Assembly: GCA_947652735.1 (NCBI GenBank)
Contig: CANTEG010000004.1
Span: 141,601 to 205,600 of the forward strand
Source: an uncultured Lachnospiraceae bacterium
Lineage (GTDB): Bacteria > Bacillota > Clostridia > Lachnospirales > Lachnospiraceae
Reading direction: 5' to 3'
DNA length: 64,000 nucleotides
Shown here: positions 1-64,000 of the stretch, in pieces
Numbering within the stretch: the first letter of the stretch is position 1
Layout: each line of letters starts with the position of its first letter
Notes under the pieces: generated by a model
What the model was told of the DNA's origin: nothing
Seen by the model: only the letters and a program-made list of their open reading frames with translations
Databases searched by the model: none
Translations under genes and position numbers: made by a program

Positions 1-741
1 ATTTATAAAATACCCCGGTGTATAACGCAGCATTTCGTCAAACACATTTCCCAAGCCCTTTGTTGTATAATTATTTAAAATAAATGGGAAAATAGCTGCC
101 ATAAACCTGTTTGCAAACCATTTTGAAACAGTCACGCATATAAGGGCAAAAATCCCTCCATATATAAAATTCAGAACAGTAAAGCACACTGCATATAAAA
201 CAGGATGTTCATAAAACAGTCCATGCCACAATGCCGTGTTGCTTCCGCCTTTCATTGCAAGCAAATCAATGCCTACCGCCGGAAGATAGCAGGCGGCAGT
301 CATTATACTGAGTATAAGTGGTGCAGCTACCACGATTCCACCTGAAATAAATGTAACGACATATTTTGACACAAGATAATCCTTGCGTGAACACTTTGCA
401 AGAACAGAAGAAATATACCCTGAATTCATGTCATTATAAAGAGACATTCCGTAGGGTATAACCGAAATGATTGGAAATACAAAATAAAAAAGTGCATTAT
501 ACAGTGAAAAACCATCATTCCCAAGCCACCCTAAAAGTATCCCGCATTCGAACCAGTCATCCAAAACTCCATACTCCTGTGACTGAAGTTTCACTTCCAA
601 CAATTCTTGATTGGGCACATATAAATTAACGTAAACCCATCTTGTATGTAATAGTACGATAACAATTCCTAAAATTATGCTTATTAAAAAGCCCTTTGAT
701 TTGAGCATTTTTTTTATTTCAATTTTAAATATATTTTTCAC
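1..741 (-). CDS. ABC-2-type permease-like membrane protein (partial)
   Basis: An open frame of 247 codons runs off the left edge of the window, so the C-terminus is missing. The GTG start at 741 follows a GGCAGGGTA ribosome-binding stretch. The product begins with a short basic segment (KNIFKIEIKKMLKSKGF), then a membrane helix, a polar extracytoplasmic stretch (about residues 40-85), and several hydrophobic helices. That layout fits ABC-2-type permeases that export peptides or respond to them. It is the last visible gene of an operon whose upstream members encode exported proteins, which suggests it moves or senses an exported product. No ATPase is visible; it may lie beyond the window. The family assignment is inferred from topology only. 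Confidence 0.6.
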   Translation of the reverse strand, partial: MKNIFKIEIKKMLKSKGFLISIILGIVIVLLHTRWVYVNLYVPNQELLEVKLQSQEYGVLDDWFECGILLGWLGNDGFSLYNALFYFVFPIISVIPYGMSLYNDMNSGYISSVLAKCSRKDYLVSKYVVTFISGGIVVAAPLILSIMTAACYLPAVGIDLLAMKGGSNTALWHGLFYEHPVLYAVCFTVLNFIYGGIFALICVTVSKWFANRFMAAIFPFILNNYTTKGLGNVFDEMLRYTPGYFIN

Positions 742-797
742 TACCCTGCCCGCCTTATCATCCCTTTGGAATTGTAAAACCGAATAACCAGACTTAC

Positions 798-1373
798 TCA
801 CATTCTGTTTATATCAGAAAGCACAATTTCCTTTCTCACGGGATATGCTCCAAAAATCAGTCTGTATTCGGTATTTTCTATATTTTTCCACTCTTTTTCG
901 GATAAATTATTTTTATATATTTCGTAAACGATGGTAAATGTATCTCCCGATTTGAAGCTTCCATTTGCCAGCGAAGGGTTCATATCGTCAAACAGCATAG
1001 GGTCAAAGCTGTTAAAAACATAAAGATACTTTATTGGTATATATGTCTCAAGCCGTGCCCCATCGTCGACAAGTTCAGCTGAATATTCCACCACAATAAC
1101 TTTTCTTTCTCCATCATCAGGTATACTATAGTCAACATACTGGGGATTTTTCTTGAAAAATTCATTATAATTCATCATTGTTGCAGATTGAATCCCGTAG
1201 TTTATTCCCTTATATTCTACCTGTTCAGTTTGACTATACACTTGATATTCAGGCAGAAGTGCATTCTTATTTACATTATATACCCTTATTACATATAATA
1301 CTATTGCCGCCAACGCAATAAGAGATAATATAATCATCCAAAACTTGCTTTCTCTGATTTTCTTAAATTTCAC
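798..1373 (-). CDS. Single-pass membrane-anchored protein of unknown function
   Basis: The 191-residue product has a basic N-terminus, one membrane helix at about residues 12-30, and an extracytoplasmic domain of about 160 residues rich in aromatic and acidic residues. The outside domain looks beta-rich (alternating stretches such as VIVVEYSAEL and TFTIVYEIY), similar in style to DUF4352/DUF5028-type domains in Firmicutes, but I cannot assign a family. It lies 56 nt upstream of the permease and 73 nt downstream of a lipoprotein gene in the same direction, so all are probably cotranscribed. Function unknown; a structural or immunity role in an export module is a guess from context. Confidence 0.7.
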   Translation of the reverse strand: MKFKKIRESKFWMIILSLIALAAIVLYVIRVYNVNKNALLPEYQVYSQTEQVEYKGINYGIQSATMMNYNEFFKKNPQYVDYSIPDDGERKVIVVEYSAELVDDGARLETYIPIKYLYVFNSFDPMLFDDMNPSLANGSFKSGDTFTIVYEIYKNNLSEKEWKNIENTEYRLIFGAYPVRKEIVLSDINRM

Positions 1374-1446
1374 TCAAGATTCCTCCGAATGTTTATTATG
1401 AGTTCTTCCCTTATTATGATATTTGCATGGTGCGATACACGTTCAT

Positions 1447-2688
1447 CTACAACAACTGTATAACACTGCCATCGATAGCATTTATAATGATAAACCTCTC
1501 GGATTGAGCATCCCCGTCACTTAAAATCCATACAGGAACAATAGTATGCACCGTTATATCATCCTCATTTGGAAGTGCAAAATACGCAAACTCAAGCTTT
1601 TTTAGGAGAACTATGCTTTCTCTATCTACTTCGCTGTTGGCTATAACATTTCTATAAACATCCTTCACCTGCTCAAAATTTAAAAGCTTAACATTTTCTG
1701 CTTTGACAGCTGAAATATAACGAGGATTATTATATTCCATGTATATAATTCCCTCGTCATTTATGTAAATTCTCACATATTCGTGAAAATATTCATCCAC
1801 ATACTTTATCTCAGGTGTATCCTTATCCTCTCTGAAATCAAAAATATTGTTAAAATATGAGTCTCTTTCAACGACATCAATCCCACCAATATTTCTAGAA
1901 AATAAAACACTATAACCATCAAGATAATTTTCTTCTGTTCCATCAGCCTCGGTAATATCCCAATGAAGTTGTGTTATTTCTGAGATACCCATATCTGATA
2001 TTCCGAGCTTATCAAGCTCGCCATAAAGAGTTTCTTCAAGCTTATCCTCTGGTATACTGCATCTGTTTACCGCACTATTACTTTTGTAATCGTCAAAGCC
2101 TATGCCGACCCCCTCTACCTCCCTGTCTCTTATAAACTCTCTGAATCTAAATGGTGCACATTCAAGGACTTCGTTATTTTTTTCTCCGTACGAAATTTTA
2201 TAGCAGCTTATAACATAGCGAACAGTATTTCTTGTTGCCAAATATCCGTCTCCTTTGTAAGCCAATTCTTCCAACTCATCTGAAGTAAACAGTTCCTCTG
2301 CCTTTTCAATATCATATGGATATGCCTCATCAAAACCCATTTTATTTATATATTCCTCCCAAAATTCTCCATTCACTTCCTTGGGTTTTGTTTCCATTAC
2401 ATTCACACCTGCCACGTCAGGCACAACTACCTCTGCATAAATCCTTACGGTTGCACCGCCTCCATCAGATGTTGTCAAATCCTCCTGCCATACATCAGGA
2501 ACCCCAAGACTTTCTTTTATGTGTCCCTTGTCAGTAGACACGTTATACTCTGCATCGCCTATGGTACTTGCTGTTCCCTCTGATGTAATATCAGACATAT
2601 CCACCTTTTCCCTTTTTGCACATCCTGACAATGTTATTAAAATGATACACAAACCAGTTGCAAATATTTTATGATATTTTATTTTCAT
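1447..2688 (-). CDS. Predicted lipoprotein of unknown function
   Basis: The 413-residue product starts at the ATG at 2688, chosen because it follows GGGGGAAG and is directly followed by a lipoprotein signal peptide (MKIKYHKIFATGL... with lipobox LSGC). An in-frame ATG at 2748 also has an AGGGGAAG site, but it would put 20 polar residues in front of the signal, which is unlikely. After Cys the protein is acidic and has no motif I recognise; its C-terminal third (YRNVIANSE, VPVWILSDGD, IINAIDGSVIQLL) resembles the end of YcdB/YcdC or PepSY-like secreted domains. It belongs to the five-gene operon of exported proteins ending at the left window edge. Function unknown. Confidence 0.7.
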   Translation of the reverse strand: MKIKYHKIFATGLCIILITLSGCAKREKVDMSDITSEGTASTIGDAEYNVSTDKGHIKESLGVPDVWQEDLTTSDGGGATVRIYAEVVVPDVAGVNVMETKPKEVNGEFWEEYINKMGFDEAYPYDIEKAEELFTSDELEELAYKGDGYLATRNTVRYVISCYKISYGEKNNEVLECAPFRFREFIRDREVEGVGIGFDDYKSNSAVNRCSIPEDKLEETLYGELDKLGISDMGISEITQLHWDITEADGTEENYLDGYSVLFSRNIGGIDVVERDSYFNNIFDFREDKDTPEIKYVDEYFHEYVRIYINDEGIIYMEYNNPRYISAVKAENVKLLNFEQVKDVYRNVIANSEVDRESIVLLKKLEFAYFALPNEDDITVHTIVPVWILSDGDAQSERFIIINAIDGSVIQLL

Positions 2689-2834
2689 TTTAACTTCCCC
2701 CCATGTGCAATCTGCCAATATATATCTTTTTATTGCCAGTTCTTTCATGCAGCTTCCCCTGCTATTTTCATATTTGCACCTTAAAATATATTAACTAAAG
2801 ATTAAAAACAACTTTTTTTTCATGGTACCTTACC

Positions 2835-3716
2835 TTACATCTCTCCTTTTGTTCTGGAATACGTTGAAAATTCATTCAGACTTCCCCTAAAAATCTCAAA
2901 ATATCTTATTCCTGTTTTTTCCTGGATTATGTTTACATCATCTACTGCCTGTCCCATACTCGTCACATAGACATAAAACACGAGTTGGTCATCCCACGAC
3001 ACCTGTTGCCCCTCCTGTCCTTCCCACGCATCAGTAGTATCATCATACATACAAAACACAAGTTCCCTTGATTCACCTGGTTTCAGATTTATCTTGCTTG
3101 CAGAACTAGTATTTAATTTTTCATCATCACCATTCAAATAAAATTTTTCACTTACTCCGCCTACAATATAACCATTTTCATCTGTCACATCTAACATTAC
3201 AGTACAAAAAGGATTATATTCTATTTCCACACTCCCCGTATTTTCAACCTCAAAAACATAGCATATCATGACCAGCTTTCCTTCTTTTTCTCTTTCTGCT
3301 AATGGTCTGCTCATATGTAGCTCCGTATCAACTCTATATTTTTCGTTATAATCAGGTATAATATCAGGTATTGAATCCACATCACTTATACATCTTATAT
3401 CTATAAACGTATATTTTACACCGCCCTTTTCGAATGATTCGTACGGTGTCACTTCATTTCCATGTCCCGTTTCATATTCCTTGTCTTTTTCCTCATTGTC
3501 CTGTAAATTTGCAAAATATGATGCATCATCCACCTCTGTTGAAGCACTGCTATTGACTGAATCACCACTTAAACTTTCAATATTTTCATTTGTTGTTATA
3601 TTAGAGCTTGATTTGTCCTCACTTTTATTTTTATCAATATTCACGCTTATAATAACTGCACATAAAATACATGAAATTATTCCTGCAATCAGGTAAATAC
3701 CTTTTCTTTTATTCAT
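2835..3716 (-). CDS. Membrane-anchored protein of unknown function
   Basis: Product of 293 residues from the ATG at 3716, where the signal-anchor starts (MNKRKGIYLIAGIISCIL). A longer in-frame start at 3785 lies 4 nt after the stop of the upstream gene and could allow translational coupling; it would add 23 residues before the anchor. Neither start has a strong ribosome-binding site, so the start is uncertain. After the helix comes a Ser/Asn/Asp-rich linker, then a beta-rich domain with LVMICYVFEVENTGS and LKPGESRELVFCMYDD, features of DUF4352/DUF5027-like extracytoplasmic domains. It is the second gene of the operon that begins with a DUF2712-like secreted protein. Confidence 0.65.
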   Translation of the reverse strand: MNKRKGIYLIAGIISCILCAVIISVNIDKNKSEDKSSSNITTNENIESLSGDSVNSSASTEVDDASYFANLQDNEEKDKEYETGHGNEVTPYESFEKGGVKYTFIDIRCISDVDSIPDIIPDYNEKYRVDTELHMSRPLAEREKEGKLVMICYVFEVENTGSVEIEYNPFCTVMLDVTDENGYIVGGVSEKFYLNGDDEKLNTSSASKINLKPGESRELVFCMYDDTTDAWEGQEGQQVSWDDQLVFYVYVTSMGQAVDDVNIIQEKTGIRYFEIFRGSLNEFSTYSRTKGEM

Positions 3717-3789
3717 AATTTTGCCACTCACTTTTTTATTATCAGACCGCCAGAGTCTTACTCCGACGGTTCTTTTAAATATCATTTCA

Positions 3790-4278
3790 CTACGGGATAA
3801 CAGGATAATTGGTCTGGGTATCCGGGCTCCAATCTCCCGTAACTGTTCCTGTCCCCACCAATGATCTTACCCCAAGATTTGCATAAGAATATCCATTTTC
3901 ATAAACATAATTTGTCACTCTGTACTGCCCCGTACCAGATACAGTAAATCTTGACGTACACGGAACACGATTTTTAGTGCTACTACCAGTCTCACCCACC
4001 GGTGAAATATATATACTTGATACCCCGTTAAGGCTTCGGTCCCATTTAAAGTAAAATTTACTGTTTGTATCTTTCTTGCGATTCTCAGAATATTGATAAC
4101 TGGTGTTACTTGGTGAAACATTATATGTCCAGTGGGTATCTTCAGCTGTCGCAAACGTATTATCTGTATTTGTCAAAATACAAAATGCCAGCATCATCGT
4201 TACAACACCAACCATGATTTTGTTGGATTTTCTTTTTGTATCATTTTTGTTGTATGTTTTGTTCTTTGTCATAAACAT
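3790..4278 (-). CDS. Secreted DUF2712-like small protein
   Basis: The 162-residue product has a basic N-terminus, a signal peptide core (MVGVVTMMLAFCILT, about residues 22-36) and a probable cleavage after TFA (residue 44). The mature part of about 118 residues is Ser/Thr/Tyr-rich and ends in GTVTGDWSPDTQ, the kind of glycine/WSPD ending found in small secreted DUF2712 and lactococcin-972-like proteins. AAGGAG precedes ATGs at 4278 and 4272; the second is better spaced. It is the first gene of an operon of exported proteins with a permease at the far end. A bacteriocin-like or signalling role is inferred from this context only. Confidence 0.65.
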   Translation of the reverse strand: MFMTKNKTYNKNDTKRKSNKIMVGVVTMMLAFCILTNTDNTFATAEDTHWTYNVSPSNTSYQYSENRKKDTNSKFYFKWDRSLNGVSSIYISPVGETGSSTKNRVPCTSRFTVSGTGQYRVTNYVYENGYSYANLGVRSLVGTGTVTGDWSPDTQTNYPVIP

Positions 4279-4320
4279 TTTCTCCTTACCTTTTAATTAA
4301 TTTTCCCTGCAACTACATTA

Positions 4321-4336
4321 TTACATTATGGTGTAA
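4321..4336. promoter_or_regulatory. Inverted repeat upstream of the DUF2712-like operon
   Basis: TTACATTATGGTGTAA is a TTACA-N6-TGTAA dyad, 43 nt upstream of the first start codon of the operon. TNACA-N4-TGTAA sites bind BceR-like regulators and TACA/TGTA dyads bind BlaI-like repressors; the six-base spacer fits neither exactly. It is a candidate operator only. The rest of the gap from 4279 to 4663 shows no convincing gene. Confidence 0.35.
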
Positions 4337-4663
4337 AGCATCATCCCCTTTTTAATAAGATTTTGCCATTTACATCCCCCGTTTACTGCCATTACAAAAT
4401 AGCAAACTATATCTTGTCACAGCATTTTAAGAACATCTCAATACCGCTCTCTCTATCATGAAACAATTTTATAATTCAAATAAAATATATGTTATTAAAA
4501 TTATGATTGACATATATGATTTTAAATTCTATATATAATTATAATGCATCATGCCCCCACTGTCACCTCCCCTCATTGTCCTACTTTTGGGCGTTTTTGT
4601 ACTACTCTCTAGTACAATCACAACATTCCACCATATACTTTTTAATAAATCATCTGACAATAA

Positions 4664-4696
4664 TAAAAAATCCCCATCATTCCTGATAGGGATTTT
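4664..4696 (-). terminator. Intrinsic terminator after the lipase-like gene
   Basis: On the minus strand a 13-bp stem (AAAATCCCTATCA paired with TGATGGGGATTTT, one G-T pair) closes a GGAA tetraloop and is followed by a run of T. It lies about 26 nt past the stop of the hydrolase gene at 4723, so it ends that transcript before the DUF2712-like operon. Confidence 0.85.
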
Positions 4697-4722
4697 CACA
4701 ATACAATCACCCACTTCTCCAT

Positions 4723-6087
4723 TTAAAACCCTTTTTCCTTAAGCCCATTTACAAGCTCCACATAAAATTCCCTTACATCAAAGCCCTTGAAGTTTTCTCT
4801 GTTCAGGTCAATGACATCGCCATGAGAAATTCCTCTTTTGCCCTCAACGGTTAAAAACTGATAGCTCTCGCCCCACTGAAATGATTTTTCTCCCACTAGA
4901 CCGTCATTCGGTCCATCAAAAGTTTCAACCAGTTTGTAGGAAAGATTGAGTGGAAATCTTCCGCCTCTTGCAACATTAAGCTTCGACCCTACACTTTGAT
5001 AATATACGCCCTCCGCATCGTGGATAAGCTCATTTCTCTTATTACACGCTGTTGCCGTCAAATCGCTGACCGCTGCCATAAAGTCAGGATTTGGGTCACC
5101 CAGCTTTTTTAGTGCTGTATTATATGTAGTGGCAATTACATCCTGTTGTGCCTTAGGTATCCTGGAAAGAAGATAATCTGCAAACTCACAGCCCCTGTGG
5201 GGCGTATTGATTGTTGTCAGCGATGCAACATATTTGCTGACTCCGCACTCCGAAAGGGCATACCTGATGTCAAGACCACCCTTAGAATGTGCAATGATAT
5301 TAACCTTTTCGGCACCTGTCTCTTTAATGATATATTTTATTCTCTCTGCCAGCTCCTCACCGCAGCTTTCTACAGAAGCGGCAGACTGATGATTTCCATA
5401 ATAGATAACTGCACCGTTATCCTCAAGCTCCTTTGGTATTCTGCCCCAGTAATTCAGATATTTAAAATCACGGAAAAACACCCCATGAACCATAAGTATC
5501 GGATACTTTGTTTCACACAGCTTTTGTTCTGCACGTTTTTCATTTAAAACTGCCTTTCTTTGCTCAACACTTACCTCTTTACTGACTGTGACAATAATAT
5601 TTCCAAGTGCAACCAAATGCGCGATTGGAATCCAACCTACCACAACACCGATTACCCTTTTCTTTACACCAAGCTGAACCGATGTTGCATATACTCTTAT
5701 AATTCCATTCCAAAAACATATGGCAAGCAGGGTAACAGCAATAACAGAATTTATAATCCAAAGCTTTGTTTCGTCCTTTACTCCTCCCACAGACAACTTT
5801 CCCATCATGCCAAGCAGGGAATATACTGCTGTTGCAGTTGTGGAAAGTACAAACATAATGAGCAGCTCACAGCCGTCACCTGCAATCCGCAGCCTTTTCC
5901 CCCTCAAGGAATGATTAAACGGTGACGGGTATACATTTAAAAAGATGCAAAATACCACAACAAGTGGTAATACCCACATGGAATGTCCCATCCTATGCAT
6001 GGAATAAAAGTTTGCAAGCTCAAACAACAATGTGGCAGCCAGCAACCGATATATATTTTTTAGAATTCCAATTGATACCTTTTTCAT
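4723..6087 (-). CDS. Membrane-bound lipase-like alpha/beta hydrolase
   Basis: The 454-residue product starts at ATG 6087, eight nt after GGAGG. Residues 1-170 hold about four hydrophobic helices. The rest is an alpha/beta hydrolase domain: PILMVHGVFFRD carries the HG oxyanion loop, AHSKGG is the nucleophile elbow (GXSXG variant, Ser nucleophile), and TTINTPHRG follows as in triacylglycerol lipases and PGAP1-like hydrolases. The acid is probably the Asp of FDGPNDGLVG and the His is in GISHGDVIDL. It probably hydrolyses an ester at the membrane; substrate unknown. It is monocistronic, with its own terminator. Confidence 0.85.
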   Translation of the reverse strand: MKKVSIGILKNIYRLLAATLLFELANFYSMHRMGHSMWVLPLVVVFCIFLNVYPSPFNHSLRGKRLRIAGDGCELLIMFVLSTTATAVYSLLGMMGKLSVGGVKDETKLWIINSVIAVTLLAICFWNGIIRVYATSVQLGVKKRVIGVVVGWIPIAHLVALGNIIVTVSKEVSVEQRKAVLNEKRAEQKLCETKYPILMVHGVFFRDFKYLNYWGRIPKELEDNGAVIYYGNHQSAASVESCGEELAERIKYIIKETGAEKVNIIAHSKGGLDIRYALSECGVSKYVASLTTINTPHRGCEFADYLLSRIPKAQQDVIATTYNTALKKLGDPNPDFMAAVSDLTATACNKRNELIHDAEGVYYQSVGSKLNVARGGRFPLNLSYKLVETFDGPNDGLVGEKSFQWGESYQFLTVEGKRGISHGDVIDLNRENFKGFDVREFYVELVNGLKEKGF

Positions 6088-6236
6088 TTGCAAATCCTCC
6101 GAGCTTTAAAACCATTGGTTCTATCAACGCATTTCACAATATATCATATCACACACATTCTAAATTATAAAGCATTAGTACCTGCTCAAATTTTTATATA
6201 GTAATATTCTATATTTCCATTTCATTCCAAGCCATC

Positions 6237-6884
6237 TTAGCTTTTAAAGCATCTGTGTATGTTTTGCGGTTTCCCAAGCACCAGCAGTGTCGTGTCTTCT
6301 TCAATCATTGTTTCGTGGTTGACGGCAAGATTCATGTCCCCGTCAGTCTTTATTCCCATAATATTAATTTTATATTTTTTCCTCACATCAAGATTTCCTA
6401 CTGTCTTTCCTATCCAATGTCCAGGTGTTGGTATTTCATATATGCCATGCTCCTCATCAAGCTGTATATAATCCAAAATATGATCCGAAGTGTACCTGAT
6501 TGCCACCCATGAAGCGAGCTGACGTTCCGGATATACGATCTCATCTGCACCATTCCGCAACAAAAACTTTGCATGTATATCACGGGCTGCCCGTGACACA
6601 ACAAACAAAGCGCCAAGTTCCTTTAACAGCAGGGTAGTCTCCAGCGAGCTTTGAAAATCATCGCCTATTGCAACAATACAGACATCAAAATTTCCCACTC
6701 CCACAGAGCTCATAAATTCCTTGTTTGTACTGTCCCCAATCTGTGCGTTTGTCACATAGGGAAGCACTGCATCAATTCTGTTTTCAACCTTATCGATAGC
6801 CATAACCTGATGCTTTTTTCCATATAGTTTTTTTGCAATGTGGCGTCCAAATCTGCCCATTCCGATTAACAAAATACTTTTCAT
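6237..6884 (-). CDS. ktrA: Potassium uptake regulatory subunit KtrA (TrkA-N/TrkA-C)
   Basis: Product of 215 residues from ATG 6884, chosen for the GAGGAG site 8 nt upstream. The N-terminal RCK domain has the dinucleotide-binding glycines ILLIGMGRFGRHIA, with the acidic residue of AIDKVE after strand 2. A TrkA-C domain follows at about residues 135-215. KtrA forms a cytoplasmic octameric ring that gates the membrane channel subunit KtrB in response to ATP/ADP. The gene starts 29 nt after the stop of ktrB, so the two are cotranscribed. Members of this family can also bind cyclic di-AMP. Confidence 0.93.
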   Translation of the reverse strand: MKSILLIGMGRFGRHIAKKLYGKKHQVMAIDKVENRIDAVLPYVTNAQIGDSTNKEFMSSVGVGNFDVCIVAIGDDFQSSLETTLLLKELGALFVVSRAARDIHAKFLLRNGADEIVYPERQLASWVAIRYTSDHILDYIQLDEEHGIYEIPTPGHWIGKTVGNLDVRKKYKINIMGIKTDGDMNLAVNHETMIEEDTTLLVLGKPQNIHRCFKS

Positions 6885-6913
6885 GTTATATTCTCCTCTA
6901 TCTCGTCGGAACA

Positions 6914-8266
6914 TCAGCCCACTACGATTGACTCCTTCGGAAGTCTGTAGCCTCCTGCATTTTTATTTGTAACAGCTGCAAACATAATCGTAAGACCTCC
7001 CACGCGGCCAAAAAACATCAATATAATTAATATTATTTTGGATGCCATACATAATCCTGATGTTATTCCCAGTGAAAGACCTACCGTCCCTATAGCTGAT
7101 GCTGTTTCAAACAGGCATGCCGATAATGCAAGTCCCTCCAATTCACTTATTATAATTCCGCCTGTTAAAAATAAAAGCAGATATATGATTAACACTGCTG
7201 CTGCATCCTTTACCGCATGCTCATCTATTCTTCTTCCAAAAAACTGCGAATCATCCCTTCGCCTGATTACTGATATTGCGGAAGCCAGAAGAACTGCTAC
7301 AGTTGTTATTTTCATTCCTCCCGCAGTTGAACCGGGGGCTGCACCTATCAGCATAAGAATAATTGTAATTGCCTGTCCGCTATCGCTCAAAAGCGATGTA
7401 TCTACCGTGTTAAATCCCGCAGTTCTCGGTGCCACCGACTGGAAAACAGCAGCGTATACTTTTTCTCCTTGTGATAAATATTCCCATTGTTCCTTACCAA
7501 ATTCAACAAAATAAAAATATAATGAAGGAACTATAATGAAACCTACTGTAAAACAAAGAATGACCTTGCAGGGCATTCGGTATTTTTTTATATGAATTCC
7601 GTTGGTTCTCACATCATCCCATGTAATAAAACCAATTCCTCCTATTACAATAAGTAACATAACGATAATGTTAATGAATGGCTTACCCACAAACGCCAAA
7701 AATGATGAACGGGGCTCAACAACGCCCATTAAATCAAATCCTGCGTTACAAAATGCTGATATGGAGTGAAATATTGCATAACCCACTCCTGCTTTCACTC
7801 CAAATAATCTTATAAAAACAGGTGCCATCAAAACGGCACCCAAAAGCTCAACGAAAAAAGTAAGCTTAAGGATAAAACCTATAAGCTTAACAATTCCACC
7901 CACCTTTGGTGCAGAAATAGCATACTGTAATGTGCTTCTCTGCATCAAACCTATTTTTCGTCCCATAAGCATAACAATTGCAACTGCAATTGTAACGACA
8001 CCTATCCCACCTATCTGTATCAAAACAGCGATAACCGACTGTCCGAAGAAAGACCAATATGTTGCTGTATCCTGCACAACAAGCCCTGTGACACAGACAG
8101 CGGACACAGATGTAAAAAGTGCGTCCATAAAGTCCGCACTTGTACCTGCTTTTGTTGCGGCAGGAACGGAAAGTAAAAGTGTTCCTGCAAAAATCACAAC
8201 CAAAAAGCCCAGTATTATAATTTGAAAAGCCGACAGCTTAATATTTCCTTTTTCAATATAAAACAT
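6914..8266 (-). CDS. ktrB: Potassium transporter membrane subunit KtrB (TrkH family)
   Basis: Product of 450 residues from ATG 8266, preceded by AAGGTGATGAA. It is a multi-spanning protein with four repeats of the membrane-pore-membrane fold. Selectivity-filter-like segments include SAVCVTGLVVQD, SISAFCNAGFDL, SVAPRTAGFNTVD and SAIGTVGLSLG. It carries K+ (often Na+-coupled) across the membrane under control of KtrA, encoded next. No riboswitch-like structure is obvious in the gap before the start (8267-8417). Confidence 0.93.
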   Translation of the reverse strand: MFYIEKGNIKLSAFQIIILGFLVVIFAGTLLLSVPAATKAGTSADFMDALFTSVSAVCVTGLVVQDTATYWSFFGQSVIAVLIQIGGIGVVTIAVAIVMLMGRKIGLMQRSTLQYAISAPKVGGIVKLIGFILKLTFFVELLGAVLMAPVFIRLFGVKAGVGYAIFHSISAFCNAGFDLMGVVEPRSSFLAFVGKPFINIIVMLLIVIGGIGFITWDDVRTNGIHIKKYRMPCKVILCFTVGFIIVPSLYFYFVEFGKEQWEYLSQGEKVYAAVFQSVAPRTAGFNTVDTSLLSDSGQAITIILMLIGAAPGSTAGGMKITTVAVLLASAISVIRRRDDSQFFGRRIDEHAVKDAAAVLIIYLLLFLTGGIIISELEGLALSACLFETASAIGTVGLSLGITSGLCMASKIILIILMFFGRVGGLTIMFAAVTNKNAGGYRLPKESIVVG

Positions 8267-8417
8267 TTCATCACCTTGAAATATTTTACACACAAAATAA
8301 AAATATTATTCTGTTAATTCACTTACTGTCTCATATTCGTTCTCATCAATTTCATATTGTACCTGTTTACTTTTTGTGTCTCCATATCTTTATCCTTTTA
8401 TCTTGCAGACCTGTGTG

Positions 8418-9119
8418 TTAAAGCATTGTCTTGAACAAATTATTTCGAACCCTGCTAAGATTTGCAAGTGCCATCATTTTGCGACGTCTTATCCACCATG
8501 ATTCTTCGTCATCATCCTTTACTTTTCTTCTTCCCATACTGCCACCCATAGGACCAGACTGACCTAAATGCTCCTCAATGGACGCCCCAAATCTCTCGGT
8601 ATGATAGTTAGGGGAGTATCCCATCATGGATGCGAATGGATTATGTACTGACCTGTCTTCGGAAGTATATCCGAGCACCCATGCCTCATATAACGGGTCA
8701 TTTTTCATCTGCTCCCATCCCTTGTCCGATATGCTCCAAACGTTCACGTCATTTTTTTGGGATACGTCATATGGTATACTATCCATAAGCTTTGTAAAAA
8801 ACTGCTTATATTCATCCATCGTCATATCTTCCCTTGAAATACCTTCAGCATTATTTTTTGCAAGAACCCGCTGTCCTGCCCTGACCTGATTTTCAACGTG
8901 CCATGCATCCTTCGGATGATTCTTCTTGTATTCATCCACGACACTTTCTTTTTGCGAAGCTTTGTTTCTCAAAGTATCAGAAAACTTCACAGTATCCGTT
9001 GAAGAAGTTTGTGTTGCTGCTACGTTACCATTTGTTTGCACCTTTTTTGCGTTGTAGTTTTTTTGTATCATGGTCTGATACATCCCCAATTGGTACAGGC
9101 TTGTGTTAAAATAATTCAT
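8418..9119 (-). CDS. Helical protein of unknown function
   Basis: The 233-residue product starts after GGGAGGAAGC. It has no signal peptide or membrane helix. The N-terminus (MNYFNTSLYQLGMYQ) is followed by a Ser/Thr/Asn/Gln-rich linker, a helical middle part, and a block with ISDKGWEQMKNDPLYEAWVL and DRSVHNPF. The C-terminus is strongly charged and basic (RRRKMMALANLSRVRNN). I do not recognise a named family. Its sequence style resembles the DUF6033-like proteins elsewhere in the window (QMKNDPLYE compared with EKMQSDPEFE). A sigma28-like -10 motif lies upstream, suggesting the same motility-linked regulon. Function unknown. Confidence 0.7.
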   Translation of the reverse strand: MNYFNTSLYQLGMYQTMIQKNYNAKKVQTNGNVAATQTSSTDTVKFSDTLRNKASQKESVVDEYKKNHPKDAWHVENQVRAGQRVLAKNNAEGISREDMTMDEYKQFFTKLMDSIPYDVSQKNDVNVWSISDKGWEQMKNDPLYEAWVLGYTSEDRSVHNPFASMMGYSPNYHTERFGASIEEHLGQSGPMGGSMGRRKVKDDDEESWWIRRRKMMALANLSRVRNNLFKTML

Positions 9120-9144
9120 ATTTGCTTCCTCCCATTTAAATAAA

Positions 9145-9196
9145 TAAAAATAGCGACATGCTCCCCTGTATATCCATCCGTGGAAACTGTCGCTAT
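9145..9196 (-). terminator. Hairpin between the aldolase gene and the downstream helical-protein gene
   Basis: On the minus strand ATAGCGACA pairs with TGTCGCTAT (9 bp). Inner TTTCC/GGGGA pairing is possible, and TTTTTATTT follows. It most simply terminates the aldolase-family transcript. Because it also lies inside the leader of the 8418-9119 gene, a role as an attenuator cannot be excluded. Confidence 0.55.
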
Positions 9197-9257
9197 CCTT
9201 AGCTTCGATTTATAATTTATGTATGCCACAAGCAATGTGACATCTTTCATATAATAT

Positions 9258-9284
9258 TTATCGGAAGCCTGACTATTTTATATA
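9258..9284 (-). promoter_or_regulatory. Weak sigma28-like promoter for the 8418-9119 gene
   Basis: Reading the minus strand, a CCGATAA -10 motif (9258-9264) matches the flagellar sigma consensus, with TATA 16 nt upstream in place of TAAA. The hairpin at 9145-9196 would be in the leader of this transcript. The -35 match is poor, so confidence is limited. Confidence 0.4.
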
Positions 9285-9325
9285 ATATTATTTCACTGCC
9301 CTGTTACGGAACGCAAATGTAGCTT

Positions 9326-10291
9326 TTACTGATATATTTCGTTGTAAAACTCCGCATAATCCTTTCGCTTGTCCTTTGTAAACTGTATCGCTGTTCTAGG
9401 ATGCTGGTTTAACTGTCCTGTCATAAGGTACTGTAAATCGTAACCCCACACAATTCCATCCTCCTGAAGCTTAATCATATAATCCTCTATAAACCGGAAT
9501 ACAGGATACACATTGTATTTTGGATTTTTAAGGAAACCTAACAAAAGTTCCATTGCACAATTTCCTGCTCCCCTGCCCATTGCAAGATATGTCGCATCCA
9601 GCCAGTCAACGCCGTCTCCACATGCTTCAATGGTGTTAGCAAATGCAAGCTGCTGGTTATTATGTGCGTGAATGCCAACCTTTTTATTATATTTTGCCGC
9701 AAAATCAAGGTATAAATCGGCAATTCTTGCCATTTGCTCAGGATAAATGGAACCAAAGCTGTCCACGATATAGATAACATCCACAGGTGTCTTTCCAACC
9801 ATGTCGAGTGCAACCCTTATTTCCTCATCCTTGGCATGTGATATCGCCATAATATTACAGCTTGTCTCATAACCTTTTTTGGCTGCATCCTCAATCATGT
9901 CAATCGCCTCAGGCATCTGATGAATATATGCTGCAACCCTGACAAGATCAACAGGCGAATTTGCTTTTTGGTCAAAATCATTTTTATCGTGTCTTCCTAT
10001 ATCTGCCATAATCGCAAGCTTAAGGTCTGTGTCGTTATCGCCGACTATTTCTCTTATATGGTCATCATTACAAAACTTCCACTTGCCAAACTTTGACTCA
10101 TCAAACACCTTTTTTGATGCCCGATAGCCCATCTCCATATAATCAACACCGGCATCTATATTCGTCTGATACAATTTTTTAACAAACTCATCCGTAAAAT
10201 AAAAATCGTTGACAAGACCTCCGTCACGAAGTGTTGCATCAACAACCTTAATACTTTCCCTGTAGCCTAACAGCTCTGAAATCTCTTTCAT
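9326..10291 (-). CDS. HMGL-like/DRE-TIM aldolase-family protein
   Basis: Product of 321 residues from ATG 10291, 10 nt after AAAGG. The family signature DATLRDGG stands near the N-terminus, and GIHAHNNQQLAFAN carries the metal-binding HxH of DRE-TIM metallolyases (HMG-CoA lyase, isopropylmalate synthase, 4-hydroxy-2-oxovalerate aldolase). ATYLAMGRGAGN matches the substrate loop seen in 4-hydroxy-2-oxovalerate aldolases. The enzyme should be a divalent-metal TIM-barrel lyase or condensing enzyme; the substrate is not clear. No acetaldehyde dehydrogenase partner is next to it, so a role in aromatic degradation is unlikely. It is flanked by terminator-like hairpins on both sides and is probably monocistronic. 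Confidence 0.8.
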   Translation of the reverse strand: MKEISELLGYRESIKVVDATLRDGGLVNDFYFTDEFVKKLYQTNIDAGVDYMEMGYRASKKVFDESKFGKWKFCNDDHIREIVGDNDTDLKLAIMADIGRHDKNDFDQKANSPVDLVRVAAYIHQMPEAIDMIEDAAKKGYETSCNIMAISHAKDEEIRVALDMVGKTPVDVIYIVDSFGSIYPEQMARIADLYLDFAAKYNKKVGIHAHNNQQLAFANTIEACGDGVDWLDATYLAMGRGAGNCAMELLLGFLKNPKYNVYPVFRFIEDYMIKLQEDGIVWGYDLQYLMTGQLNQHPRTAIQFTKDKRKDYAEFYNEIYQ

Positions 10292-10406
10292 ACTATGCAT
10301 CCTTTCGCTCAAACTCTTTACCACGTTGAAGTGGCAAAACAACTATAACAAATAATATCCCATATGTCAACACAAGATGCCAATGAAATTGTTTCCTATT
10401 AAACAA

Positions 10407-10444
10407 TAAAGCGACACCCATAGATACACAGACCTATGGGTGTC
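10407..10444 (-). terminator. Strong hairpin after the DUF6033-like gene
   Basis: GACACCCATAG and CTATGGGTGTC form a perfect 11-bp stem with a 10-nt loop. The minus-strand tail is GCTTTATTG, only moderately T-rich. It lies 24 nt past the stop of the 10469-11467 gene and separates it from the aldolase-family gene. Confidence 0.75.
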
Positions 10445-10468
10445 TTAATATGGTAATACAAAACGCTT

Positions 10469-11467
10469 TTACTCGGTTATCTGACCTTTTGATGCATAAT
10501 AATCATCAAACAGTTTATTTGCCGCATCCAGCGTTGCATTGCTGATATCAGGAAGCTTCCGTCCCCATGATTTCGTTGCCAGCTTAAAGCCCTTATGCAT
10601 TGCAGCCTGCATTTCTTTCATTTTTTCGACGTCATCCCCTGCAAGTGCACTAGCAAAATCAAATAATCTCTGGGAGGTCTGCTTTACGCCCCAATAACCA
10701 TCCTCGGAAATATCTTTCTGTGCCTGAGCCTTTGTTGCGGCATCCACTGTATAGTTTCCGCTTGCAATGAACTTCCACATTGCATCTCCACCCTTGGCAA
10801 TACCATAGGCTTTTGCCTGCTTACCCAGCATGTTCCTGACAAGGTTTGTAAGGCTCTGCTGCCTTGCCTCCTCGTCTGCCTTTAACTGCTGCACCAGCCT
10901 TGCCCTGTCCTCGGCACTCATTTTTGTTACGGAATAGGTTGCCTTTGGGGCAGTAGAATCAGATTTTTCATATGTATCTGTCTTTTTTGCTTTTTCTTCC
11001 TCTGCCTTCTTTTCCTTCTGCTTTTTAATCCGCTCCTGCTGCTCCTTAACGTCTACCTTCTTGTATGTCTTCTTCTTCTCCTTGCCGCACTGGCTAATGG
11101 ACCATCCGCCACAGGTACCGTCTGCATTAATAATCATTCCTCTTGCCACAGTTGTAAATTCGCCATGCTGCAAAGGCTCATTTTTCATTACCTGAACACA
11201 ATCATATATAAGTGCTTCGTACTCCATTCGTGCATCCGGATCCTCTTGCATCTTCCTTAAAATACTTGGTGAGATTGCGATGTTGTTTGTTCCGCCTGAA
11301 CTAAACGGCTGCGTATTTGTAGAAAAATTCATGTCCTTATACTGTTTTGACAAATCATCTAAAATACTGTCTGCTCCACTTCCTTGTGTTTGGGCATTGT
11401 CAACTCTGATTTTCGCATAATTATATGCTTCCTGTGATACCCAGCTGTCGCCTACCTTAACTGCCAT
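10469..11467 (-). CDS. DUF6033-like helical protein
   Basis: Product of 332 residues from ATG 11467, with a near-perfect AAGGAGG site. There is no signal peptide. A central segment (NIAISPSILRKMQEDPDARMEYE) matches the TINPKALEKMQSDPEFEKK segment of the two paralogs at 34.2-36.2 kb, as does the following short strand with INADGTCGGWS. A Lys/Glu-rich coiled-coil stretch (KKQKEKKAEEEKAKK) leads to a helical C-terminal half. Related proteins are annotated DUF6033 in Lachnospiraceae, to my recollection; function unknown. It lies directly downstream of a BlaI/BlaR1-like pair, with a candidate BlaI operator in the gap. Confidence 0.75.
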   Translation of the reverse strand: MAVKVGDSWVSQEAYNYAKIRVDNAQTQGSGADSILDDLSKQYKDMNFSTNTQPFSSGGTNNIAISPSILRKMQEDPDARMEYEALIYDCVQVMKNEPLQHGEFTTVARGMIINADGTCGGWSISQCGKEKKKTYKKVDVKEQQERIKKQKEKKAEEEKAKKTDTYEKSDSTAPKATYSVTKMSAEDRARLVQQLKADEEARQQSLTNLVRNMLGKQAKAYGIAKGGDAMWKFIASGNYTVDAATKAQAQKDISEDGYWGVKQTSQRLFDFASALAGDDVEKMKEMQAAMHKGFKLATKSWGRKLPDISNATLDAANKLFDDYYASKGQITE

Positions 11468-11495
11468 ACTATCATCCTCCTTGATATGATACCTG

Positions 11496-11502
11496 CTATC
11501 GG
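11496..11502 (-). promoter_or_regulatory. Possible sigma28-like -10 for the DUF6033-like gene
   Basis: GCCGATAG on the minus strand matches the sigma28 -10 element, 29 nt before the start codon, but no TAAA-like -35 stands at the proper distance. Read-through from the blaI/blaR1-like operon is an alternative source of transcript. Confidence 0.3.
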
Positions 11503-11558
11503 CAAAAACCAATAACAGCCGCACGTTTTATGTGCTTGTTAATATTATATTATAATTA

Positions 11559-11572
11559 TTTACATATGTAAA
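11559..11572. promoter_or_regulatory. Candidate BlaI operator
   Basis: TTTACATATGTAAA is a perfect 14-bp palindrome and contains the TACA-N2-TGTA core typical of BlaI/MecI operators. It lies between blaR1-like and the DUF6033-like gene, and resembles TTTACACACGTAAA in the promoter of the blaI-like gene itself. It would place the DUF6033-like gene under the neighbouring repressor. Confidence 0.7.
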
Positions 11573-11615
11573 CAATTATGGCCTGATTATTACATTATCT
11601 ATCTGAAAAATTCTT

Positions 11616-12953
11616 TTACATCAAATACTTAAGCCAGAATTCCATAACATCATTCAGTAAACAATCCTTGCTCAAATAATAAATATCATCATAATTGTCA
11701 AGGGAAACCACACCTACATTTCCACCTCCGCCCCAACCAGGCACTTTGGTAATGGTATCAAAGCCGATGTAAACACAATCTCCCGATATGCCATTTTTCT
11801 CTATCAGGCTGTCAAACTTATCATTGTCTATAATCAACCTGCCATCATAAACCTTTACTGCGTCTTGCAGTTCCTCCGTGTCACACTCACACGAATTAAC
11901 ATTTTCGTCATATAAAAACAACCCTTTTATAACAGAATATCTGGGATATGAGCCCTTCCATATTCCAACTGCCAAGGCAGCAAATACCAGCGTAAATGCC
12001 AACGTCTGGGTTCTAAGCTTTCTAAAAAAACACTTTCTTGTGCCCGCAAGCTCAATATATGAAATCCGCTTTTTAATCTTGTTATAATCCTTTCCGCCCA
12101 CAAAGGACACCATATCCGCTTCGGCATTTTTACACATGCTTCCTGCAACAAACAGCAGTACTGCCCCATAGCTGTAAGGTTCCGTATTTGTGTAACCGAT
12201 GCATTTTTCGTCACAAATCCGTTCCATATCATCCCGCAGCTTACTATTTAACCAAAACATAACGGGATTTATCCACCAATAAATCCAAAGCAGCCGAAAT
12301 GCGAAAAGCCAAACGATATGTCCCGACCTTACGTGCATCAGCTCATGGCTCAACATCATAAGCTGTTCTTCCTCCGAAGCATCATTAAATAAATGCTTTG
12401 GGATTACAATATAAGGGCTCCAAATTCCGCCCGAAAACGGACTTATCTCTTTATCAGTAACGTATATGCGAACTCTGTTTAAATATGGTCCTGCAATACA
12501 ATTTCTTCCAAACCAACATTTACCATCAGCCAAGTCATGCCCCAACGTCTTTTCCACTGCCTTTACACGCATAGGCTCATCATTAAAGCGTCCCAGTCCT
12601 CTGACCCAGCGTCTCAGTTTATTATTCTTATGTAGAAAGCCAATCAGCAATACAAACATTACGAAAAAATATATTACTCCTACGTTTGTTGCTGCTATTT
12701 TATATAGGGTGCCAGTCAAAAAATATATATGCGGGATATAAAAAAATTTGCCCATTCCCGTAAATGCCATTGGCAAAACAAGTAAAACGGCATAAAAATC
12801 TATGTTTGCATATTTATTCCTGTTGCACAGGCGGATAATCAATATAAACGGCACCATAACAAGCCCCATAATCAGGGTTTTCATACATTTAAGCATACCG
12901 TACTGACAAAAAAATGTCCCAAAATTAATAATCGTACCCAAAATATTATCCAT
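11616..12953 (-). CDS. BlaR1/MecR1-like M56 membrane metallopeptidase sensor
   Basis: The 445-residue product has four or more N-terminal membrane helices and the zinc-protease motif HELMHVRSGH (about residue 200), the hallmark of peptidase M56. WWINPVMFWL and CDEKCIGY follow as usual. Family members sense a ligand outside and relieve repression by a BlaI-type partner. BlaR1 carries a C-terminal penicillin-binding domain of about 250 residues; here only about 105 residues follow the last helix, with no SxxK/KTG motifs. That segment (TEELQDAV, GDCVYIGFDTITKVPGWGGG) matches the second M56 protein in the window instead. It overlaps the blaI-like gene by 8 nt. Confidence 0.9.
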   Translation of the reverse strand: MDNILGTIINFGTFFCQYGMLKCMKTLIMGLVMVPFILIIRLCNRNKYANIDFYAVLLVLPMAFTGMGKFFYIPHIYFLTGTLYKIAATNVGVIYFFVMFVLLIGFLHKNNKLRRWVRGLGRFNDEPMRVKAVEKTLGHDLADGKCWFGRNCIAGPYLNRVRIYVTDKEISPFSGGIWSPYIVIPKHLFNDASEEEQLMMLSHELMHVRSGHIVWLFAFRLLWIYWWINPVMFWLNSKLRDDMERICDEKCIGYTNTEPYSYGAVLLFVAGSMCKNAEADMVSFVGGKDYNKIKKRISYIELAGTRKCFFRKLRTQTLAFTLVFAALAVGIWKGSYPRYSVIKGLFLYDENVNSCECDTEELQDAVKVYDGRLIIDNDKFDSLIEKNGISGDCVYIGFDTITKVPGWGGGGNVGVVSLDNYDDIYYLSKDCLLNDVMEFWLKYLM

Positions 12954-13344
12954 TCTTTTTCCTATCTTTCATATTGAGCAATATAGTGTTTAATTCCTCA
13001 AGCTGCTCCTCGGTGATATTAGCACCTGACAGAAAGCTTGCAATTGCAAGAGATGCATTTCCGCCAAAATAATGCTTCACAAATCTTTCGCTCTTTAAGT
13101 CCAGGCATTCCTCTTTGGAGCACGCTGCACTATAATGGTACACCCTTGCATCGTTGGCATCAACTGTATACGTCAAAACGCCCTTTGTAACAAGGCGGTT
13201 AATCATAACCCTGATTGTCTTTTTACTGATATCCGTAACACCCTCAAGCTCCTTAATTATCGTTGAAGCAGTCACTGGTCCTCTATGTTTCCACACAATC
13301 TCCATAATCATCCATTCATTTTCACTTGGTATACCCTCTGCCAT
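12946..13344 (-). CDS. BlaI/MecI-family transcriptional repressor
   Basis: Product of 132 residues from ATG 13344, which follows TTGGAGGTTAAT. The winged-helix N-terminus has the family pattern SENEWMIMEIVWKHRGPVTA, then ISKKTIRVMINRLVTKGVL as recognition helix and wing. The acidic C-terminal helix region mediates dimerisation. BlaI proteins bind TACA-N2-TGTA-type dyads and are inactivated after signalling by their M56 partner, encoded next with an 8-nt overlap. Its own promoter contains a palindrome that fits autorepression. Confidence 0.92.
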   Translation of the reverse strand: MAEGIPSENEWMIMEIVWKHRGPVTASTIIKELEGVTDISKKTIRVMINRLVTKGVLTYTVDANDARVYHYSAACSKEECLDLKSERFVKHYFGGNASLAIASFLSGANITEEQLEELNTILLNMKDRKKNG

Positions 13345-13412
13345 ATTAACCTCCAAGAATAAAGTACCTTTAGCACTGTAGTTCCTATCAAAACATAAAT
13401 ATTTCATTTATT

Positions 13413-13439
13413 ATATCGGTTTACACACGTAAATATTTA
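13413..13439 (-). promoter_or_regulatory. Sigma28-like promoter of the first blaI-like operon
   Basis: Read on the minus strand: TAAA (13436-13439), a 16-nt spacer, then CCGATAT (13413-13419). The flagellar sigma consensus is TAAA-N15-GCCGATAA/T, so both elements match well at the right distance. The spacer itself holds the palindrome annotated at 13420-13433. The divergent + strand promoter for the HD-GYP gene lies beyond it. Confidence 0.7.
13420..13433. promoter_or_regulatory. Candidate BlaI operator inside the promoter spacer
   Basis: TTTACACACGTAAA has arms TTTAC/GTAAA and sits exactly between the -35 and -10 of the sigma28-like promoter, a place where a bound repressor would block polymerase. 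It shares ten of fourteen bases with the perfect palindrome at 11559-11572. Confidence 0.65.
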
Positions 13440-13490
13440 ACCCTGTAATTAATTACTTGAACGGTTTACGCTCATCCAAAATAAAATCCC

Positions 13491-13519
13491 TTTACAATTA
13501 CAAAACAATTATATATAAT
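13491..13519 (+). promoter_or_regulatory. SigmaA-type promoter of the HD-GYP gene
   Basis: TTTACA (13491-13496) and TATAAT (13514-13519) are separated by 17 nt, a near-consensus housekeeping promoter. The start codon follows at 13573 behind AAAGGAG. Confidence 0.75.
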
Positions 13520-13572
13520 AGGAAATAACTAGGGTTTTGCGTACCGAGAAATTACGAAAGGAGCAATACGTC

Positions 13573-14697
13573 ATGGATGCAGAAAGAAAAACAATACTTA
13601 TTGCAGATGATGCGGAGATAAACCGCGAATTATTAAAAATGATTTTCGAAAGACAGTTTGATGTGTTGGAAGCAGCAAACGGTTTACAAACAATTGAGAT
13701 TCTTGATGAAAAACATGATGATATCTCAATGTTGTTTCTTGACTTGATTATGCCCGAAAAAACAGGTCTTGAGGTAATGGAACATATGATTGAGAAGGAT
13801 TACATGAATACCATTCCTGTTATTATGATTACCGGAGAATCTACGGCAGAGACCGATATGAAAGCATATGAGTACGGTGCCTCCGATATTATATACAAGC
13901 CATTTTCCGCAAAAGTTATACTCAGGCGTGCCATGAACATCATGGAGCTTTACGAAAACAGAATACATATGGAAAAGAAGCTTGAGAAACGTACAAAACA
14001 GCTTATGGAAAGTCGTGAAAAGCTTGAGAAAAATAATGAATTCCTGATAAACGCACTCAGCTCTGTTGTCGAGTTCAGAAGCCTTGAGTCGGGAGAACAC
14101 ATAAAGAGAGTTAAATTTTTTACACGTATTTTCCTTAATTATCTTAAAAAATATTATCCTGAATATGAGCTTACCAAGGATAAGATTGATTTGATAGTAA
14201 ATGCTTCAGCACTCCACGATATAGGCAAAATTGCAATTCCTGACAGTATATTGTTGAAGCCTGCAAAGCTTACCAAAGAAGAATTTGCTGAGATGAAAAA
14301 GCACACTGTTTATGGATGTGACATTCTTGAAAACTTCAGGCAGGATGACAGTGAATTTTACAAATATTGTTATGATATATGTAGATATCACCATGAGCGT
14401 TATGACGGAAATGGTTATCCTGACGGTCTTGTTGGTGAGGACATTCCGATTTGGGCACAGGTTGTTTCAATCGTAGACGTATATGATGCTCTTGTCAGCA
14501 AACGAGTTTACAAGACTCCTTATGCTGCTGATGTAGCTGTCAGAATGATTCACGACGGAGAATGTGGTGTATTTTCTCCAAAAATATTACACTGCTTCGA
14601 TATGGCACGTGACGTATTATTTGAATCATCGGAAGCATTTTCATACGCAGATGTAAATGTAGGAGAAAACACTATCGTTTTACCTGATGATAAGTAA
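13573..14697 (+). CDS. Response regulator with HD-GYP domain (predicted c-di-GMP phosphodiesterase)
   Basis: Product of 374 residues from ATG 13573 (AAAGGAG nine nt upstream). Residues 5-125 form a receiver domain: acidic pocket in IADDAE, phosphoacceptor Asp in LFLDLIMPEKTG, and conserved Thr/Lys in MITGES and YKPF. A coiled-coil linker (about 130-160) leads to an HD-GYP domain with HDIGK and HHERYDGNGYPDGL, all catalytic residues present. It should hydrolyse cyclic di-GMP, lowering it and favouring motility, under control of an unlinked kinase. It is one of only a few plus-strand genes and is divergent from the blaI-like operon. Confidence 0.93.
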   Translation: MDAERKTILIADDAEINRELLKMIFERQFDVLEAANGLQTIEILDEKHDDISMLFLDLIMPEKTGLEVMEHMIEKDYMNTIPVIMITGESTAETDMKAYEYGASDIIYKPFSAKVILRRAMNIMELYENRIHMEKKLEKRTKQLMESREKLEKNNEFLINALSSVVEFRSLESGEHIKRVKFFTRIFLNYLKKYYPEYELTKDKIDLIVNASALHDIGKIAIPDSILLKPAKLTKEEFAEMKKHTVYGCDILENFRQDDSEFYKYCYDICRYHHERYDGNGYPDGLVGEDIPIWAQVVSIVDVYDALVSKRVYKTPYAADVAVRMIHDGECGVFSPKILHCFDMARDVLFESSEAFSYADVNVGENTIVLPDDK

Positions 14698-14718
14698 AAT
14701 TTCAAATATTATAGTATT

Positions 14719-14772
14719 AAAAATTGCCGGTTTAAGACAATCCCACGTAAGATATCTTAGACCGGCATTTTA
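14719..14772. terminator. Bidirectional terminator between convergent genes
   Basis: AAAATTGCCGGTTTAAGA pairs with TCTTAGACCGGCATTTTA, with A/T runs on both ends. It separates the + strand HD-GYP gene from the - strand dehydrogenase gene and can work in both directions. Confidence 0.8.
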
Positions 14773-14840
14773 AATGTCAACATTTTCAAAGCGTTTTTGA
14801 TGTAATTATATTGACCTATCTATATCTGCGATTTCGTTAC

Positions 14841-15584
14841 CTATGCTTTCGTTGCACCATCTACAGATAATATTTCACCTGTTACATATTTTGCCATATC
14901 ACTTGCAAGATATAAGAATGCATCTGCAACCTCCTCAGGCTCACCAGGACGTCCAAGTGGGATTTTTGCCGAAATTGACTGTACCACCTGCTCAGGTAAC
15001 GCTGCTACCATATCTGTCTTTGTGACACCCGGAGCAACTGCATTGACACGGATATTATCCTTTCCAAGCTCTCTTGCCAAAGAAATCGTAAGACCGTTTA
15101 CCGCAAACTTACTTGCCGGATATCCTACACCGGCAGGTTGTCCTGAAATACTTACCATAGAGCTTGTATTAATAATACATCCGCCGCCCTGCTCCTTCAT
15201 CATCTTTGCCGCTGGTAAGATTGCATAAAATACTGCCTTTACATTTAAGTCTATGACCTTGTCAAATTCCTCAGGCGTGTAATCATAAAGCGGTGTATTC
15301 TGTGATATTCCTGCATTATTCACAAGTATATCAATCCTGCCATACTTTTCCTTTACTTCGGAAAGTGCCTTTTCCACCTCTGCCGCGTCAGTAAGCTTTG
15401 GAAATTTACCATCTATCTCCCAAGCTGAATTTTCCTCCTTAAGCTTTGCAATTGCCTTATCAACCGTCTCCTGTCTTGAACCAAATAATACGACCTTTGC
15501 ATTGTTTGCCAAATACTTGCGTACAATCTCAAAACCGATTCCTCTTGTTCCCCCTGTTACTACTGCAACTTTTCCTTTTAACAT
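14841..15584 (-). CDS. Short-chain dehydrogenase/reductase (FabG/BaiA-like)
   Basis: The 247-residue product is a classical SDR: cofactor loop TGGTRGIG (residues 10-17), NNAG at about 88, catalytic Ser in NTSSMVS, YPASK with catalytic Tyr and Lys at about 155-159, and the C-terminal SVDGA signature. It reduces or oxidises a carbonyl with NAD(P). GGTRGIGF, DLT-like spacing and GVGYPASK also occur in BaiA-type 3-alpha-hydroxysteroid dehydrogenases, so a steroid substrate is possible, but a 3-oxoacyl-ACP reductase-like role is as likely. It stands alone, outside any fab or bai cluster. Substrate unknown. Confidence 0.85.
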   Translation of the reverse strand: MLKGKVAVVTGGTRGIGFEIVRKYLANNAKVVLFGSRQETVDKAIAKLKEENSAWEIDGKFPKLTDAAEVEKALSEVKEKYGRIDILVNNAGISQNTPLYDYTPEEFDKVIDLNVKAVFYAILPAAKMMKEQGGGCIINTSSMVSISGQPAGVGYPASKFAVNGLTISLARELGKDNIRVNAVAPGVTKTDMVAALPEQVVQSISAKIPLGRPGEPEEVADAFLYLASDMAKYVTGEILSVDGATKA

Positions 15585-15654
15585 AATTTACCTCCCTTTT
15601 AAACTAAATTATGTTACTATTTTAACATTTATATAACATTAATTCCATTGCTTT

Positions 15655-16122
15655 TTAAAAATCAAGGATATTTTTATTTATCCAGCTTCTTATTTTAGAT
15701 GTTCTCTTATATGCATTAATATTGTATTCACCATCAACGTTATAGGTGGACTGTACACTTACGGATACCGCACCATTTTCTCCGTCCCACTCATACTGTT
15801 CTAATTTGTGCTCGCCCTTTTCAAATTCTATTTCTTTTATAGTCTTTCCATTCTGGTAATAAACTACCTTTGCCTTTCCGCCTTTTATATTTATACTTCC
15901 GTCTATGTAATATTCATACCCGTTTCTGCCTGTATCCGTAAAATTTATTTTCTGGGTATTGTTATCAATATTTTTATCAAGTTTCATTATATTTAACTCA
16001 CCTTTCGAGATAGAAAATTTTTCCCAATTTCCCTTTTTCAAAAAAGATACACACATCACTACAATGACTACCGACAGCAATGCTCCGATTGATAAAAGAA
16101 TAATTTTCTTACGTTTTTCCAT
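15655..16122 (-). CDS. Membrane-anchored protein of unknown function
   Basis: Product of 155 residues from ATG 16122 (GGAGGA six nt upstream; the GTG at 16128 is too close to it). One N-terminal helix (IILLSIGALLSVVIVVMCVSF) anchors an outside domain of about 125 residues. That domain is rich in Gly, Tyr and charged residues with beta-like repeats (GYEYYIDGSINIKGG, AVSVSVQSTYNVDG). No family recognised. It is probably monocistronic. The 16123-16381 stretch upstream shows no gene. Confidence 0.65.
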   Translation of the reverse strand: MEKRKKIILLSIGALLSVVIVVMCVSFLKKGNWEKFSISKGELNIMKLDKNIDNNTQKINFTDTGRNGYEYYIDGSINIKGGKAKVVYYQNGKTIKEIEFEKGEHKLEQYEWDGENGAVSVSVQSTYNVDGEYNINAYKRTSKIRSWINKNILDF

Positions 16123-16381
16123 ATTCACTCCTCCATTATTTGAACTTTACCAAGCCATAATAATTATTTTTCCATATATACAAATTAACATGCAAATGTA
16201 TCTTTTTTGTATCATATGGTAAAATGTGGTTGTTTATATTTGTTATAACACTTCAAAAAACAGAGTCAATATAGTTAAAATGATTATAAAAGTACCTTAA
16301 ATAAATCTTAAAAAAAATGCCTTAAAACACTTCTTACATATTTGACCAAGGGCAGCCAATCACCAACGAATTTTCCTAAAC

Positions 16382-16423
16382 AAAAAATAAGACCTTGAAA
16401 CGGTTGCCTCCATTTCAAGGTCT
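16382..16423 (-). terminator. Intrinsic terminator after the small charged-protein gene
   Basis: AGACCTTGAAA and TTTCAAGGTCT form a perfect 11-bp stem with a 12-nt loop, followed on the minus strand by TATTTTTTG. It lies about 40 nt past the stop of the 16463 gene. Confidence 0.85.
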
Positions 16424-16462
16424 ATCTTGATGTTATTAAATTCATCCTTTGCCTCCAACATG

Positions 16463-16681
16463 TTATGCGTAATAAATTACTGTACTGTCTTCAGGTAATT
16501 CCCTATATTCTCTTTCCCGAAGCTCCTGCTCAAACGATAAGGTTCTCTTTTTCCGTCGCCTGCTGTCTTCTTCTTTTTTTTGTTTTGGATTCATGTAGAC
16601 CGGGGCAACGAACGCCACTCTCATGAATTCCCTAGCTCCGTAGTCTGCTTTAATCTCCTCCCTTCCGTCGTCTGTAGACAT
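16463..16681 (-). CDS. Small charged protein of unknown function
   Basis: From ATG 16681 the product is 72 residues: an N-terminal half with FMRVAFVAPVYMNPKQ and a very charged C-terminal half (EEDSRRRKKRTLSFEQELRERE). The start is uncertain. ATG 16681 has no ribosome-binding site, while ATG 16624 follows AGGGAATTC and would give 53 residues. A sigma28-like promoter stands about 30 nt upstream of 16681 and a terminator follows the gene, which supports a real, separately transcribed and possibly motility-linked gene. No family recognised. Confidence 0.6.
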   Translation of the reverse strand: MSTDDGREEIKADYGAREFMRVAFVAPVYMNPKQKKEEDSRRRKKRTLSFEQELREREYRELPEDSTVIYYA

Positions 16682-16709
16682 ATATAAAAGCACTACGTTT
16701 CTATTATAT

Positions 16710-16735
16710 ATATCGGACGGAAGGGTAGAAAATTA
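16710..16735 (-). promoter_or_regulatory. Sigma28-like promoter of the small charged-protein gene
   Basis: On the minus strand TAAT (16732-16735), 15 nt, CCGATAT (16710-16716) closely resembles the flagellar sigma pattern. The start site would be near 16703. Confidence 0.55.
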
Positions 16736-16799
16736 CACCTTTTTTGTATGAAATTTCTAAAATAAAGCTTCTGAATTTTGATAAATTTTTATGGCATAT

Positions 16800-19700
16800 T
16801 TACACGTTAAGCCACTTGTTCAGCGTTGCTATAACCTGCTTTATATCTAACGGCTTTGCGATATGATGGTTCATACCTGCCCTCATCGCAAACCGTACAT
16901 CCTCTGCAAATGCGTTTGCAGTTAATGCTATAATCGGAATGTCCTTCAAATCCTCCCTGTCATCCGTAGCTCTGATTTGTTTTGCCGCCTCATAGCCATC
17001 CATAATCGGCATTTGGATATCCATAAACACAAGGTCATAATGGTTTGGCTCCGTCTCCATAAGCTCCGTTACCGCTTCCTTGCCATCCCAGACATGATTC
17101 ACAAGAAGCCCCATACTCTCTAATATTTCTTTGGCAATTTCTGCATTGATTTCATTGTCCTCCACAAGCAGAATTCTTTTACCGTCAAACCTTGATTCTC
17201 CGACAATCTCTTTATAACTGCTGCTGCCATCCCCATCCCCGTTAATCAACCGCTTAAACAGATACGAAAGTCTTGATTTAAACACAGGCTTACTGATAAA
17301 ACCACTGACTCCTGCCCGCTTTGCCTTTTCTTCAATTTCAGACCAGTCATATGCAGACTGAATGATAATTGCAATGTCATCACCAACAATTTCACGAATA
17401 GCATCTATCGTCTCAACGCCATCCATTTTAGGCATTTTCCAGTCAAGTATGGCAGCAAAATAATGCTTGTCCTTGTCACATGCCTCTTTTATCTTTTCAA
17501 CTGCCTCCTGGCCGCTCAACACCCACTCACTGTCAATTCCCATTTCATCCAAAATCATACAGGTACTCTCGCAGGCATCCTTATTGTCATCAACAACAAG
17601 AACAGGTGATTTAATATACTCCTTAAAGGATACCGTATGGTCATCCTGAATCTGGAGATAAATGGTCACAATAAACTTGGAACCCTTGCCCTGCTCACTT
17701 TCAACCTTGATATCTCCGCCCATCATGCGGACAATATTTAACACGATGGAAAGCCCAAGCCCTGTTCCCTGCACATTGTTATCTTTCGTATCATTTTCGC
17801 GGGAAAACGGGTCAAACACATGGTCAATAAACTCTTTTGACATGCCAATACCATTATCCTCAAAAATAAATTCATAGCATGCCACACTCTGTTGATTGGT
17901 TTCTTTTTCCGTCACATAAAGATTTAATTTTCCGCCCTGAGGCGTATATTTAATGGAATTTCCCATAATGTTAAGAAACACCTGCTCAATATGCAGACTG
18001 TCACCTATCACATCATCATGCTGTATATCCTTAATATACACTTTAAATTCGTGATTCTTTGCCTCAATCTGGGGCTGGACGATATTCAGCATATTATCAA
18101 CAAGCTCCTGAAGGCTGAATTCCTCCTCTGCAAGCTCCATCTTACCCGATTCGATTTTGCTCATGTCAAGCACCTCATTAATAAGAGTAAGCAGGTGCTT
18201 GCCTGATGATGTAATTTTTTCCAGACAATCTTTTACCCGTTCCTTATCATCCATGTGTGCTGCCGCAATCGATGTCATTCCTATAATTGCATTCATCGGA
18301 GTTCGTATATCATGGCTCATACGCGACAAAAAATTTGACTTTGCCTGATTCGCACTGCTTGCCGCTTCGTATGCCTCCCGAAGTGCAACTTGTGCCATCT
18401 TTTCCCGTTCATACGATTTTTGGAGCATTTCCCAATCCCGTTTCGCACGTATTCTATACATCACAAAAAATAAAATCAACAGCAGAATAAAACCTATTAC
18501 CAAAGCCAAAGCAAGCACAATATTGTCAAACAGAAAATCCCGTAATGTATAGTTTGCTTCAACATAAGAATTTCTGACAAGCGAATCTCTGATTAGGGCA
18601 TCATCAATATTGTTTACACCTTTATTTATAATAGAATATAGTGTATTGTTACTGCGGTTTACGGCAAAGCAGAAATCTATAATTTCCTCCATCTCCGCCA
18701 CATGCAAATCTGAAAACTCATCATGCTCATTTAAGTATCTGTGTATAACATCACTGTTTACAAGCATGCATCCCACATCGCCTTTTTGAATTGCCGAAAG
18801 GCATTCTTTCCAGCTTTTATATACATATTGCTCAGAGTCCGGATAATTTACAGACAGATAAAATGACTGCTGGGGGCTTCCGTTATAAACCGCAACACGC
18901 TCATAAATGTCCTTGCTGTAATCTCCCTTATATACTACACTTACATGTGTACTTACAATTGAAATTGTCTGTGTATAGCCCTGGATTTCTGAGTACCATA
19001 AATCACCAAAGGTCGGAAATATAAGATCAAGTTCTCCATCCTTTAATGCCTGTATCATAACATCATAATCATCATAGCTTCTACTCGTAAAGCTCGTTCC
19101 CATATATTCTGACAGATAATCTAAAAGCTCTGGAAGTATTCCTGTCATTTCACCACTTTGTTCATCTTTATCACAAAACGGCATATACTCATTTAAATAT
19201 CCTACTCTTATCTCATTGTGCTCCTCAAGCCATTTCTTTTCTTCCTCATTTAAGTCCCTTTGCACGGTGCTCCTGTTATAATACTTATCCTCAAGCCTTG
19301 AAATATAGAAAGGAAAATCAGACGATATTTCTCTTTGTGCCGCATTTAATTCCTGCAATATATCCTTTCGGTTCCTATTAACGGCAAAATAGTAATCATA
19401 CGTACCGATATTAAATACTTTACTGTACCCCTCCATTCCGTCATTTTCCACGGTGACGATACCGTCCAGCTCACCATTTTCCACTGCCTGCTTTCGCTCC
19501 TCAAGCCCCTCATAGGAAATGGTTTCACATGTAATGTCATTTTCCTTGGCAAACTTTTCTACCAGCTTGGACATATAAGTGTTATTCTTTACACCGATAC
19601 GTTTTCCGTCCAGCACCTCCGGGCTTCCCTCTAAACTTATCGGGCTGTCATTTGGCACATATATATAATATGTTTCACCGCCCATCGGATACTCAGAAAA

Positions 19701-20102
19701 CAGCATGGAAGACTCCCTGCCTGCGTCCTTTGTAACCATTGCCATAATATCTACATCACCATTTAAAAGCTTTTGGTATATCTCATCCCAGCTTCCGTAT
19801 TCATACTCATAAATCCAGCCTGTATATTTTGCAATTTCCTGATAATACTCATATGAATATCCCTGCTTTCTCTCATTATCACTTACAACCTGACCAACAT
19901 TATCATGGTAATATCCAACACGTACAACCTTTCCTTCCGTGCCTGACTCATCATCCTTGGCATCCTCTGTTGCTACACTTTCTGCCTGTACGTTTTTACA
20001 AGGATATGAACAAACCAGCAAACAAACAACCAAAAAGGTTACTATGCTTTTTATATATATGTTGTTACATATTTTTCTTTTTCCAGTCTTCAGCAGTCTC
20101 AT
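16800..20102 (-). CDS. BvgS-like hybrid histidine kinase with two periplasmic-binding-type sensor domains
   Basis: Product of 1100 residues from ATG 20102 (AAAGGAGGATTAC). Order: signal/anchor helix; two SBP_bac_3-like solute-binding domains (about 50-290 and 290-520; VRVGYYHDN and IRVGYLNEY start each); a membrane helix near 530-555 (LALALVIGFILLLILF); HisKA with SRMSHDIRTPMNAI; HATPase with NIMGNSIKY and DNGIGM; two receiver domains with VVDDNKD...ILDWKMPKMDG and LVEDNEIN...FMDIQMPIMDG. No Hpt domain follows, so an unlinked phosphotransfer protein is likely. It probably senses an amino acid or similar small solute outside. It starts 43 nt after the upstream hybrid kinase gene. Confidence 0.92.
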   Translation of the reverse strand: MRLLKTGKRKICNNIYIKSIVTFLVVCLLVCSYPCKNVQAESVATEDAKDDESGTEGKVVRVGYYHDNVGQVVSDNERKQGYSYEYYQEIAKYTGWIYEYEYGSWDEIYQKLLNGDVDIMAMVTKDAGRESSMLFSEYPMGGETYYIYVPNDSPISLEGSPEVLDGKRIGVKNNTYMSKLVEKFAKENDITCETISYEGLEERKQAVENGELDGIVTVENDGMEGYSKVFNIGTYDYYFAVNRNRKDILQELNAAQREISSDFPFYISRLEDKYYNRSTVQRDLNEEEKKWLEEHNEIRVGYLNEYMPFCDKDEQSGEMTGILPELLDYLSEYMGTSFTSRSYDDYDVMIQALKDGELDLIFPTFGDLWYSEIQGYTQTISIVSTHVSVVYKGDYSKDIYERVAVYNGSPQQSFYLSVNYPDSEQYVYKSWKECLSAIQKGDVGCMLVNSDVIHRYLNEHDEFSDLHVAEMEEIIDFCFAVNRSNNTLYSIINKGVNNIDDALIRDSLVRNSYVEANYTLRDFLFDNIVLALALVIGFILLLILFFVMYRIRAKRDWEMLQKSYEREKMAQVALREAYEAASSANQAKSNFLSRMSHDIRTPMNAIIGMTSIAAAHMDDKERVKDCLEKITSSGKHLLTLINEVLDMSKIESGKMELAEEEFSLQELVDNMLNIVQPQIEAKNHEFKVYIKDIQHDDVIGDSLHIEQVFLNIMGNSIKYTPQGGKLNLYVTEKETNQQSVACYEFIFEDNGIGMSKEFIDHVFDPFSRENDTKDNNVQGTGLGLSIVLNIVRMMGGDIKVESEQGKGSKFIVTIYLQIQDDHTVSFKEYIKSPVLVVDDNKDACESTCMILDEMGIDSEWVLSGQEAVEKIKEACDKDKHYFAAILDWKMPKMDGVETIDAIREIVGDDIAIIIQSAYDWSEIEEKAKRAGVSGFISKPVFKSRLSYLFKRLINGDGDGSSSYKEIVGESRFDGKRILLVEDNEINAEIAKEILESMGLLVNHVWDGKEAVTELMETEPNHYDLVFMDIQMPIMDGYEAAKQIRATDDREDLKDIPIIALTANAFAEDVRFAMRAGMNHHIAKPLDIKQVIATLNKWLNV

Positions 20103-20145
20103 GTAATCCTCCTTTATAAGTAAAATACAATATAAAGTCAATGAA

Positions 20146-22956
20146 TCAGCCAAGAATGTTCGCCAATGCCGCAAACAGCTTTTTCACGTCAATCGGCTTG
20201 GCAATATGTCCGTTCATTCCACTCTTTAATGCATTTTCCTTATCTTCTTCAAACGCATTCGCTGTCATTGCCAAAATTGGTATAGCCGCCAGACATTTAT
20301 TATTCAATGCACGGATTTCCCTTGTCGCATCATAACCATTTTTTACAGGCATCTGCACGTCCATAAGTACAAGCTTATACTGTCCTGGTTCTGATGCTTT
20401 TATCATATCAACTGCAATTTGTCCATTATTTGCAATATCAATCTCAAATCCTGCATTCTCCAAAATTTCCTTAGCAATTTCCTGATTCAGCTCATTATCC
20501 TCTGCCAGCAAAATTCTGATTCCCTTAAACCGTTCTACATCATTTTCAGCATTCGGTGCTTGATTTTCTGTTGCACTGACATCTGAATAAAAACAATTTG
20601 AAATGCCATGTGCAGATTGCTCCTCCCCTGCCATATCATTCAGTCGGAACGTAAATGATATGGTGGTTTTGGTGCCGACTCCCTGTTCACTTTCCACAAC
20701 AATGGAGCCATTCATCATATCCACAATATTTTTTGTGATAGCCATACCGAGTCCTGTTCCCTGAATTCCGCTTATGGTTGTATTTTTTTCACGCTCAAAC
20801 GGTTCGAAAATACGGTTCAAATATTCCCTGCTCATACCAATTCCAGTATCCTCAACACAAAATTGATAACCGGCATATCCTGCACTTGCCCCTGTTTTTT
20901 CTTCTATACGCAGATGTACTGTGCCGCCCTGATTTGTATATTTAATGGAATTACTAATTATATTCAACAGAACCTGATTCAGTCTTAATTTGTCGCAATA
21001 CACCTCTCCATCCGATACTGCCGCAGTATCCACAATAAAGTTGAGACGTTTTTCATTTATATTTGGCTGGACAATATCACTTAACTCCTGTGCAATATCG
21101 ATTATGTTGCAGGACACTTCCTCAATCTGCATCTTTCCGCTCTCAATACGGCTCATATCCAACACATCATTGATAAGCTCCAGCAAATGATTTCCTGATG
21201 AAGTGATTTTCTCTAAATATTCCTGCACCTTTTCCTTGTCCCCAATGTGGTTGAGTGCAAGTGAAGTAAAGCCCACAATTGCATTCATAGGTGTTCTTAT
21301 GTCATGTGACATATTTGACAAAAATGCACTTTTTGCCTTGTTCGCCATATTTGCCTGCGCCAAAGCATTTTCCAGAAGCTTTTTTTGCTCCATTTCATTT
21401 CGTATTTCCTCGTCAACATTACGGATACCAAGAACAATGCTGTGGCTATCCTCACCCTGTCCTGCACGAACCACCTTGATTTCATGGTATTTTATTTCAC
21501 CATTTACAAGTGCACGGTAATTTACACTGAATGTTTTTCGTCTTTCCAGTTCTTTTTTAATATTTTCCTTTGAACATACCTGCAAAAGCAATTCTCTGTC
21601 ATCCGCATGGACGAAGTTTTCAATATAACTGCCCATGCTTTCCTTTAATGAAATATCATCTGTAAAGTCACTTCCAAATGCGTATTTACTCTCCTCATCC
21701 ACTCTTAAAATCGTGCCCGCTTCCGTGTCAAGAGCGAAGTACAATACCAGTTTAAAATCTATACTAAGAGCCTTGACAAGCTCTCTCTGGTGTCGTTCAT
21801 TTTCTTCTTCTTTCAGCTTTTGTGCCGTTACATCCAAGAGAAAACGACGGTAAAACATTTCCCCATTTTCTTCCAGCAGTTCAATATTTCCCATAACATG
21901 AAGGATTTCTCCCGCCTTATGTAATACCCGATACTCTATGCTTACACTGTCCCCCGCCTTTTTAAGCTTACTCATACAGTCCCGAAGAATCGGTTTATCC
22001 TCATCCATAACTGTGGACGCTACCATTTGAAATCCATCGGACACAAGCTCACTCAAAGTTTCATATCCAAGAATGTTTAGTGCCGCCTGATTGATACTTA
22101 ATATACGCGAGCCATCTACCGTGTGATAAATAACGCCGCACTCCAATGTATTGAAAATCGTTTCCAGCGTATGGTTCTTTTTTACAATTTCTTCCTCATA
22201 AGCACGCTCCTGTGTAATATCGATACCGACCCCGGATGTTCCCATTACACTTCCGTCCCAATCATACAAAGGGGCCTTGTAGGTTGTCATAAGCCGCATA
22301 TCATCCCCTGTTTTCACAGTTTCTTCGGATACGCACACAGTTTGTTTTTCCATTACCTCCCTGTCCGACGCCATGCAGTCATTTCCTTCATTTTCAGGGT
22401 CATCCGGCTCCACATCCCAAATATAATAGTGGTCCCTGCCCTCTACCTGCTCCCTTGTTTTATTTACAGTCTTGCAGAAACTGTCATTGACCTTCTTATG
22501 TATTCCCTCTTTATCCTTATACCAAATCAAATTCGGCACACTGTTAATCGTTGCCTCCAAATATTGATTTGTCTGCCAAAAGTCCGTACTCATTTTATAA
22601 GTCTGCTGCCATCTTACAAAACGGAATTCTGCTTCTTCCCCTGTCATTGGAAGTGTCCATATATCCGTAACCGATGATATGCTGTCTGACAAATCATGAA
22701 TCATAGTTTTATCCGCCAATAAAATAAGCTGCGTGCTTTCGCTTTTATTTTTTATAAAACTTCGCACTGCATCACAATCAGTCATATTCTGCATATTTAC
22801 AAAAACAACGTCTGCATCCGCCAATAATTTTTCATCCAATATCCTGTTTTCAACAAAATTGTGGGTAAAATGTTCCAGTGGTTTAATTTTCTTAATAACA
22901 TCAAATGACGTACACGAATCACCTATTAAAAATATACAAAGCCGACAATTATACAT
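20146..22956 (-). CDS. PAS-domain hybrid histidine kinase
   Basis: The 936-residue product starts after GGAGGCATTTGGGG. Its first 110 residues resemble a divergent receiver domain (ADVVFVNMQN at the acceptor strand). PAS domains follow at about 130-240 (SVPNLIWYKDKEG), 260-370 (LECGVIYHTVDG) and 390-500. Then come HisKA (SNMSHDIRTPMNAIVG, about 550), HATPase (NIISNSIKYT, DTGIGMSREY) and one receiver domain (LAEDNELN, LMDVQMPVKNG). No membrane helix is visible, so it senses a cytoplasmic cue. With the next gene it forms a two-kinase operon; the two could share a phosphotransfer partner. Confidence 0.92.
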   Translation of the reverse strand: MYNCRLCIFLIGDSCTSFDVIKKIKPLEHFTHNFVENRILDEKLLADADVVFVNMQNMTDCDAVRSFIKNKSESTQLILLADKTMIHDLSDSISSVTDIWTLPMTGEEAEFRFVRWQQTYKMSTDFWQTNQYLEATINSVPNLIWYKDKEGIHKKVNDSFCKTVNKTREQVEGRDHYYIWDVEPDDPENEGNDCMASDREVMEKQTVCVSEETVKTGDDMRLMTTYKAPLYDWDGSVMGTSGVGIDITQERAYEEEIVKKNHTLETIFNTLECGVIYHTVDGSRILSINQAALNILGYETLSELVSDGFQMVASTVMDEDKPILRDCMSKLKKAGDSVSIEYRVLHKAGEILHVMGNIELLEENGEMFYRRFLLDVTAQKLKEEENERHQRELVKALSIDFKLVLYFALDTEAGTILRVDEESKYAFGSDFTDDISLKESMGSYIENFVHADDRELLLQVCSKENIKKELERRKTFSVNYRALVNGEIKYHEIKVVRAGQGEDSHSIVLGIRNVDEEIRNEMEQKKLLENALAQANMANKAKSAFLSNMSHDIRTPMNAIVGFTSLALNHIGDKEKVQEYLEKITSSGNHLLELINDVLDMSRIESGKMQIEEVSCNIIDIAQELSDIVQPNINEKRLNFIVDTAAVSDGEVYCDKLRLNQVLLNIISNSIKYTNQGGTVHLRIEEKTGASAGYAGYQFCVEDTGIGMSREYLNRIFEPFEREKNTTISGIQGTGLGMAITKNIVDMMNGSIVVESEQGVGTKTTISFTFRLNDMAGEEQSAHGISNCFYSDVSATENQAPNAENDVERFKGIRILLAEDNELNQEIAKEILENAGFEIDIANNGQIAVDMIKASEPGQYKLVLMDVQMPVKNGYDATREIRALNNKCLAAIPILAMTANAFEEDKENALKSGMNGHIAKPIDVKKLFAALANILG

Positions 22957-23112
22957 AACCCCAAATGCCTCCTATATCTTACTGTAAATAACTCATATAT
23001 CTTAAATTTCTGTCTTTCAGATAAAAGAACCCATAATGATATATTAACAATTGGAAAAATCCCTGTCAACAGTTTGATTAATGCAATGGGTATATTTTGG
23101 GGCTGAGTTGTG

Positions 23113-23688
23113 TCAAATATTTTGTTGCCTGCACAGCCTTATAAAATTTTCGTGAATTCTAGTGTCATCATTTAGTTCCGGATGAAAGGATAATGCAATC
23201 TGATTTTTATACTGCACAGCCACAATGCGGTCATCCACCGAAGCAAGAACCAAAGTGCCCGCACCTGCTACCGTCACAAAGGGAGCACGTATAAATGTCA
23301 TTGGAACATTGCCCAAAACATCATATGCACTTTCCGTGTAAAAGCTGCCAAGCTGCCTGCCATAGGCATTTCTTCTTACGGTGATTGGCATTGTTGCAAA
23401 ATATGTCTGCTCCTGTCCTTCAATTTTCCCAGCCAGCAAAATCATACCTGCACATGTTGCAAGAACAGGCATACCATCATTTATCATGCCAAGCATTGGT
23501 TCATACAAGCCAAGCTCCCTAAGCAGCTTTCCCTGAACGGTACTCTCCCCACCAGGGAGAATAAGACCGTCAAACGGTTCCTCTATATCCTCCTTGCAAC
23601 GGATTTCCTTACACACGACTCCAAGCCCCTTTAGTATCGCCTCATGTTCAACAAACGCACCCTGTACAGCTAAAATACCTATCTTCAT
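23113..23688 (-). CDS. pdxT: Pyridoxal 5-phosphate synthase glutaminase subunit PdxT
   Basis: Product of 191 residues from ATG 23688; a GAGGGG site precedes it and an ATG at 23691 is also possible. Class I glutamine amidotransferase features are present: GGESTVQGKL, nucleophile Cys in LATCAGMILLAG, and His/Glu in SFHPEL. It releases ammonia from glutamine and channels it to PdxS for de novo PLP synthesis. It overlaps the stop of pdxS by a few bases, so translation is coupled. Confidence 0.95.
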   Translation of the reverse strand: MKIGILAVQGAFVEHEAILKGLGVVCKEIRCKEDIEEPFDGLILPGGESTVQGKLLRELGLYEPMLGMINDGMPVLATCAGMILLAGKIEGQEQTYFATMPITVRRNAYGRQLGSFYTESAYDVLGNVPMTFIRAPFVTVAGAGTLVLASVDDRIVAVQYKNQIALSFHPELNDDTRIHENFIRLCRQQNI

Positions 23689-24560
23689 CATTTGCCCCTC
23701 TCTGCCATAAGAAGCTGGATTTCCTGTTCGTTGATGCCCACCATAGCCTCCCCAATATCCGCTGATAATTCTGCAATCATTTTGGCATCCCTGTAATTTG
23801 TAACCGCCTGGACAATTGCATTTGCCCGTTTTTCAGGATTTCCCGATTTGAAAATACCTGAACCGACAAATACCCCCTCCGCACCAAGCTGCATCATAAG
23901 TGCAGCATCAGCAGGTGTTGCAACTCCTCCTGCCGCAAAGTTCACAACAGGAAGCCTTCCGTTTTCATGTACATAGCTTACAAGCTCATATGGCACCTTA
24001 AGCTCCTTTGCCTCCTCAAACAGCTCATCCTCACGCATAGATGTAATTTTTTGTATGGCACTGTTCATCATTCTCATATGACGTACCGCCTGAACAATAT
24101 CTCCTGTTCCCGGCTCTCCCTTTGTACGAATCATAGCAGCACCCTCATTAATTCTGCGCAGCGCCTCTCCCAAATCCCTTGCACCACACACAAAAGGAAC
24201 CTGAAACTCCCTCTTATTTATGTGATATATATCATCAGCAGGCGACAGTACCTCGCTCTCATCAATGTAGTCAATTTCAATTGCCTGAAGCACCTGTGCC
24301 TCAACAAAATGTCCTATCCTGCATTTTGCCATAACAGGAATGGAAACTGCCTCCTGAATTCCACGTATCATTTTCGGGTCACTCATCCTTGATACCCCAC
24401 CTGCCGCACGTATATCGGCAGGAATACGCTCTAATGCCATAACCGCACAAGCTCCCGCATTTTCTGCAATTTTTGCCTGTTCAGGGGTTGTTACATCCAT
24501 AATTACCCCACCCTTTAACATTTGTGCAAGCTGTTTGTTTAATTCGTATCTGTTTTCCAT
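23688..24560 (-). CDS. pdxS: Pyridoxal 5-phosphate synthase subunit PdxS
   Basis: The 290-residue product is a standard PdxS TIM barrel. It has [17 protein letters not shown] at the start, the catalytic Lys in [14 protein letters not shown], and the phosphate-binding [11 protein letters not shown] and [11 protein letters not shown]. PdxS condenses ribose 5-phosphate, glyceraldehyde 3-phosphate and ammonia from PdxT into PLP. The start follows AGGAGG. Its ribosome-binding site lies in one arm of an inverted repeat (see 24565-24616). Confidence 0.96.
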
Positions 24561-24564
24561 AAAA

Positions 24565-24616
24565 AATCGGACCTCCTAGTCTCTTTATAATATAGTGAAA
24601 CCAGTATAGTCCGATT
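24565..24616 (-). promoter_or_regulatory. Inverted repeat covering the pdxS ribosome-binding site
   Basis: AATCGGAC (minus-strand 24616-24609) and GTCCGATT (24572-24565) are perfect 8-bp arms 36 nt apart. The second arm directly follows AGGAG and runs into TTTTT before the ATG. It could act as leader attenuator, translation control element or operator. Confidence 0.4.
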
Positions 24617-24663
24617 GTGGCATTATTAAAATATCCATTTTATATAATTTTATTATGGTCAGT

Positions 24664-25947
24664 TTACAAGACAGCTTTAAAACCGTTCTCCAAATCTGCT
24701 AATATATCATCAATGTGCTCTGTTCCTATGGACAGTCGTATGGTGTTAGGCTTAATTCCCTGATCCGCAAGTTCCTCTTCATTAAGCTGGGAATGGGTGG
24801 TTGTAGCAGGATGAATCACCAGACTCTTTACATCAGCCACATTTGCAAGCAGTGAGAAAATTTTCAAATTGTCAATAAATTTGTGAGCTTCCTCCTGACC
24901 GCCCTTAATTTCAAATGTAAATATGGATGCCCCACCGTTCGGGAAGTATTTTTCATATAATGCATGGTTCGGATGGGACGCAATCGATGGATGGTTGACA
25001 TGCTCCACCTGCGGATGCTTTTCCAAAAACTCCACAACCTTCTTTGTATTTTCTGCATGACGCTCCAATCTCAGTGAAAGTGTCTCCACGCCCTGAAGAA
25101 GCAAAAATGCATTAAATGGTGATATTGCCGCACCTGTATCCCGAAGCAGAATAGCACGAATATATGTAACAAATGCAGCAGGACCTGCCGCGTCCACAAA
25201 TGATACACCGTGGTAGCTTGGATTTGCCTCTGCTATTGGTCCATATTTTCCACTTGCTTTCCAGTCAAATTTTCCCGAATCAACAATAATTCCACCTAAT
25301 GTTGTGCCGTGTCCGCCAATAAACTTTGTGGCAGAATGCACAACAATATCTGCTCCATGCTCAATCGGACGGATTAAATACGGTGTTCCGAATGTATTGT
25401 CAATCACAAGCGGCAGTCCGTTTTGATGGGCAATTTCCGCAATTGCATCAATGTCAGGAATATCGCTGTTTGGATTTCCCAAAGTTTCCAGATAGATTGC
25501 CTTTGTATTTGGCAAAATTGCCGCCTTTACCGCCTCAAGGTCATGTACATCCACAAATGTGGTTGATACACCATACTGTGGCAGTGTGTGTGCAAGCAGA
25601 TTATAACTTCCACCGTAAATTGTTTTCTGTGATACAATGTGATCGCCTGCCTGTGCCAATGCCTGAATTGTATATGTAATGGCCGCTGCCCCTGAGGCAA
25701 GTGCCAGTGCTGCCACGCCGCCCTCAAGTGCCGCCAGTCTCTTTTCCAAAACATCCTGTGTAGAATTTGTAAGTCTTCCGTAAATATTTCCCGCATCAGA
25801 AAGATTAAATCTTGCTGCCGCGTGAGCAGAATTCTTAAATACATAGGAAGTGGTCTGGTAAATCGGTACTGCACGTGCGTCCGTTGCCGGATCCGGTTCT
25901 TCCTGTCCCACATGTAACTGAAGTGTCTCAAATTTGTAATTACTCAT
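24664..25947 (-). CDS. O-acetylhomoserine sulfhydrylase (MetY-like)
   Basis: Product of 427 residues from ATG 25947 (AAGAGGAAACC). It belongs to the Cys/Met PLP-dependent family: TLQLHVGQEEPD N-terminus, YGRLTNSTQDVLE, ASGAAAI, and PLP-binding Lys in VHSATKFIGGHG. The length and the HPATTTHSQL segment near the C-terminus fit O-acetylhomoserine aminocarboxypropyltransferase, which makes homocysteine or methionine precursors from O-acetylhomoserine and sulfide. A consensus promoter lies just upstream; no SAM riboswitch or T-box fits in the 140-nt gap. Confidence 0.92.
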   Translation of the reverse strand: MSNYKFETLQLHVGQEEPDPATDARAVPIYQTTSYVFKNSAHAAARFNLSDAGNIYGRLTNSTQDVLEKRLAALEGGVAALALASGAAAITYTIQALAQAGDHIVSQKTIYGGSYNLLAHTLPQYGVSTTFVDVHDLEAVKAAILPNTKAIYLETLGNPNSDIPDIDAIAEIAHQNGLPLVIDNTFGTPYLIRPIEHGADIVVHSATKFIGGHGTTLGGIIVDSGKFDWKASGKYGPIAEANPSYHGVSFVDAAGPAAFVTYIRAILLRDTGAAISPFNAFLLLQGVETLSLRLERHAENTKKVVEFLEKHPQVEHVNHPSIASHPNHALYEKYFPNGGASIFTFEIKGGQEEAHKFIDNLKIFSLLANVADVKSLVIHPATTTHSQLNEEELADQGIKPNTIRLSIGTEHIDDILADLENGFKAVL

Positions 25948-26002
25948 AACGGTTTCCTCTTTTCTTACAATATTTTCCTGTTGATTTCTAAAATCTATTT
26001 TC

Positions 26003-26031
26003 ATACTATCATAATAGGTTTATAATGTCAA
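26003..26031 (-). promoter_or_regulatory. SigmaA-type promoter of the MetY-like gene
   Basis: TTGACA (26026-26031) and TAGTAT (26003-26008) on the minus strand are 17 nt apart. It lies between the histidine-kinase stop at 26088 and the start at 25947, giving the gene its own transcript. Confidence 0.7.
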
Positions 26032-26087
26032 CTAAAATATGACAATTATTGGTGAATACTTATGTCGTTACATTTCAACCTTTTTCT

Positions 26088-27083
26088 TTACAACGAAAAG
26101 ATAAGCTCTATCCCAAACCCGGTTTCGTATGGTATGTATTTATCCAAACCAAGCTGCACGCATATTTTTTCCGCATACTGACGAACCAGATAAAGCCCCA
26201 TTCCCGTAGCCTTTTGCCTGTTTGGGTGTCCGCCCGTAAAGCCCTTGTCAAATATAAACGGAGTATCCTCAGGCGGCACGCCCTCGCCGTTGTTGTAAAT
26301 GCCAAGGTGCACCTTATCTTCCACACCATTTAACGAGATAAACAGTTCCCCCTCTTTTTCATCAGCATATTTAACCGCGTTATCTATAAGCTGTGACAGC
26401 ATAAAGAAAACAATCTTTCTGTCAGATACTACCTCAATCGGAGCTATCCCCGTATTGACCTTTATTTTTTTCTCCTCAAAAAATGGCTGATATTCCTGCA
26501 ACACTTCCATTATGCATCCATCCAATGAAAATTTGGAAAATTTAATGTCTGTGTGGTCTGTCTGCAACCTTGCATAAAACAATATTCTTTCCACATCTTC
26601 ATTTAACTGATGCGAAATATAATTCATCCGTGCATACACATATGGTGACATTTCATCCATATGATTATCAAGAACAAGCGTAGACAAGGCTAAGGGAGTT
26701 TTTGCCTCATGTACCCATGACTCAATATATTCACGATAAGACGCAAGCTCCACCGTTTTTTCATTAATCATGGCCGACTGCTCCACAAGCTTTTTATAAG
26801 CCATATCAATTACTGAACTTTCTCCAAGTCTTGTCACAAGCTCGTCCCTTACCCGTTCAGTTGGCGTATCCAAAAACTGCATCAGAATACGTTCGGTCTT
26901 TTGTCTGCGGTAGTAGTCCATGAAAATACCCATAACACACACTAACAACGTAAACAAAATAATAAACGGCACCATGTATTTCATTGCCTCACGCCGCATA
27001 ATCCAGATAACGAAAATAAATCCTAAATCTGTCAGTAAAAGCAACCCTATCCAATTTCCTGCCTGTTTTAAGTATCTTTTCAT
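26088..27083 (-). CDS. BceS-like sensor histidine kinase
   Basis: The 331-residue product has two N-terminal membrane helices with almost no outside loop (about 12-30 and 37-56), the mark of intramembrane-sensing kinases. The H-box is ESWVHEAKTPLALSTLV, then N-box LIDNAVKYADE and G-boxes GEGVPPED, GMGLYLVRQYA. Such kinases receive their signal from a BceAB-type transporter rather than binding peptide antibiotics themselves. The gene follows the response-regulator gene by 18 nt at the end of the four-gene module. Confidence 0.9.
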   Translation of the reverse strand: MKRYLKQAGNWIGLLLLTDLGFIFVIWIMRREAMKYMVPFIILFTLLVCVMGIFMDYYRRQKTERILMQFLDTPTERVRDELVTRLGESSVIDMAYKKLVEQSAMINEKTVELASYREYIESWVHEAKTPLALSTLVLDNHMDEMSPYVYARMNYISHQLNEDVERILFYARLQTDHTDIKFSKFSLDGCIMEVLQEYQPFFEEKKIKVNTGIAPIEVVSDRKIVFFMLSQLIDNAVKYADEKEGELFISLNGVEDKVHLGIYNNGEGVPPEDTPFIFDKGFTGGHPNRQKATGMGLYLVRQYAEKICVQLGLDKYIPYETGFGIELIFSL

Positions 27084-27101
27084 GTCCTGTTTTCCTTCTT
27101 C

Positions 27102-27770
27102 TTAAACATCTTTCAGGACATATCCCTGTCCCCGCTTATTTAATATGATATCGCCTAAGTTTATCTGTGACAGACTTTTTCTCAATCTGCTCATATTGAC
27201 CTGTAATATATTTTCATCAACAAATTCGTCCGTTCCCCATACAGCAGCAAATAGTTCTCCCTTGCCCACCACGGCAGGGTAACATTCCATCAGTATTTGC
27301 AGGATTTTCCCCTCCGTCTCCGCAAGAACCACATGCGCATCTTGGAACATAAGCTTGTATGTGTCCACATCAAGGGACAAAGAACCCACCTTGAGCATTC
27401 CCTTCAGATTATCGTATGTTTTCAGCAGCCGCTCCACCCTTGCCAACAAACGGTCAGGGTGGCACGGCTTTGTTAAAAAGTCATCGGCTCCAAGTCCAAG
27501 TGCAGTAAGCTCATCCGAAAGGGTATCTCTGGCCGTCAAAATCAGGATTGGAAAGGATGCCCTTGCCTTGAGATTTTTGCACAGCTCATACCCTGACTTA
27601 CCTGGCAAATTAACATCCAATATGACAAGCTGTGGTTTCCGTTCATATAGTTCTTCCTCCACATGCTCAAAGGATGTTATCCCATAAACTGGGTACCCCG
27701 CCTTTTTAAATACATGTATCAGTTCATCACGTAAATAACTATCATCCTCAACAACAACAATCTCAAACAC
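27102..27770 (-). CDS. BceR-like OmpR-family response regulator
   Basis: The 222-residue product begins at GTG 27770 behind GGAGG. The receiver domain has VVVEDDS, phosphoacceptor in LVILDVNLPGKSG, LTARD and TKPCHPD. The DNA-binding winged helix ends in NMSRLRKSL...KRGQGYVL. It should activate the transporter genes of its own module; a matching dyad abuts their promoter at 30648. Confidence 0.92.
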   Translation of the reverse strand: MFEIVVVEDDSYLRDELIHVFKKAGYPVYGITSFEHVEEELYERKPQLVILDVNLPGKSGYELCKNLKARASFPILILTARDTLSDELTALGLGADDFLTKPCHPDRLLARVERLLKTYDNLKGMLKVGSLSLDVDTYKLMFQDAHVVLAETEGKILQILMECYPAVVGKGELFAAVWGTDEFVDENILQVNMSRLRKSLSQINLGDIILNKRGQGYVLKDV

Positions 27771-27784
27771 AACATACCTCCTGT

Positions 27785-29812
27785 TTATCCGTCAATCGAA
27801 CGCAGCTCCCTGCCCGCAATACGCTTAACTACTGCGATATATATAAATTCTGTCAGTACAAAGACAGCCAGTACAACAGCCGAAGTGATGATAACCTTAT
27901 ACAAATCCGTTCCAAGCGGAAGCTTTGTAAAGCTCGTAAACATAGTATAGATTGCCGCCCCACTACTTACTACCGCAACGGTAAGGACCATCATAAAGAA
28001 TGTCTGTATCTGCTTTTTAACGGAAAGCTCCATTTCCTCCATATCTGAACCCAGCATGATAAGCGTCCTGTATCTGTGCTTGGTCTGACGCTGTTGGATA
28101 AGATACTTCAGTCCTATCACTGTATTTGCTATAATCAGGAACAAAATCCCAAGATATATGGTAAGGTAGCTTGCCGACACCGTATAAAACAGGTTTCTGC
28201 CAATACCTGAAAGAAAACTGTCATACTCAATTCCTGACTGTGCAATTTTTTCATCCATTTGTGAAACTGCCTGCATAAGACCCATTTCATCTACCACTTC
28301 ATCTTTAAGCCGGACATTATAACCATATACCCCAGTTTCCCTTGCCAGCTCCATAAAAATCTCGTCAGGCACAATAAATGCCAGATAAAGGGTAATCGAC
28401 CTGTCTGCTACAATATTATCATAATAAAGGGTAGATTCAATCCCATATTCTTTGCCGTTTATTCCAACAGATGCATGGTTCTGTAACGCTTGTTCCACTA
28501 CCAGCCCAAAATCTCCTTCCCTTGCCATAGAAGAATATACTGCCACCTTAGTACCGTCAAGACTGATTCCTTCCTTACCCATAGACTTTAGCAGTTGATT
28601 ATATGTGCTTTCGGCTATTAAATAATCGACATGAAGATTTTCCAGAATATTTTCCACCAAATCTTTCGGTTCTTCAACATTTGCAATTGCATCAGCAAAT
28701 TTTGACAGGTCAAATTCCTTTGCTTCTCCATCCCAATATTCCTCCCGTTTCATGGAAAGGTACACAGGGTAGGAAGTCTTCACCATTTCGCTTACGTCTT
28801 CCTTTGCCAAAATGTTTTCTATCTGCTGCCCATCACCAAACAGGGTAAAATCCGCCGAACGTTCACTTTTCGTTCCAAATCCCATGGCAATACCGTAGGA
28901 CACACAGGCGAGTGCCATCAGAAGCAAAAGCGATGCAACGGCAAGAGACTTGTGCTGGGAAAGTACATTTTCCTGCACCTGTCTTGACGTAAATGTCTCA
29001 AGTCCCACGGCACCTGGTGCTTTTCTTTTGATTATTTTTCCAATAAAACCCCCAAGTCCCTTGTAAAGGTAAAATGTTCCCATAGTCCCAAATACAAAAA
29101 TACCAAATAATACTCTGATATCATATGAATGCATACGAAAAATGCCGAGATAGTATGCCATAAGTAAAAACAAAATACCTGTTACAAACAATGCACTGCT
29201 CTTTCCAACAGATATGGATACCTGCTTTTCCTGTGCCCCGTCACTTAAAAAATCTGCGGGCTGCGTTTTCGCGAGCCCAATACAAATAATAAACATGGCG
29301 AGCATCTGGACAATTACAAAGCCACACACGGTCCAAATAATTGCACACATGGAAAAAGAAAATTTGTGGCCTATGATACCAAGACCTACTACTTTTGCCG
29401 TGGCAAGACTGATTCCCTCTGTGAGGAGCAGTGCAACGGGAATACCGATAAGCAATGAGACCAGACTGCTCAGCAATGTTTCAAAAAATAACATAAGAAA
29501 CATTCTGCTCCGTTTCATGCCAAGCATGAGGTACATTCCAAATTCACGTCTCCGACTGTCCGTCTGGTATTTACATGCAAAGTACACAAGAAAAAATACA
29601 AAGAACAGGGAAATGACATAAACCATCGGAAGCAGCTTAAGCAGCTTATTTACCGCGTCGCTTTCCACCTTTGCAAGATACAGCATAACATCCTGTTTAC
29701 TCAGTGAGAGCAGTGTGTAAAATGCGACTATGGCTATCACAAGAGAAGAAAAAAACAATCCGTTACCCTTTCTGTTTTTAGCGGCATTCCGCCATACCTG
29801 CTTAAAGAACAT
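27785..29812 (-). CDS. BceB-like FtsX-type permease of a peptide-antibiotic transporter
   Basis: Product of 675 residues from ATG 29812 (GGAGGAGG eight nt upstream). About ten helices occur in a 1+3, 2+1, 3 style. The large outside loop between helices 7 and 8 (about residues 325-525) is characteristic of BceB. That loop recognises the peptide-lipid II-cycle complex and signals to the kinase. The gene overlaps the ATPase stop by 11 nt. Confidence 0.9.
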   Translation of the reverse strand: MFFKQVWRNAAKNRKGNGLFFSSLVIAIVAFYTLLSLSKQDVMLYLAKVESDAVNKLLKLLPMVYVISLFFVFFLVYFACKYQTDSRRREFGMYLMLGMKRSRMFLMLFFETLLSSLVSLLIGIPVALLLTEGISLATAKVVGLGIIGHKFSFSMCAIIWTVCGFVIVQMLAMFIICIGLAKTQPADFLSDGAQEKQVSISVGKSSALFVTGILFLLMAYYLGIFRMHSYDIRVLFGIFVFGTMGTFYLYKGLGGFIGKIIKRKAPGAVGLETFTSRQVQENVLSQHKSLAVASLLLLMALACVSYGIAMGFGTKSERSADFTLFGDGQQIENILAKEDVSEMVKTSYPVYLSMKREEYWDGEAKEFDLSKFADAIANVEEPKDLVENILENLHVDYLIAESTYNQLLKSMGKEGISLDGTKVAVYSSMAREGDFGLVVEQALQNHASVGINGKEYGIESTLYYDNIVADRSITLYLAFIVPDEIFMELARETGVYGYNVRLKDEVVDEMGLMQAVSQMDEKIAQSGIEYDSFLSGIGRNLFYTVSASYLTIYLGILFLIIANTVIGLKYLIQQRQTKHRYRTLIMLGSDMEEMELSVKKQIQTFFMMVLTVAVVSSGAAIYTMFTSFTKLPLGTDLYKVIITSAVVLAVFVLTEFIYIAVVKRIAGRELRSIDG

Positions 29813-30584
29813 TTGCACTACCTCCTCCCAGTTGCGCCATAACGGCTACAATCCTGTCATAAAAGTCGGCAGTTGATTCCTTATTCACATTTCTGCGAAG
29901 CTCATGGAAAATACATCCGTCCTGTATAAACATGATACGGGAGCAATAGCTTGCTGCATTGGCATCATGGGTTACCATCATAATTGTTTTTTTCTGTTTC
30001 TCATTGATTGCCGAGAGTTTATCCATAAGCGTTTTTGAGTTCTTACTGTCAAGTGCTCCTGTCGGCTCATCCGCAAGCACGATGTCAGGGGATGAAATGA
30101 GTGCCCTTGCTGCCGCAACACGCTGCTTTTGTCCACCCGACATCTGGGACGGAAATTTATCTAATACCTCGGTAATGTCAAGTATGGCAGCAAGCTCCTG
30201 TATCTTTCCCTCCGCTTCCTTTGCAGTTACACCATGCAGTGAAAGGGGCAGCGTTATATTTTCTCTTGCAGTCAGATTGTCAAGAAGCTCAAACTCCTGA
30301 AACAGATATCCGATTACCTTTCCTCTGTAGTCTGCAAGCTTGGAGCCATTAAAGCCTGACATATCCAATCCGTTCAGTATAATTTTTCCTGATGTGGGGC
30401 GAAGCATTGTTGCAATGCAGTTTAAAAGCGTTGTCTTGCCCGAACCGCTGGCACCCATGATTCCCAAAAATTCGCCCTCCAGCACATCAAAGGTAATCCC
30501 CTTTAATGCTTCTGTTTTATTTTCTCCCTTTCCGTATGTCTTGGTAAGTTCTTCCACCTGTAAAATTCTATTTATTGTATCCAT
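29802..30584 (-). CDS. BceA-like ABC transporter ATPase
   Basis: The 260-residue product has Walker A GASGSGKTT, Q-loop YLFQEFELLD, signature SGGQKQRVAAARAL, Walker B VLADEPTGALD and the H-loop MVTHD. It is the first gene of the ATPase-permease-regulator-kinase module. It powers removal of cell-wall-active peptides from their targets. The start follows GGAAAGGAG. Confidence 0.93.
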   Translation of the reverse strand: MDTINRILQVEELTKTYGKGENKTEALKGITFDVLEGEFLGIMGASGSGKTTLLNCIATMLRPTSGKIILNGLDMSGFNGSKLADYRGKVIGYLFQEFELLDNLTARENITLPLSLHGVTAKEAEGKIQELAAILDITEVLDKFPSQMSGGQKQRVAAARALISSPDIVLADEPTGALDSKNSKTLMDKLSAINEKQKKTIMMVTHDANAASYCSRIMFIQDGCIFHELRRNVNKESTADFYDRIVAVMAQLGGGSANVL

Positions 30585-30618
30585 AGAAATTCTCCTTTCC
30601 TATCTGCTTTCTGCTATC

Positions 30619-30664
30619 AGTATAACAGCAGGAAATTTTGAATACCACTTACAGATTTTGTAAG
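30619..30664 (-). promoter_or_regulatory. Promoter and BceR-type binding site of the transporter module
   Basis: The -10 TATACT (30619-30624) has no good -35. Where the -35 should be, the dyad CTTACAGATTTTGTAAG (30648-30664; TTACA-N5-TGTAA) begins. A weak -35 with an adjacent dyad is the layout of BceR-activated promoters, whose published motif is TNACA-N4-TGTAA. The spacer here is one longer. Confidence 0.65.
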
Positions 30665-30698
30665 GTTTGTTGATGCAGCAAATGCTAAAGCTGTTTTG

Positions 30699-33600
30699 CT
30701 AAGCCTTCTCCTTTACGAACGGAATCAGTTTAAAACAAAATTCAAAGCGTTCATCATCAAATCTATACGCTTCCAATACTGTCGGTCCACAGCTATTTGA
30801 GCCAATTCCGTTTTGGGCGTAGTCAAGACACAGCACTACGCTATCGGATGGTTCCAATTCAAAGTTATGAGCCGCCCGTTCCAGTTCTTCCTGCGTATAC
30901 CATGATGCATTGAAAGAAAATGGCTTCGGCGACACTGCCGTTAACCCAAACCTTTCATTTCTAAGCTCCACATAATCACAATCATAATGACTTCCGTTTT
31001 CCTGCGGGCGGATATAATCCTCGTGAAGCTCTTCTATATCCGTGTGGTATATGCCATGGGCGGATGCCCTGTGCTTATCACAGTAGCTTTCATATGGTCC
31101 CATGCCATAGTAGCATACATTTATGAGCTCCCTGTTCAGGAATAACCGCACCCCAAATCTTGGCAGCACAGGAAATTCATTGTTTTTTTCTATTTTCATA
31201 TCTGACGTGATTCCACCTGCTGCATCAATGCTCCATATGATTTCCACGGATACAATTTTTTGAACCGTTGCAGCCACCACTGATGCCGTACTCCTCAGTT
31301 CAATCTTGTCCTTTTCATGGCAAACCACGGTATCATATGCTCTTATATATGCTTCGTTATAATGTGCTTTCATCCACTCGGATTTTATAACCATGTCATT
31401 ATCTGTAGGTGCTCTCCATATGTTTATCTCCATAGGGTGATTAAGGTAATCTATACCTGCAAAATTAATCTGCTTCAGCATTGCATTTTTCTTATCATAC
31501 GTGTAAGTGAATGTTTCACCCTTTACTATAATCAGACAATCTGTCTCCCGTACTTCAAGCCCTGTGCCATCTTCTGCCGATTCCAACAATTTTACGGCTG
31601 TCTGGTTTCTCGCATCTTCATTTTCAATGAAAAGCTCATCAAAGCCCAGTATATGCCCGATTGGAATAAGAGCCATGTTTTTCTTCAGATAATAGGTTAC
31701 CTTCAAATAAACCTTACCTGCCGTTGGAATGTTGATATCTAAAGCTATTTCTGCATCACTGTGCGGTGCCGCAAAGCATTCTGTTATCTTACCTGATTCC
31801 ACATATGCCCCGTCACAGGTCACTTCATACCCAATTTCCGCATAATCGGCAAGGTTGTCAAAATCCATATAATTATGAATTTTTAGTTTTCTGCCTGCCT
31901 TGTCATATGATAGTACCCTTGCAGGTCTGTATACATTTTTATATTCAAGCAGTCCCGTATGAGGCGCTTTGTCAGGATAAACAAGACCATCCATACAGAA
32001 ATTTCCATCGTGGATAAGTTCCCCATGGTCGCCGCCATAAAGATATTTTGTTTTTCCGTCCTCTGTGATTCCTGATGCAATGGCATGGTCACACCACTCC
32101 CAGACAAAACCTCCGCACATCAAATCATTTTTCTGTATAAGTTGAAAATAGTCCTCGAAATCACCTGGCCCGTTTCCCATGCTGTGGCAGTACTCAACCA
32201 GTAAAAATGGTTTGCTGGCATCTTTATCCAGATACTCTTTTATTTCTTCAAATGACGGGTACATTCTGCTGTACAAATCCAAATTTTCGTAATTGTATGT
32301 CACATCATAGTTGCGGTATCTTGCACTCTCATACTGTGTAAGACGTGACTTATCAAATGCCTTTGTCCATTCCAGTGCCTTTTCGAAGTTGCACCCGTAA
32401 GCACTTTCATTTCCCATGGACCACATAACAATACACGGTCTGTTTTTATCCCGCTCAACCATCAGCTTGACTCTGTCCAAAATCGGTGTTTCCCACTTTG
32501 GGTTATCCGCGATATACTCATTCCAGCGTTTGAAGCGGTTGTATTCCGTGTCATCCTGATAATAAAGAATAGATGGTCCATGCGCTTCCACATCTGCCTC
32601 GTTGATTACCATAAATCCAAATCTGTCACATAGCTGATAAAAGTATGGTGCATTCGGATAATGACTGGAACGGATGGCATTAAAGTTATGCCGTTTCATC
32701 ATTGTTAAATCAACCATAACTTGTTCAAGGCTGACTGCACAGCCTGTTCTTCCGTCCGAATCGTGGCGGTTTACACCCCTGAATTTTATGTTCTGACCGT
32801 TAAAATAAATAACATTTCCGATAATCTCTATTGTCCGAAAGCCCACATAATCTATAATCACCTCATGTTCCGTCTCAAGCACCAATGTATACAGATAGGG
32901 GTGTTCCGTATTCCATAGCTTAAGCTCAGGCACCGTAAGCAATACTTGTTCTGCTTTAGAGCACGGTGCATGTGCAACCACATTGCCCTCCCTGTCTTCC
33001 AAAGTTATGTTAACTTTTGTCATTTGGGAAAAGGTAAGCGTAAGCTTAAGTTCTGCTTTTCCATCTGCAATATTTGTCGTCACCCTGTAATCTCTGATTG
33101 CTTCCTTCGGTCTTTTCAAAATATACACATCCCGAAAGATACCACTCATCCGAAACTTATCCTGGTCTTCCAGATAAGAACCATCACACCATTTCAGTAC
33201 CAATATTGCAATAGTATTCGTTCCCTCCTTAATCACAGATGTTACATCAAATTCACTTGTAGCATGGGACACCTGACTGTACCCCACATACTTGCCGTTC
33301 AGCCATACATAAAAACAACTGTCCACACCTTCAAAATTCAGATATGCCATTGGTGCATTCCCATCGCTCTCATATTGAAAATCATACACATATGCCCCGC
33401 AGGGAATGTCCTGTGGGACATACGGCGGATCAAACGGAAACGGATACCGAAAATTTGTATACTGGTGGGAATCATAGCCTGACATCTGCCACGTGCCTGG
33501 CACTTCAATATCATCACACTGTGACGTGTCAAAGCCTGACGCATAAAATTCTTCCGTCACATCATAAATGCTCTCATAATATTTAAACTTCCATGTCCCG

Positions 33601-33743
33601 TTCAAAAGCTGTATACGGTCTGACAGCTCACGATGCATAACCAAATCATTCATTCTTCTTGAAGCAGGGATATAATATGCCCTTGCAGGCATTGTATTAT
33701 CATGCAGCACATTTAAATCTTCATAATATTTTGGCACAAGCAT
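30699..33743 (-). CDS. lacZ: Beta-galactosidase (GH2, LacZ type)
   Basis: Product of 1014 residues from ATG 33743 (GGAGGAGACTGCC). The full LacZ layout is present: jelly-roll sugar-binding domain (about 30-205), Ig-like domain, TIM barrel with the acid/base Glu in MWSMGNES and the nucleophile Glu in LLVEYCHSMGNGPG, second Ig-like domain, and Bgal small chain at the C-terminus (VCYYGMGPYESYCDKH). It has no signal peptide and acts in the cytoplasm on lactose or galactosides. No permease or LacI gene is adjacent. A 211-nt palindromic element sits directly upstream. Confidence 0.96.
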   Translation of the reverse strand: MLVPKYYEDLNVLHDNTMPARAYYIPASRRMNDLVMHRELSDRIQLLNGTWKFKYYESIYDVTEEFYASGFDTSQCDDIEVPGTWQMSGYDSHQYTNFRYPFPFDPPYVPQDIPCGAYVYDFQYESDGNAPMAYLNFEGVDSCFYVWLNGKYVGYSQVSHATSEFDVTSVIKEGTNTIAILVLKWCDGSYLEDQDKFRMSGIFRDVYILKRPKEAIRDYRVTTNIADGKAELKLTLTFSQMTKVNITLEDREGNVVAHAPCSKAEQVLLTVPELKLWNTEHPYLYTLVLETEHEVIIDYVGFRTIEIIGNVIYFNGQNIKFRGVNRHDSDGRTGCAVSLEQVMVDLTMMKRHNFNAIRSSHYPNAPYFYQLCDRFGFMVINEADVEAHGPSILYYQDDTEYNRFKRWNEYIADNPKWETPILDRVKLMVERDKNRPCIVMWSMGNESAYGCNFEKALEWTKAFDKSRLTQYESARYRNYDVTYNYENLDLYSRMYPSFEEIKEYLDKDASKPFLLVEYCHSMGNGPGDFEDYFQLIQKNDLMCGGFVWEWCDHAIASGITEDGKTKYLYGGDHGELIHDGNFCMDGLVYPDKAPHTGLLEYKNVYRPARVLSYDKAGRKLKIHNYMDFDNLADYAEIGYEVTCDGAYVESGKITECFAAPHSDAEIALDINIPTAGKVYLKVTYYLKKNMALIPIGHILGFDELFIENEDARNQTAVKLLESAEDGTGLEVRETDCLIIVKGETFTYTYDKKNAMLKQINFAGIDYLNHPMEINIWRAPTDNDMVIKSEWMKAHYNEAYIRAYDTVVCHEKDKIELRSTASVVAATVQKIVSVEIIWSIDAAGGITSDMKIEKNNEFPVLPRFGVRLFLNRELINVCYYGMGPYESYCDKHRASAHGIYHTDIEELHEDYIRPQENGSHYDCDYVELRNERFGLTAVSPKPFSFNASWYTQEELERAAHNFELEPSDSVVLCLDYAQNGIGSNSCGPTVLEAYRFDDERFEFCFKLIPFVKEKA

Positions 33744-33777
33744 ATGGCAGTCTCCTCCATAATATAATAGTTTTAAA

Positions 33778-33988
33778 ATAGGCAATTGCAAAATGTTGTT
33801 TTTTCGAACGTCCGTTGTACAATATAAACAATATCACCGCAAGGCACGCTTTCGCTGCTTGTCGCTCGCAACGGTGCTAAGCTCGAAAATACCTTGCTAA
33901 GCACCGGCGGCTCCAAAGCACCTTGCTTGCGATATTGTTTATATCGTACAACTACTTTTCAATAATATAACATTTCGCAATTATCTAT
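33778..33988. repeat. 211-nt near-palindromic intergenic element, copy A
   Basis: The whole segment folds as one long hairpin with inner branches. The outer arms ATAGGCAATTGC/GCAATTATCTAT are followed inwards by GTTGTACAATATAAACAATA paired with TATTGTTTATATCGTACAAC, then GCAAGG/CCTTGC, then CGGTGCT/AGCACCG. Copy B at 56051-56262 has almost the same length and fold, with paired substitutions in the stems. Both lie about 30 nt before the start codon of a minus-strand gene. It could be a MITE-like mobile repeat or a structured leader RNA. I see no coding potential in it. Confidence 0.8.
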
Positions 33989-34114
33989 ATAGCTTTAAAT
34001 CCAATCCTGCAAAAGCATTGACGCGATTGCACTCTTTTATTCTTGCCGTACTGAATCTTCCATACTTATGATACCTTCTTATGTCAGATTTGTCTATTTA
34101 ATATTATGCTGCCA

Positions 34115-34187
34115 CTGCCTTATAGAAAAGTACAGAGGACTTTCCCATAAAGTAAAAAAGGGACTGCCGCATCAATGCAACAGTCCC
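34115..34187 (-). terminator. Terminator plus second hairpin (repeat family, copy 1)
   Basis: On the minus strand GGGACTG...CAGTCCC followed by TTTTTT terminates the DUF6033-like operon 13 nt past its stop. A second hairpin follows directly (34121-34149, TATGGGAAAGT paired with ACTTTTCTATA). The same order and sequence recurs at 61019-61088, so this double hairpin is a repeated module. The stretch 33989-34114 between this module and the palindromic element holds nothing I recognise. Confidence 0.75.
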
Positions 34188-34200
34188 ATATATGTGTTCT

Positions 34201-35373
34201 TTATACAGTTAAATCCAGGTTTACGCCAACAGTGTTATGCTTTGTTTTATCTGTGCTTTGATTTGTCACAGTTCTTTTGCTTTCACTTTCTTCCTTTACC
34301 GTCTCCAGAAAGCTTCTAAATTCCGAGTCGTCCACATAAATCCTACCATCTCTTGAGCTTTCTATTTTTTCTGCAATTAACTGTTCCGCCTTAGTAAGAG
34401 GTTTAGGGGCAGCATTTTCTTCGCTTTCGTCAATCTTTTCTTCCTCCGCCTTTTCTGTTGCCTTTTCTGCTCTCTTTTCTTCCAGCACTTCCTCTAATTC
34501 TTCTTTTTTCTTTGCTGAATTTTCTCTTGTCTTTTTAATCAGTTCCTCCTGCTTTTTCCTGCTTTCTTCCCTTAGCTTTTTGTTCCATGTATTGTCTTTT
34601 TTGATATATGCGTAATGACAATAATTTCCGTTTTCATCTATGTAGCTATGCCGAAAGACACAGGTTGCACCTCTTTGCTTATCAAAAGCCTCTGCAATTT
34701 TTGTCATTTTTTCAACGCCGCCAATCAGCTCTTTCATCTTTTTTTCAAACTCAGGGTCACTTTGCATTTTTTCAAGTGCTTTTGGGTTGATAGTCAAAGT
34801 TTTTCCGCTTTTATCTGTGGCATGGGAATATCCCGTCCTGAATTCCACGCTTGGGGCAAGCTTTTTCAGTGTATTCATATAGCCTGTGGTGCTATTTAAT
34901 TTGCTGCGGTCTACCGTACTGCTTTCCGTCCTGTTGCTTCCTGCTTTCAATGACAGTCTGTTAAACTCATCCGTAATCATTTTCTTAATTCCTGACTTGT
35001 CTGCCGCCCTTTGAAATGCCTGTTTCAGTCCGTTTAATTCTTCCTCCATCGTCATTTTCCTATAACCCGTTTCAGAGGTTTTATCTTCTACATAACGCTC
35101 TCTTGTGCCATTTTTATAGCCCTGTACGATTTCGTCACGGAGCTTTTCATATGCCCTGACATAATCCTTTGCCTGCTTCGAAGATGTGTATGTGCTTCCT
35201 TTTTGTCCTTTGAGCTTTTCGGTTTCCTTTATCAATTCATTATCATAATTATTTGCAAGCAGAGCACTTGTCGCCTGCTTTGCCTGTAATACAGCTTTAT
35301 CCTTCTTCTGATAAGATTTATCTATCTGGGAATATTGATAAAACCATTCCCTATTGTTACTGCTTATATTCAT
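34201..35373 (-). CDS. DUF6033-like helical protein, tandem copy 2
   Basis: The 390-residue product starts after AAGGAGG. It has no signal peptide. The first 130 residues are helical and charged (QIDKSYQKKDKAVLQAKQ). A middle domain at about 170-270 has LAPSVEFRTG, TLTINPKALEKMQSDPEFE and a short strand pair around YIDENGNYCH. A Lys/Glu coiled coil (EELEEVLEEKRAEKA) and a conserved tail (GRIYVDDSEFRSFLE) follow. The middle and C-terminal parts are nearly identical to the upstream gene at 35415-36233, at DNA level too. Fourth gene of the second blaI-like operon. Function unknown. Confidence 0.8.
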   Translation of the reverse strand: MNISSNNREWFYQYSQIDKSYQKKDKAVLQAKQATSALLANNYDNELIKETEKLKGQKGSTYTSSKQAKDYVRAYEKLRDEIVQGYKNGTRERYVEDKTSETGYRKMTMEEELNGLKQAFQRAADKSGIKKMITDEFNRLSLKAGSNRTESSTVDRSKLNSTTGYMNTLKKLAPSVEFRTGYSHATDKSGKTLTINPKALEKMQSDPEFEKKMKELIGGVEKMTKIAEAFDKQRGATCVFRHSYIDENGNYCHYAYIKKDNTWNKKLREESRKKQEELIKKTRENSAKKKEELEEVLEEKRAEKATEKAEEEKIDESEENAAPKPLTKAEQLIAEKIESSRDGRIYVDDSEFRSFLETVKEESESKRTVTNQSTDKTKHNTVGVNLDLTV

Positions 35374-35414
35374 AACCTGACCTCCTTTACCTTTTGAACG
35401 AAAAACCTGCTATT

Positions 35415-36233
35415 TTATACTTTTAAGTCCAGATTTGTACCAATCATACTTTGCTCTGTCACAGTGCCTTTGCTTTCGCTTTCTTCCTTTACCGCCTCCA
35501 GAAAGATTCTAAATTCCGAGTCGTCCACATAAATCCTGCCGTCACTTGAGCTTTCTATTTTCTCTGCAATTAACTGTTCCGCCTTAGTAAGAGGTTTAGG
35601 GGCAGCATTTTCTTCGCTTTCGTCAACCTTTTCTTTCTCTGCCTTTTCTGCTCTCTTTTCTTCCAGCACTTCCTCTAATTCTTCTTTTTTCTTTGCTGAA
35701 TTTTCTTTCGTTTTCTCCATCAGCTCTTCAGCATTTTCACGTCGTTCTTCCCGAAGCTTATCACTCAAATTCAGCATATAATCATTTCGAGTCATGGCGA
35801 TGTGGCAATAATTGCCGTTTTCATCTATGTAGCTGTGCCGATATACTGTTGTCCAGCCAGTCGCTCTATTAAAACTTTCCGCTATCTTTTCCATTTTTTC
35901 AACGCCGCCAATCAGCTCTTTCATCTTTTTTTCAAACTCAGGGTCACTTTGCATTTTTTCAAGAGCTTTTGGGTTAATGGTCAAAGTTTTTCCGCTTTTA
36001 TCCGAGGCAGGGGTACACCCTGTCCTGAATTCAACGCTTGGGGCAAGCTTCTTCAGTGTATTCATATAGTCCGTAGTACTGCTTGGTTTACTGCTGCTTA
36101 CCGCACCAGTTTCCGCCTTATTGCTTTTCGACGGTTCTGATGATTCCTTTTTCCTTGTGTTCCCTGTCGTTTTGTTTTCCATCACGTACTGTGATGCATA
36201 ATTGTTATAGCTTCCTGAAATCTCCATTGTCAT
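35415..36233 (-). CDS. DUF6033-like helical protein, tandem copy 1
   Basis: Product of 272 residues starting after AAGGAGG. Compared with the next gene it lacks most of the helical N-terminal region. It shares the SVEFRTG/TINPKALEKMQ domain, the charged coiled coil and the C-terminal GRIYVDDSEFRIFLEAV tail. It follows the blaR1-like gene by 72 nt without a terminator, so it is the third gene of that operon. No catalytic motif is visible. The family is known only as a domain of unknown function. Confidence 0.8.
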   Translation of the reverse strand: MTMEISGSYNNYASQYVMENKTTGNTRKKESSEPSKSNKAETGAVSSSKPSSTTDYMNTLKKLAPSVEFRTGCTPASDKSGKTLTINPKALEKMQSDPEFEKKMKELIGGVEKMEKIAESFNRATGWTTVYRHSYIDENGNYCHIAMTRNDYMLNLSDKLREERRENAEELMEKTKENSAKKKEELEEVLEEKRAEKAEKEKVDESEENAAPKPLTKAEQLIAEKIESSSDGRIYVDDSEFRIFLEAVKEESESKGTVTEQSMIGTNLDLKV

Positions 36234-36305
36234 AAAATCATCCTCCTTGATTATAAATTGTTAGAAATCCTTTTCATTTTCATACTTCTTTTGGAATGTT
36301 TCCCC

Positions 36306-37550
36306 TTACAGTAGTTTACATAATCTATGTGCCCAATTATCCATAATGCTTTCATATGGAATCCTCACTATCTTGTCTGTGGAACCTCGTTCATAAACAC
36401 AGCCCTCCGCCATGCCTCCCAAACCGGGCAGCTTGTAATATCCACCAAAAACAATGTAAATATCACCATTGGCATTGTTTCGGTATAAGAAATCCTCAAA
36501 AGCTTCCCTGTCCACGTACACATAGCTGTTATCATAGGAAATCATACTGCTTAGTTCTTCCGTGTCCGTTGAAACTATAGTCGCCTCACCATCGTAATTG
36601 CCAATCATAATGTCGTTGCTTTCACTGTAACGTGCATAAGAGTTGATATGTATCACGAACAATATAGCTACAACTGTCATAAATGTTACAATTGCTGTAA
36701 ACACACACAGCCTTTTTTTGTAGGGACGAAAATCCGCGATTTCCCCCATTCTTCTTTTCATATCTGCAAATTCCTTTTCTCCTGCATAAGTAGCCGTTGT
36801 CGGTATATTCTCCTGTCCGTCACTTAGAAGCTTCAGGCTTTTTAAAAGCACCAAACCATATTCGTGTGCCGTTCTCCCGCTTTTTTGTATGCATACCCTG
36901 TCACATATATCTTCTAAATCCGCCCACAAGTACTTTCTGCAAACTGCAAAAAACGGATTTACCCACAGCAGGCATTGCAGAATATCCCACACAAAGCCAT
37001 ACCATAAATGCCCCAGCCTGATATGTGTCTGCTCATGCAGCACAATGGCTCTTAACTCGTCCTTACCGTAACTTTCAAGCATTGCACGGGGCAAGATAAT
37101 TCTAGGTACAAACAGCCCTGACGTAAATGGTGTAATGTTCATATCCGTGACATAAATCTGCACATGTTCAAAAACAGACTGTTCCATTCCTGCAACAATT
37201 TTCCTAAGGTACAAACGCTTTCCCAACAAAAATAATGCGGTCACCAAAATACCTGCCATATAAATACGGTCAACCCAAATATATTTCATGGTCACATGTG
37301 TAATCTGCCACGTTTTCCTAACCACTGTTTCATTTTCATAAAACAGTTTTAATTTCCCAAGAAACGGAATGCATAAAAACAGGCTCCACAGCATTCCCCT
37401 TATAAATACCTGTTTAGAAAAAAGCAGCCTCCGAAGCAGCATCACAAACCCGATAAGCACAAACGAAAACGCTGCGCACCGCACGAGCTGAGTCGTAAAA
37501 TATACGACACAAAAATCAATTACGCCGCTAAATTGTGACCAGTCAATCAT
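36306..37550 (-). CDS. BlaR1/MecR1-like M56 membrane metallopeptidase sensor
   Basis: Product of 414 residues from ATG 37550 (AAGGG eight nt upstream), which overlaps the blaI-like stop by 8 nt, exactly as in the first pair. It has membrane helices and the zinc site HEQTHIRLGH, followed by LLWVNPFFAV and CDRVCIQKSG. The C-terminal outside part is only about 110 residues and has no penicillin-binding motifs. It carries TEELSSMI, GDIYIVFGGYYKLPGLGG, closely parallel to the first M56 protein. The signal is therefore probably not a beta-lactam bound covalently. Confidence 0.9.
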   Translation of the reverse strand: MIDWSQFSGVIDFCVVYFTTQLVRCAAFSFVLIGFVMLLRRLLFSKQVFIRGMLWSLFLCIPFLGKLKLFYENETVVRKTWQITHVTMKYIWVDRIYMAGILVTALFLLGKRLYLRKIVAGMEQSVFEHVQIYVTDMNITPFTSGLFVPRIILPRAMLESYGKDELRAIVLHEQTHIRLGHLWYGFVWDILQCLLWVNPFFAVCRKYLWADLEDICDRVCIQKSGRTAHEYGLVLLKSLKLLSDGQENIPTTATYAGEKEFADMKRRMGEIADFRPYKKRLCVFTAIVTFMTVVAILFVIHINSYARYSESNDIMIGNYDGEATIVSTDTEELSSMISYDNSYVYVDREAFEDFLYRNNANGDIYIVFGGYYKLPGLGGMAEGCVYERGSTDKIVRIPYESIMDNWAHRLCKLL

Positions 37551-37968
37551 AGTAATCACCCTTTTTATCCGAAGCTCTGGTTCCCTGCTCCCTGCTCTTT
37601 TCCAAAATTTCTTCTAACTCCTTTATCTGCTCATCAGTTAGCACAAAGCTTTGCAACAATGCAGCCATCGCATTTGTTCCGCTGCCTGAAAAATAGCTGT
37701 CCACAAATTTCCTGCTTTTTTCCTTTACACATTCCTCTTTTGTTTTTCGTACATAGTAATGGTAAACCCTTGCATCATGCTCATCCACCTGATACCCCAA
37801 AATATCCTTGCTGCTTAAACGGTTCATCAACACGCGTACCATTCGCTGTGACATGTCAACGGACCCCTGCATCCTTTTGTAAACCTCAGAGGACGTCAAA
37901 GGCGATTCACTATTCCAAAGTATTTCCATAATCTGCCACTCACTTGGTGTAATTTCTTCCTTTTCCAT
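37543..37968 (-). CDS. BlaI/MecI-family transcriptional repressor
   Basis: The 141-residue product has the family winged helix: PSEWQIMEILWNSESPLTSSEV, then MSQRMVRVLMNRLSSKDILGYQVD. The C-terminal dimer region resembles the first BlaI (ARVYHYYVRKTKEECV compared with ARVYHYSAACSKEECL). It should bind its own promoter region and be released by the M56 partner. The start follows AAAGGAAA at a rather long spacing. Confidence 0.92.
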   Translation of the reverse strand: MEKEEITPSEWQIMEILWNSESPLTSSEVYKRMQGSVDMSQRMVRVLMNRLSSKDILGYQVDEHDARVYHYYVRKTKEECVKEKSRKFVDSYFSGSGTNAMAALLQSFVLTDEQIKELEEILEKSREQGTRASDKKGDYYD

Positions 37969-38035
37969 AGTTAAAATTTCCTTTCATTATTTACTTAACT
38001 GAATGCTTCTGTTTTTAATCTGCCTGTTATGTAAT

Positions 38036-38062
38036 ATATCGGTCAACAAGCATTAATCATTA
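38036..38062 (-). promoter_or_regulatory. Sigma28-like promoter of the second blaI-like operon
   Basis: On the minus strand TAAT (38059-38062), a 16-nt spacer and CCGATAT (38036-38042) reproduce the arrangement found before the first blaI-like operon. The -10 matches the flagellar sigma element and the -35 has three of four bases. The start codon is about 70 nt downstream. Confidence 0.6.
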
Positions 38063-38069
38063 ACAGCCA

Positions 38070-38085
38070 TTAACCATTTAGTTAA
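38070..38085. promoter_or_regulatory. Inverted repeat upstream of the second blaI-like promoter
   Basis: TTAACCATTTAGTTAA has arms TTAAC/GTTAA just upstream of the -35. A related TTAACTGAATG stretch lies at 37995-38005 in the leader. They are candidate operator sites, different in sequence from those of the first pair. Confidence 0.4.
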
Positions 38086-38127
38086 GCTTATTTGGGGGAT
38101 TAATTTATATATTGACTTCCGGTACTA

Positions 38128-38778
38128 CTAAAAGCAATTTGTCGGTTCCTTGATTAGGAAAGTGCTATAACCAAGTTCATCAGGAAGATTATCCCAAAGC
38201 TCTGTTCTTGTCTTGCTGTTTTCAAGCGTCTCCAATACCTTGATATCAGGCTTGGGATATACCATAAGGTTATCTTCTTCACCCCTGTTCGGTCGTACGG
38301 GGAACGCAAGCTGCTCCGTTTCTATTGAAAACTGTGCATTCACACCTGCTTTATTTCCTCTTGCGTCAAGCCTTATCCATTTCCTGTAATCTTTCATATA
38401 TATACCATTTAGTCCATGATATATCAAAACTGGTGCCGTTTCATCATCCAAAATCAACTTTTGATAACAAAAGCCTGTCGGAACCGATTTGCAGCGTAAT
38501 AGAGCAGCCAGTAAATGAGATTTTGCAAAGCAAATTCCATGACCTGCTTTTAACACCTCTGAAGCAGTACATGTAATTTCATCTTCGTTTATATCTGCCG
38601 AATGGTCAATGTTGTCCCTGACAAATTCGTATGCCAGTTTAATAAAATCAATCTCGCTATTTGCCTTTTGAAACAATGCATCAGCCAATTCCATAATATT
38701 TTCGTTTTTGTAATCAATCACATCGTCATGCTTTAAATATTCATCTATATGATTTGAATATGGTGTAATCTGTGTCAT
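38128..38778 (-). CDS. Transglutaminase-like cysteine protease-fold protein
   Basis: The 216-residue product starts after GAGGAG. It shows the transglutaminase-like triad: Cys in GHGICFAKSHLLAALLR, His in IYHGLNGIY, and Asp in WIRLDARGNKAG. The N-terminal AYEFVRDNIDHS is typical of the family. Such small cytoplasmic members are widespread and their substrates are usually unknown. It follows the next gene by 40 nt, so the two are probably cotranscribed. Confidence 0.85.
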   Translation of the reverse strand: MTQITPYSNHIDEYLKHDDVIDYKNENIMELADALFQKANSEIDFIKLAYEFVRDNIDHSADINEDEITCTASEVLKAGHGICFAKSHLLAALLRCKSVPTGFCYQKLILDDETAPVLIYHGLNGIYMKDYRKWIRLDARGNKAGVNAQFSIETEQLAFPVRPNRGEEDNLMVYPKPDIKVLETLENSKTRTELWDNLPDELGYSTFLIKEPTNCF

Positions 38779-38818
38779 TTATACATCTCCTCTAATATGA
38801 GTAAATTATACTATCCTT

Positions 38819-39640
38819 TTATTCATCGCATTTCTCTTTTTCAAACGGCCTTTTTATCAATGATTCAACCGCTTCAGGCTTCCACTTCCTTGCAGGAAGA
38901 ACAACAGCCCTGTCACCAATGATTTCCTCTATAATACGCAATTCTAATTGCTGCCTGTGTCTGAAATGTTTTACCATATCTTTAAAATCACTGTATCCAT
39001 ACTTCTCTCCATATGGGGAATGTGTCAGACACTTCAGCATCATGGGGTACCACATTTCATTTCCCATATTGTCAGAGCGTTCGCTTCTTATGAATTCTAT
39101 CGTTTCTTCCAGCTTATCACTATATAAATACAGCAATAAAAAATAATTCTTATCAACCATATCGTACAGTTCCCGATAAAACGCTACAATTTCTTCATCA
39201 CTTAGCTGTTGGAACAAAATCAATTCTTCTATAATATTTTGAAAAAAAGAGCATTCAAACAAATAACCATTTCCCGTAAAATTTCCGTACCTTGAAATGA
39301 TTACCTCTTTGAATGCCTGTAAGGATTTTTTTCCGTGGTATATCTCAAAGCTCTCTAACCGCTTATGAAAATTTGGAATATCCGTAATAATTTTTGTATA
39401 TGAAATGACAAAATTCCCATCTTCCCGAACTGTATTCTCCACTATTTCATTTTCAAGAGGTGCATAACGCTTCAGTATTTCCTCATATTCTTCCTGTGAC
39501 ATCCATGTACACCATGCCAAATCAACTGGTGAATAATCACCCTCACGGCAAATATACAGGTCTGGAAATGCCCCTGAAATTCTATTTAACAGCGTGGATT
39601 TCCCCATCCCCTGAATTCCTTCTATGAAAATGTTTTTCAT
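38819..39640 (-). CDS. P-loop kinase-like protein
   Basis: Product of 273 residues from ATG 39640; a TTG at 39655 is the other possible start. Walker A is IEGIQGMGKSTLLN. A DSxxxR-like lid is not obvious, but LFECSFFQNIIEEL matches the LID/NMP region of (deoxy)nucleoside or thymidylate kinase-like proteins of unknown substrate. It likely phosphorylates a small molecule. It precedes the transglutaminase-like gene by 40 nt. Confidence 0.75.
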   Translation of the reverse strand: MKNIFIEGIQGMGKSTLLNRISGAFPDLYICREGDYSPVDLAWCTWMSQEEYEEILKRYAPLENEIVENTVREDGNFVISYTKIITDIPNFHKRLESFEIYHGKKSLQAFKEVIISRYGNFTGNGYLFECSFFQNIIEELILFQQLSDEEIVAFYRELYDMVDKNYFLLLYLYSDKLEETIEFIRSERSDNMGNEMWYPMMLKCLTHSPYGEKYGYSDFKDMVKHFRHRQQLELRIIEEIIGDRAVVLPARKWKPEAVESLIKRPFEKEKCDE

Positions 39641-39675
39641 ACCTCTTGCCCCCAATCCATTTAGTGGCTTGATTT

Positions 39676-39813
39676 CTATTTTCTGTTGTAGTAAGCAATT
39701 CCATCATTTGGCTTAAAATAAGTCCTGATATAACCATCTGTGGATACAATCACAAGCTCATTACTACTCTCCAAATAATAAGCATCGTCACCTTCTCTGA
39801 GTTTTGCTTCTTG
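39676..39813 (-). pseudogene. C-terminal remnant of a toxin-like nuclease domain
   Basis: Directly after the TGA of the acetyltransferase gene, 45 codons continue in the same frame to a TAG. They encode an ordered protein tail with LVIVSTDGYIRTYFKPNDG and a closing YYNR. From memory, this DGYIRTYFKP ending closes phage- and polymorphic-toxin nuclease domains of the BECR type. There is no start codon or ribosome-binding site, so it looks like a decayed gene end. Sharing the frame with the acetyltransferase may be chance. Confidence 0.6.
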
Positions 39814-40347
39814 TCATTTTGCATCTTTTAATACCGCATACATCAACATATCCTGCCATATTGGTTCGCCGTTTTCGTCCCTGTGCTTAAACGTATAGTT
39901 TTTCATTTTGCCCTCTTTGCTCATACCGAGTGCTTCAAGTAATTTCCATGACCGTTCATTTGCAGCATCTGCAAACGCGACTATCCTGCGGGCATCCATA
40001 TTTTCAAAAGCATAGTGCATAAGTGCCCTGCTGCTTTCCTTTGCATACCCATGTCCCTGATAGGAGGCATTAAACGTGTAACCAAGCTCATAAGTACCAT
40101 GGTTTCCCTCATGGTTGAAATAAAGCTTTCCGATTACCTTATCCTCAGACTTAAGCACAACCGCAAAAAAATTGTTGCTGTTGGCAAAATTCTCTGCCTC
40201 CGACTTACAGGCTTCCACAGTAAACGCATCGTATGGTTCAAAATAAACCACATTTTCATCCGTCAAAATCTCCGAAAGGTCTTTCCAGTCTGTTGCTTTA
40301 AACTTTCTTATGGTCAGGCGTTCCGTATTGATGCAAAAGTCACTCAT
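39814..40347 (-). CDS. GNAT-family acetyltransferase (RimJ/RimL type)
   Basis: The 177-residue product starts after ACAGGAG. It has the N-terminal TERLTIRKFKATDWKDL, the strand pair with VIGKLYFNHEG, the acetyl-CoA loop region in YQGHGYAKESSRALMHYAF (Q-x-x-G-x-G/A-like), and ANERSWKLLEALGM, all typical of RimL-like N-acetyltransferases. Substrate unknown; such enzymes acetylate protein N-termini, polyamines or antibiotics. Complete by length. Confidence 0.88.
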   Translation of the reverse strand: MSDFCINTERLTIRKFKATDWKDLSEILTDENVVYFEPYDAFTVEACKSEAENFANSNNFFAVVLKSEDKVIGKLYFNHEGNHGTYELGYTFNASYQGHGYAKESSRALMHYAFENMDARRIVAFADAANERSWKLLEALGMSKEGKMKNYTFKHRDENGEPIWQDMLMYAVLKDAK

Positions 40348-40535
40348 ATTTATTTTCTCCTGTCAGATTATTTTTTCCTGTAACTATTATGAAGCTTAAT
40401 GCTTAATCTAAACAATTATACCACTAAACGAAATAAATAGCATTCTTTTTCACATTTTCAGCGTCATTTACCCAAAGCAATATTCAACACCTGAATAACA
40501 ATGGCTTACATATTTTCAAATATTCCTGCGGTTAA

Positions 40536-41363
40536 TCATGGCTTAAGTGCTCCGTAAAAATAAGCCGCAGTAGCTCCACCATCAATTAAAAAATCACTCC
40601 CTGTAATAAACGCTCCCTGAGGACTCATTAAAAGCTCTGCTACATTTGCCACCTCATCCGCCGTTCCCGGTCTTCCCGCGGGACACTTTGCAAACATATT
40701 TTTATAAAAATCTCCTCTTGGACCGTTGAGTTCATCGACGGCAAGCGGCGTGACAATAATGCCAGGAGAAATAGAATTCAACCTTGCTCCCCGTTCGCCC
40801 CACTTGACCGCTTCTGCCATAACACGTTTTTCATTGCAACGCTTCGCAAGCTGATAAGCATGGAGTGTATCATTTATATTTTGAGGCTGTAAAATCGAAA
40901 GTGACAAAATTTCTTCTGTTGGTGTTGTTGCAAGCTGCTCATCTTCCTCTGCCGTAAGCTGTTTCATGCGGTGCCCTGACTGACTGGAAATTGTCACACC
41001 TGTGCCACCTCTCGAAATCACCTTCCCAACCTCCTCCAAAAGTACCGCTGTTCCATACAAATCCACCTTGAGTATTGTCTCAATTGATGCCTGACTTGGT
41101 GATACACCTGCTGCATTTACAAGTTGGGTAATTTCTCCATACTCTTGTGCCTTTGTAAGCATCTCCCGTATAGACTCTCTGGATGTCAGGTCCATTTCCA
41201 AAGGCTCCGTATCAAACCCTGCCTCATTCATTATTGTTGAAATTGCTTTAGCATTTTCTAATTTTTTATCTCCAACCATAATCTTTTTTCCAAAACCCAT
41301 ACGTCTGGCAATCGCCATCCCTATTTGTCCTGCTCCCGTCCAGACCATAACCTCTTTTTTCAT
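40536..41363 (-). CDS. Short-chain dehydrogenase/reductase
   Basis: Product of 275 residues from ATG 41363 behind AAAGGAGG; a TTG at 41369 is possible. The cofactor loop is WTGAGQIGMAIA and the dinucleotide acid follows in VGDKKLE. NAAGVSP corresponds to NNAG. The catalytic region is SSQSGH, but the usual YxxxK is displaced: HAYQLAKRCNEKRVM offers Tyr and Lys after an insertion of about 30 residues. The C-terminus has TGSDFLIDGG. Substrate unknown. Upstream lies a decayed flavodoxin gene, so the two may once have formed a redox operon. Confidence 0.82.
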   Translation of the reverse strand: MKKEVMVWTGAGQIGMAIARRMGFGKKIMVGDKKLENAKAISTIMNEAGFDTEPLEMDLTSRESIREMLTKAQEYGEITQLVNAAGVSPSQASIETILKVDLYGTAVLLEEVGKVISRGGTGVTISSQSGHRMKQLTAEEDEQLATTPTEEILSLSILQPQNINDTLHAYQLAKRCNEKRVMAEAVKWGERGARLNSISPGIIVTPLAVDELNGPRGDFYKNMFAKCPAGRPGTADEVANVAELLMSPQGAFITGSDFLIDGGATAAYFYGALKP

Positions 41364-41430
41364 AACCAAACATCCTCCTTTTGAACGTCAGTCCATTCCA
41401 AACCAACCTATTGAACATTTCATATCCAGC

Positions 41431-41629
41431 TTATTCACTCAACCATTTTTTTAACATATCATCACATCTTTGAACACTGCTTCCCTAAATTGCAAGTCCC
41501 TTTTTAATCACAGCACCATTGCAGCACTTTTTCAGCTACTACTGCTGTGTTTCCTTTGTCAATATACTTTAGTGAGCCACCAAAATAGTTTTCTGCTGCC
41601 CTTGAAAAATATAAAATTAATTCTGCCAT
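41431..41629 (-). pseudogene. Flavodoxin pseudogene with internal deletion
   Basis: An ATG at 41629 behind AAGGAG opens a frame with ILYFSRAAENYFGG, YIDKGNT and VAEKV, the N-terminus of a flavodoxin (FMN-binding loop region). It stops at 41504-41506. A shifted frame then gives GAVIKKGLAI, an in-frame TAG, and SSVQRCDDMLKKWLSE ending at 41431, which is a flavodoxin C-terminus. About 100 central codons are missing. The promoter and ribosome-binding site remain intact. Confidence 0.8.
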
Positions 41630-41778
41630 TGTCTTTCTCCTTCCATTTTTATTTCATATCTAGTCAATTGTTTTATACAATTATATGTACTATTTTCTTA
41701 TTAATCAATTCGACTTTTGGAGGTATTTGATAAGCTTTTCTTATATGAAAATCTGGATAATAAATTACCCTCATTACA

Positions 41779-41820
41779 AAAACACCATTCTAAGCCCTCA
41801 CAACTTAAAATGGTGTTTTC
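41779..41820 (-). terminator. Terminator after the LysR gene
   Basis: AAAACACCATT and AATGGTGTTTT form an 11-bp stem with a loop of about 18 nt, ending in TTTT on the minus strand, directly past the stop of the LysR-type gene. Confidence 0.75.
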
Positions 41821-42699
41821 TTAAAACCTGCCTTTCAAAATTTCTGCAAATTCTTCCAAAAAAGCATTTGTATTTTCTTTTTTCCAAAATGCACAGTAAT
41901 TTCTCGTTACAGGGGTATTTCCACGATACAATGGTATCCGCTTTATATTTGTTCCGAGACTTCCCAAAATAGGTGTCCCCTCACAGGGTATAAAGCCTTT
42001 CCCACCTATGACGGCTATTCTTGCCTCCTCCATGTTGTCGGCAAAAATGATTTCCCCCTGAAAGCCTATAACATTTTGATAAAATTCCTGTTCCTTTTCC
42101 CGTTCCGCCTCGGAGGAAACAAGAATACACGGCATATTTTTTAACTCCTGCACGGTAACCCTGTCAAGACCCGCTAATGGATTTCTAGATGCAATTTCAA
42201 CATGACTTACCGATGTAGTGAGCAGAAGATTTACATATTCGTCCGAAAATGCCCTCCGCTGGTCATTAAAAACAATATCTGCAACCCCCTTGCGCAGCAT
42301 GTCGTACAGTTCATCGTGATTTCCATAATATATTTCCACAGGAATATCGGGATATGTTTGTGCAAAAATATCCAATGCAAGCTGAAATTCCTGCCCGCTG
42401 TAGCATCTCAGGTAACCGAGCCTTATTCCCTCATTTTCCTTGTGGGCAATTCTGCTTGTTTCCCTGCAAACCTGCTCAAAATCAGCAACCAAAACCAAGC
42501 TTTTCTTGTAAAAATGCTCCCCCGCAGGAGTTAACTTGAATTTCCTGTTTTTTCGTTCCAGCAATTCTATCCCTAATTCCTGCTCCAGTGATTTTATTTG
42601 TTGTGATATGGCAGACTGAGAAATATTACACTCTGCCGCAGCATTTGAAAAACTGTTATTTTTCACTACCGCCTGAAAATATTTTATCTGCCTTAACAT
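41821..42699 (-). CDS. LysR-family transcriptional regulator
   Basis: The 292-residue product has the LysR N-terminal helix-turn-helix (MLRQIKYFQAVVKNNSFSNAAAECNISQSAISQQIKSLE) and a substrate-binding domain (RLGYLRCYSGQEFQLAL onwards). Its start follows AGGAGAAG, 9 nt after the stop of the phosphodiesterase gene, so it may be cotranscribed with it. Candidate targets are the neighbouring dehydrogenase/flavodoxin locus, but no clear divergent promoter exists because all neighbours point the same way. Confidence 0.9.
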   Translation of the reverse strand: MLRQIKYFQAVVKNNSFSNAAAECNISQSAISQQIKSLEQELGIELLERKNRKFKLTPAGEHFYKKSLVLVADFEQVCRETSRIAHKENEGIRLGYLRCYSGQEFQLALDIFAQTYPDIPVEIYYGNHDELYDMLRKGVADIVFNDQRRAFSDEYVNLLLTTSVSHVEIASRNPLAGLDRVTVQELKNMPCILVSSEAEREKEQEFYQNVIGFQGEIIFADNMEEARIAVIGGKGFIPCEGTPILGSLGTNIKRIPLYRGNTPVTRNYCAFWKKENTNAFLEEFAEILKGRF

Positions 42700-42708
42700 A
42701 ATCTTCTC

Positions 42709-44523
42709 CTATTGAAACAGCTTCAGGTACTCCGTCAGCAAATCGCTGTATTTACTTTCATAAATGCATTGCTGTGCCAGTTCAACATCATCGGTAATGA
42801 TATTGTCAACATTTAGCTCCACCATTTTCATTATACCTTCTTTGGTGTTGACCGTCCATACATAAAGCTCTTTTCCCTCATTATGGACACGGGACACAAG
42901 GCTTATGGTGGCATTTGTAGCCTCCACGCTGAAATTATCTGCCGCTGTTAATTGGTTAATGTCACCATATGCAATACTCATTACATAAACGGTTGTAACC
43001 GTTTCATCATATGCCTTTACATGTTCCAAAACATCATATACCTGTGAAGTTATGACACATTTGTCCTCTATCTCATATTGTTTTATTATGTCAACTACAT
43101 TTTTCTCAAAATCCGTTTCATATCCTGTCGGCTTCAGCTCGATATTTAATTTTATGCCATTTTTTTTGGCAAAAACGGCAACCTCCGACAACAGCGGTAT
43201 TTTTTCCCCTGCGTAGTCTGCACTGAAAAAGCTGCCCGCATCCAGCTTTGCTATCTCCTCATAAGTCATTTCCCATGTGTTGGCATCCACACCCGTTGTC
43301 CGCTTTAAGTTCGTATCATGGAGTACAATGATTTCGCCATCCTTTGTCTGCTGGACGTCAAGCTCAATCCAATCCGCCCCAAGCTCTTTGGCTCCCTCAA
43401 AGGCAGCCATCGTATTTTCAGGATAAAAAGCAGATGCCCCACGGTGGGCGGTCACCTCCATCGTCCGCACATATTCAATCTGCGGCTTCGCCTTACCTGA
43501 ACTTAAAAAATACCCAACAACAAGACTGCCTGCCACAATCAGACAGCCAAACACAATATTGAACCTATGAATTCTGCGAATTTTCTTTTCATCCCTTATA
43601 TATTCAGGTGGCTTTGCATGAATGGTTTTCTCTCCTGCCGCTTCTTTTCTGACGTAATACAACACACTGACACAACTGTAGCTGATTGGCATGGAAAGTG
43701 CCACAATAACCGCCAGCGACAGTAGAAGCGTCAGCCATATTGCCGTTGAGGCAACCCAGCGGATAACGAACACCCCTGAAAAAATCTTGCTTACCCCACC
43801 TGCCAACGCAACGAGCAGCAAAATAAATGCAATATTTAAAAATGCGATTACAGTCTGCATCAAAAGCATAAAAAGAAAATCCCGCATTCTTTTTTTACGG
43901 CTTAGTTTACTGCTCCTTTTTCTTGCCTCCTTGAATGTACAATCCTCCAGTGTAAAGTAATGAAAGGCATACATCCACCGCAACATTAAAACGGATAAAA
44001 CCACAACCGCTATTGCAAACAATAACGATAAAACTGGACTGTTATTTATATAATCCATAATAAACTCAGGTACGGAAATGGTCGCTATAAAGCCTGATGC
44101 CATTCCCATATTTAAAAAAGGCATCAAAAGTAAAACAACAACAATCAAAAGAATATTTTTCGGATTCCATACATGACATGCATTTTTTGTTGAAAATTTA
44201 ATAATTTGCCATAAATGTACCTTTTCATTTTGAAATGATTGGTCCAAGGTAAATACAACAGCACTTATATCAATCATGGCATAAAAGGTTGCAAGAAAAA
44301 GCAACAGTACCAGCGCACCAATCGTAAACGGATTTGTAAGAAAGCTTCCGATATTTTCCACCGTCAGATAAGAATATCCGCTTATATTCATTACAACATC
44401 AAACAGTCCCCAAATAATTGGCACAAAAACAAGGGTTGATGCCGTCTTATAAATAAGCTGGAAGCCTACAAGGGGCTTCCAGTTACATGCTATTAATTTT
44501 CTGATTGTTTTTAATTTATTCAT
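42709..44523 (-). CDS. Membrane glycerophosphodiester phosphodiesterase
   Basis: The 604-residue product starts after GGAGAAC. Residues 1-340 hold about eight membrane helices typical of the GPDPase_memb domain. The C-terminal part is a GDPD TIM barrel: HRGASAFYPENT with catalytic His, ELDVQQTKDGEIIVLHD with metal-binding Glu/Asp and second His, and ELKPTGYE. The metal-dependent enzyme hydrolyses glycerophosphodiesters, or glycerophosphate-type polymers, on the outer face. It starts 45 nt after cysK. Confidence 0.93.
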   Translation of the reverse strand: MNKLKTIRKLIACNWKPLVGFQLIYKTASTLVFVPIIWGLFDVVMNISGYSYLTVENIGSFLTNPFTIGALVLLLFLATFYAMIDISAVVFTLDQSFQNEKVHLWQIIKFSTKNACHVWNPKNILLIVVVLLLMPFLNMGMASGFIATISVPEFIMDYINNSPVLSLLFAIAVVVLSVLMLRWMYAFHYFTLEDCTFKEARKRSSKLSRKKRMRDFLFMLLMQTVIAFLNIAFILLLVALAGGVSKIFSGVFVIRWVASTAIWLTLLLSLAVIVALSMPISYSCVSVLYYVRKEAAGEKTIHAKPPEYIRDEKKIRRIHRFNIVFGCLIVAGSLVVGYFLSSGKAKPQIEYVRTMEVTAHRGASAFYPENTMAAFEGAKELGADWIELDVQQTKDGEIIVLHDTNLKRTTGVDANTWEMTYEEIAKLDAGSFFSADYAGEKIPLLSEVAVFAKKNGIKLNIELKPTGYETDFEKNVVDIIKQYEIEDKCVITSQVYDVLEHVKAYDETVTTVYVMSIAYGDINQLTAADNFSVEATNATISLVSRVHNEGKELYVWTVNTKEGIMKMVELNVDNIITDDVELAQQCIYESKYSDLLTEYLKLFQ

Positions 44524-44568
44524 TATAGGTTCTCCGTGACATAATCATGCTTTATACTTTTTTGCATT

Positions 44569-45504
44569 CTAATCCGCAAATAACGGTGTAGACAAATATC
44601 TGTCTCCCGAATCAGGCAGTAAAACAGCAATATTTTTGCCCTTATTTTCAGGTCTTGCCGCCAAAATGGTTGCCGCTTTCAGTGCCGCTCCCGATGAAAT
44701 TCCAACCAATATACCCTCTGACATAGCAAACCGTTTTCCCTCGGCAAAAGCATCCTCATTTTCAATGGTAATAATCTCATCATATATCGTTGTGTTTAGC
44801 GTTTCAGGTACAAAGCCTGCACCAATTCCCTGTATTTTGTGTGCACCTGCCGTTCCCTTGGACAACACGGGACTTGTTGCTGGCTCAACAGCTACGACCT
44901 TAATGTCAGGATTTTGTTCCTTTAAATATTCGCCCACACCTGAAATCGTTCCGCCTGTTCCGACTCCTGCAACAAAAATATCCACATTACCATCAAGCTG
45001 TCTGTACAGCTCAGGTCCTGTCGTCCTCTTATGAACCGCAGGGTTTGCAGAATTTACAAACTGTCCCAAAATAACGGACCCATCAATCTCCTTTTGAAGC
45101 TCCTCTGCCCTTGCAATTGCTCCTGCCATTCCCTTAGTGCCATCTGTAAGTACAAGCTCTGCGCCGTATGCCTTAAGCAGTGTTCTCCTCTCTACACTCA
45201 TGGTCTCAGGCAAGGTAAGAATTGCCCTATACCCTTTTGCAGCAGCAACTGCCGCAAGTCCGATTCCCGTATTTCCGCTGGTTGGCTCAATAATCGTTGC
45301 ACCTGCTTTCAATATTCCCTTTTCTTCTGCATCCTCAATCATTGCAAGTGCAACACGGTCTTTCACAGAACCGGCAGGGTTCAAATATTCCAGCTTCGCT
45401 ATAATGGTTACTCCCTCCACACCTGCTGCCTTACCATAACGTGAAAGCTCTACCACAGGTGTTTCCCCGATTAATTCCAATGCACTTTTTTTTATTTCTG
45501 ACAT
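44569..45504 (-). CDS. cysK: Cysteine synthase CysK
   Basis: The 311-residue product is a standard O-acetylserine sulfhydrylase. PLP Lys is in [14 protein letters not shown], the substrate loop is [10 protein letters not shown], the phosphate loop is GTGGTISG and the C-terminal SSGAA is present. It joins sulfide and O-acetylserine into cysteine. It has its own promoter with a candidate cysteine-responsive dyad in the leader, and may read through into the phosphodiesterase and LysR genes. Confidence 0.96.
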
Positions 45505-45526
45505 ACTTTTTTCCTCCTTTTTATTT

Positions 45527-45543
45527 CCTAGTTGTTTGGTAGG
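45527..45543. promoter_or_regulatory. Dyad in the cysK leader
   Basis: CCTAGTTGTTTGGTAGG has CCTA/TAGG ends 9 nt apart. Rrf2-family regulators such as CymR bind similar dyads before cysteine genes in Firmicutes. It overlaps the start of the transcript, so binding would repress. No Rrf2 gene lies in the window. Confidence 0.4.
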
Positions 45544-45561
45544 TTTTTTATATTTGATATT

Positions 45562-45589
45562 AGTATATCAGCTTATTACTTAATGTCAA
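45562..45589 (-). promoter_or_regulatory. SigmaA-type promoter of cysK
   Basis: TTGACA (45584-45589) and TATACT (45562-45567) on the minus strand are separated by 16 nt, about 60 nt upstream of the start codon. Confidence 0.75.
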
Positions 45590-45612
45590 TGATTTTTTTC
45601 AGAAGTTTCCAA

Positions 45613-47034
45613 TTATAGTTTCACTCCAATATATATCAACTCAATTCCTTCATCCTTACCAAGGTTTCGGCTGTACTTCTTTTCTGTGGAATTATTCCAA
45701 TGCTCATGTACACCTAAGTTGCCAAGGGGGCTTCCATTTCCATTAGAATAGACAGTTCCTGACGGTGCATTACCAACAAGTCCTGCCTCGTGCAGATAGT
45801 TTTCATTACTTGAATCCCCCACAGAGCTGTTATTTTTTGTGACGGTCGGCTCATTTGTCAGGAAATCAGCCCCTACGGAATCTATCGCCACAGGGTCCTG
45901 TGAAACAAAAACGCTTGCAGTATAAGAGCCGTTAAACGGTGCCTGCTGCCATATGGAATTTTCCTTTGTTATAGAAGCTCCCTCCGATGGTGCACAAATC
46001 AAAGCGTCAAGCATATAAAGAACCGTTTTTTCTCCAAGCTGATAATTTCCCATCAGGTCTACAAGAGGACTGTAAATACCCATCTCACTTTTGGTCAGCC
46101 ATTGGTGCAAATTAGCACCTTCAGGCGGGCGCATTGCATTTCCATTAATAAAGGAGCCAAAATGATTTTTGCCACAGAGTGTAATACCATAGCTGTGTCC
46201 CTTTAAATTGGCGAGATTAATAACATATTTGCTTTCCGTCACACAGGTAGGCAGATAATTTACTGCCCCTTTAAAGGCATAGGACCAGTAAATCGGTGCA
46301 GTTTCATCTGCCACACCATTGTTTCTTCCGACAAACTGTATACCCCGCAATTCCCCTTTTGTACACAGCTCCACCATGTAATCAGGAAACAGGCGGGATA
46401 CGTCATACACCGTAATATCCTCAGGTGCAACACCCGCTTCCCTCACCAGTGACACAAGAAGTGCCTTTAGCAATATATGATTTGTATAACTCATATTTGT
46501 TTTTCCTGACGTATCATCATCAAATACACCCGAACCGTTAATGTTAGCCTTAATCGTTATTTTCTCTCCACGCTTGTAGCCACCACCTCCATTATGAGCC
46601 TGAAACAATGTATCCCAACCGTCTTTTGCATTTTCCCTGTCTGCAAGGGAGGCAATACTCTCGTCAACCATACGCTGTACCACAGCCTCGTCAAAATGTT
46701 CCGTTTCCCACCAGTAACCATTACCATCCCATGTAACGGACGATGGGTCATGTGCCCATACGACACGCCCCGGCATAGCGCCAACTCCCTTACCGTAAGG
46801 CTCATGTCCTGGGTAAATCCCATCATATGGAAGCTGCTTTGTTATTTGATTTTCCGTGTTATCCTTTCCCATGTTCTGTGTCTCCGTATTTTGCTCATTG
46901 CCATCCTGTGATACGGCAAACTCCGTACCCGCATCTTTTATGTTATTCTCATGTTCCGATATAGTATTATCTTTACATGCCGCCAAGCAAAGCACAGCCG
47001 AAAAAAACAATAGGTAATATACTATTTTTTTCAT
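45613..47034 (-). CDS. DUF362-domain lipoprotein
   Basis: Product of 473 residues from ATG 47034 (GGAGG, spacing 8). The lipoprotein signal peptide ends in LCLAACKD (lipobox LAAC). After a Thr/Asn/Glu-rich linker the protein shows the DUF362 pattern: ITIKANINGSGV near the start, LVREAGVAPEDITVYDVSR, YVINLANLKGHSYGITLCGKNHFGSF, and VFVSQDPVAIDSVGADFL. DUF362 proteins are of unknown function and often linked to iron-sulfur biology. It follows the alpha/beta hydrolase gene by 92 nt. Confidence 0.85.
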   Translation of the reverse strand: MKKIVYYLLFFSAVLCLAACKDNTISEHENNIKDAGTEFAVSQDGNEQNTETQNMGKDNTENQITKQLPYDGIYPGHEPYGKGVGAMPGRVVWAHDPSSVTWDGNGYWWETEHFDEAVVQRMVDESIASLADRENAKDGWDTLFQAHNGGGGYKRGEKITIKANINGSGVFDDDTSGKTNMSYTNHILLKALLVSLVREAGVAPEDITVYDVSRLFPDYMVELCTKGELRGIQFVGRNNGVADETAPIYWSYAFKGAVNYLPTCVTESKYVINLANLKGHSYGITLCGKNHFGSFINGNAMRPPEGANLHQWLTKSEMGIYSPLVDLMGNYQLGEKTVLYMLDALICAPSEGASITKENSIWQQAPFNGSYTASVFVSQDPVAIDSVGADFLTNEPTVTKNNSSVGDSSNENYLHEAGLVGNAPSGTVYSNGNGSPLGNLGVHEHWNNSTEKKYSRNLGKDEGIELIYIGVKL

Positions 47035-47126
47035 CACATACCTCCAATTTTTCTGAAATCATTTCCCACAATTTCTACTGTTGCATTGCAGATAGTTTTG
47101 TTTCAGAAACATACCAAATCTTCAAA

Positions 47127-48116
47127 TCAAAGATACTCTTTGAAAAACTGCTCCAGCTTATCAAATGGAATGGCATCCTTTCCGCCTCCGTCATATAAAT
47201 CTGTATGGACAGCTTCAGGTATAATGAGAAGCTCCTTGTTATCCGTGTACGGATTATCCTTTATCATATCTGCATATGCGTCACGGCCAAAATAGCAGGA
47301 ATGTGCCTTTTCACCATGTATAATCAGAACAGCACTCCGTATCTCGTTGCTATATTTTAAAATCGGTTGATTCATAAAGGACATACAGCCAACTATATTC
47401 CATCCTCCGTTGGAATTTAAGGAACGCTTATGGTAGCCACGGTCCGTTTTATAGTAATCGTAATAATCTGCCACAAAAAATGGGGCATCCTCAGGAAGCG
47501 GGTCTACAACACCACCGCCTAATGCATAAGTACCATTCTTATAATCAACAATTCTCTGTGCATTCATGGCGGCCTTTTTCGCATATCTTGCGTCTGCGGA
47601 AGCCTCAGAGTCGAAATATCCATTAGCATTTACACGTGTCATATCGTACATGGTAGAAGCAACGGTTGCTTTGATACGGGTGTCAAGTGCTGCCACATTA
47701 AGTGCCATTCCGCCCCAGCCGCAAATACCAATAATACCGATTTTTTCTGCATCAACCTGCTCCTGCACTGAAAGAAAATCCACTGCCGCCTGATAGTCCT
47801 CAGTATTAATATCAGGTGATGCCATATAGCGTGGCTCGCCTCCGCTCTCCCCTGTATAAGACGGGTCAAATGCAATGGTGAGAAAGCCCCGCTTCGCCAT
47901 AGTCTGTGCATACAAACCTGCCGCCTGCTCTTTTACGGCCCCAAACGGTCCGCACACAGCTATCGCAGGAAGCTTGCCCTCCGCATCTTTCGGCACATAC
48001 ATATCAGCCGCAAGTGTGATACCATAGCGGTTATGAAACGTTACCTTGCTGTGATTTACCTTATCGCTTTTTGGAAATACCTTATCCCATTCCTGTGTTA
48101 GTTCTAAATGTTCCAT
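47127..48116 (-). CDS. Alpha/beta hydrolase (dienelactone hydrolase-like)
   Basis: Product of 329 residues from ATG 48116 (AAGGAGG). It has LPAIAVCGPFGAVKEQAAG as the oxyanion-loop region, DPSYTGESGG, and GICGWGGMALNVA where the elbow GxCxG places Cys as nucleophile, as in dienelactone hydrolases. A late His is in IPEAVHTDLYD. Members act on small esters or lactones; this subgroup is often annotated as an alpha/beta hydrolase of unknown substrate. It is downstream of a small protein gene with a 61-nt gap. Confidence 0.85.
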   Translation of the reverse strand: MEHLELTQEWDKVFPKSDKVNHSKVTFHNRYGITLAADMYVPKDAEGKLPAIAVCGPFGAVKEQAAGLYAQTMAKRGFLTIAFDPSYTGESGGEPRYMASPDINTEDYQAAVDFLSVQEQVDAEKIGIIGICGWGGMALNVAALDTRIKATVASTMYDMTRVNANGYFDSEASADARYAKKAAMNAQRIVDYKNGTYALGGGVVDPLPEDAPFFVADYYDYYKTDRGYHKRSLNSNGGWNIVGCMSFMNQPILKYSNEIRSAVLIIHGEKAHSCYFGRDAYADMIKDNPYTDNKELLIIPEAVHTDLYDGGGKDAIPFDKLEQFFKEYL

Positions 48117-48177
48117 TTGATTTTCCTCCTTTTTTAACACCTGCCCTTAATTTGGCAGGTTTCAATAAAACATATTG

Positions 48178-48408
48178 TCATAATCCTTTTCTCAATTGAA
48201 ATACTAAATAATCAAGGCAATCCACTCTATGTTGGTCATCGTGAATTTCGCCTAACAACTTTTTTCTATGTGCTGCCAGCACTGATAACGCCAAAGGTAC
48301 TTCATCATTTTTTATATGTCCGAGTATATTTTTTGCCTCGTCATCATCACAGCCTGCATCTGCCAGATTTTCCAACAAGATGGCATCAATATCGTTTGCC
48401 TGTGCCAT
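48178..48408 (-). CDS. Small conserved protein of unknown function
   Basis: The 76-residue product starts after AAGGAGG. It is helical and acidic, with DAGCDDDEAKNILGHI, LSVLAAHRKKLLGEIHDDQHRVDCLDYLVFQL. Small proteins with the pattern LxxHRxxLLxxxHxxQxxIDCLDYLxxxL are common in Clostridia, often before hydrolases, flavodoxins or LysR genes. Function unknown. It is the first gene of the operon divergent from the LysR gene at 48747. Confidence 0.8.
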   Translation of the reverse strand: MAQANDIDAILLENLADAGCDDDEAKNILGHIKNDEVPLALSVLAAHRKKLLGEIHDDQHRVDCLDYLVFQLRKGL

Positions 48409-48506
48409 GTTCCACCTCCTTTGTACTTTATCTCTACTTCAATTATAATAACATTCGCAGTTATTTCAAAATACTTATAACTTATATCCTGATATTCTTG
48501 ACACGA

Positions 48507-48673
48507 ATATCTGTTCAAGTTAAAATTTACTTGAACACTGCTTCGGATATTTTGATAAAAATAATGCCTTTAGCTTTTTATCTGCGTATGACTTGAACAG
48601 ATATGATATTTATATTTTCTATCTGCGTATAATTTATGGGGATATAACCTTTATAGCTTCTATCCGAATATGA
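48507..48673. promoter_or_regulatory. Repeat-rich divergent control region before a LysR gene
   Basis: Three direct repeats with core TATCTGCGTATGA start at 48579, 48620 and 48661, exactly 41 nt apart, or four helical turns; a weaker fourth copy may lie near 48541. In addition ATATCTGTTCAAGT (48507-48520) and ACTTGAACAGATAT (48591-48604) are perfect 14-bp inverted repeats. They are likely binding sites for the LysR-type protein encoded at 48747, controlling the divergent small-protein/hydrolase operon. Confidence 0.65.
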
Positions 48674-48746
48674 TTGATTGAAATATAAATATTACACTTT
48701 AATGTGTACCTTTAAACTAATAAAACAAATTTTTGAGGTGCTATAT

Positions 48747-49655
48747 ATGGAAATTAGAACACTACGTTATTTTTTAGAAATTGCAAGAGAAGAAAATATG
48801 TCGCGTGCCGCTGAAAAGCTCCATGTCTCACAGCCCACACTATCAAGAACCATGAAAGAGCTGGAGGAGGAACTTGGCAAACAGCTTTTTACAAGAAGCA
48901 ATTACAGTATCCATCTGACAGAGGAAGGAATGCTTTTGCGGAAACGGGCTGAGGATTTGCTTGAAATGGCAGACAAAATCACAGAAGAATTCAGCTCCAT
49001 GAATGATGAGACCATCAGTGGTGAAATCTACATTGGCTGTGCTGAGTCACATCTCGTTAAGTACCTTGCCCGTGCAATAAACAACGTGCATCAATTATAT
49101 CCTGATATACGATACCGCATCACCAGCGGCGATACAAAGCAGGTAACGGAAAAACTACGAAAAGGACTTTATGATTTTGCCTTTATCGTTGAACCACCCG
49201 ATTTGTCGCAGTATAATTACCTTGAGATTCCTGAGACGGATACATGGGGTGCCGTCGTCCCGACATCACACCCCCTTGCCCAAAAAGCATGCGTTACAGT
49301 AGATGACCTTATTCCTTATCCGATTTTCATTTCCCGACAGTCATATGCTGTTGATTTACCCCGTTGGTGTGGAGAAAAAACTGAAAAGCTGAATATGATT
49401 GCAAACTTTAATCTGTCATACAATTCATCCATATTTACAAAAGAAGGTCTCGGAATCACGCTGACCTTTGATAATCTTATCAATACAAGTAAGGAAAATG
49501 GTCTGGTATTTCGTCCGTTACATCCGAGACTTGAAAATAAGATGTATATCATATGGAACAAATATCAGGTATTTACTCCTGCTGCTAATATACTGATGGA
49601 ACATCTTAAACAGTTTTTAAATCATCCCCGTCCAGCTATACAGCGGATAAATTGA
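48747..49655 (+). CDS. LysR-family transcriptional regulator
   Basis: Product of 302 residues from ATG 48747 (GAGGTGC eight nt upstream). The helix-turn-helix part is MEIRTLRYFLEIAREENMSRAAEKLHVSQPTLSRTMKELE, and the effector domain starts at GEIYIGCAESHLVKYL. It is transcribed away from the small-protein/hydrolase operon, the usual layout for a LysR protein and its target. Its last 39 nt overlap the end of the convergent ABC permease gene. Confidence 0.92.
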   Translation: MEIRTLRYFLEIAREENMSRAAEKLHVSQPTLSRTMKELEEELGKQLFTRSNYSIHLTEEGMLLRKRAEDLLEMADKITEEFSSMNDETISGEIYIGCAESHLVKYLARAINNVHQLYPDIRYRITSGDTKQVTEKLRKGLYDFAFIVEPPDLSQYNYLEIPETDTWGAVVPTSHPLAQKACVTVDDLIPYPIFISRQSYAVDLPRWCGEKTEKLNMIANFNLSYNSSIFTKEGLGITLTFDNLINTSKENGLVFRPLHPRLENKMYIIWNKYQVFTPAANILMEHLKQFLNHPRPAIQRIN

Positions 49656-51896
49656 AAACCATTTTGCCACCGTAAAACCAAGCAGATTTAAAACCATAGG
49701 AACAGCCAAAATGAGCAGGGCAAAAAACACAGTCTGCACCTGATTTTTTCTCCATATTGATATTCCTATTGTTGCCAGCGTTATAAGAACTGCTGCCAAA
49801 AGCTGGGAGAGTACAAAAAGCAGGATAAAGCATCCGATTGTCATGGACACAGGAAAATCTGCAAAATGGGAAACGCTTGTAATATCTGCACCAAGACTAT
49901 GCATCGAATAGACAGAAGCAATATGAATCATCCTGCTCACAACACAGGCAATGACAGGGACTGCTGCCACCATACTGCAAATCAAAGCCTTTCTTACCAG
50001 TATCTTTCTTTTTCCTGCCTTTGTTGCACCAACCAAAACCAACGAACCGTTTTGATATTCCATCGCCACCGCACCACTTACTGCAAGAATAATACCAATG
50101 GATAATATTAGCAGACTGGTGGAAAAATCATCTTCCAAAATACCAAACAAATACAGATATCCCGTATCGTACACAAAGCTGCCACCCTCTGATTTTATAT
50201 GTGCATACTGCTTCTCAACACGCAAAAATGCAGGATAAAAAGCAAGCGTCATATTTGCCTGGGATTTTAAAGAATCGCCTGCATCCTCACTGATTTCACC
50301 CGCAGCAATCCTCTCATTGATTTCCTCTATTTTTTGCAGTGCTTCCTCATACCTCGCCTTTTCAGATAATACAAGAGCCTCTTTTTCGTCTGTCAGTCCA
50401 CCCTCAAGCTCTATCATAATACTTTGATAATACTGTTCTCCAACGGAGGGTGTATAGGTTTGGTCAACGTTGTTGTATATCAGCAATACTGCAAATAACA
50501 AAACAATAAATAGTGCTTTGTTCGTTATCAATATTTTATATCCCTCATGCCGCCAAATGTTGGTATGCGGTTTAAATGGTATGGAAAATGGCAGTGCAAG
50601 CTTTTTCACTTCAAAACTTTTCATTCGGCAAAAGCCAGATAAGCTTCCCACAATGCCAATCAAACAAATAACAAACGTAAGCCAAAGTGACAGTCCAAGT
50701 CTTGCCACAGGGTATCCAAACAAATTAAAATTCAAATAACCGCCGTAAATATTTTCTGTCTTCATCAGCCCTATCAAATTCACATATTTTAATACTGATA
50801 ATGAAGAGCCTGCTGGAATCAGGTAATAAAGCAGTGCACTTCCACCAATGCACAGTGCTCCCGCCAAAAATGGCAACACTGCAGCTTCTGACAATATACA
50901 AAAAATCGTAAGCACTGCACCAATTCCAAACAACACCAAAGCCTTTGTAAATACAGAAAGGAATATATATCCTAAAATACTGATGGAAAGACTGCTTTCC
51001 GTATATTCTGCAATGGACTGTAATCCCGCTGTAAAATCAAGCCAGCCTGTTCCCCACCCGAAAAAGAATATACTTACCGCATAAAACAAGCCTGTCAAAA
51101 ATACACAGTAGATAAAAAGTGATACCAGTTTAGATGCAATGCTGTCCATGATACCATGTCTCGTGCTTCTCGTAATGAAAAACAGTTTTTTCTCCTTTTC
51201 CTCTACAATCATACTGCCCACAAAGAGCATTATTCCAAGAAAAAGCAAAATATCCACCCATATACTTTCCATTGCAGAAACAATTCCCTTTGTTGGCATA
51301 AACCGTATATTCTGATTTGTCAGCTCCGCATAATCCTCCGCACTTTTTTGCAAATTTCTAGAGCTAAAGGTATCCTTGTCTGCACCGCCAAAAATAGATA
51401 TTCCGTTTAAGGTTTCCTTATTTTCCTGAATGGACGCAAGATACTCTCCATAGCCTGAAACCATTTTCCATTCGTCATATATTTCATCAATCAGGCATTG
51501 CTCCTGTTCCAGTGAATCCGTAAATTCAAGATAGTTTCCCGATTGATACAATTCATAATATTGTTCAAATACTCCCGGATTATTTTGCATCTCCTGCTCT
51601 GCCAAAACATTACCCATCTCATTTTGAAAAGACTGCATGGAAAAAATATCACGTACAAATAAGATGCCGTCTATTTTCTCCTTAAGCCCTGTGATATAAT
51701 TTCCTTTTTCTGTCTCATCCTTTCCCAAAAGCTCCGTCTGTATTGCTTTATATGCAGATAGAGATGGTGTGCATTCATACGGCAGGGATGTATACCACAG
51801 TAAAAACAGATGAATAAACACTAAAACACAGACAGATAATATAAAGCTCCGCTTCTTTAACAGTTTGCCAAGCTCAAATGGAATCAGCCGCAGCAT
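49617..51896 (-). CDS. ABC-2-type permease of a two-component-linked transporter
   Basis: Product of 759 residues from ATG 51896, chosen for GAGGAGGGG and because the upstream frame carries ATPase-overlapping nonsense. It starts MLRLIPFELGKLLKKRSF and has about twelve helices in two halves. Each half starts with a cytoplasmic basic segment, one helix and a large outside loop (about 40-205 and 420-560), so it looks like a fused pair of ABC-2 permeases. It overlaps the ATPase gene by 23 nt. Probably involved in peptide export or resistance. Confidence 0.82.
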   Translation of the reverse strand: MLRLIPFELGKLLKKRSFILSVCVLVFIHLFLLWYTSLPYECTPSLSAYKAIQTELLGKDETEKGNYITGLKEKIDGILFVRDIFSMQSFQNEMGNVLAEQEMQNNPGVFEQYYELYQSGNYLEFTDSLEQEQCLIDEIYDEWKMVSGYGEYLASIQENKETLNGISIFGGADKDTFSSRNLQKSAEDYAELTNQNIRFMPTKGIVSAMESIWVDILLFLGIMLFVGSMIVEEKEKKLFFITRSTRHGIMDSIASKLVSLFIYCVFLTGLFYAVSIFFFGWGTGWLDFTAGLQSIAEYTESSLSISILGYIFLSVFTKALVLFGIGAVLTIFCILSEAAVLPFLAGALCIGGSALLYYLIPAGSSLSVLKYVNLIGLMKTENIYGGYLNFNLFGYPVARLGLSLWLTFVICLIGIVGSLSGFCRMKSFEVKKLALPFSIPFKPHTNIWRHEGYKILITNKALFIVLLFAVLLIYNNVDQTYTPSVGEQYYQSIMIELEGGLTDEKEALVLSEKARYEEALQKIEEINERIAAGEISEDAGDSLKSQANMTLAFYPAFLRVEKQYAHIKSEGGSFVYDTGYLYLFGILEDDFSTSLLILSIGIILAVSGAVAMEYQNGSLVLVGATKAGKRKILVRKALICSMVAAVPVIACVVSRMIHIASVYSMHSLGADITSVSHFADFPVSMTIGCFILLFVLSQLLAAVLITLATIGISIWRKNQVQTVFFALLILAVPMVLNLLGFTVAKWFSIYPLYSWTGMI

Positions 51897-52617
51897 AACA
51901 CCCCTCCTCACCAAACACGTACATATAAACTTCCTCCAGATTTTGACTTTCCCCATATTTATGGCAAAGGGCTTCCACCGTATCCCTGTCAACAATGGTT
52001 CCACTGCGGATAAGCAGTATTTCACTGGCAATCGGTGCGATATCCGATACCACATGAGTAGAAACAAGAATAATTTTATCTCCTGCAAGTTCTTTAATTT
52101 GCTCCCTGACACGAACCCGCTCCTTAGGGTCAAGTCCTGCCGTTGGCTCATCTAATACAATCAGCTTTGGATTTCCCAAAATTGCCTGGGCAATCAGTAT
52201 CCGCTGCTTCATTCCGCCTGAATATCCGCCTATTGCCCTGTCTGCTACCTCCTGCATATTCACATAAGACAGGACACGTTCCAATTCCGTCCCTACATCC
52301 TTTTTTGATATCCCTTTCAGTGCCGCCATATATGCCAAAAACCGCCTGCCTGTAAAACTGTTGTAAAGTCCCTGCTGTTGGGGAGCATAACCAATCAGAC
52401 TGCGGAACTCTGCTCCCAGTTTACAGATTTCAGTGCCGTTCCATAACACAGTTCCATCTGTAGGCTTAATATTTCCCGTAATAATGTTCATCAGGGTAGA
52501 CTTTCCTGCACCGTTTGGACCAAGCAGCCCATAAATGCCGCAATCAAGTGCAACTGACACGTCATCCAGTGCAGTTTTTTCTTTATATTTTTTTGTAATA
52601 TGGTTTAATTCCAGCAT
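51874..52617 (-). CDS. ABC transporter ATPase
   Basis: The 247-residue product has Walker A GPNGAGKSTLMN, Q-loop YAPQQQGLY, signature YSGGMKQRILIAQAI, Walker B LIVLDEPTAGLDP and H-loop LVSTHVVSD. This is the pattern of ABC-2 exporter ATPases of the lantibiotic-immunity/NatA type. It follows the lipoprotein gene by 14 nt and overlaps the permease. Confidence 0.92.
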   Translation of the reverse strand: MLELNHITKKYKEKTALDDVSVALDCGIYGLLGPNGAGKSTLMNIITGNIKPTDGTVLWNGTEICKLGAEFRSLIGYAPQQQGLYNSFTGRRFLAYMAALKGISKKDVGTELERVLSYVNMQEVADRAIGGYSGGMKQRILIAQAILGNPKLIVLDEPTAGLDPKERVRVREQIKELAGDKIILVSTHVVSDIAPIASEILLIRSGTIVDRDTVEALCHKYGESQNLEEVYMYVFGEEGCYAAADSI

Positions 52618-52631
52618 CCCCGAAAACCTCC

Positions 52632-54011
52632 TTACTTGCCTGGTCCAATCATTTCAATACTGCGGTAATTATCTTTTCCCGAAAACAGGTCTTCCTTTTT
52701 CATCAATGCATACTTATACTGATGAATTTCATAGGAACCATCCTCATAACTTGTAGCATCATAATCATAGATAAATAAAGCATCCTCTTTCGTTTCCCCA
52801 CAAAATTCCAGTGCCCATCCATTACACTTATTGACAAGCGGTGTTTTGGTTATCTCCCCTGTCTGCGTGTTTACAAAATACCACGTCGGGTCTCCTCCAA
52901 GGTTCCATTCCCTACAGCACAGCGTATTTTCAAAAGTATACATAATAAGATTTTGCGGCAGTGCACAAAGTGTTTTTTTCTCACCTGTCTCCAAATTAAT
53001 GACGTCAATATTCTCATTTTCATTTGATGATAAATACATACTGTCACCATTCAGTTCCATTGAGCTGTCATACTTGTTGGACTGTCTGTAAATTTCCTTC
53101 AACTGTCCGCCATTTTCATTTAAACGTGCATATACAGTTGAAGAATTATTATACAATTCCCGATATACATCATCGTCCCACATTTCTTCCCGTGATATTT
53201 CACGTCCAAAATCAATACCATACAGTATAAAATCATTTTTACAGCATCCGATAATACGCCATGAAATGTTATCGTCAAACTCCATCGGACAAACCTCATG
53301 CATCTGAAGCGAGGTAAGATTTAAAAATACCAGTTTCCGTTCCTGGGATGTTGTGTACGTTGCCCCTTCCATCTTGTCCGTTGAAAGCTTTTTGGTAATA
53401 AGATAAATTCCCTCATCATTTGCAATTACCATATCTTCAATCGTTAAATCTGAGTCAAAGGTGTAGACTTTTTTCCGCTCAGTTCCATCCAGATTTGCAC
53501 GGTACAACGCGGCAGGACTGCTTTCCACCTCATTTCCATCACCAAAGGCTACAACGTTTTGGGACAGGGAACCGTCATCATCGTATTCACGACTTAAGAT
53601 ATACAGGCTGTTTTGAAATACAAATAGCTTGCTAGATTGAATTGGAAAATCATCATAGGAAAGTACGGCAGGACAGTCTAACGTATCGTGCTTGCACCCT
53701 GCTGTGCTACATAGATAAACCTCACGTCCTGATGCAAAATCCATGTACATTAAATGTGTTCCATAATTTCCGTCACTCAGCTTGGAAACTTCAAACGGCA
53801 TGTAATAATACCCCTCCTCGGTGTTGCAGGATGGTTCGCCATTTTTGCTATTCAAAAGCTTAAGCTCACCCTTTGAGACGCTGTCGCTTATGCCTGTTAC
53901 CTTTTGCAGTTCAGAATTGTGTACTGTATTTTCTGCATTTGTTTTTCCGCCACAGGCACAAAACGATAAGCAGATAATCATTGCCATCATAAAAAGTAAA
54001 TATTTTTTCAT
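52632..54011 (-). CDS. Predicted beta-propeller-like lipoprotein
   Basis: The 459-residue product has a lipoprotein signal peptide (MKKYLLFMMAMIICLSFCACGG; Cys at 18 or 20). The outside part consists of repeated beta-rich stretches such as YYYMPFEV, LYILSREYDD, GIYLITKKL and SMYLSSNENENIDVINLETGEK, resembling the DUF5050-type propeller. It sits between the kinase and ATPase genes of the five-gene module and may act as a ligand-binding or accessory part. Its ribosome-binding site is buried in a terminator-like hairpin (54012-54049). Confidence 0.75.
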   Translation of the reverse strand: MKKYLLFMMAMIICLSFCACGGKTNAENTVHNSELQKVTGISDSVSKGELKLLNSKNGEPSCNTEEGYYYMPFEVSKLSDGNYGTHLMYMDFASGREVYLCSTAGCKHDTLDCPAVLSYDDFPIQSSKLFVFQNSLYILSREYDDDGSLSQNVVAFGDGNEVESSPAALYRANLDGTERKKVYTFDSDLTIEDMVIANDEGIYLITKKLSTDKMEGATYTTSQERKLVFLNLTSLQMHEVCPMEFDDNISWRIIGCCKNDFILYGIDFGREISREEMWDDDVYRELYNNSSTVYARLNENGGQLKEIYRQSNKYDSSMELNGDSMYLSSNENENIDVINLETGEKKTLCALPQNLIMYTFENTLCCREWNLGGDPTWYFVNTQTGEITKTPLVNKCNGWALEFCGETKEDALFIYDYDATSYEDGSYEIHQYKYALMKKEDLFSGKDNYRSIEMIGPGK

Positions 54012-54049
54012 AAAAAAAGACCTCCTTGTTTTTTGTACAAGAAGATCTT
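54012..54049 (-). promoter_or_regulatory. Terminator-like hairpin that contains a ribosome-binding site
   Basis: On the minus strand AAGATCTTCTTG pairs along all 12 bases (two G-T) with CAAGGAGGTCTT, loop 9 nt, followed by TTTTTTT and then the ATG of the lipoprotein gene. The 3' arm includes the AGGAGG site. The element should reduce transcription into, and translation of, the last three genes of the operon. Confidence 0.75.
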
Positions 54050-54072
54050 AAAATAGAAACGTCAAAAAATAG

Positions 54073-55359
54073 TCAAACCAAAAGAGAAATTTTTACACAG
54101 GCACCCTTTTCTGTGTTTGACAGCTCCATATCGCCGCCATGCTTTCTACACAAAAGCCTGCTGATGGAAAGCCCGATACCCAAATGTCCATCCTTATCGG
54201 CAATCAGCATAGTTTTCTTTTTTGCATTCAGAATTTCCGGGGTGAATCCGCCTCCATCATCTGTCACGCTGACAAAAAGCATTGTATCTGGCAAAGAAAA
54301 ATCAAGCTGTATTTCTTTTTTGGCATACCGTATTGCATTGTTTACCAGATTTTCCAAGATTCGGTAAAGCACAGTAGTATCAACCTGTATTTCCTTATCT
54401 GGCAAATGATTAGCCGCATGCAGCGTTATTCCTTTTTTCTCAGCTAAAAGTTCCAAATCCTCTGAAATATCCTCTGCAAACTTAGCCGCTGTCACAGTCT
54501 TTCGGGCAAGCTGCATTTCTTCAAGCTGGTTTAACAGCCTCACTGATTCTGTGTACTGCCCCAGCCGCTCTGCCGATTCACCAAGATTGTGAACGATATG
54601 CCTTGTTTTTTCCTTACTCATTTCCCCGTGTTCAAGTCCCGCTTCCAGATACTCCGTATAGCCTTTTATAATGGCAATGGGATTACGCAGGTCATGGGCA
54701 ACCGAAGCCTGCAGCAGTCTTCGTTCTTCCAGCATATTCCACATTTCTTTATTGTTTTCGCAAAGTTCCATCCTCATATCCTCAAAGGAGTGGCACAAAT
54801 TCCCCATTTCATCCTTACAATCGTAAGTAATTTCAAAATCAAGATTTTGTTTTGCAATCTGCTTTGTCGCATCTGCCAGCAAATGAAGAGGCTGCCTCAG
54901 CTTTCGCCTGTAAAAATAGATGCTGCACAAAAAAATTGCTGCAAATGCCAAAATTGTAGGTGCAGCAAACATTATGATTCCACACAGCTTATAAGCGAGC
55001 TTTCTTTTTGGTGTAAGGGAGTCTGCGCCTGTTTCTATTTTTTGTATGGAGTACTTTGTTTCTTTTATATTATTTAAAATCTCACCATCATTATCGTACA
55101 TTTCCAGAGACGGCACGGCTGATAAATCTCCGCCAATTTCCAAAAGGTAAGAACTCACTGTAACATTTCCATTTGCAAAGGTTTCTTCCATTGTAAGATA
55201 TACCTGATTGGGATTCGGTAACAGCCAATGCCGAAATGCAACACATCCTCCGATAATCAACGCCGACAAAACAACCACTATCCCCACGGAAAACAGGACG
55301 GTCAGCATAAGAAAACGCTTTAACGGCAAATCGCTCCATTTCTTTTTTAACGCTTCCAT
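54073..55359 (-). CDS. Sensor histidine kinase
   Basis: The 428-residue product has two membrane helices (about 17-40 and 120-145) around an outside domain of about 80 residues. A HAMP domain, the H-box ASVAHDLRNPIAIIKGY, N-box LVNNAIRYAKK and G-box DDGGGF, GIGLSISRLL follow. It overlaps the response-regulator gene by 13 nt. The linked transporter genes suggest it senses a cell-envelope-active compound. Confidence 0.92.
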   Translation of the reverse strand: MEALKKKWSDLPLKRFLMLTVLFSVGIVVVLSALIIGGCVAFRHWLLPNPNQVYLTMEETFANGNVTVSSYLLEIGGDLSAVPSLEMYDNDGEILNNIKETKYSIQKIETGADSLTPKRKLAYKLCGIIMFAAPTILAFAAIFLCSIYFYRRKLRQPLHLLADATKQIAKQNLDFEITYDCKDEMGNLCHSFEDMRMELCENNKEMWNMLEERRLLQASVAHDLRNPIAIIKGYTEYLEAGLEHGEMSKEKTRHIVHNLGESAERLGQYTESVRLLNQLEEMQLARKTVTAAKFAEDISEDLELLAEKKGITLHAANHLPDKEIQVDTTVLYRILENLVNNAIRYAKKEIQLDFSLPDTMLFVSVTDDGGGFTPEILNAKKKTMLIADKDGHLGIGLSISRLLCRKHGGDMELSNTEKGACVKISLLV

Positions 55360-56024
55360 TTGTATCCTACCCCCCAGACCGTTTCAATATATTCCTCGCC
55401 TGTTACTGCATGAAGCTTGGCACGTATCTTCCTTACATGCTCCTTAATCACGTCTGCACTACCCTCCGCATCATAGCCCCATATCCGTTCATAAATGCGT
55501 TCCCGGTCAAATACCTGACCCGCGTTTGTTAAAAGAAACTCAATTAATTCAAACTCTTTTTTTGAAACCTCAATTTCCATATCCCTGAAAAATATACGGT
55601 GCTCTGTAAGATTTACAAGCAATTCTCCCGATGTTAGTACCGATGTGGAACCGCTTCGGACACGTTCATCACGCCTTAAATGGGCAGACACTCTTGCCGC
55701 AAGCTCCTTTAAGCTGAATGGCTTTGTTATATAATCATCCCCACCATACTGTAATCCATTTATTTTATCCTGCTCGGTAATTCTTGCAGTCAAAAACAGT
55801 ATGGGGCAGGAAACATGGTTGCGTATCGTCTTACAAAGCTCCAGTCCATCCATATTGGGCATATTGATATCAAGTATAATCAAATCAGGCTTTTTCGGAA
55901 GCAGCGTCAGGGCCTGCTTTGCACTGTTTGCAGTGTAAGTCTCATATCCCTCATCCCCTAAATAATCCGAAAGCAGCTCGGTCATCATCATTTCGTCGTC
56001 CACAATTAAAATTTTATGCTTCAT
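55347..56024 (-). CDS. OmpR-family response regulator
   Basis: Product of 225 residues from ATG 56024 (AAGGAGG). The receiver domain has LIVDDEM, phosphoacceptor in LIILDINMPNMDG, LTARITEQ and TKPFSLKEL. The winged helix ends with VIKEHVRKIRAKL and TVWGVGYKWKR. It is the first gene of a regulator-kinase-lipoprotein-ATPase-permease operon. Palindromic element copy B lies about 27 nt upstream of the start. Confidence 0.94.
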   Translation of the reverse strand: MKHKILIVDDEMMMTELLSDYLGDEGYETYTANSAKQALTLLPKKPDLIILDINMPNMDGLELCKTIRNHVSCPILFLTARITEQDKINGLQYGGDDYITKPFSLKELAARVSAHLRRDERVRSGSTSVLTSGELLVNLTEHRIFFRDMEIEVSKKEFELIEFLLTNAGQVFDRERIYERIWGYDAEGSADVIKEHVRKIRAKLHAVTGEEYIETVWGVGYKWKR

Positions 56025-56050
56025 CCAAACACCTCCTTGAAAGAGAAAAA

Positions 56051-56262
56051 TAGCCATGTGCAAAAGTCTGTTTTTATAAATGTCCGTTGTACAATATAGA
56101 CAAATTACCACAAGACACGCTTTCGCTATGCGTCGCACGTAGCGGTACGTAAGATGCTAAAAAACAGCATCTAAGTACCGACGGCTCCACAATGTCTTGT
56201 TTGTAATATTGTCTATATTGCACAACTACTTTTTTAGAAATAGCAAGTTTTGTTCATGGCTA
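56051..56262. repeat. 212-nt near-palindromic intergenic element, copy B
   Basis: Outer arms TAGCCATG/CATGGCTA are followed inwards by GTTGTACAATATAGACAA paired with ATTGTCTATATTGCACAAC, then CAAGAC/GTCTTG, then CGGTAC/GTACCG with an inner AGATGCT/AGCATCT hairpin. It aligns end to end with copy A at 33778-33988. Substitutions between copies occur in pairs that keep the stems. Its flanks are unrelated to those of copy A. Confidence 0.8.
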
Positions 56263-56409
56263 GAGAATAACCTTTAAAAATCAAAAAAGTGTCAAGATTT
56301 GTAATCAACTTATTCTACACCCTATTTTTTTCAAACCATTCAACTGCAAAATCGACCAACTTTTTTATTCTCTCCCATTGAAAAATTTATCTCCTTTTCC
56401 AGATTCCCT

Positions 56410-56485
56410 TATGGGGTCCTATGTAAACGGAGGGTAGCAGTCTCTCCAGAGAGGGCTAACCGCCTACCATCTTAGTAGTCCCAAA
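56410..56485. other. Compact structured intergenic block
   Basis: GGTAGCAG is followed by CTCTC-CA-GAGAG and by CCGCCTACC, so GGTAG/CTACC encloses a smaller hairpin. TAGTAGTCCC follows. The block is more GC-rich than its surroundings and does not code convincingly on either strand. It could be a small RNA, a riboregulator of the following small gene, or a remnant of a mobile element. Confidence 0.4.
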
Positions 56486-56623
56486 ATGACAATAACATAG
56501 TTCGGCAATTGTTTCAATCTTCTTGCTACTATAGAATTATACAGAAAGATATGGTATATTGTTGGTGACGCTGAAAATGAAAAGCATATATCTTATTGAT
56601 ATACGTAAAAATTGGAGGTATTT

Positions 56624-56863
56624 ATGAAAAAGAAAGTAAAAATTGGTGCAGTCATTTTCATCTTACTGATTTTATTATTTCCAATTAAAACGCATCTAAA
56701 AGATGGCGGCACTGTTGAATATAGAGCAATATTATATAAAGTATCAGACGTTAAAACATTAATTTCCGAAGAAGAAATGAAAGAAGAGGGAAAACTCACA
56801 CCATATGACCAAGGTATTATTATAGAAATATTGGGTTTTGAAATTTTTAATAATGTCAGATAA
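56624..56863 (+). CDS. Small membrane-anchored protein of unknown function
   Basis: Product of 79 residues from ATG 56624 (GGAGG, spacing 6). It has a basic start, one helix (IGAVIFILLILLFPI), and a short outside domain with LKDGGTVEYRAILYKVSDV and IIIEILGFEIFNNV. This pattern is common in small Firmicute proteins annotated as hypothetical. It is on the plus strand, alone. Function unknown. Confidence 0.75.
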   Translation: MKKKVKIGAVIFILLILLFPIKTHLKDGGTVEYRAILYKVSDVKTLISEEEMKEEGKLTPYDQGIIIEILGFEIFNNVR

Positions 56864-57007
56864 ATTCCTATTTATAAAGGGACACCTGCGTAACAAAAGA
56901 CCAATCCAGCTATATCCTTTCCTATGGTGCAGTGCTTTTCTTAGGAACAAAAAATGTGTCCTGATAACCCTTTTCCAGTTTCAATCTATAGCTATCCCAT
57001 TCCTCCT

Positions 57008-58147
57008 CTACTCCAGCATAATACTTTTCACCGACTGTCTGCCTATTTTTTTTGAGTAACAATATAAAATAAGCTCATACGAAAGAACAAATGCCACAAG
57101 TGAAACAATTAACGCTTTATAATCAAAGTTATATTCAGGCATATCGGATAAGTTAGCAAACACAATATCTACCATAATTCTAAGCAGCACATATTGATAT
57201 ATCGTACCAACAGCAAAGCCTATATAAGAAATGGGGCGATACCCATTTAAAATGGAATGACTGCATTCTTTTTGCGAATAGCCAAACACTTTCATCATGG
57301 CAATTGTCTTTGTATTCGCTTTTATTACACTCGTGAGCGACATGAGCAGCGTCATAAATGCCAGTATAAGCCCAATTGAAATAATCATCCATGCAAATGA
57401 CTCACTTGCCAGGTCTTTCATGGACATGGACATCTGGGTCATTGCCGAAAAACAAAAGGCAGAAAATGAAACAAAAAATACCACTATCTTTCTGCTTCTT
57501 ACTGTGCTCTTTCTCAAATCCGCCAAAAATGGCAAATCCTCATTTTCACATTTACTGCTTTTCACTTTCACCCTTTGCACTTCCTTAAGCAAATGGAGCA
57601 CAGGATTTTTCATTTTCAAATATGCATATGCTACGGATAACAGCATAAAAAATAAAGTTGGCAGCAAAATCAGTAAAATGGCAAGTCCAAAATGCAACTG
57701 TGGTGATAGTTGCGGGAAAAGCTCCTCCGCATTTTGCATTTCATAAAAGATCGGCATATATGCCATGGCACCGATATATCCCAAAAGCGTGCCTGCAAAT
57801 ACGCTCATGCCAAATATCCAAAAATGCTTGGCGATATTTAATCTTGACCAGCCAAGGGCTTTCAAAATTCCAAGTTCTTTTCCATGGCTGTCAATGTAAT
57901 TTTTTATGTAGAAAATCAGCATAATAATTGTTGTAATTACGAGACAGCCTCCGGAAACACCCGCTGTAACCTTGCCGCTTGCAACCAATGCATCATACAT
58001 GACAAGCCCCTGCTCTGTGGTTATTGCATTTTTTATATCGGCAACATCAATATTATAGTTTAAAAATAAGGAACACACAAAAACCGCACAACAGCTCACG
58101 ATTGTGATTGCAAACAGCTTTGCCAAATCCTTTATTCCGATAACCAT
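57008..58147 (-). CDS. FtsX/MacB-type ABC permease
   Basis: Product of 379 residues from ATG 58147, 4 nt past the ATPase stop. It has two FtsX-like membrane units: helix, outside loop (about 30-65), three helices with the coupling segment KELGILKALGWSRLNIAKHF, then a second set with TKTIAMMKVFGYSQKEC. Full-length relatives of this arrangement are often 700 residues or more, so this is a short version that lacks the large outer domain. It pairs with the ATPase and TetR genes upstream. Confidence 0.85.
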   Translation of the reverse strand: MVIGIKDLAKLFAITIVSCCAVFVCSLFLNYNIDVADIKNAITTEQGLVMYDALVASGKVTAGVSGGCLVITTIIMLIFYIKNYIDSHGKELGILKALGWSRLNIAKHFWIFGMSVFAGTLLGYIGAMAYMPIFYEMQNAEELFPQLSPQLHFGLAILLILLPTLFFMLLSVAYAYLKMKNPVLHLLKEVQRVKVKSSKCENEDLPFLADLRKSTVRSRKIVVFFVSFSAFCFSAMTQMSMSMKDLASESFAWMIISIGLILAFMTLLMSLTSVIKANTKTIAMMKVFGYSQKECSHSILNGYRPISYIGFAVGTIYQYVLLRIMVDIVFANLSDMPEYNFDYKALIVSLVAFVLSYELILYCYSKKIGRQSVKSIMLE

Positions 58148-58151
58148 ATAC

Positions 58152-58844
58152 TCACCATCCAATCCCATAAGCAGTTTTCTGCGTCTCATTTGTATAGATT
58201 TCGGAAATTTTTCCGCTGTTCATTTTAATGACGGTTCTTGCCATTTCCGCAATATTTAAATTGTGGGTTACCATCACAATCGTAAATCCATACTGTTTTT
58301 GCAGTTTGCAAACATAGTCAAGCACCTGCCTGCCTGTCTCCTCATCAAGGGCACCTGTCGGCTCATCCAGAAACAATACGTTTGGTTTTTTCGCCAAAGC
58401 CCTTGCCACCGACACCCTCTGCTGTTCACCGCCCGAAAGCTCACTCGGATATTTCTTCCTTTTATCCTTAAGCCCCACTGCTTCAATAACCGCCTCAAAC
58501 TCTTTATTTTCGGCTAAGTCCGCACCCATCCTTACATTTTTTATGACATTCATATTTGGAAGTAAATAATACTGCTGAAAAATAAATCCGATATTATGCT
58601 TTCGAAACGCCGTAAGCTTGTCATCAGAAAGCTCCGTGATATCTGCACCATCATAAATAACCTGACCATTTTCAGGTCGCTCTAAACCTGACATGACATT
58701 GAGCAGGGTAGATTTACCCGAACCGGAAGCCCCTAAAATAACGACAAAATCCCCATCCTCTATTTTAAGGTTCAAATTTTTCAGCACCTGAAAACGGCTT
58801 CCCCCTTTTCCGTAAAACTTGCTTATCTCCTTTAATTCAATCAT
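58152..58844 (-). CDS. ABC transporter ATPase (LolD/MacB type)
   Basis: The 230-residue product has Walker A GASGSGKSTLLN, Q-loop FIFQQYYLLPNM, signature LSGGEQQRVSVARAL, Walker B VLFLDEPTGALDE and H-loop MVTHN. The family drives mechanotransmission or efflux with FtsX-like permeases. It overlaps the TetR gene by 8 nt and the permease starts 4 nt later, giving a tight three-gene operon. Confidence 0.93.
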   Translation of the reverse strand: MIELKEISKFYGKGGSRFQVLKNLNLKIEDGDFVVILGASGSGKSTLLNVMSGLERPENGQVIYDGADITELSDDKLTAFRKHNIGFIFQQYYLLPNMNVIKNVRMGADLAENKEFEAVIEAVGLKDKRKKYPSELSGGEQQRVSVARALAKKPNVLFLDEPTGALDEETGRQVLDYVCKLQKQYGFTIVMVTHNLNIAEMARTVIKMNSGKISEIYTNETQKTAYGIGW

Positions 58845-59418
58845 CCTTTTTTTCCTCTTTTACCCTTTTTAATAAGCCAATAAATACATCTGTCATCATC
58901 CCACTGATTTCTTCACCTGTAAAATGACACATTTTCGTTGCACATAGGGAAGCAATTCCGTGGGTATAAATCCATAAATGCCTGTATAACCTCTCAGCAT
59001 CTTTTTCATTCATTCCATATTCCCCAGTAATAGATGCAAGAATTTTATCATAGCTTTCATCAATGACAGGCAGTACATGGTTAATGTCAGGCTGTTCGGA
59101 CTGCTCACTCATAAATAAAATTTGGAACAGCTTCGGTTCTCTCATTGCAAACAAAATGTACTGTGTGCCTACTCCTTTAAATGCAGGCTTTTCCAATAAT
59201 CCTTTTTCAACATATCCCTTATAAATATCCTTAATGGCTTCCAGCACTTCCCTCTGGACTTCTTCCATATTTTCAAACACGGTAAAAATGGGACACGAAG
59301 AACTACCCAGCTTTTTTCCCAGTGCCCTTGCCGTTAAACTCTCAAAGCCGTCTGTTCTGACAAGCTCCAAAGCAGCACTTGTAATCTCCTCTTTTGTAAA
59401 TTTCGCTTTTGGCGGCAT
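58837..59418 (-). CDS. TetR-family transcriptional regulator
   Basis: The 193-residue product has the N-terminal helix-turn-helix FTKEEITSAALELVRTDGFESLTARALGKKLGSSSCPIF and a ligand-binding C-terminal part with LWIYTHGIASL (TetR_C type). It is the first gene of the operon with the ABC transporter, so it likely autoregulates and responds to a transported compound. Tandem repeats at 59436-59461 are its probable operator. Confidence 0.9.
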   Translation of the reverse strand: MPPKAKFTKEEITSAALELVRTDGFESLTARALGKKLGSSSCPIFTVFENMEEVQREVLEAIKDIYKGYVEKGLLEKPAFKGVGTQYILFAMREPKLFQILFMSEQSEQPDINHVLPVIDESYDKILASITGEYGMNEKDAERLYRHLWIYTHGIASLCATKMCHFTGEEISGMMTDVFIGLLKRVKEEKKDD

Positions 59419-59435
59419 ACTGTTTATCCTCTTTC

Positions 59436-59461
59436 TATAACAAATGTTTTATAACAAGTGT
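59436..59461. promoter_or_regulatory. Tandem operator of the TetR-controlled operon
   Basis: TATAACAAATGT and TATAACAAGTGT are direct repeats 14 nt apart. Each half resembles an AACA..TGTT dyad (AACAAATGTT, AACAAGTGTT). They overlap the region where the promoter must be, 18 nt before the start codon. Confidence 0.6.
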
Positions 59462-59571
59462 TCTAATTATATAATTTATACTATTTAATGTCAATATAAA
59501 AACCGTATTTCATATAAAAAAATAAGTCGTCTTAAATGCCGTAGTTTGTATCTTAGCAGGTTCCACAGGAA

Positions 59572-59606
59572 AAAAGTGTAACCACACTTTGTATGGTCAC
59601 ACTTTT
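59572..59606 (-). terminator. Terminator after the anti-sigma gene
   Basis: AAAAGTGTGACCA pairs with TGGTTACACTTTT on the minus strand (13 bp, one G-T pair), followed by TT. It lies 19 nt past the anti-sigma stop and isolates that operon from the TetR operon. Confidence 0.85.
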
Positions 59607-59624
59607 GATTCATTCTTTTCATTT

Positions 59625-60404
59625 TTACTCAATCTTTTTACTTCTATTCTTAATCAACTTTCTAATTCTCTCAATAATAATACAAACCACTGCACCTATA
59701 AACAGTCCCAAACCATTTTGCAAAAATAATGTTCCGTCAAGCAAATCCTCCCGACTGGCAATATCGCCCAAAATTATTTTTGTAACATAATTGCCAACGA
59801 TTGATAATAAAAACAAAATTCCAAATAAGTCAAATGCCCCAACCTTGCAAAACCTGCCAAGCAACACAGGAATCCACACGATTGCCAGCCACAGAAAAGC
59901 AAGCGGCAGTCCAAATTTAAAAAACCAGGAGTTCGGCTTATCCAACAAATAATAATTAGAAAATTGGATTGTCGCTAATAATATCAGCAGTCCGGCGGAA
60001 ACAGCAATCATGCAGTTAAAAATTTTATGCCGCCTGCTCCTTGCCAACACATTCAAAATCGCAATACTGTACAAAATAGAAGCGGCAGCAATTGGGAACC
60101 ATGTAAATCTATGATTGACTGCAAGATTTACAATATAGCAGATGGCAATTGCCAGCCCCAGCAGTATGTTTACAATGTTTAAAACAAGCCTTCTTTTTGT
60201 CTGCCTGACAAAGTTTTTTTGGGTGTCAATATCTTTCAGCCTGACATCCACAATTTCCCCTTGCATATTCTGATATACAGCTTTACATGTATCACAGTTC
60301 TCTAAGTGCGCCGTTATTTGATTTTTTGTTTCATCACTGACAATTTCATCAATATATAACGGTAACAAATCTTTTACATAATTACATTCTATTTTTTGTT
60401 CCAT
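59625..60404 (-). CDS. Membrane anti-sigma factor with zinc-finger domain
   Basis: Product of 259 residues from ATG 60404 (AAAGGAAGAG). The cytoplasmic N-terminus has the zf-HC2 anti-sigma motif: Cys in IECNYVKDLLPLYID, then HLENCDTCKAVYQ (HxxxCxxC). About six membrane helices follow (from residue 70). It should hold the sigma factor inactive at the membrane. It overlaps the sigma gene by 16 nt. Confidence 0.88.
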   Translation of the reverse strand: MEQKIECNYVKDLLPLYIDEIVSDETKNQITAHLENCDTCKAVYQNMQGEIVDVRLKDIDTQKNFVRQTKRRLVLNIVNILLGLAIAICYIVNLAVNHRFTWFPIAAASILYSIAILNVLARSRRHKIFNCMIAVSAGLLILLATIQFSNYYLLDKPNSWFFKFGLPLAFLWLAIVWIPVLLGRFCKVGAFDLFGILFLLSIVGNYVTKIILGDIASREDLLDGTLFLQNGLGLFIGAVVCIIIERIRKLIKNRSKKIE

Positions 60405-60886
60405 TCTTCTCTTCCTTTCACAAGCTTTTGCTTTCCACGATAAAAGGTTACTCTCGCCCAATTTTCCGTTTTGCCTAATATGTCGGCAATTTCCGAAAAC
60501 TGTAAATCTCCCGACAATCTTAAATACATTACTTCCCTTGTTGTCGGGTCAAGATTGTGCATAAGACGGAACAGTTCCACTTTCTCAGCATTATCTATAC
60601 ATGTCTGTTCCACATTATCACCTGACGTAATGTTTTCATGCAGAAAATCTTCTCCCCGCTTTTTTCTCTTTGAAAGCTCTTTGTACCACAGATTTTTTGC
60701 AATTTGACATAACCAGACAGAGATACTGCACTCGCCCCTGAACTTGTCAATCCCCTTAATCGCCTGATAAAAGGTTTCCTGGGTCAATTCTTCGGCAAGC
60801 AGCATGTTATTTGTCTGACTGTACAAAAACTTATACACAGTCTGCAAATTCTTATTGTACATCTCCTCAATTTGTTTCTTGTCCAT
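60389..60886 (-). CDS. ECF sigma-70 factor
   Basis: The 165-residue product has region 2 (YKFLYSQTNNMLLAEELTQETFYQAI, CSISVWLCQIAKNLWYKELSKRK) and region 4 (TREVMYLRLSGDLQFSEIADILGKTENWARVTFYRGKQKL). There is no region 1 or 3, which defines extracytoplasmic-function sigma factors. The start follows ATGAGGTG. GTAAC appears twice upstream (about 60903-60932), a possible autoregulated promoter. Confidence 0.93.
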   Translation of the reverse strand: MDKKQIEEMYNKNLQTVYKFLYSQTNNMLLAEELTQETFYQAIKGIDKFRGECSISVWLCQIAKNLWYKELSKRKKRGEDFLHENITSGDNVEQTCIDNAEKVELFRLMHNLDPTTREVMYLRLSGDLQFSEIADILGKTENWARVTFYRGKQKLVKGREEWNKK

Positions 60887-61018
60887 TTTAACACCTCATA
60901 CTATATGTTACTTTAAATTGGAATTCGTTACAAACTTTTTTTGAGGGAGGAACAAAGTGTCTTCTGTGCTCTTTATGCTACCACTACTTTTATGGCTCTT
61001 TATAGCAGGATTTTAATC

Positions 61019-61088
61019 CTGCCTTATAGGAAAGTTCCGAGGACTTTCCTATAAAATGAAAAAAGGTGCCGCAAAAATATACGACACC
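61019..61088 (-). terminator. Terminator plus second hairpin (repeat family, copy 2)
   Basis: On the minus strand GGTGTCGT pairs with GCGGCACC, followed by TTTTTT, then a perfect hairpin TATAGGAAAGT/ACTTTCCTATA (61025-61053). The order and sequence match copy 1 at 34115-34187. A further palindrome, GCAGGATTTTAATCCTGC, lies next to it at 61005-61022. Together they fill the gap between the sigma gene and the Cys/His repeat gene. Confidence 0.7.
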
Positions 61089-61103
61089 CAGCAAATTTTT
61101 TGG

Positions 61104-61187
61104 TTATTTTAATATCATAACAGAAATTACAGACACATTATCAGCATCCATGATTTCCCTTACAGTAAAGCCAGATGGATTTAACCC
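61104..61187 (-). pseudogene. In-frame coding-like tail after the Cys/His repeat gene
   Basis: After the TGA of the repeat gene, 27 codons continue in frame to TAA, encoding NPSGFTVREIMDADNVSV and a hydrophobic end. The composition looks like a real protein tail rather than noise. It may be the leftover end of another gene or of an older, longer version of the repeat gene. Confidence 0.35.
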
Positions 61188-61832
61188 TCAATGATGACCT
61201 CCGCCATGACCTGACTGATGATGACCTCCGCTGTTTCCACCATGACTGTGCTCTCCTGTCTGCGTACATCCCGCTACCCCACAGGAGTTATGTGTATGGC
61301 TCTCCATCTGCGTGCATCCCGCTACCCCACAGGAGTTATGTGTATGGCTCTCCATCTGCGTACATCCTGCTACCCCACAGGAATTATGTATATGGCTCTC
61401 CACCTGCGTGCATCCCAGCATCCCACAAGTATGGTATGCATGCCCATCATCCACACTGTGGGGATAACAGTATTCTCCATTATGCATATGCACCTCTGTT
61501 TCCGTACAATCTGCTATATCACATCTGGCATGACTATGTTCCCCAATTTGCGTACATCCGTCAATTCCACAAAGACCATGCTGGTGTACTTCCGTCCGTG
61601 TACAACCCGAAACCCCGCAGGAAAACGTCATTTTGTCTGACTGAACCGCACCCTTAATCTCTGCCTGCTCCGTCTTCTCGTTCTCTGGCTGTGCCGTGTC
61701 CGCAACCTCCATCTGTGTTGCACCCTTGACTTCCTCTGAATGTTTATTCATCTCATAAATTGAGACTATCCCGCCTGATACCATCGCAATCGCAACAAAT
61801 ACAATGGCTGATATTACTTTTTTCTTTACCAT
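61188..61832 (-). CDS. Exported protein with eight 16-residue Cys/His repeats
   Basis: The 214-residue product has an N-terminal signal/anchor (MVKKKVISAIVFVAIAMVSGGIV) and an acidic linker to residue 70. From residue 72 to 199 it is eight units of exactly 16 residues, consensus CGVAGCTQxESHTHNS, each with C-x4-C and H-x-H; the fourth unit (120-135) is diverged. Units 6 and 7 (152-183) are identical. The tail is GGHHQSGHGGGHH. Two Cys and two His per unit suggest a zinc- or other metal-binding array outside the membrane. I know no named family. Ribosome-binding site AGGGAGGAATG. Confidence 0.85.
   Translation of the reverse strand: MVKKKVISAIVFVAIAMVSGGIVSIYEMNKHSEEVKGATQMEVADTAQPENEKTEQAEIKGAVQSDKMTFSCGVSGCTRTEVHQHGLCGIDGCTQIGEHSHARCDIADCTETEVHMHNGEYCYPHSVDDGHAYHTCGMLGCTQVESHIHNSCGVAGCTQMESHTHNSCGVAGCTQMESHTHNSCGVAGCTQTGEHSHGGNSGGHHQSGHGGGHH
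61236..61619 (-). repeat. 48-bp tandem repeat array encoding the Cys/His units
   Basis: Eight 48-bp units encode residues 72-199. The three copies nearest the 3' end of the gene are nearly identical in DNA, which suggests recent expansion by slippage or unequal recombination. Confidence 0.85.
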
Positions 61833-61981
61833 TCTTCATTCCTCCCTCTTTTGCGAACAATATCATTAATTATAAGAATATTATATACATAATTTTTTTA
61901 AAGTCAATATGCACATTAACATCCAATTTATTTCGATTTCCGACAACGCTAGTATGGGAATCAACAAATCAAAAATCTTGC

Positions 61982-62563
61982 CTAAGAATATAAATTTTTT
62001 CCAAATATATACGCTTTTTCTAAATAATCAGTTTTATCTATTTGTGGTTTTCCGTTCGTATCTCCACAACCACCAGCCAAAATCATTCCCTTATCTTTAA
62101 ATCCTATATAATTAACCAACGCAAACTGGTAATAAAATACCGCCTGCTCAAAAGTCCAAAAGAAATTATCTGCGGAAGTCATAAGTAAGGCACAGTCTTT
62201 TATTGGGTATTTCTCATATCTGCCCACTGGTGGATTTGAATCTTTTTCAGCAATACAATAAAACCTTTCAATAAATGCTTTTATTCTTGAAGATACTGTC
62301 CAAAAATAAAGCGGAGAAGCAAACACAATACAATCTGCATTTTTTATTTTTGGTACAATTTCATTAAACGCATCTTTCTGAATGCACGGTTTCCCATATC
62401 GGCACGCATTACACCCTAAGCAACCTTTTACTTCATTCTTAATAAGGGAAATCACCTCAGCAGAGTGTCCGACTTCTTTTGCTCCTGTCACAAAAGCATT
62501 TATAAGCTGAGCAGTATTTCCTTTTGCTCTGCCTCCACCTTGTATTATGAGTATATTTTTCAT
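61982..62563 (-). CDS. Flavodoxin-fold NAD(P)H reductase (iron-sulfur flavoprotein-like)
   Basis: Product of 193 residues from ATG 62563 (GGAGGAG). The FMN phosphate loop is GGGRAKGNTAQL. The CLGCNACRYGKPC segment gives four Cys as in iron-sulfur flavoproteins and related reductases, and SPLYFWTVSSRIKAFIERF is the flavin-ring loop typical of the NADPH-dependent FMN reductase family. It probably reduces small electron acceptors. Monocistronic. Confidence 0.88.
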   Translation of the reverse strand: MKNILIIQGGGRAKGNTAQLINAFVTGAKEVGHSAEVISLIKNEVKGCLGCNACRYGKPCIQKDAFNEIVPKIKNADCIVFASPLYFWTVSSRIKAFIERFYCIAEKDSNPPVGRYEKYPIKDCALLMTSADNFFWTFEQAVFYYQFALVNYIGFKDKGMILAGGCGDTNGKPQIDKTDYLEKAYIFGKNLYS

Positions 62564-62872
62564 TGGATTATTCTCCTCCATAAGCCCCGACATTTGCCAG
62601 TCTATTTTTAAAAATTATAGCACAGCTTTATATCCTGTGTAAAAATAAAATCCTGCTTGATATGATGTTGGCTGTATCAAAATATTCTAAAATAAAAAGA
62701 AACTGTTACAAATACGCTGACAATCTACATAAATACATACCCTTTTCTATATACGCAATTAGTCTTTATTTCGACTTTATTTCTTTGATATAGATTTCTT
62801 AACCACAAAATCAAAAAAGCCCTTCCGTGCCAAAATAGGCATTTAGGGCAGCCATAGGATGTCACGCTCCTT

Positions 62873-63346
62873 TCAATCGTTTCTTGAACATTTTTCCGCA
62901 TCAATGGCAAGGACAAGCATCAGAGCATATAGTGCATCCTGTGGATTATGGATATCAATGGAATAGGTATCCGTCCAGTTGAACAGTTCCTTGGACACCA
63001 TTGCAATGTGCTGTCCTGTGTTTCCAATGATACTGTAATTCCACTCAAAAAAGTTTCCCTCAATATGCCAGCCGTTGCAGTCAATGTTGTATTCTGGCTT
63101 AAAAAAGGTGAACTCCTTGCTGATACAGCCGATATATGTATTTCCCAGGTACATTTCAAATTTGGGAAGAAAAGTCAATACCCGCTCTTTGACCGTTCCG
63201 ACCTCATATCCGTTTCGGTCGAATATTTTTAAGCAATGTCCCCATGAAAGCTGTCCTTTCACAGTATACACTGTTTCGCCTGCCTCATTATAAATATCGT
63301 AGCTGTCAAACCATGAGAACAACCGCTGTTTGAATAATAGCTTCAT
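62873..63346 (-). CDS. LURP-one-related protein
   Basis: Product of 157 residues from ATG 63346 (GAGGAAATT). Beta-rich Tubby-like fold pattern: MKLLFKQRLFSWFDSYDIYNEAGETVYTV, LSWGHCLKIFDRNGYEVGTVKE, YNIDCNGWHIEG, and a C-terminal helix DALYALMLVLAIDA. LURP-one/YxjI proteins are of unknown biochemical function, possibly membrane-phospholipid binding. Complete. Confidence 0.88.
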   Translation of the reverse strand: MKLLFKQRLFSWFDSYDIYNEAGETVYTVKGQLSWGHCLKIFDRNGYEVGTVKERVLTFLPKFEMYLGNTYIGCISKEFTFFKPEYNIDCNGWHIEGNFFEWNYSIIGNTGQHIAMVSKELFNWTDTYSIDIHNPQDALYALMLVLAIDAEKCSRND

Positions 63347-63382
63347 ATCTAATTTCCTCACTATCTCATCGTGCAGTTTGTG

Positions 63383-63556
63383 TTACCAAATTTCTTCCAT
63401 ATTCCCTAAATGAATCCCGATATGACCGATATCAAGAATTACGGCTACGGCAATTATAAATGGATTTCTTCCATAAATCAGCATATTCTGATTTGGCGTA
63501 AAAATACGGTGATGTTTACATAGCCAGCAATGAAACACATGAAAATCAATCTTGAA
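63383..63556 (-). pseudogene. C-terminal remnant of a small membrane protein
   Basis: Between an upstream TGA (63557-63559) and TAA 63383-63385, about 57 codons encode FHVFHCWLCKHHRIFTPNQ, a hydrophobic helix (PFIIAVAVILDIGHIGIHLG) and NMEEIW. It reads like an intact membrane-protein C-terminus but has no start codon or ribosome-binding site. The front half of the gene is missing. Confidence 0.6.
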
Positions 63557-63772
63557 TCAGCCGCTCTGTTTTGTTTTCTGTTTGTATAGTGTAGCATGAA
63601 AATGTTAAATTTTCAATCGTCCGCTATTTTTATTCTCTCATCGGGGCAATAATATATAAATATGTATCATAAGAGCCTTTCGTCCGCTTCTTTGACTTTT
63701 CTCCACTATATACCATAATGTGGACGAAAAAAAATAAGAATGGATGAACTTATTTCAAATAAGGGGTTTCCC

Positions 63773-63868
63773 ATGAGAATTTTTGATTTTACAAAGCTGG
63801 CAAATTACGAGTGGAACAGCGAAGTGCTTTCCTTTGTTGCTAAAATACATGAATGCAAGGGCAGACAG
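63773..63868 (+). pseudogene. Truncated Fic-family protein N-terminus
   Basis: ATG 63773 behind AGGGG opens a frame whose first 32 residues include MRIFDFTKLANYEWNSEVL and AKIHECKGRQ. This matches the conserved N-terminus of Fic/DOC-family proteins (Fic_N), where GRQELYLRQKP would be expected next. Instead the sequence changes to an unrelated Asn/Lys-rich stretch, open to the window end. It is probably a gene fragment left by a deletion. The rest to 64000 shows no other convincing gene. Confidence 0.6.
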
Positions 63869-64000
63869 GACAGCAAACGCCACAATCAGAATAATACAAA
63901 TTGTTTTTTCATTTTGAATTCCTTTCTACAAAAAACGCCCGCCTGTGTGATATGCACCTTGTCAAGTAGACAGAAGAAATATCTAAAATTTAATGTAGAT

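Follow-up and report, generated by a model that had tools for sequence, protein, structure and literature searches.

The window analysed here, a 64,000-nucleotide stretch of an uncultured Lachnospiraceae genome, contains two palindromic elements, A and B, whose likeness poses a question: are they mobile DNA, a structured RNA, or the one carrying the other? An initial annotation, made from the letters alone, had offered a MITE or REP-like element and an undescribed structured RNA as readings, and had taken paired differences between the stems of the two copies as a sign that the fold is retained. Two alike palindromes do occupy the coordinates below, and the short motifs and paired stem differences quoted for them are present in the sequence.

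Elements A and B in the window

The features of the two loci are as follows.

33778 to 33988, minus strand: element A, 211 bp, with inverted ends at 33779–33794 and 33972–33987; it runs from TAG to CTA
33767 to 33777, unstranded: target-site duplication of A, copy 1 (ATAGTTTTAAA), 10 of 11 positions identical to copy 2
33989 to 33999, unstranded: target-site duplication of A, copy 2 (ATAGCTTTAAA)
33752 to 33758, minus strand: Shine-Dalgarno (SD) sequence GGAGGAG of the gene behind A, about 22 nt from the element end
30699 to 33743, minus strand: target gene of A, a beta-galactosidase-type GH2 protein of 1014 aa, its start codon picked by the SD
33831 to 33928, minus strand: predicted structured core of A, scoring 111.8 bits with model R1, which was built in part from A itself
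56051 to 56262, minus strand: element B, 212 bp, from TAG at 56051 to CTA at 56262, with TAGCCATG-type ends
56042 to 56050, unstranded: target-site duplication of B, copy 1 (AGAGAAAAA), 8 of 9 positions identical to copy 2
56262 to 56270, unstranded: target-site duplication of B, copy 2 (AGAGAATAA), overlapping the element end by its last A
56032 to 56038, minus strand: SD sequence AAGGAGG of the gene behind B, 13 nt from the element end
55347 to 56024, minus strand: target gene of B, a response regulator (domain matches to Response_reg and Trans_reg_C)
56102 to 56202, minus strand: predicted structured core of B, scoring 102.6 bits with model R1, which was built in part from B itself

The elements have identical orientation, and each precedes a minus-strand gene; the two genes are unrelated. 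The core strand of A is the minus strand, that is, the sense of its downstream gene. When the plus strand alone was folded, A and B gave z-scores of -8.4 and -9.8, respectively, and none of 200 shuffles folded as stably. The pairing of A with B is no coincidence: in their own genome (2.77 Mb in 40 contigs), A with 10 bases on each side has 58 DNA matches (partial, overlapping and reverse matches included), and R1, a covariance model of the core, has 31 matches at E ≤ 0.01, none weaker than 0.0072, with A and B among them. No tRNA was found in the window, nor any match to the Rfam 15 families at gathering score; at E ≤ 5, four loci gave six Rfam hits, all far under their gathering scores.

Element ends, target duplications and empty sites

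The ends are of two 16-bp types, TAGRYAATTGCGAAAY (A type, also written TAGRYAATTGCGAAAC) and TAGNNATGAGCAAAAC (B type). With up to two mismatches allowed, the TAGRYAATTGCGAAAY pattern occurs at 77 places in the genome of the window, vs. 15 for a reversed control pattern. We compiled 95 elements, deduplicated by their flanks, in which both ends match at 13 or more of the 16 positions; the loci behind this set were fetched by core, end or transposase matches and never by the SD. Ends were found at a fixed similarity threshold, and some old copies have eroded ends. The set comprises 91 elements of 36–290 bp and four insertion sequences (IS) of 1345–1558 bp, and falls into four size classes: 36–100 bp (16 elements), 101–190 bp (14, mostly the 151-bp class of one genome, G015), 191–300 bp (61, the class of A and B, the largest being 290 bp) and the IS.

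A target-duplication score of at least 7.5 was reached by 41 of the 95 elements; in 20 re-pairings of the flanks, 0.55 elements reached it on average and never more than 2. The perfect duplications among the 41 are 8–12 bp long. Empty sites, to which the initial annotation had looked for signs of target duplication, were recovered twice: L068 is matched by L135, and L156 by L139, both empty sites being in the genome of the window. At each of them, the letters that the occupied site has twice are present once, with some substitutions. Four other flagged alignments were unusable (L006/L021, overlapping loci; L016/L040, weak; L108/L018 and L024, occupied site). A and B are MITEs, non-autonomous transposable elements; the first of the two original readings is borne out by the inverted ends, the target duplications, the empty sites and an IS with B-type ends.

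A candidate autonomous partner

The TAGCCATG end type of B is also that of the autonomous IS. Eight loci with PF01609 matches were found in five genomes, and in two of them B-type ends surround the transposase. One (L176), on a contig of the Roseburia inulinivorans DSM 16841 genome reached via L072, is 1558 bp long with an open frame of 442 aa; the other (L174) is 1345 bp long and degraded. The transposase belongs to DDE_Tnp_1 (Pfam, 56.4 bits vs. a cut-off of 23). Its best NCBIfam profile is IS1182, at 103.7 bits, which is below the curated cut-off of 270; no PDB sequence matched it at E ≤ 0.01. Close homologues (E ≤ 1e-40) occur in three of 299 genomes of the family, and these led to the loci L181, L182 and the one-ended L183. 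Among the 31 genomes with core or A matches, four hold the IS (G041, G015, G349 and, as a remnant, G344); G015 and G349 look like one assembly because their coordinates are identical.

In the genome of the window, PF01609 gave no hits, and 20 stretches around lone ends, for which end pairs and open reading frames were listed, showed no clear IS. A transposase with A-type ends was looked for, and none was found. The R1 core was found in none of the five IS loci; the transposase therefore does not need it.

Two other candidates were rejected. A 2.1-kb end pair in G041 (L149) has genes of the DNA polymerase III delta type and for ribosomal S20 between its ends, and no transposase. An ISLre2/TnGBS identity was set aside as well: the PF06782 (UPF0236) loci L169–L172 lack such an end pair around the transposase. 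The genome of the window has UPF0236/ISLre2-type transposases of its own (L170, G000:C5:170779-171966; L171, G000:C39:2234-3007), and these are not flanked by the ends studied here.

The core: predicted fold and covariation

By comparative prediction, the core folds into a conserved three-way junction that includes a GNRA minihairpin. An outer stem, P1, leads to a junction with the minihairpin GCGAAAGC, followed by P2 (RCTT/AAGY), a tandem GA opposite GA, P3 and a variable apical hairpin, P4. A search of a GTDB contig collection for a 23-nt core motif yielded 71 stretches. Sixty-nine distinct cores were collected, with 18 motif hits that had no left half set aside; those of 88–116 nt were reduced to 45, of which 37 entered the first model alignment. 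Eight were left out by hand, five for odd apical parts (L016, L072, L076, L101, L109) and three for a broken outer stem (L110, L125 and one copy of L114).

The claim that the fold is retained had rested on two copies. Their stem changes are real; as evidence they are weak on their own because A and B come from two subfamilies. Larger sets carry the claim further. In the 37 cores, 10 of 21 pairs change on both sides, vs. 4.7 ± 1.0 in shuffles; one of five measures, the number of further pair types, went in the opposite direction (16 vs. 17.7 in shuffles). An inclusive set undid the hand selection: 89 loci were searched with R1 and all 92 matches (88 distinct) were counted, giving 14 of 21 pairs changed on both sides (6.8 ± 1.3 in shuffles) and 93.5% of cells paired (87.5%). 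A wider set of 36 copies, 20 from a family-wide search and 16 from earlier loci picked by hand, gave 16 of 21 pairs across genera, vs. 6.9 ± 1.5. In the wider and inclusive sets, both of which are alignments fitted to the model, all five measures exceeded every shuffle. The statistical comparison that could have spoken against a retained fold therefore came out in its favour.

The tetraloop of the wider set varies among GAAA, GAGA, GCAA and GCGA, all of the GNRA type, with AAAA in L199; the 71-stretch set, fetched with GAAA in the pattern, is uninformative on this point. The proposal of a structured RNA is likewise strengthened: the core covaries beyond composition and has no Rfam match, which makes it a putative RNA on comparative grounds. 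No description of the core was found among the best matches listed in the open-licence PMC literature; a list such as that in PMC8040213, of which a portion was available, could contain it unnamed.

Folded RNA or palindromic DNA?

Palindromes can stay complementary for reasons that have nothing to do with RNA. Template switching can copy one palindrome arm onto the other, and a DNA hairpin might be needed for movement; either would maintain the pairing with no RNA function. G-T and A-C mismatches bear on this explanation in both directions. In the arms of 48 core-bearing elements, the outer half has no G-T excess (67 G-T vs. 91 A-C), as the explanation would have it, whereas the inner half has one (66:26); over whole arms the counts are 133:117, which is not significant (p 0.34). 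The core also favours G-T. In alignment A1 the counts are 24:0 over 19 of the 21 pairs (17 of them from one column pair) and 24:1 over all 21; they are 31:10 in alignment A2 and 61:22 in alignment A3 (88 distinct rows). Arms of differing sequence stay palindromic across copies, and the IS, with a transposase that does not need the core, does without it, both of which sit well with palindrome maintenance. Against it, the covarying core positions include some that lie off a simple palindrome, in the three-way junction and at bulges, and the tetraloop stays within GNRA, with its one exception.

Orientation also argues against palindrome maintenance as the whole account. In the core-bearing 191–300 class, 33 copies are sense and 12 antisense (p 0.0025; 16 not assigned), although this count, like those of G-T and A-C, treats cells or copies as independent, which they are not. 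Among copies of this class with an SD at 13–25 nt, the ratio is 31:11; in the 101–190 class it is 7:5. We regard palindrome maintenance with no RNA function as a real, if less than even, possibility, and an RNA role of the core as likely, judging from these comparisons.

Masking of the SD was considered as the source of the sense bias and rejected. The probability that the SD is unpaired was 0.54 as found, 0.54 with the element flipped and 0.51 with the site empty for 38 sense copies; for 16 antisense copies the values were 0.56, 0.52 and 0.52. Neither the element nor its orientation changes SD accessibility, and since the SD is equally free in all states, folding gives no reason for the bias.

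Placement at Shine-Dalgarno sites

Both A and B lie just upstream of an SD. This placement was first noticed on core-bearing copies and then counted across all 95 elements, taking as genes open reading frames of at least 50 codons with starts called by a simple script. An SD lies 13–25 nt from one end in 81 elements; uniform placement in the same gaps, computed by setting each element at every position of its gap, would yield 18.7 ± 3.6. For gaps of at least 100 nt, the count is 33 of 41 vs. 3.8 expected. The same wide motif list, which takes in AAGGCG and AAGGGG sites (L082, L087, L106), served for the observed and null counts.

A count free of gene calls agrees. A GGAG-type motif lies 11–26 nt from an end in 73 of the 95 elements, on both sides in one element only, and control windows moved outwards by 30–120 nt (seven offsets) contain it in 5–16 of the 95. 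Within 56 nt of the ends there are 91 GGAG motifs, of which 76 start at 14–22 nt; a single one starts in the first 14 nt, at 7, and the number drops sharply past 22 nt. The distance from end to SD has a standard deviation of 2.2 nt vs. 3.1 nt for the distance to the start codon (81 elements; bootstrap difference 0.47–1.30). Because the distance to the SD is the tighter of the two, we take the SD, not the start codon, as the anchor. The spacing is common to both orientations and all four size classes, and the 151-bp copies of G015 (L152–L160, L163–L165), which have near-perfect ends and a core reduced to P1 and the GNRA minihairpin, likewise sit at SDs in both orientations.

The SD test was missed by 14 elements (L008, L016, L025, L070, L092, L099, L108, L109, L121, L122, L134, L140, L176, L181), two of them among the four IS. 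In five of these (L070, L099, L108, L176, L181), a GGAG-type motif is in range with no long open reading frame behind it; no such motif was seen near the ends of L008, L025, L109, L134 and L140. In all five IS loci (L174, L176, L181, L182, L183), the TAGCC end faces GGAG at 14–15 nt, as counted by eye, which makes the IS oriented. In L176 and L181, no start with an open reading frame of 50 codons was found behind the GGAG, and it is for this reason that they were scored as misses. An IS at GGAG with no 50-codon reading frame argues for recognition of DNA letters.

Could insertion occur anywhere, with persistence only just upstream of an SD, where promoter and ribosome-binding site are left unbroken? 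Such survivorship would account for the intact SDs, and the short 5'-leaders imply that a permitted window exists. However, the concentration at 13–25 nt holds even in the gaps of at least 100 nt, the sharp fall-off of GGAG past 22 nt is not something that avoidance of damage predicts, and the spacing recurs in both orientations, in four size classes and in IS beside GGAGG with no 50-codon reading frame. We therefore judge survivorship alone to be unlikely.

Targeting of promoters, with the SD spacing as a secondary effect, has a precedent: TnGBS, ISLre2 and ISKra4 sit at a fixed 15–17 bp upstream of the sigma-A -35 box (PMC3942029, available portion). Yet the start codon follows the SD-side end by about 30 nt (mean 29.95, s.d. 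3.1; 81 elements), which leaves no room for a promoter, and the far side has no -10 or -35 motif at a fixed distance; its sole bump, a TATAAT-like motif at -12, falls in the AT-rich duplication. The transposase, moreover, is DDE_Tnp_1 with IS1182 as its best profile, not UPF0236, and we consider promoter targeting very improbable. That the elements are simply cis-regulatory RNAs (riboswitches or leaders) and not mobile is scarcely credible: a conserved fold immediately before the SD, mostly sense, is what such an RNA would show, but the target duplications and empty sites refute it as the sole explanation, and the 31 matches of the core within a single genome, the antisense copies, the lack of an Rfam match and the unrelated genes behind A and B all go against it.

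A model for insertion beside the SD

We thus return to mobile elements that land at the SD. With good confidence, we consider A and B to be MITEs that an IS1182/IS5-like DDE transposase mobilised in trans and inserted beside the SD, with a core that is most likely a folded leader RNA. Transposition directed to the polypurine tract of the SD, which keeps the SD intact and places a structured leader, is the most likely account. The transposase would recognise the 16-bp ends, those of A perhaps through a sister enzyme, and the junctions suggest that it cuts with an 8–12-bp stagger a few bases 5' of the purine-rich SD tract, presumably reading the SD itself. After insertion, one element end would lie 14–22 nt from GGAG, with the ribosome-binding site intact. 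The near-symmetric MITEs could insert in both orientations; the IS, with its unequal ends, would insert oriented. An element placed before the SD would join the mRNA leader, where a core read in the sense direction would most likely serve as a folded leader RNA.

SD-side landing would turn the element into the leader of the gene that it hits. To our knowledge, the signals that targeted bacterial transposons use are att sites, terminators, palindromes or promoters; landing at a ribosome-binding site would be a new way to spare the host. If the transposase does read AGGAGG, it could serve as a tool for tagging translation starts. A broader reading, which we hold tentatively as possible rather than probable, is that this IS/MITE lineage has a transposase that reads the SD as its landing mark, making ribosome-binding sites its safe harbours, and that a family-wide, undescribed folded RNA has been put into the leaders of dozens of genes per genome, rewiring their expression.

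Comparison with known systems

Among the best matches listed in the open-licence PMC literature on MITEs, IS targets and structured RNAs, no SD-targeting mobile element was found. Bacterial MITEs such as MITEAba12 and the pneumococcal RUP and BOX resemble A and B in that they are short, share their ends with an IS, have target duplications and can enter transcripts (PMC6382973, PMC3049150, both available in part); A and B differ from them in having a covarying multi-branched core, which is found also without these ends. According to the available portions of the same two sources, the targets of MITEAba12 are AT-rich with no trend in sequence. The IS1182/IS5 group, represented by IS1272, is the nearest profile of the transposase, yet its score is far under the cut-off, and whereas the IS and MITEs studied here have 8–12-bp duplications, IS1272 reportedly takes the place of inverted repeats (PMC5678879, accessible part). 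TnGBS, ISLre2 and ISKra4 are a precedent for fixed-distance, oriented targeting of an expression signal (PMC3942029, as above), but there the signal is the -35 box and the transposases are Mutator-like, whereas the elements studied here are at the SD and have a transposase of another family. Correia, ERIC and BIME/REP are also hairpin repeats that alter transcripts, a likeness drawn from their description; the part of PMC3049150 that was available makes this point and has no mention of an SD spacing for them.

Distribution and variants of the core

That further copies would turn up in related genomes proved correct: the covariance-model search with R1 matched 81 of 200 genomes of the family of the window, or 80 of 199 genera. 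Twelve of 196 genomes in an order-level sample were matched, all 12 in the same family. Since the core occurs in 80 of 199 sampled genera with no Rfam match, many leaders in gut commensals may carry an unrecognised fold. The titles of motif-bearing stretches name Lachnospiraceae, Roseburia, Lachnospira, Eubacterium, Eubacteriales and Clostridium, and for some MAGs Bacteroides or Bacteroidales. MAGs with the latter titles (L063, L070 and other NALB contigs) are rich in these elements. The coordinates of the JAMPFU assembly (G349) equal those of G015, a genome of the genus of the window; some MAG titles therefore look wrong.

Copies of the core that lack these ends (35 loci) frequently lie close behind the 3' end of an opposite-strand gene and show no consistent placement at SDs, which implies at least one further route of spread or retention of the core. 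Such cores (L195, L196, L200, L201, L207, L213, L222–L224 and others) often lie about 50 nt or less from an opposite-strand stop codon.

Several cores have unusual insertions. Extra hairpins, GTCCTAAGG...CCTTAGGAC or GTCCTGAGG...CCTGAGGAC, occur in L008, L058, L070, L097, L119 and L124, and in L012, L018 and L019, either in the apical hairpin or at the GGA where P2 and P3 join. L075, which lacks the extra hairpin, and L097, which has it, look like one site in two assemblies. Long apical inserts in L103, L116, L092 and L093 look like a nested half copy of the core. Finally, the cores of L126, L073, L074, L060 and L064 sit atop stems of unrelated sequence, of which that of L126 resembles a bidirectional terminator.
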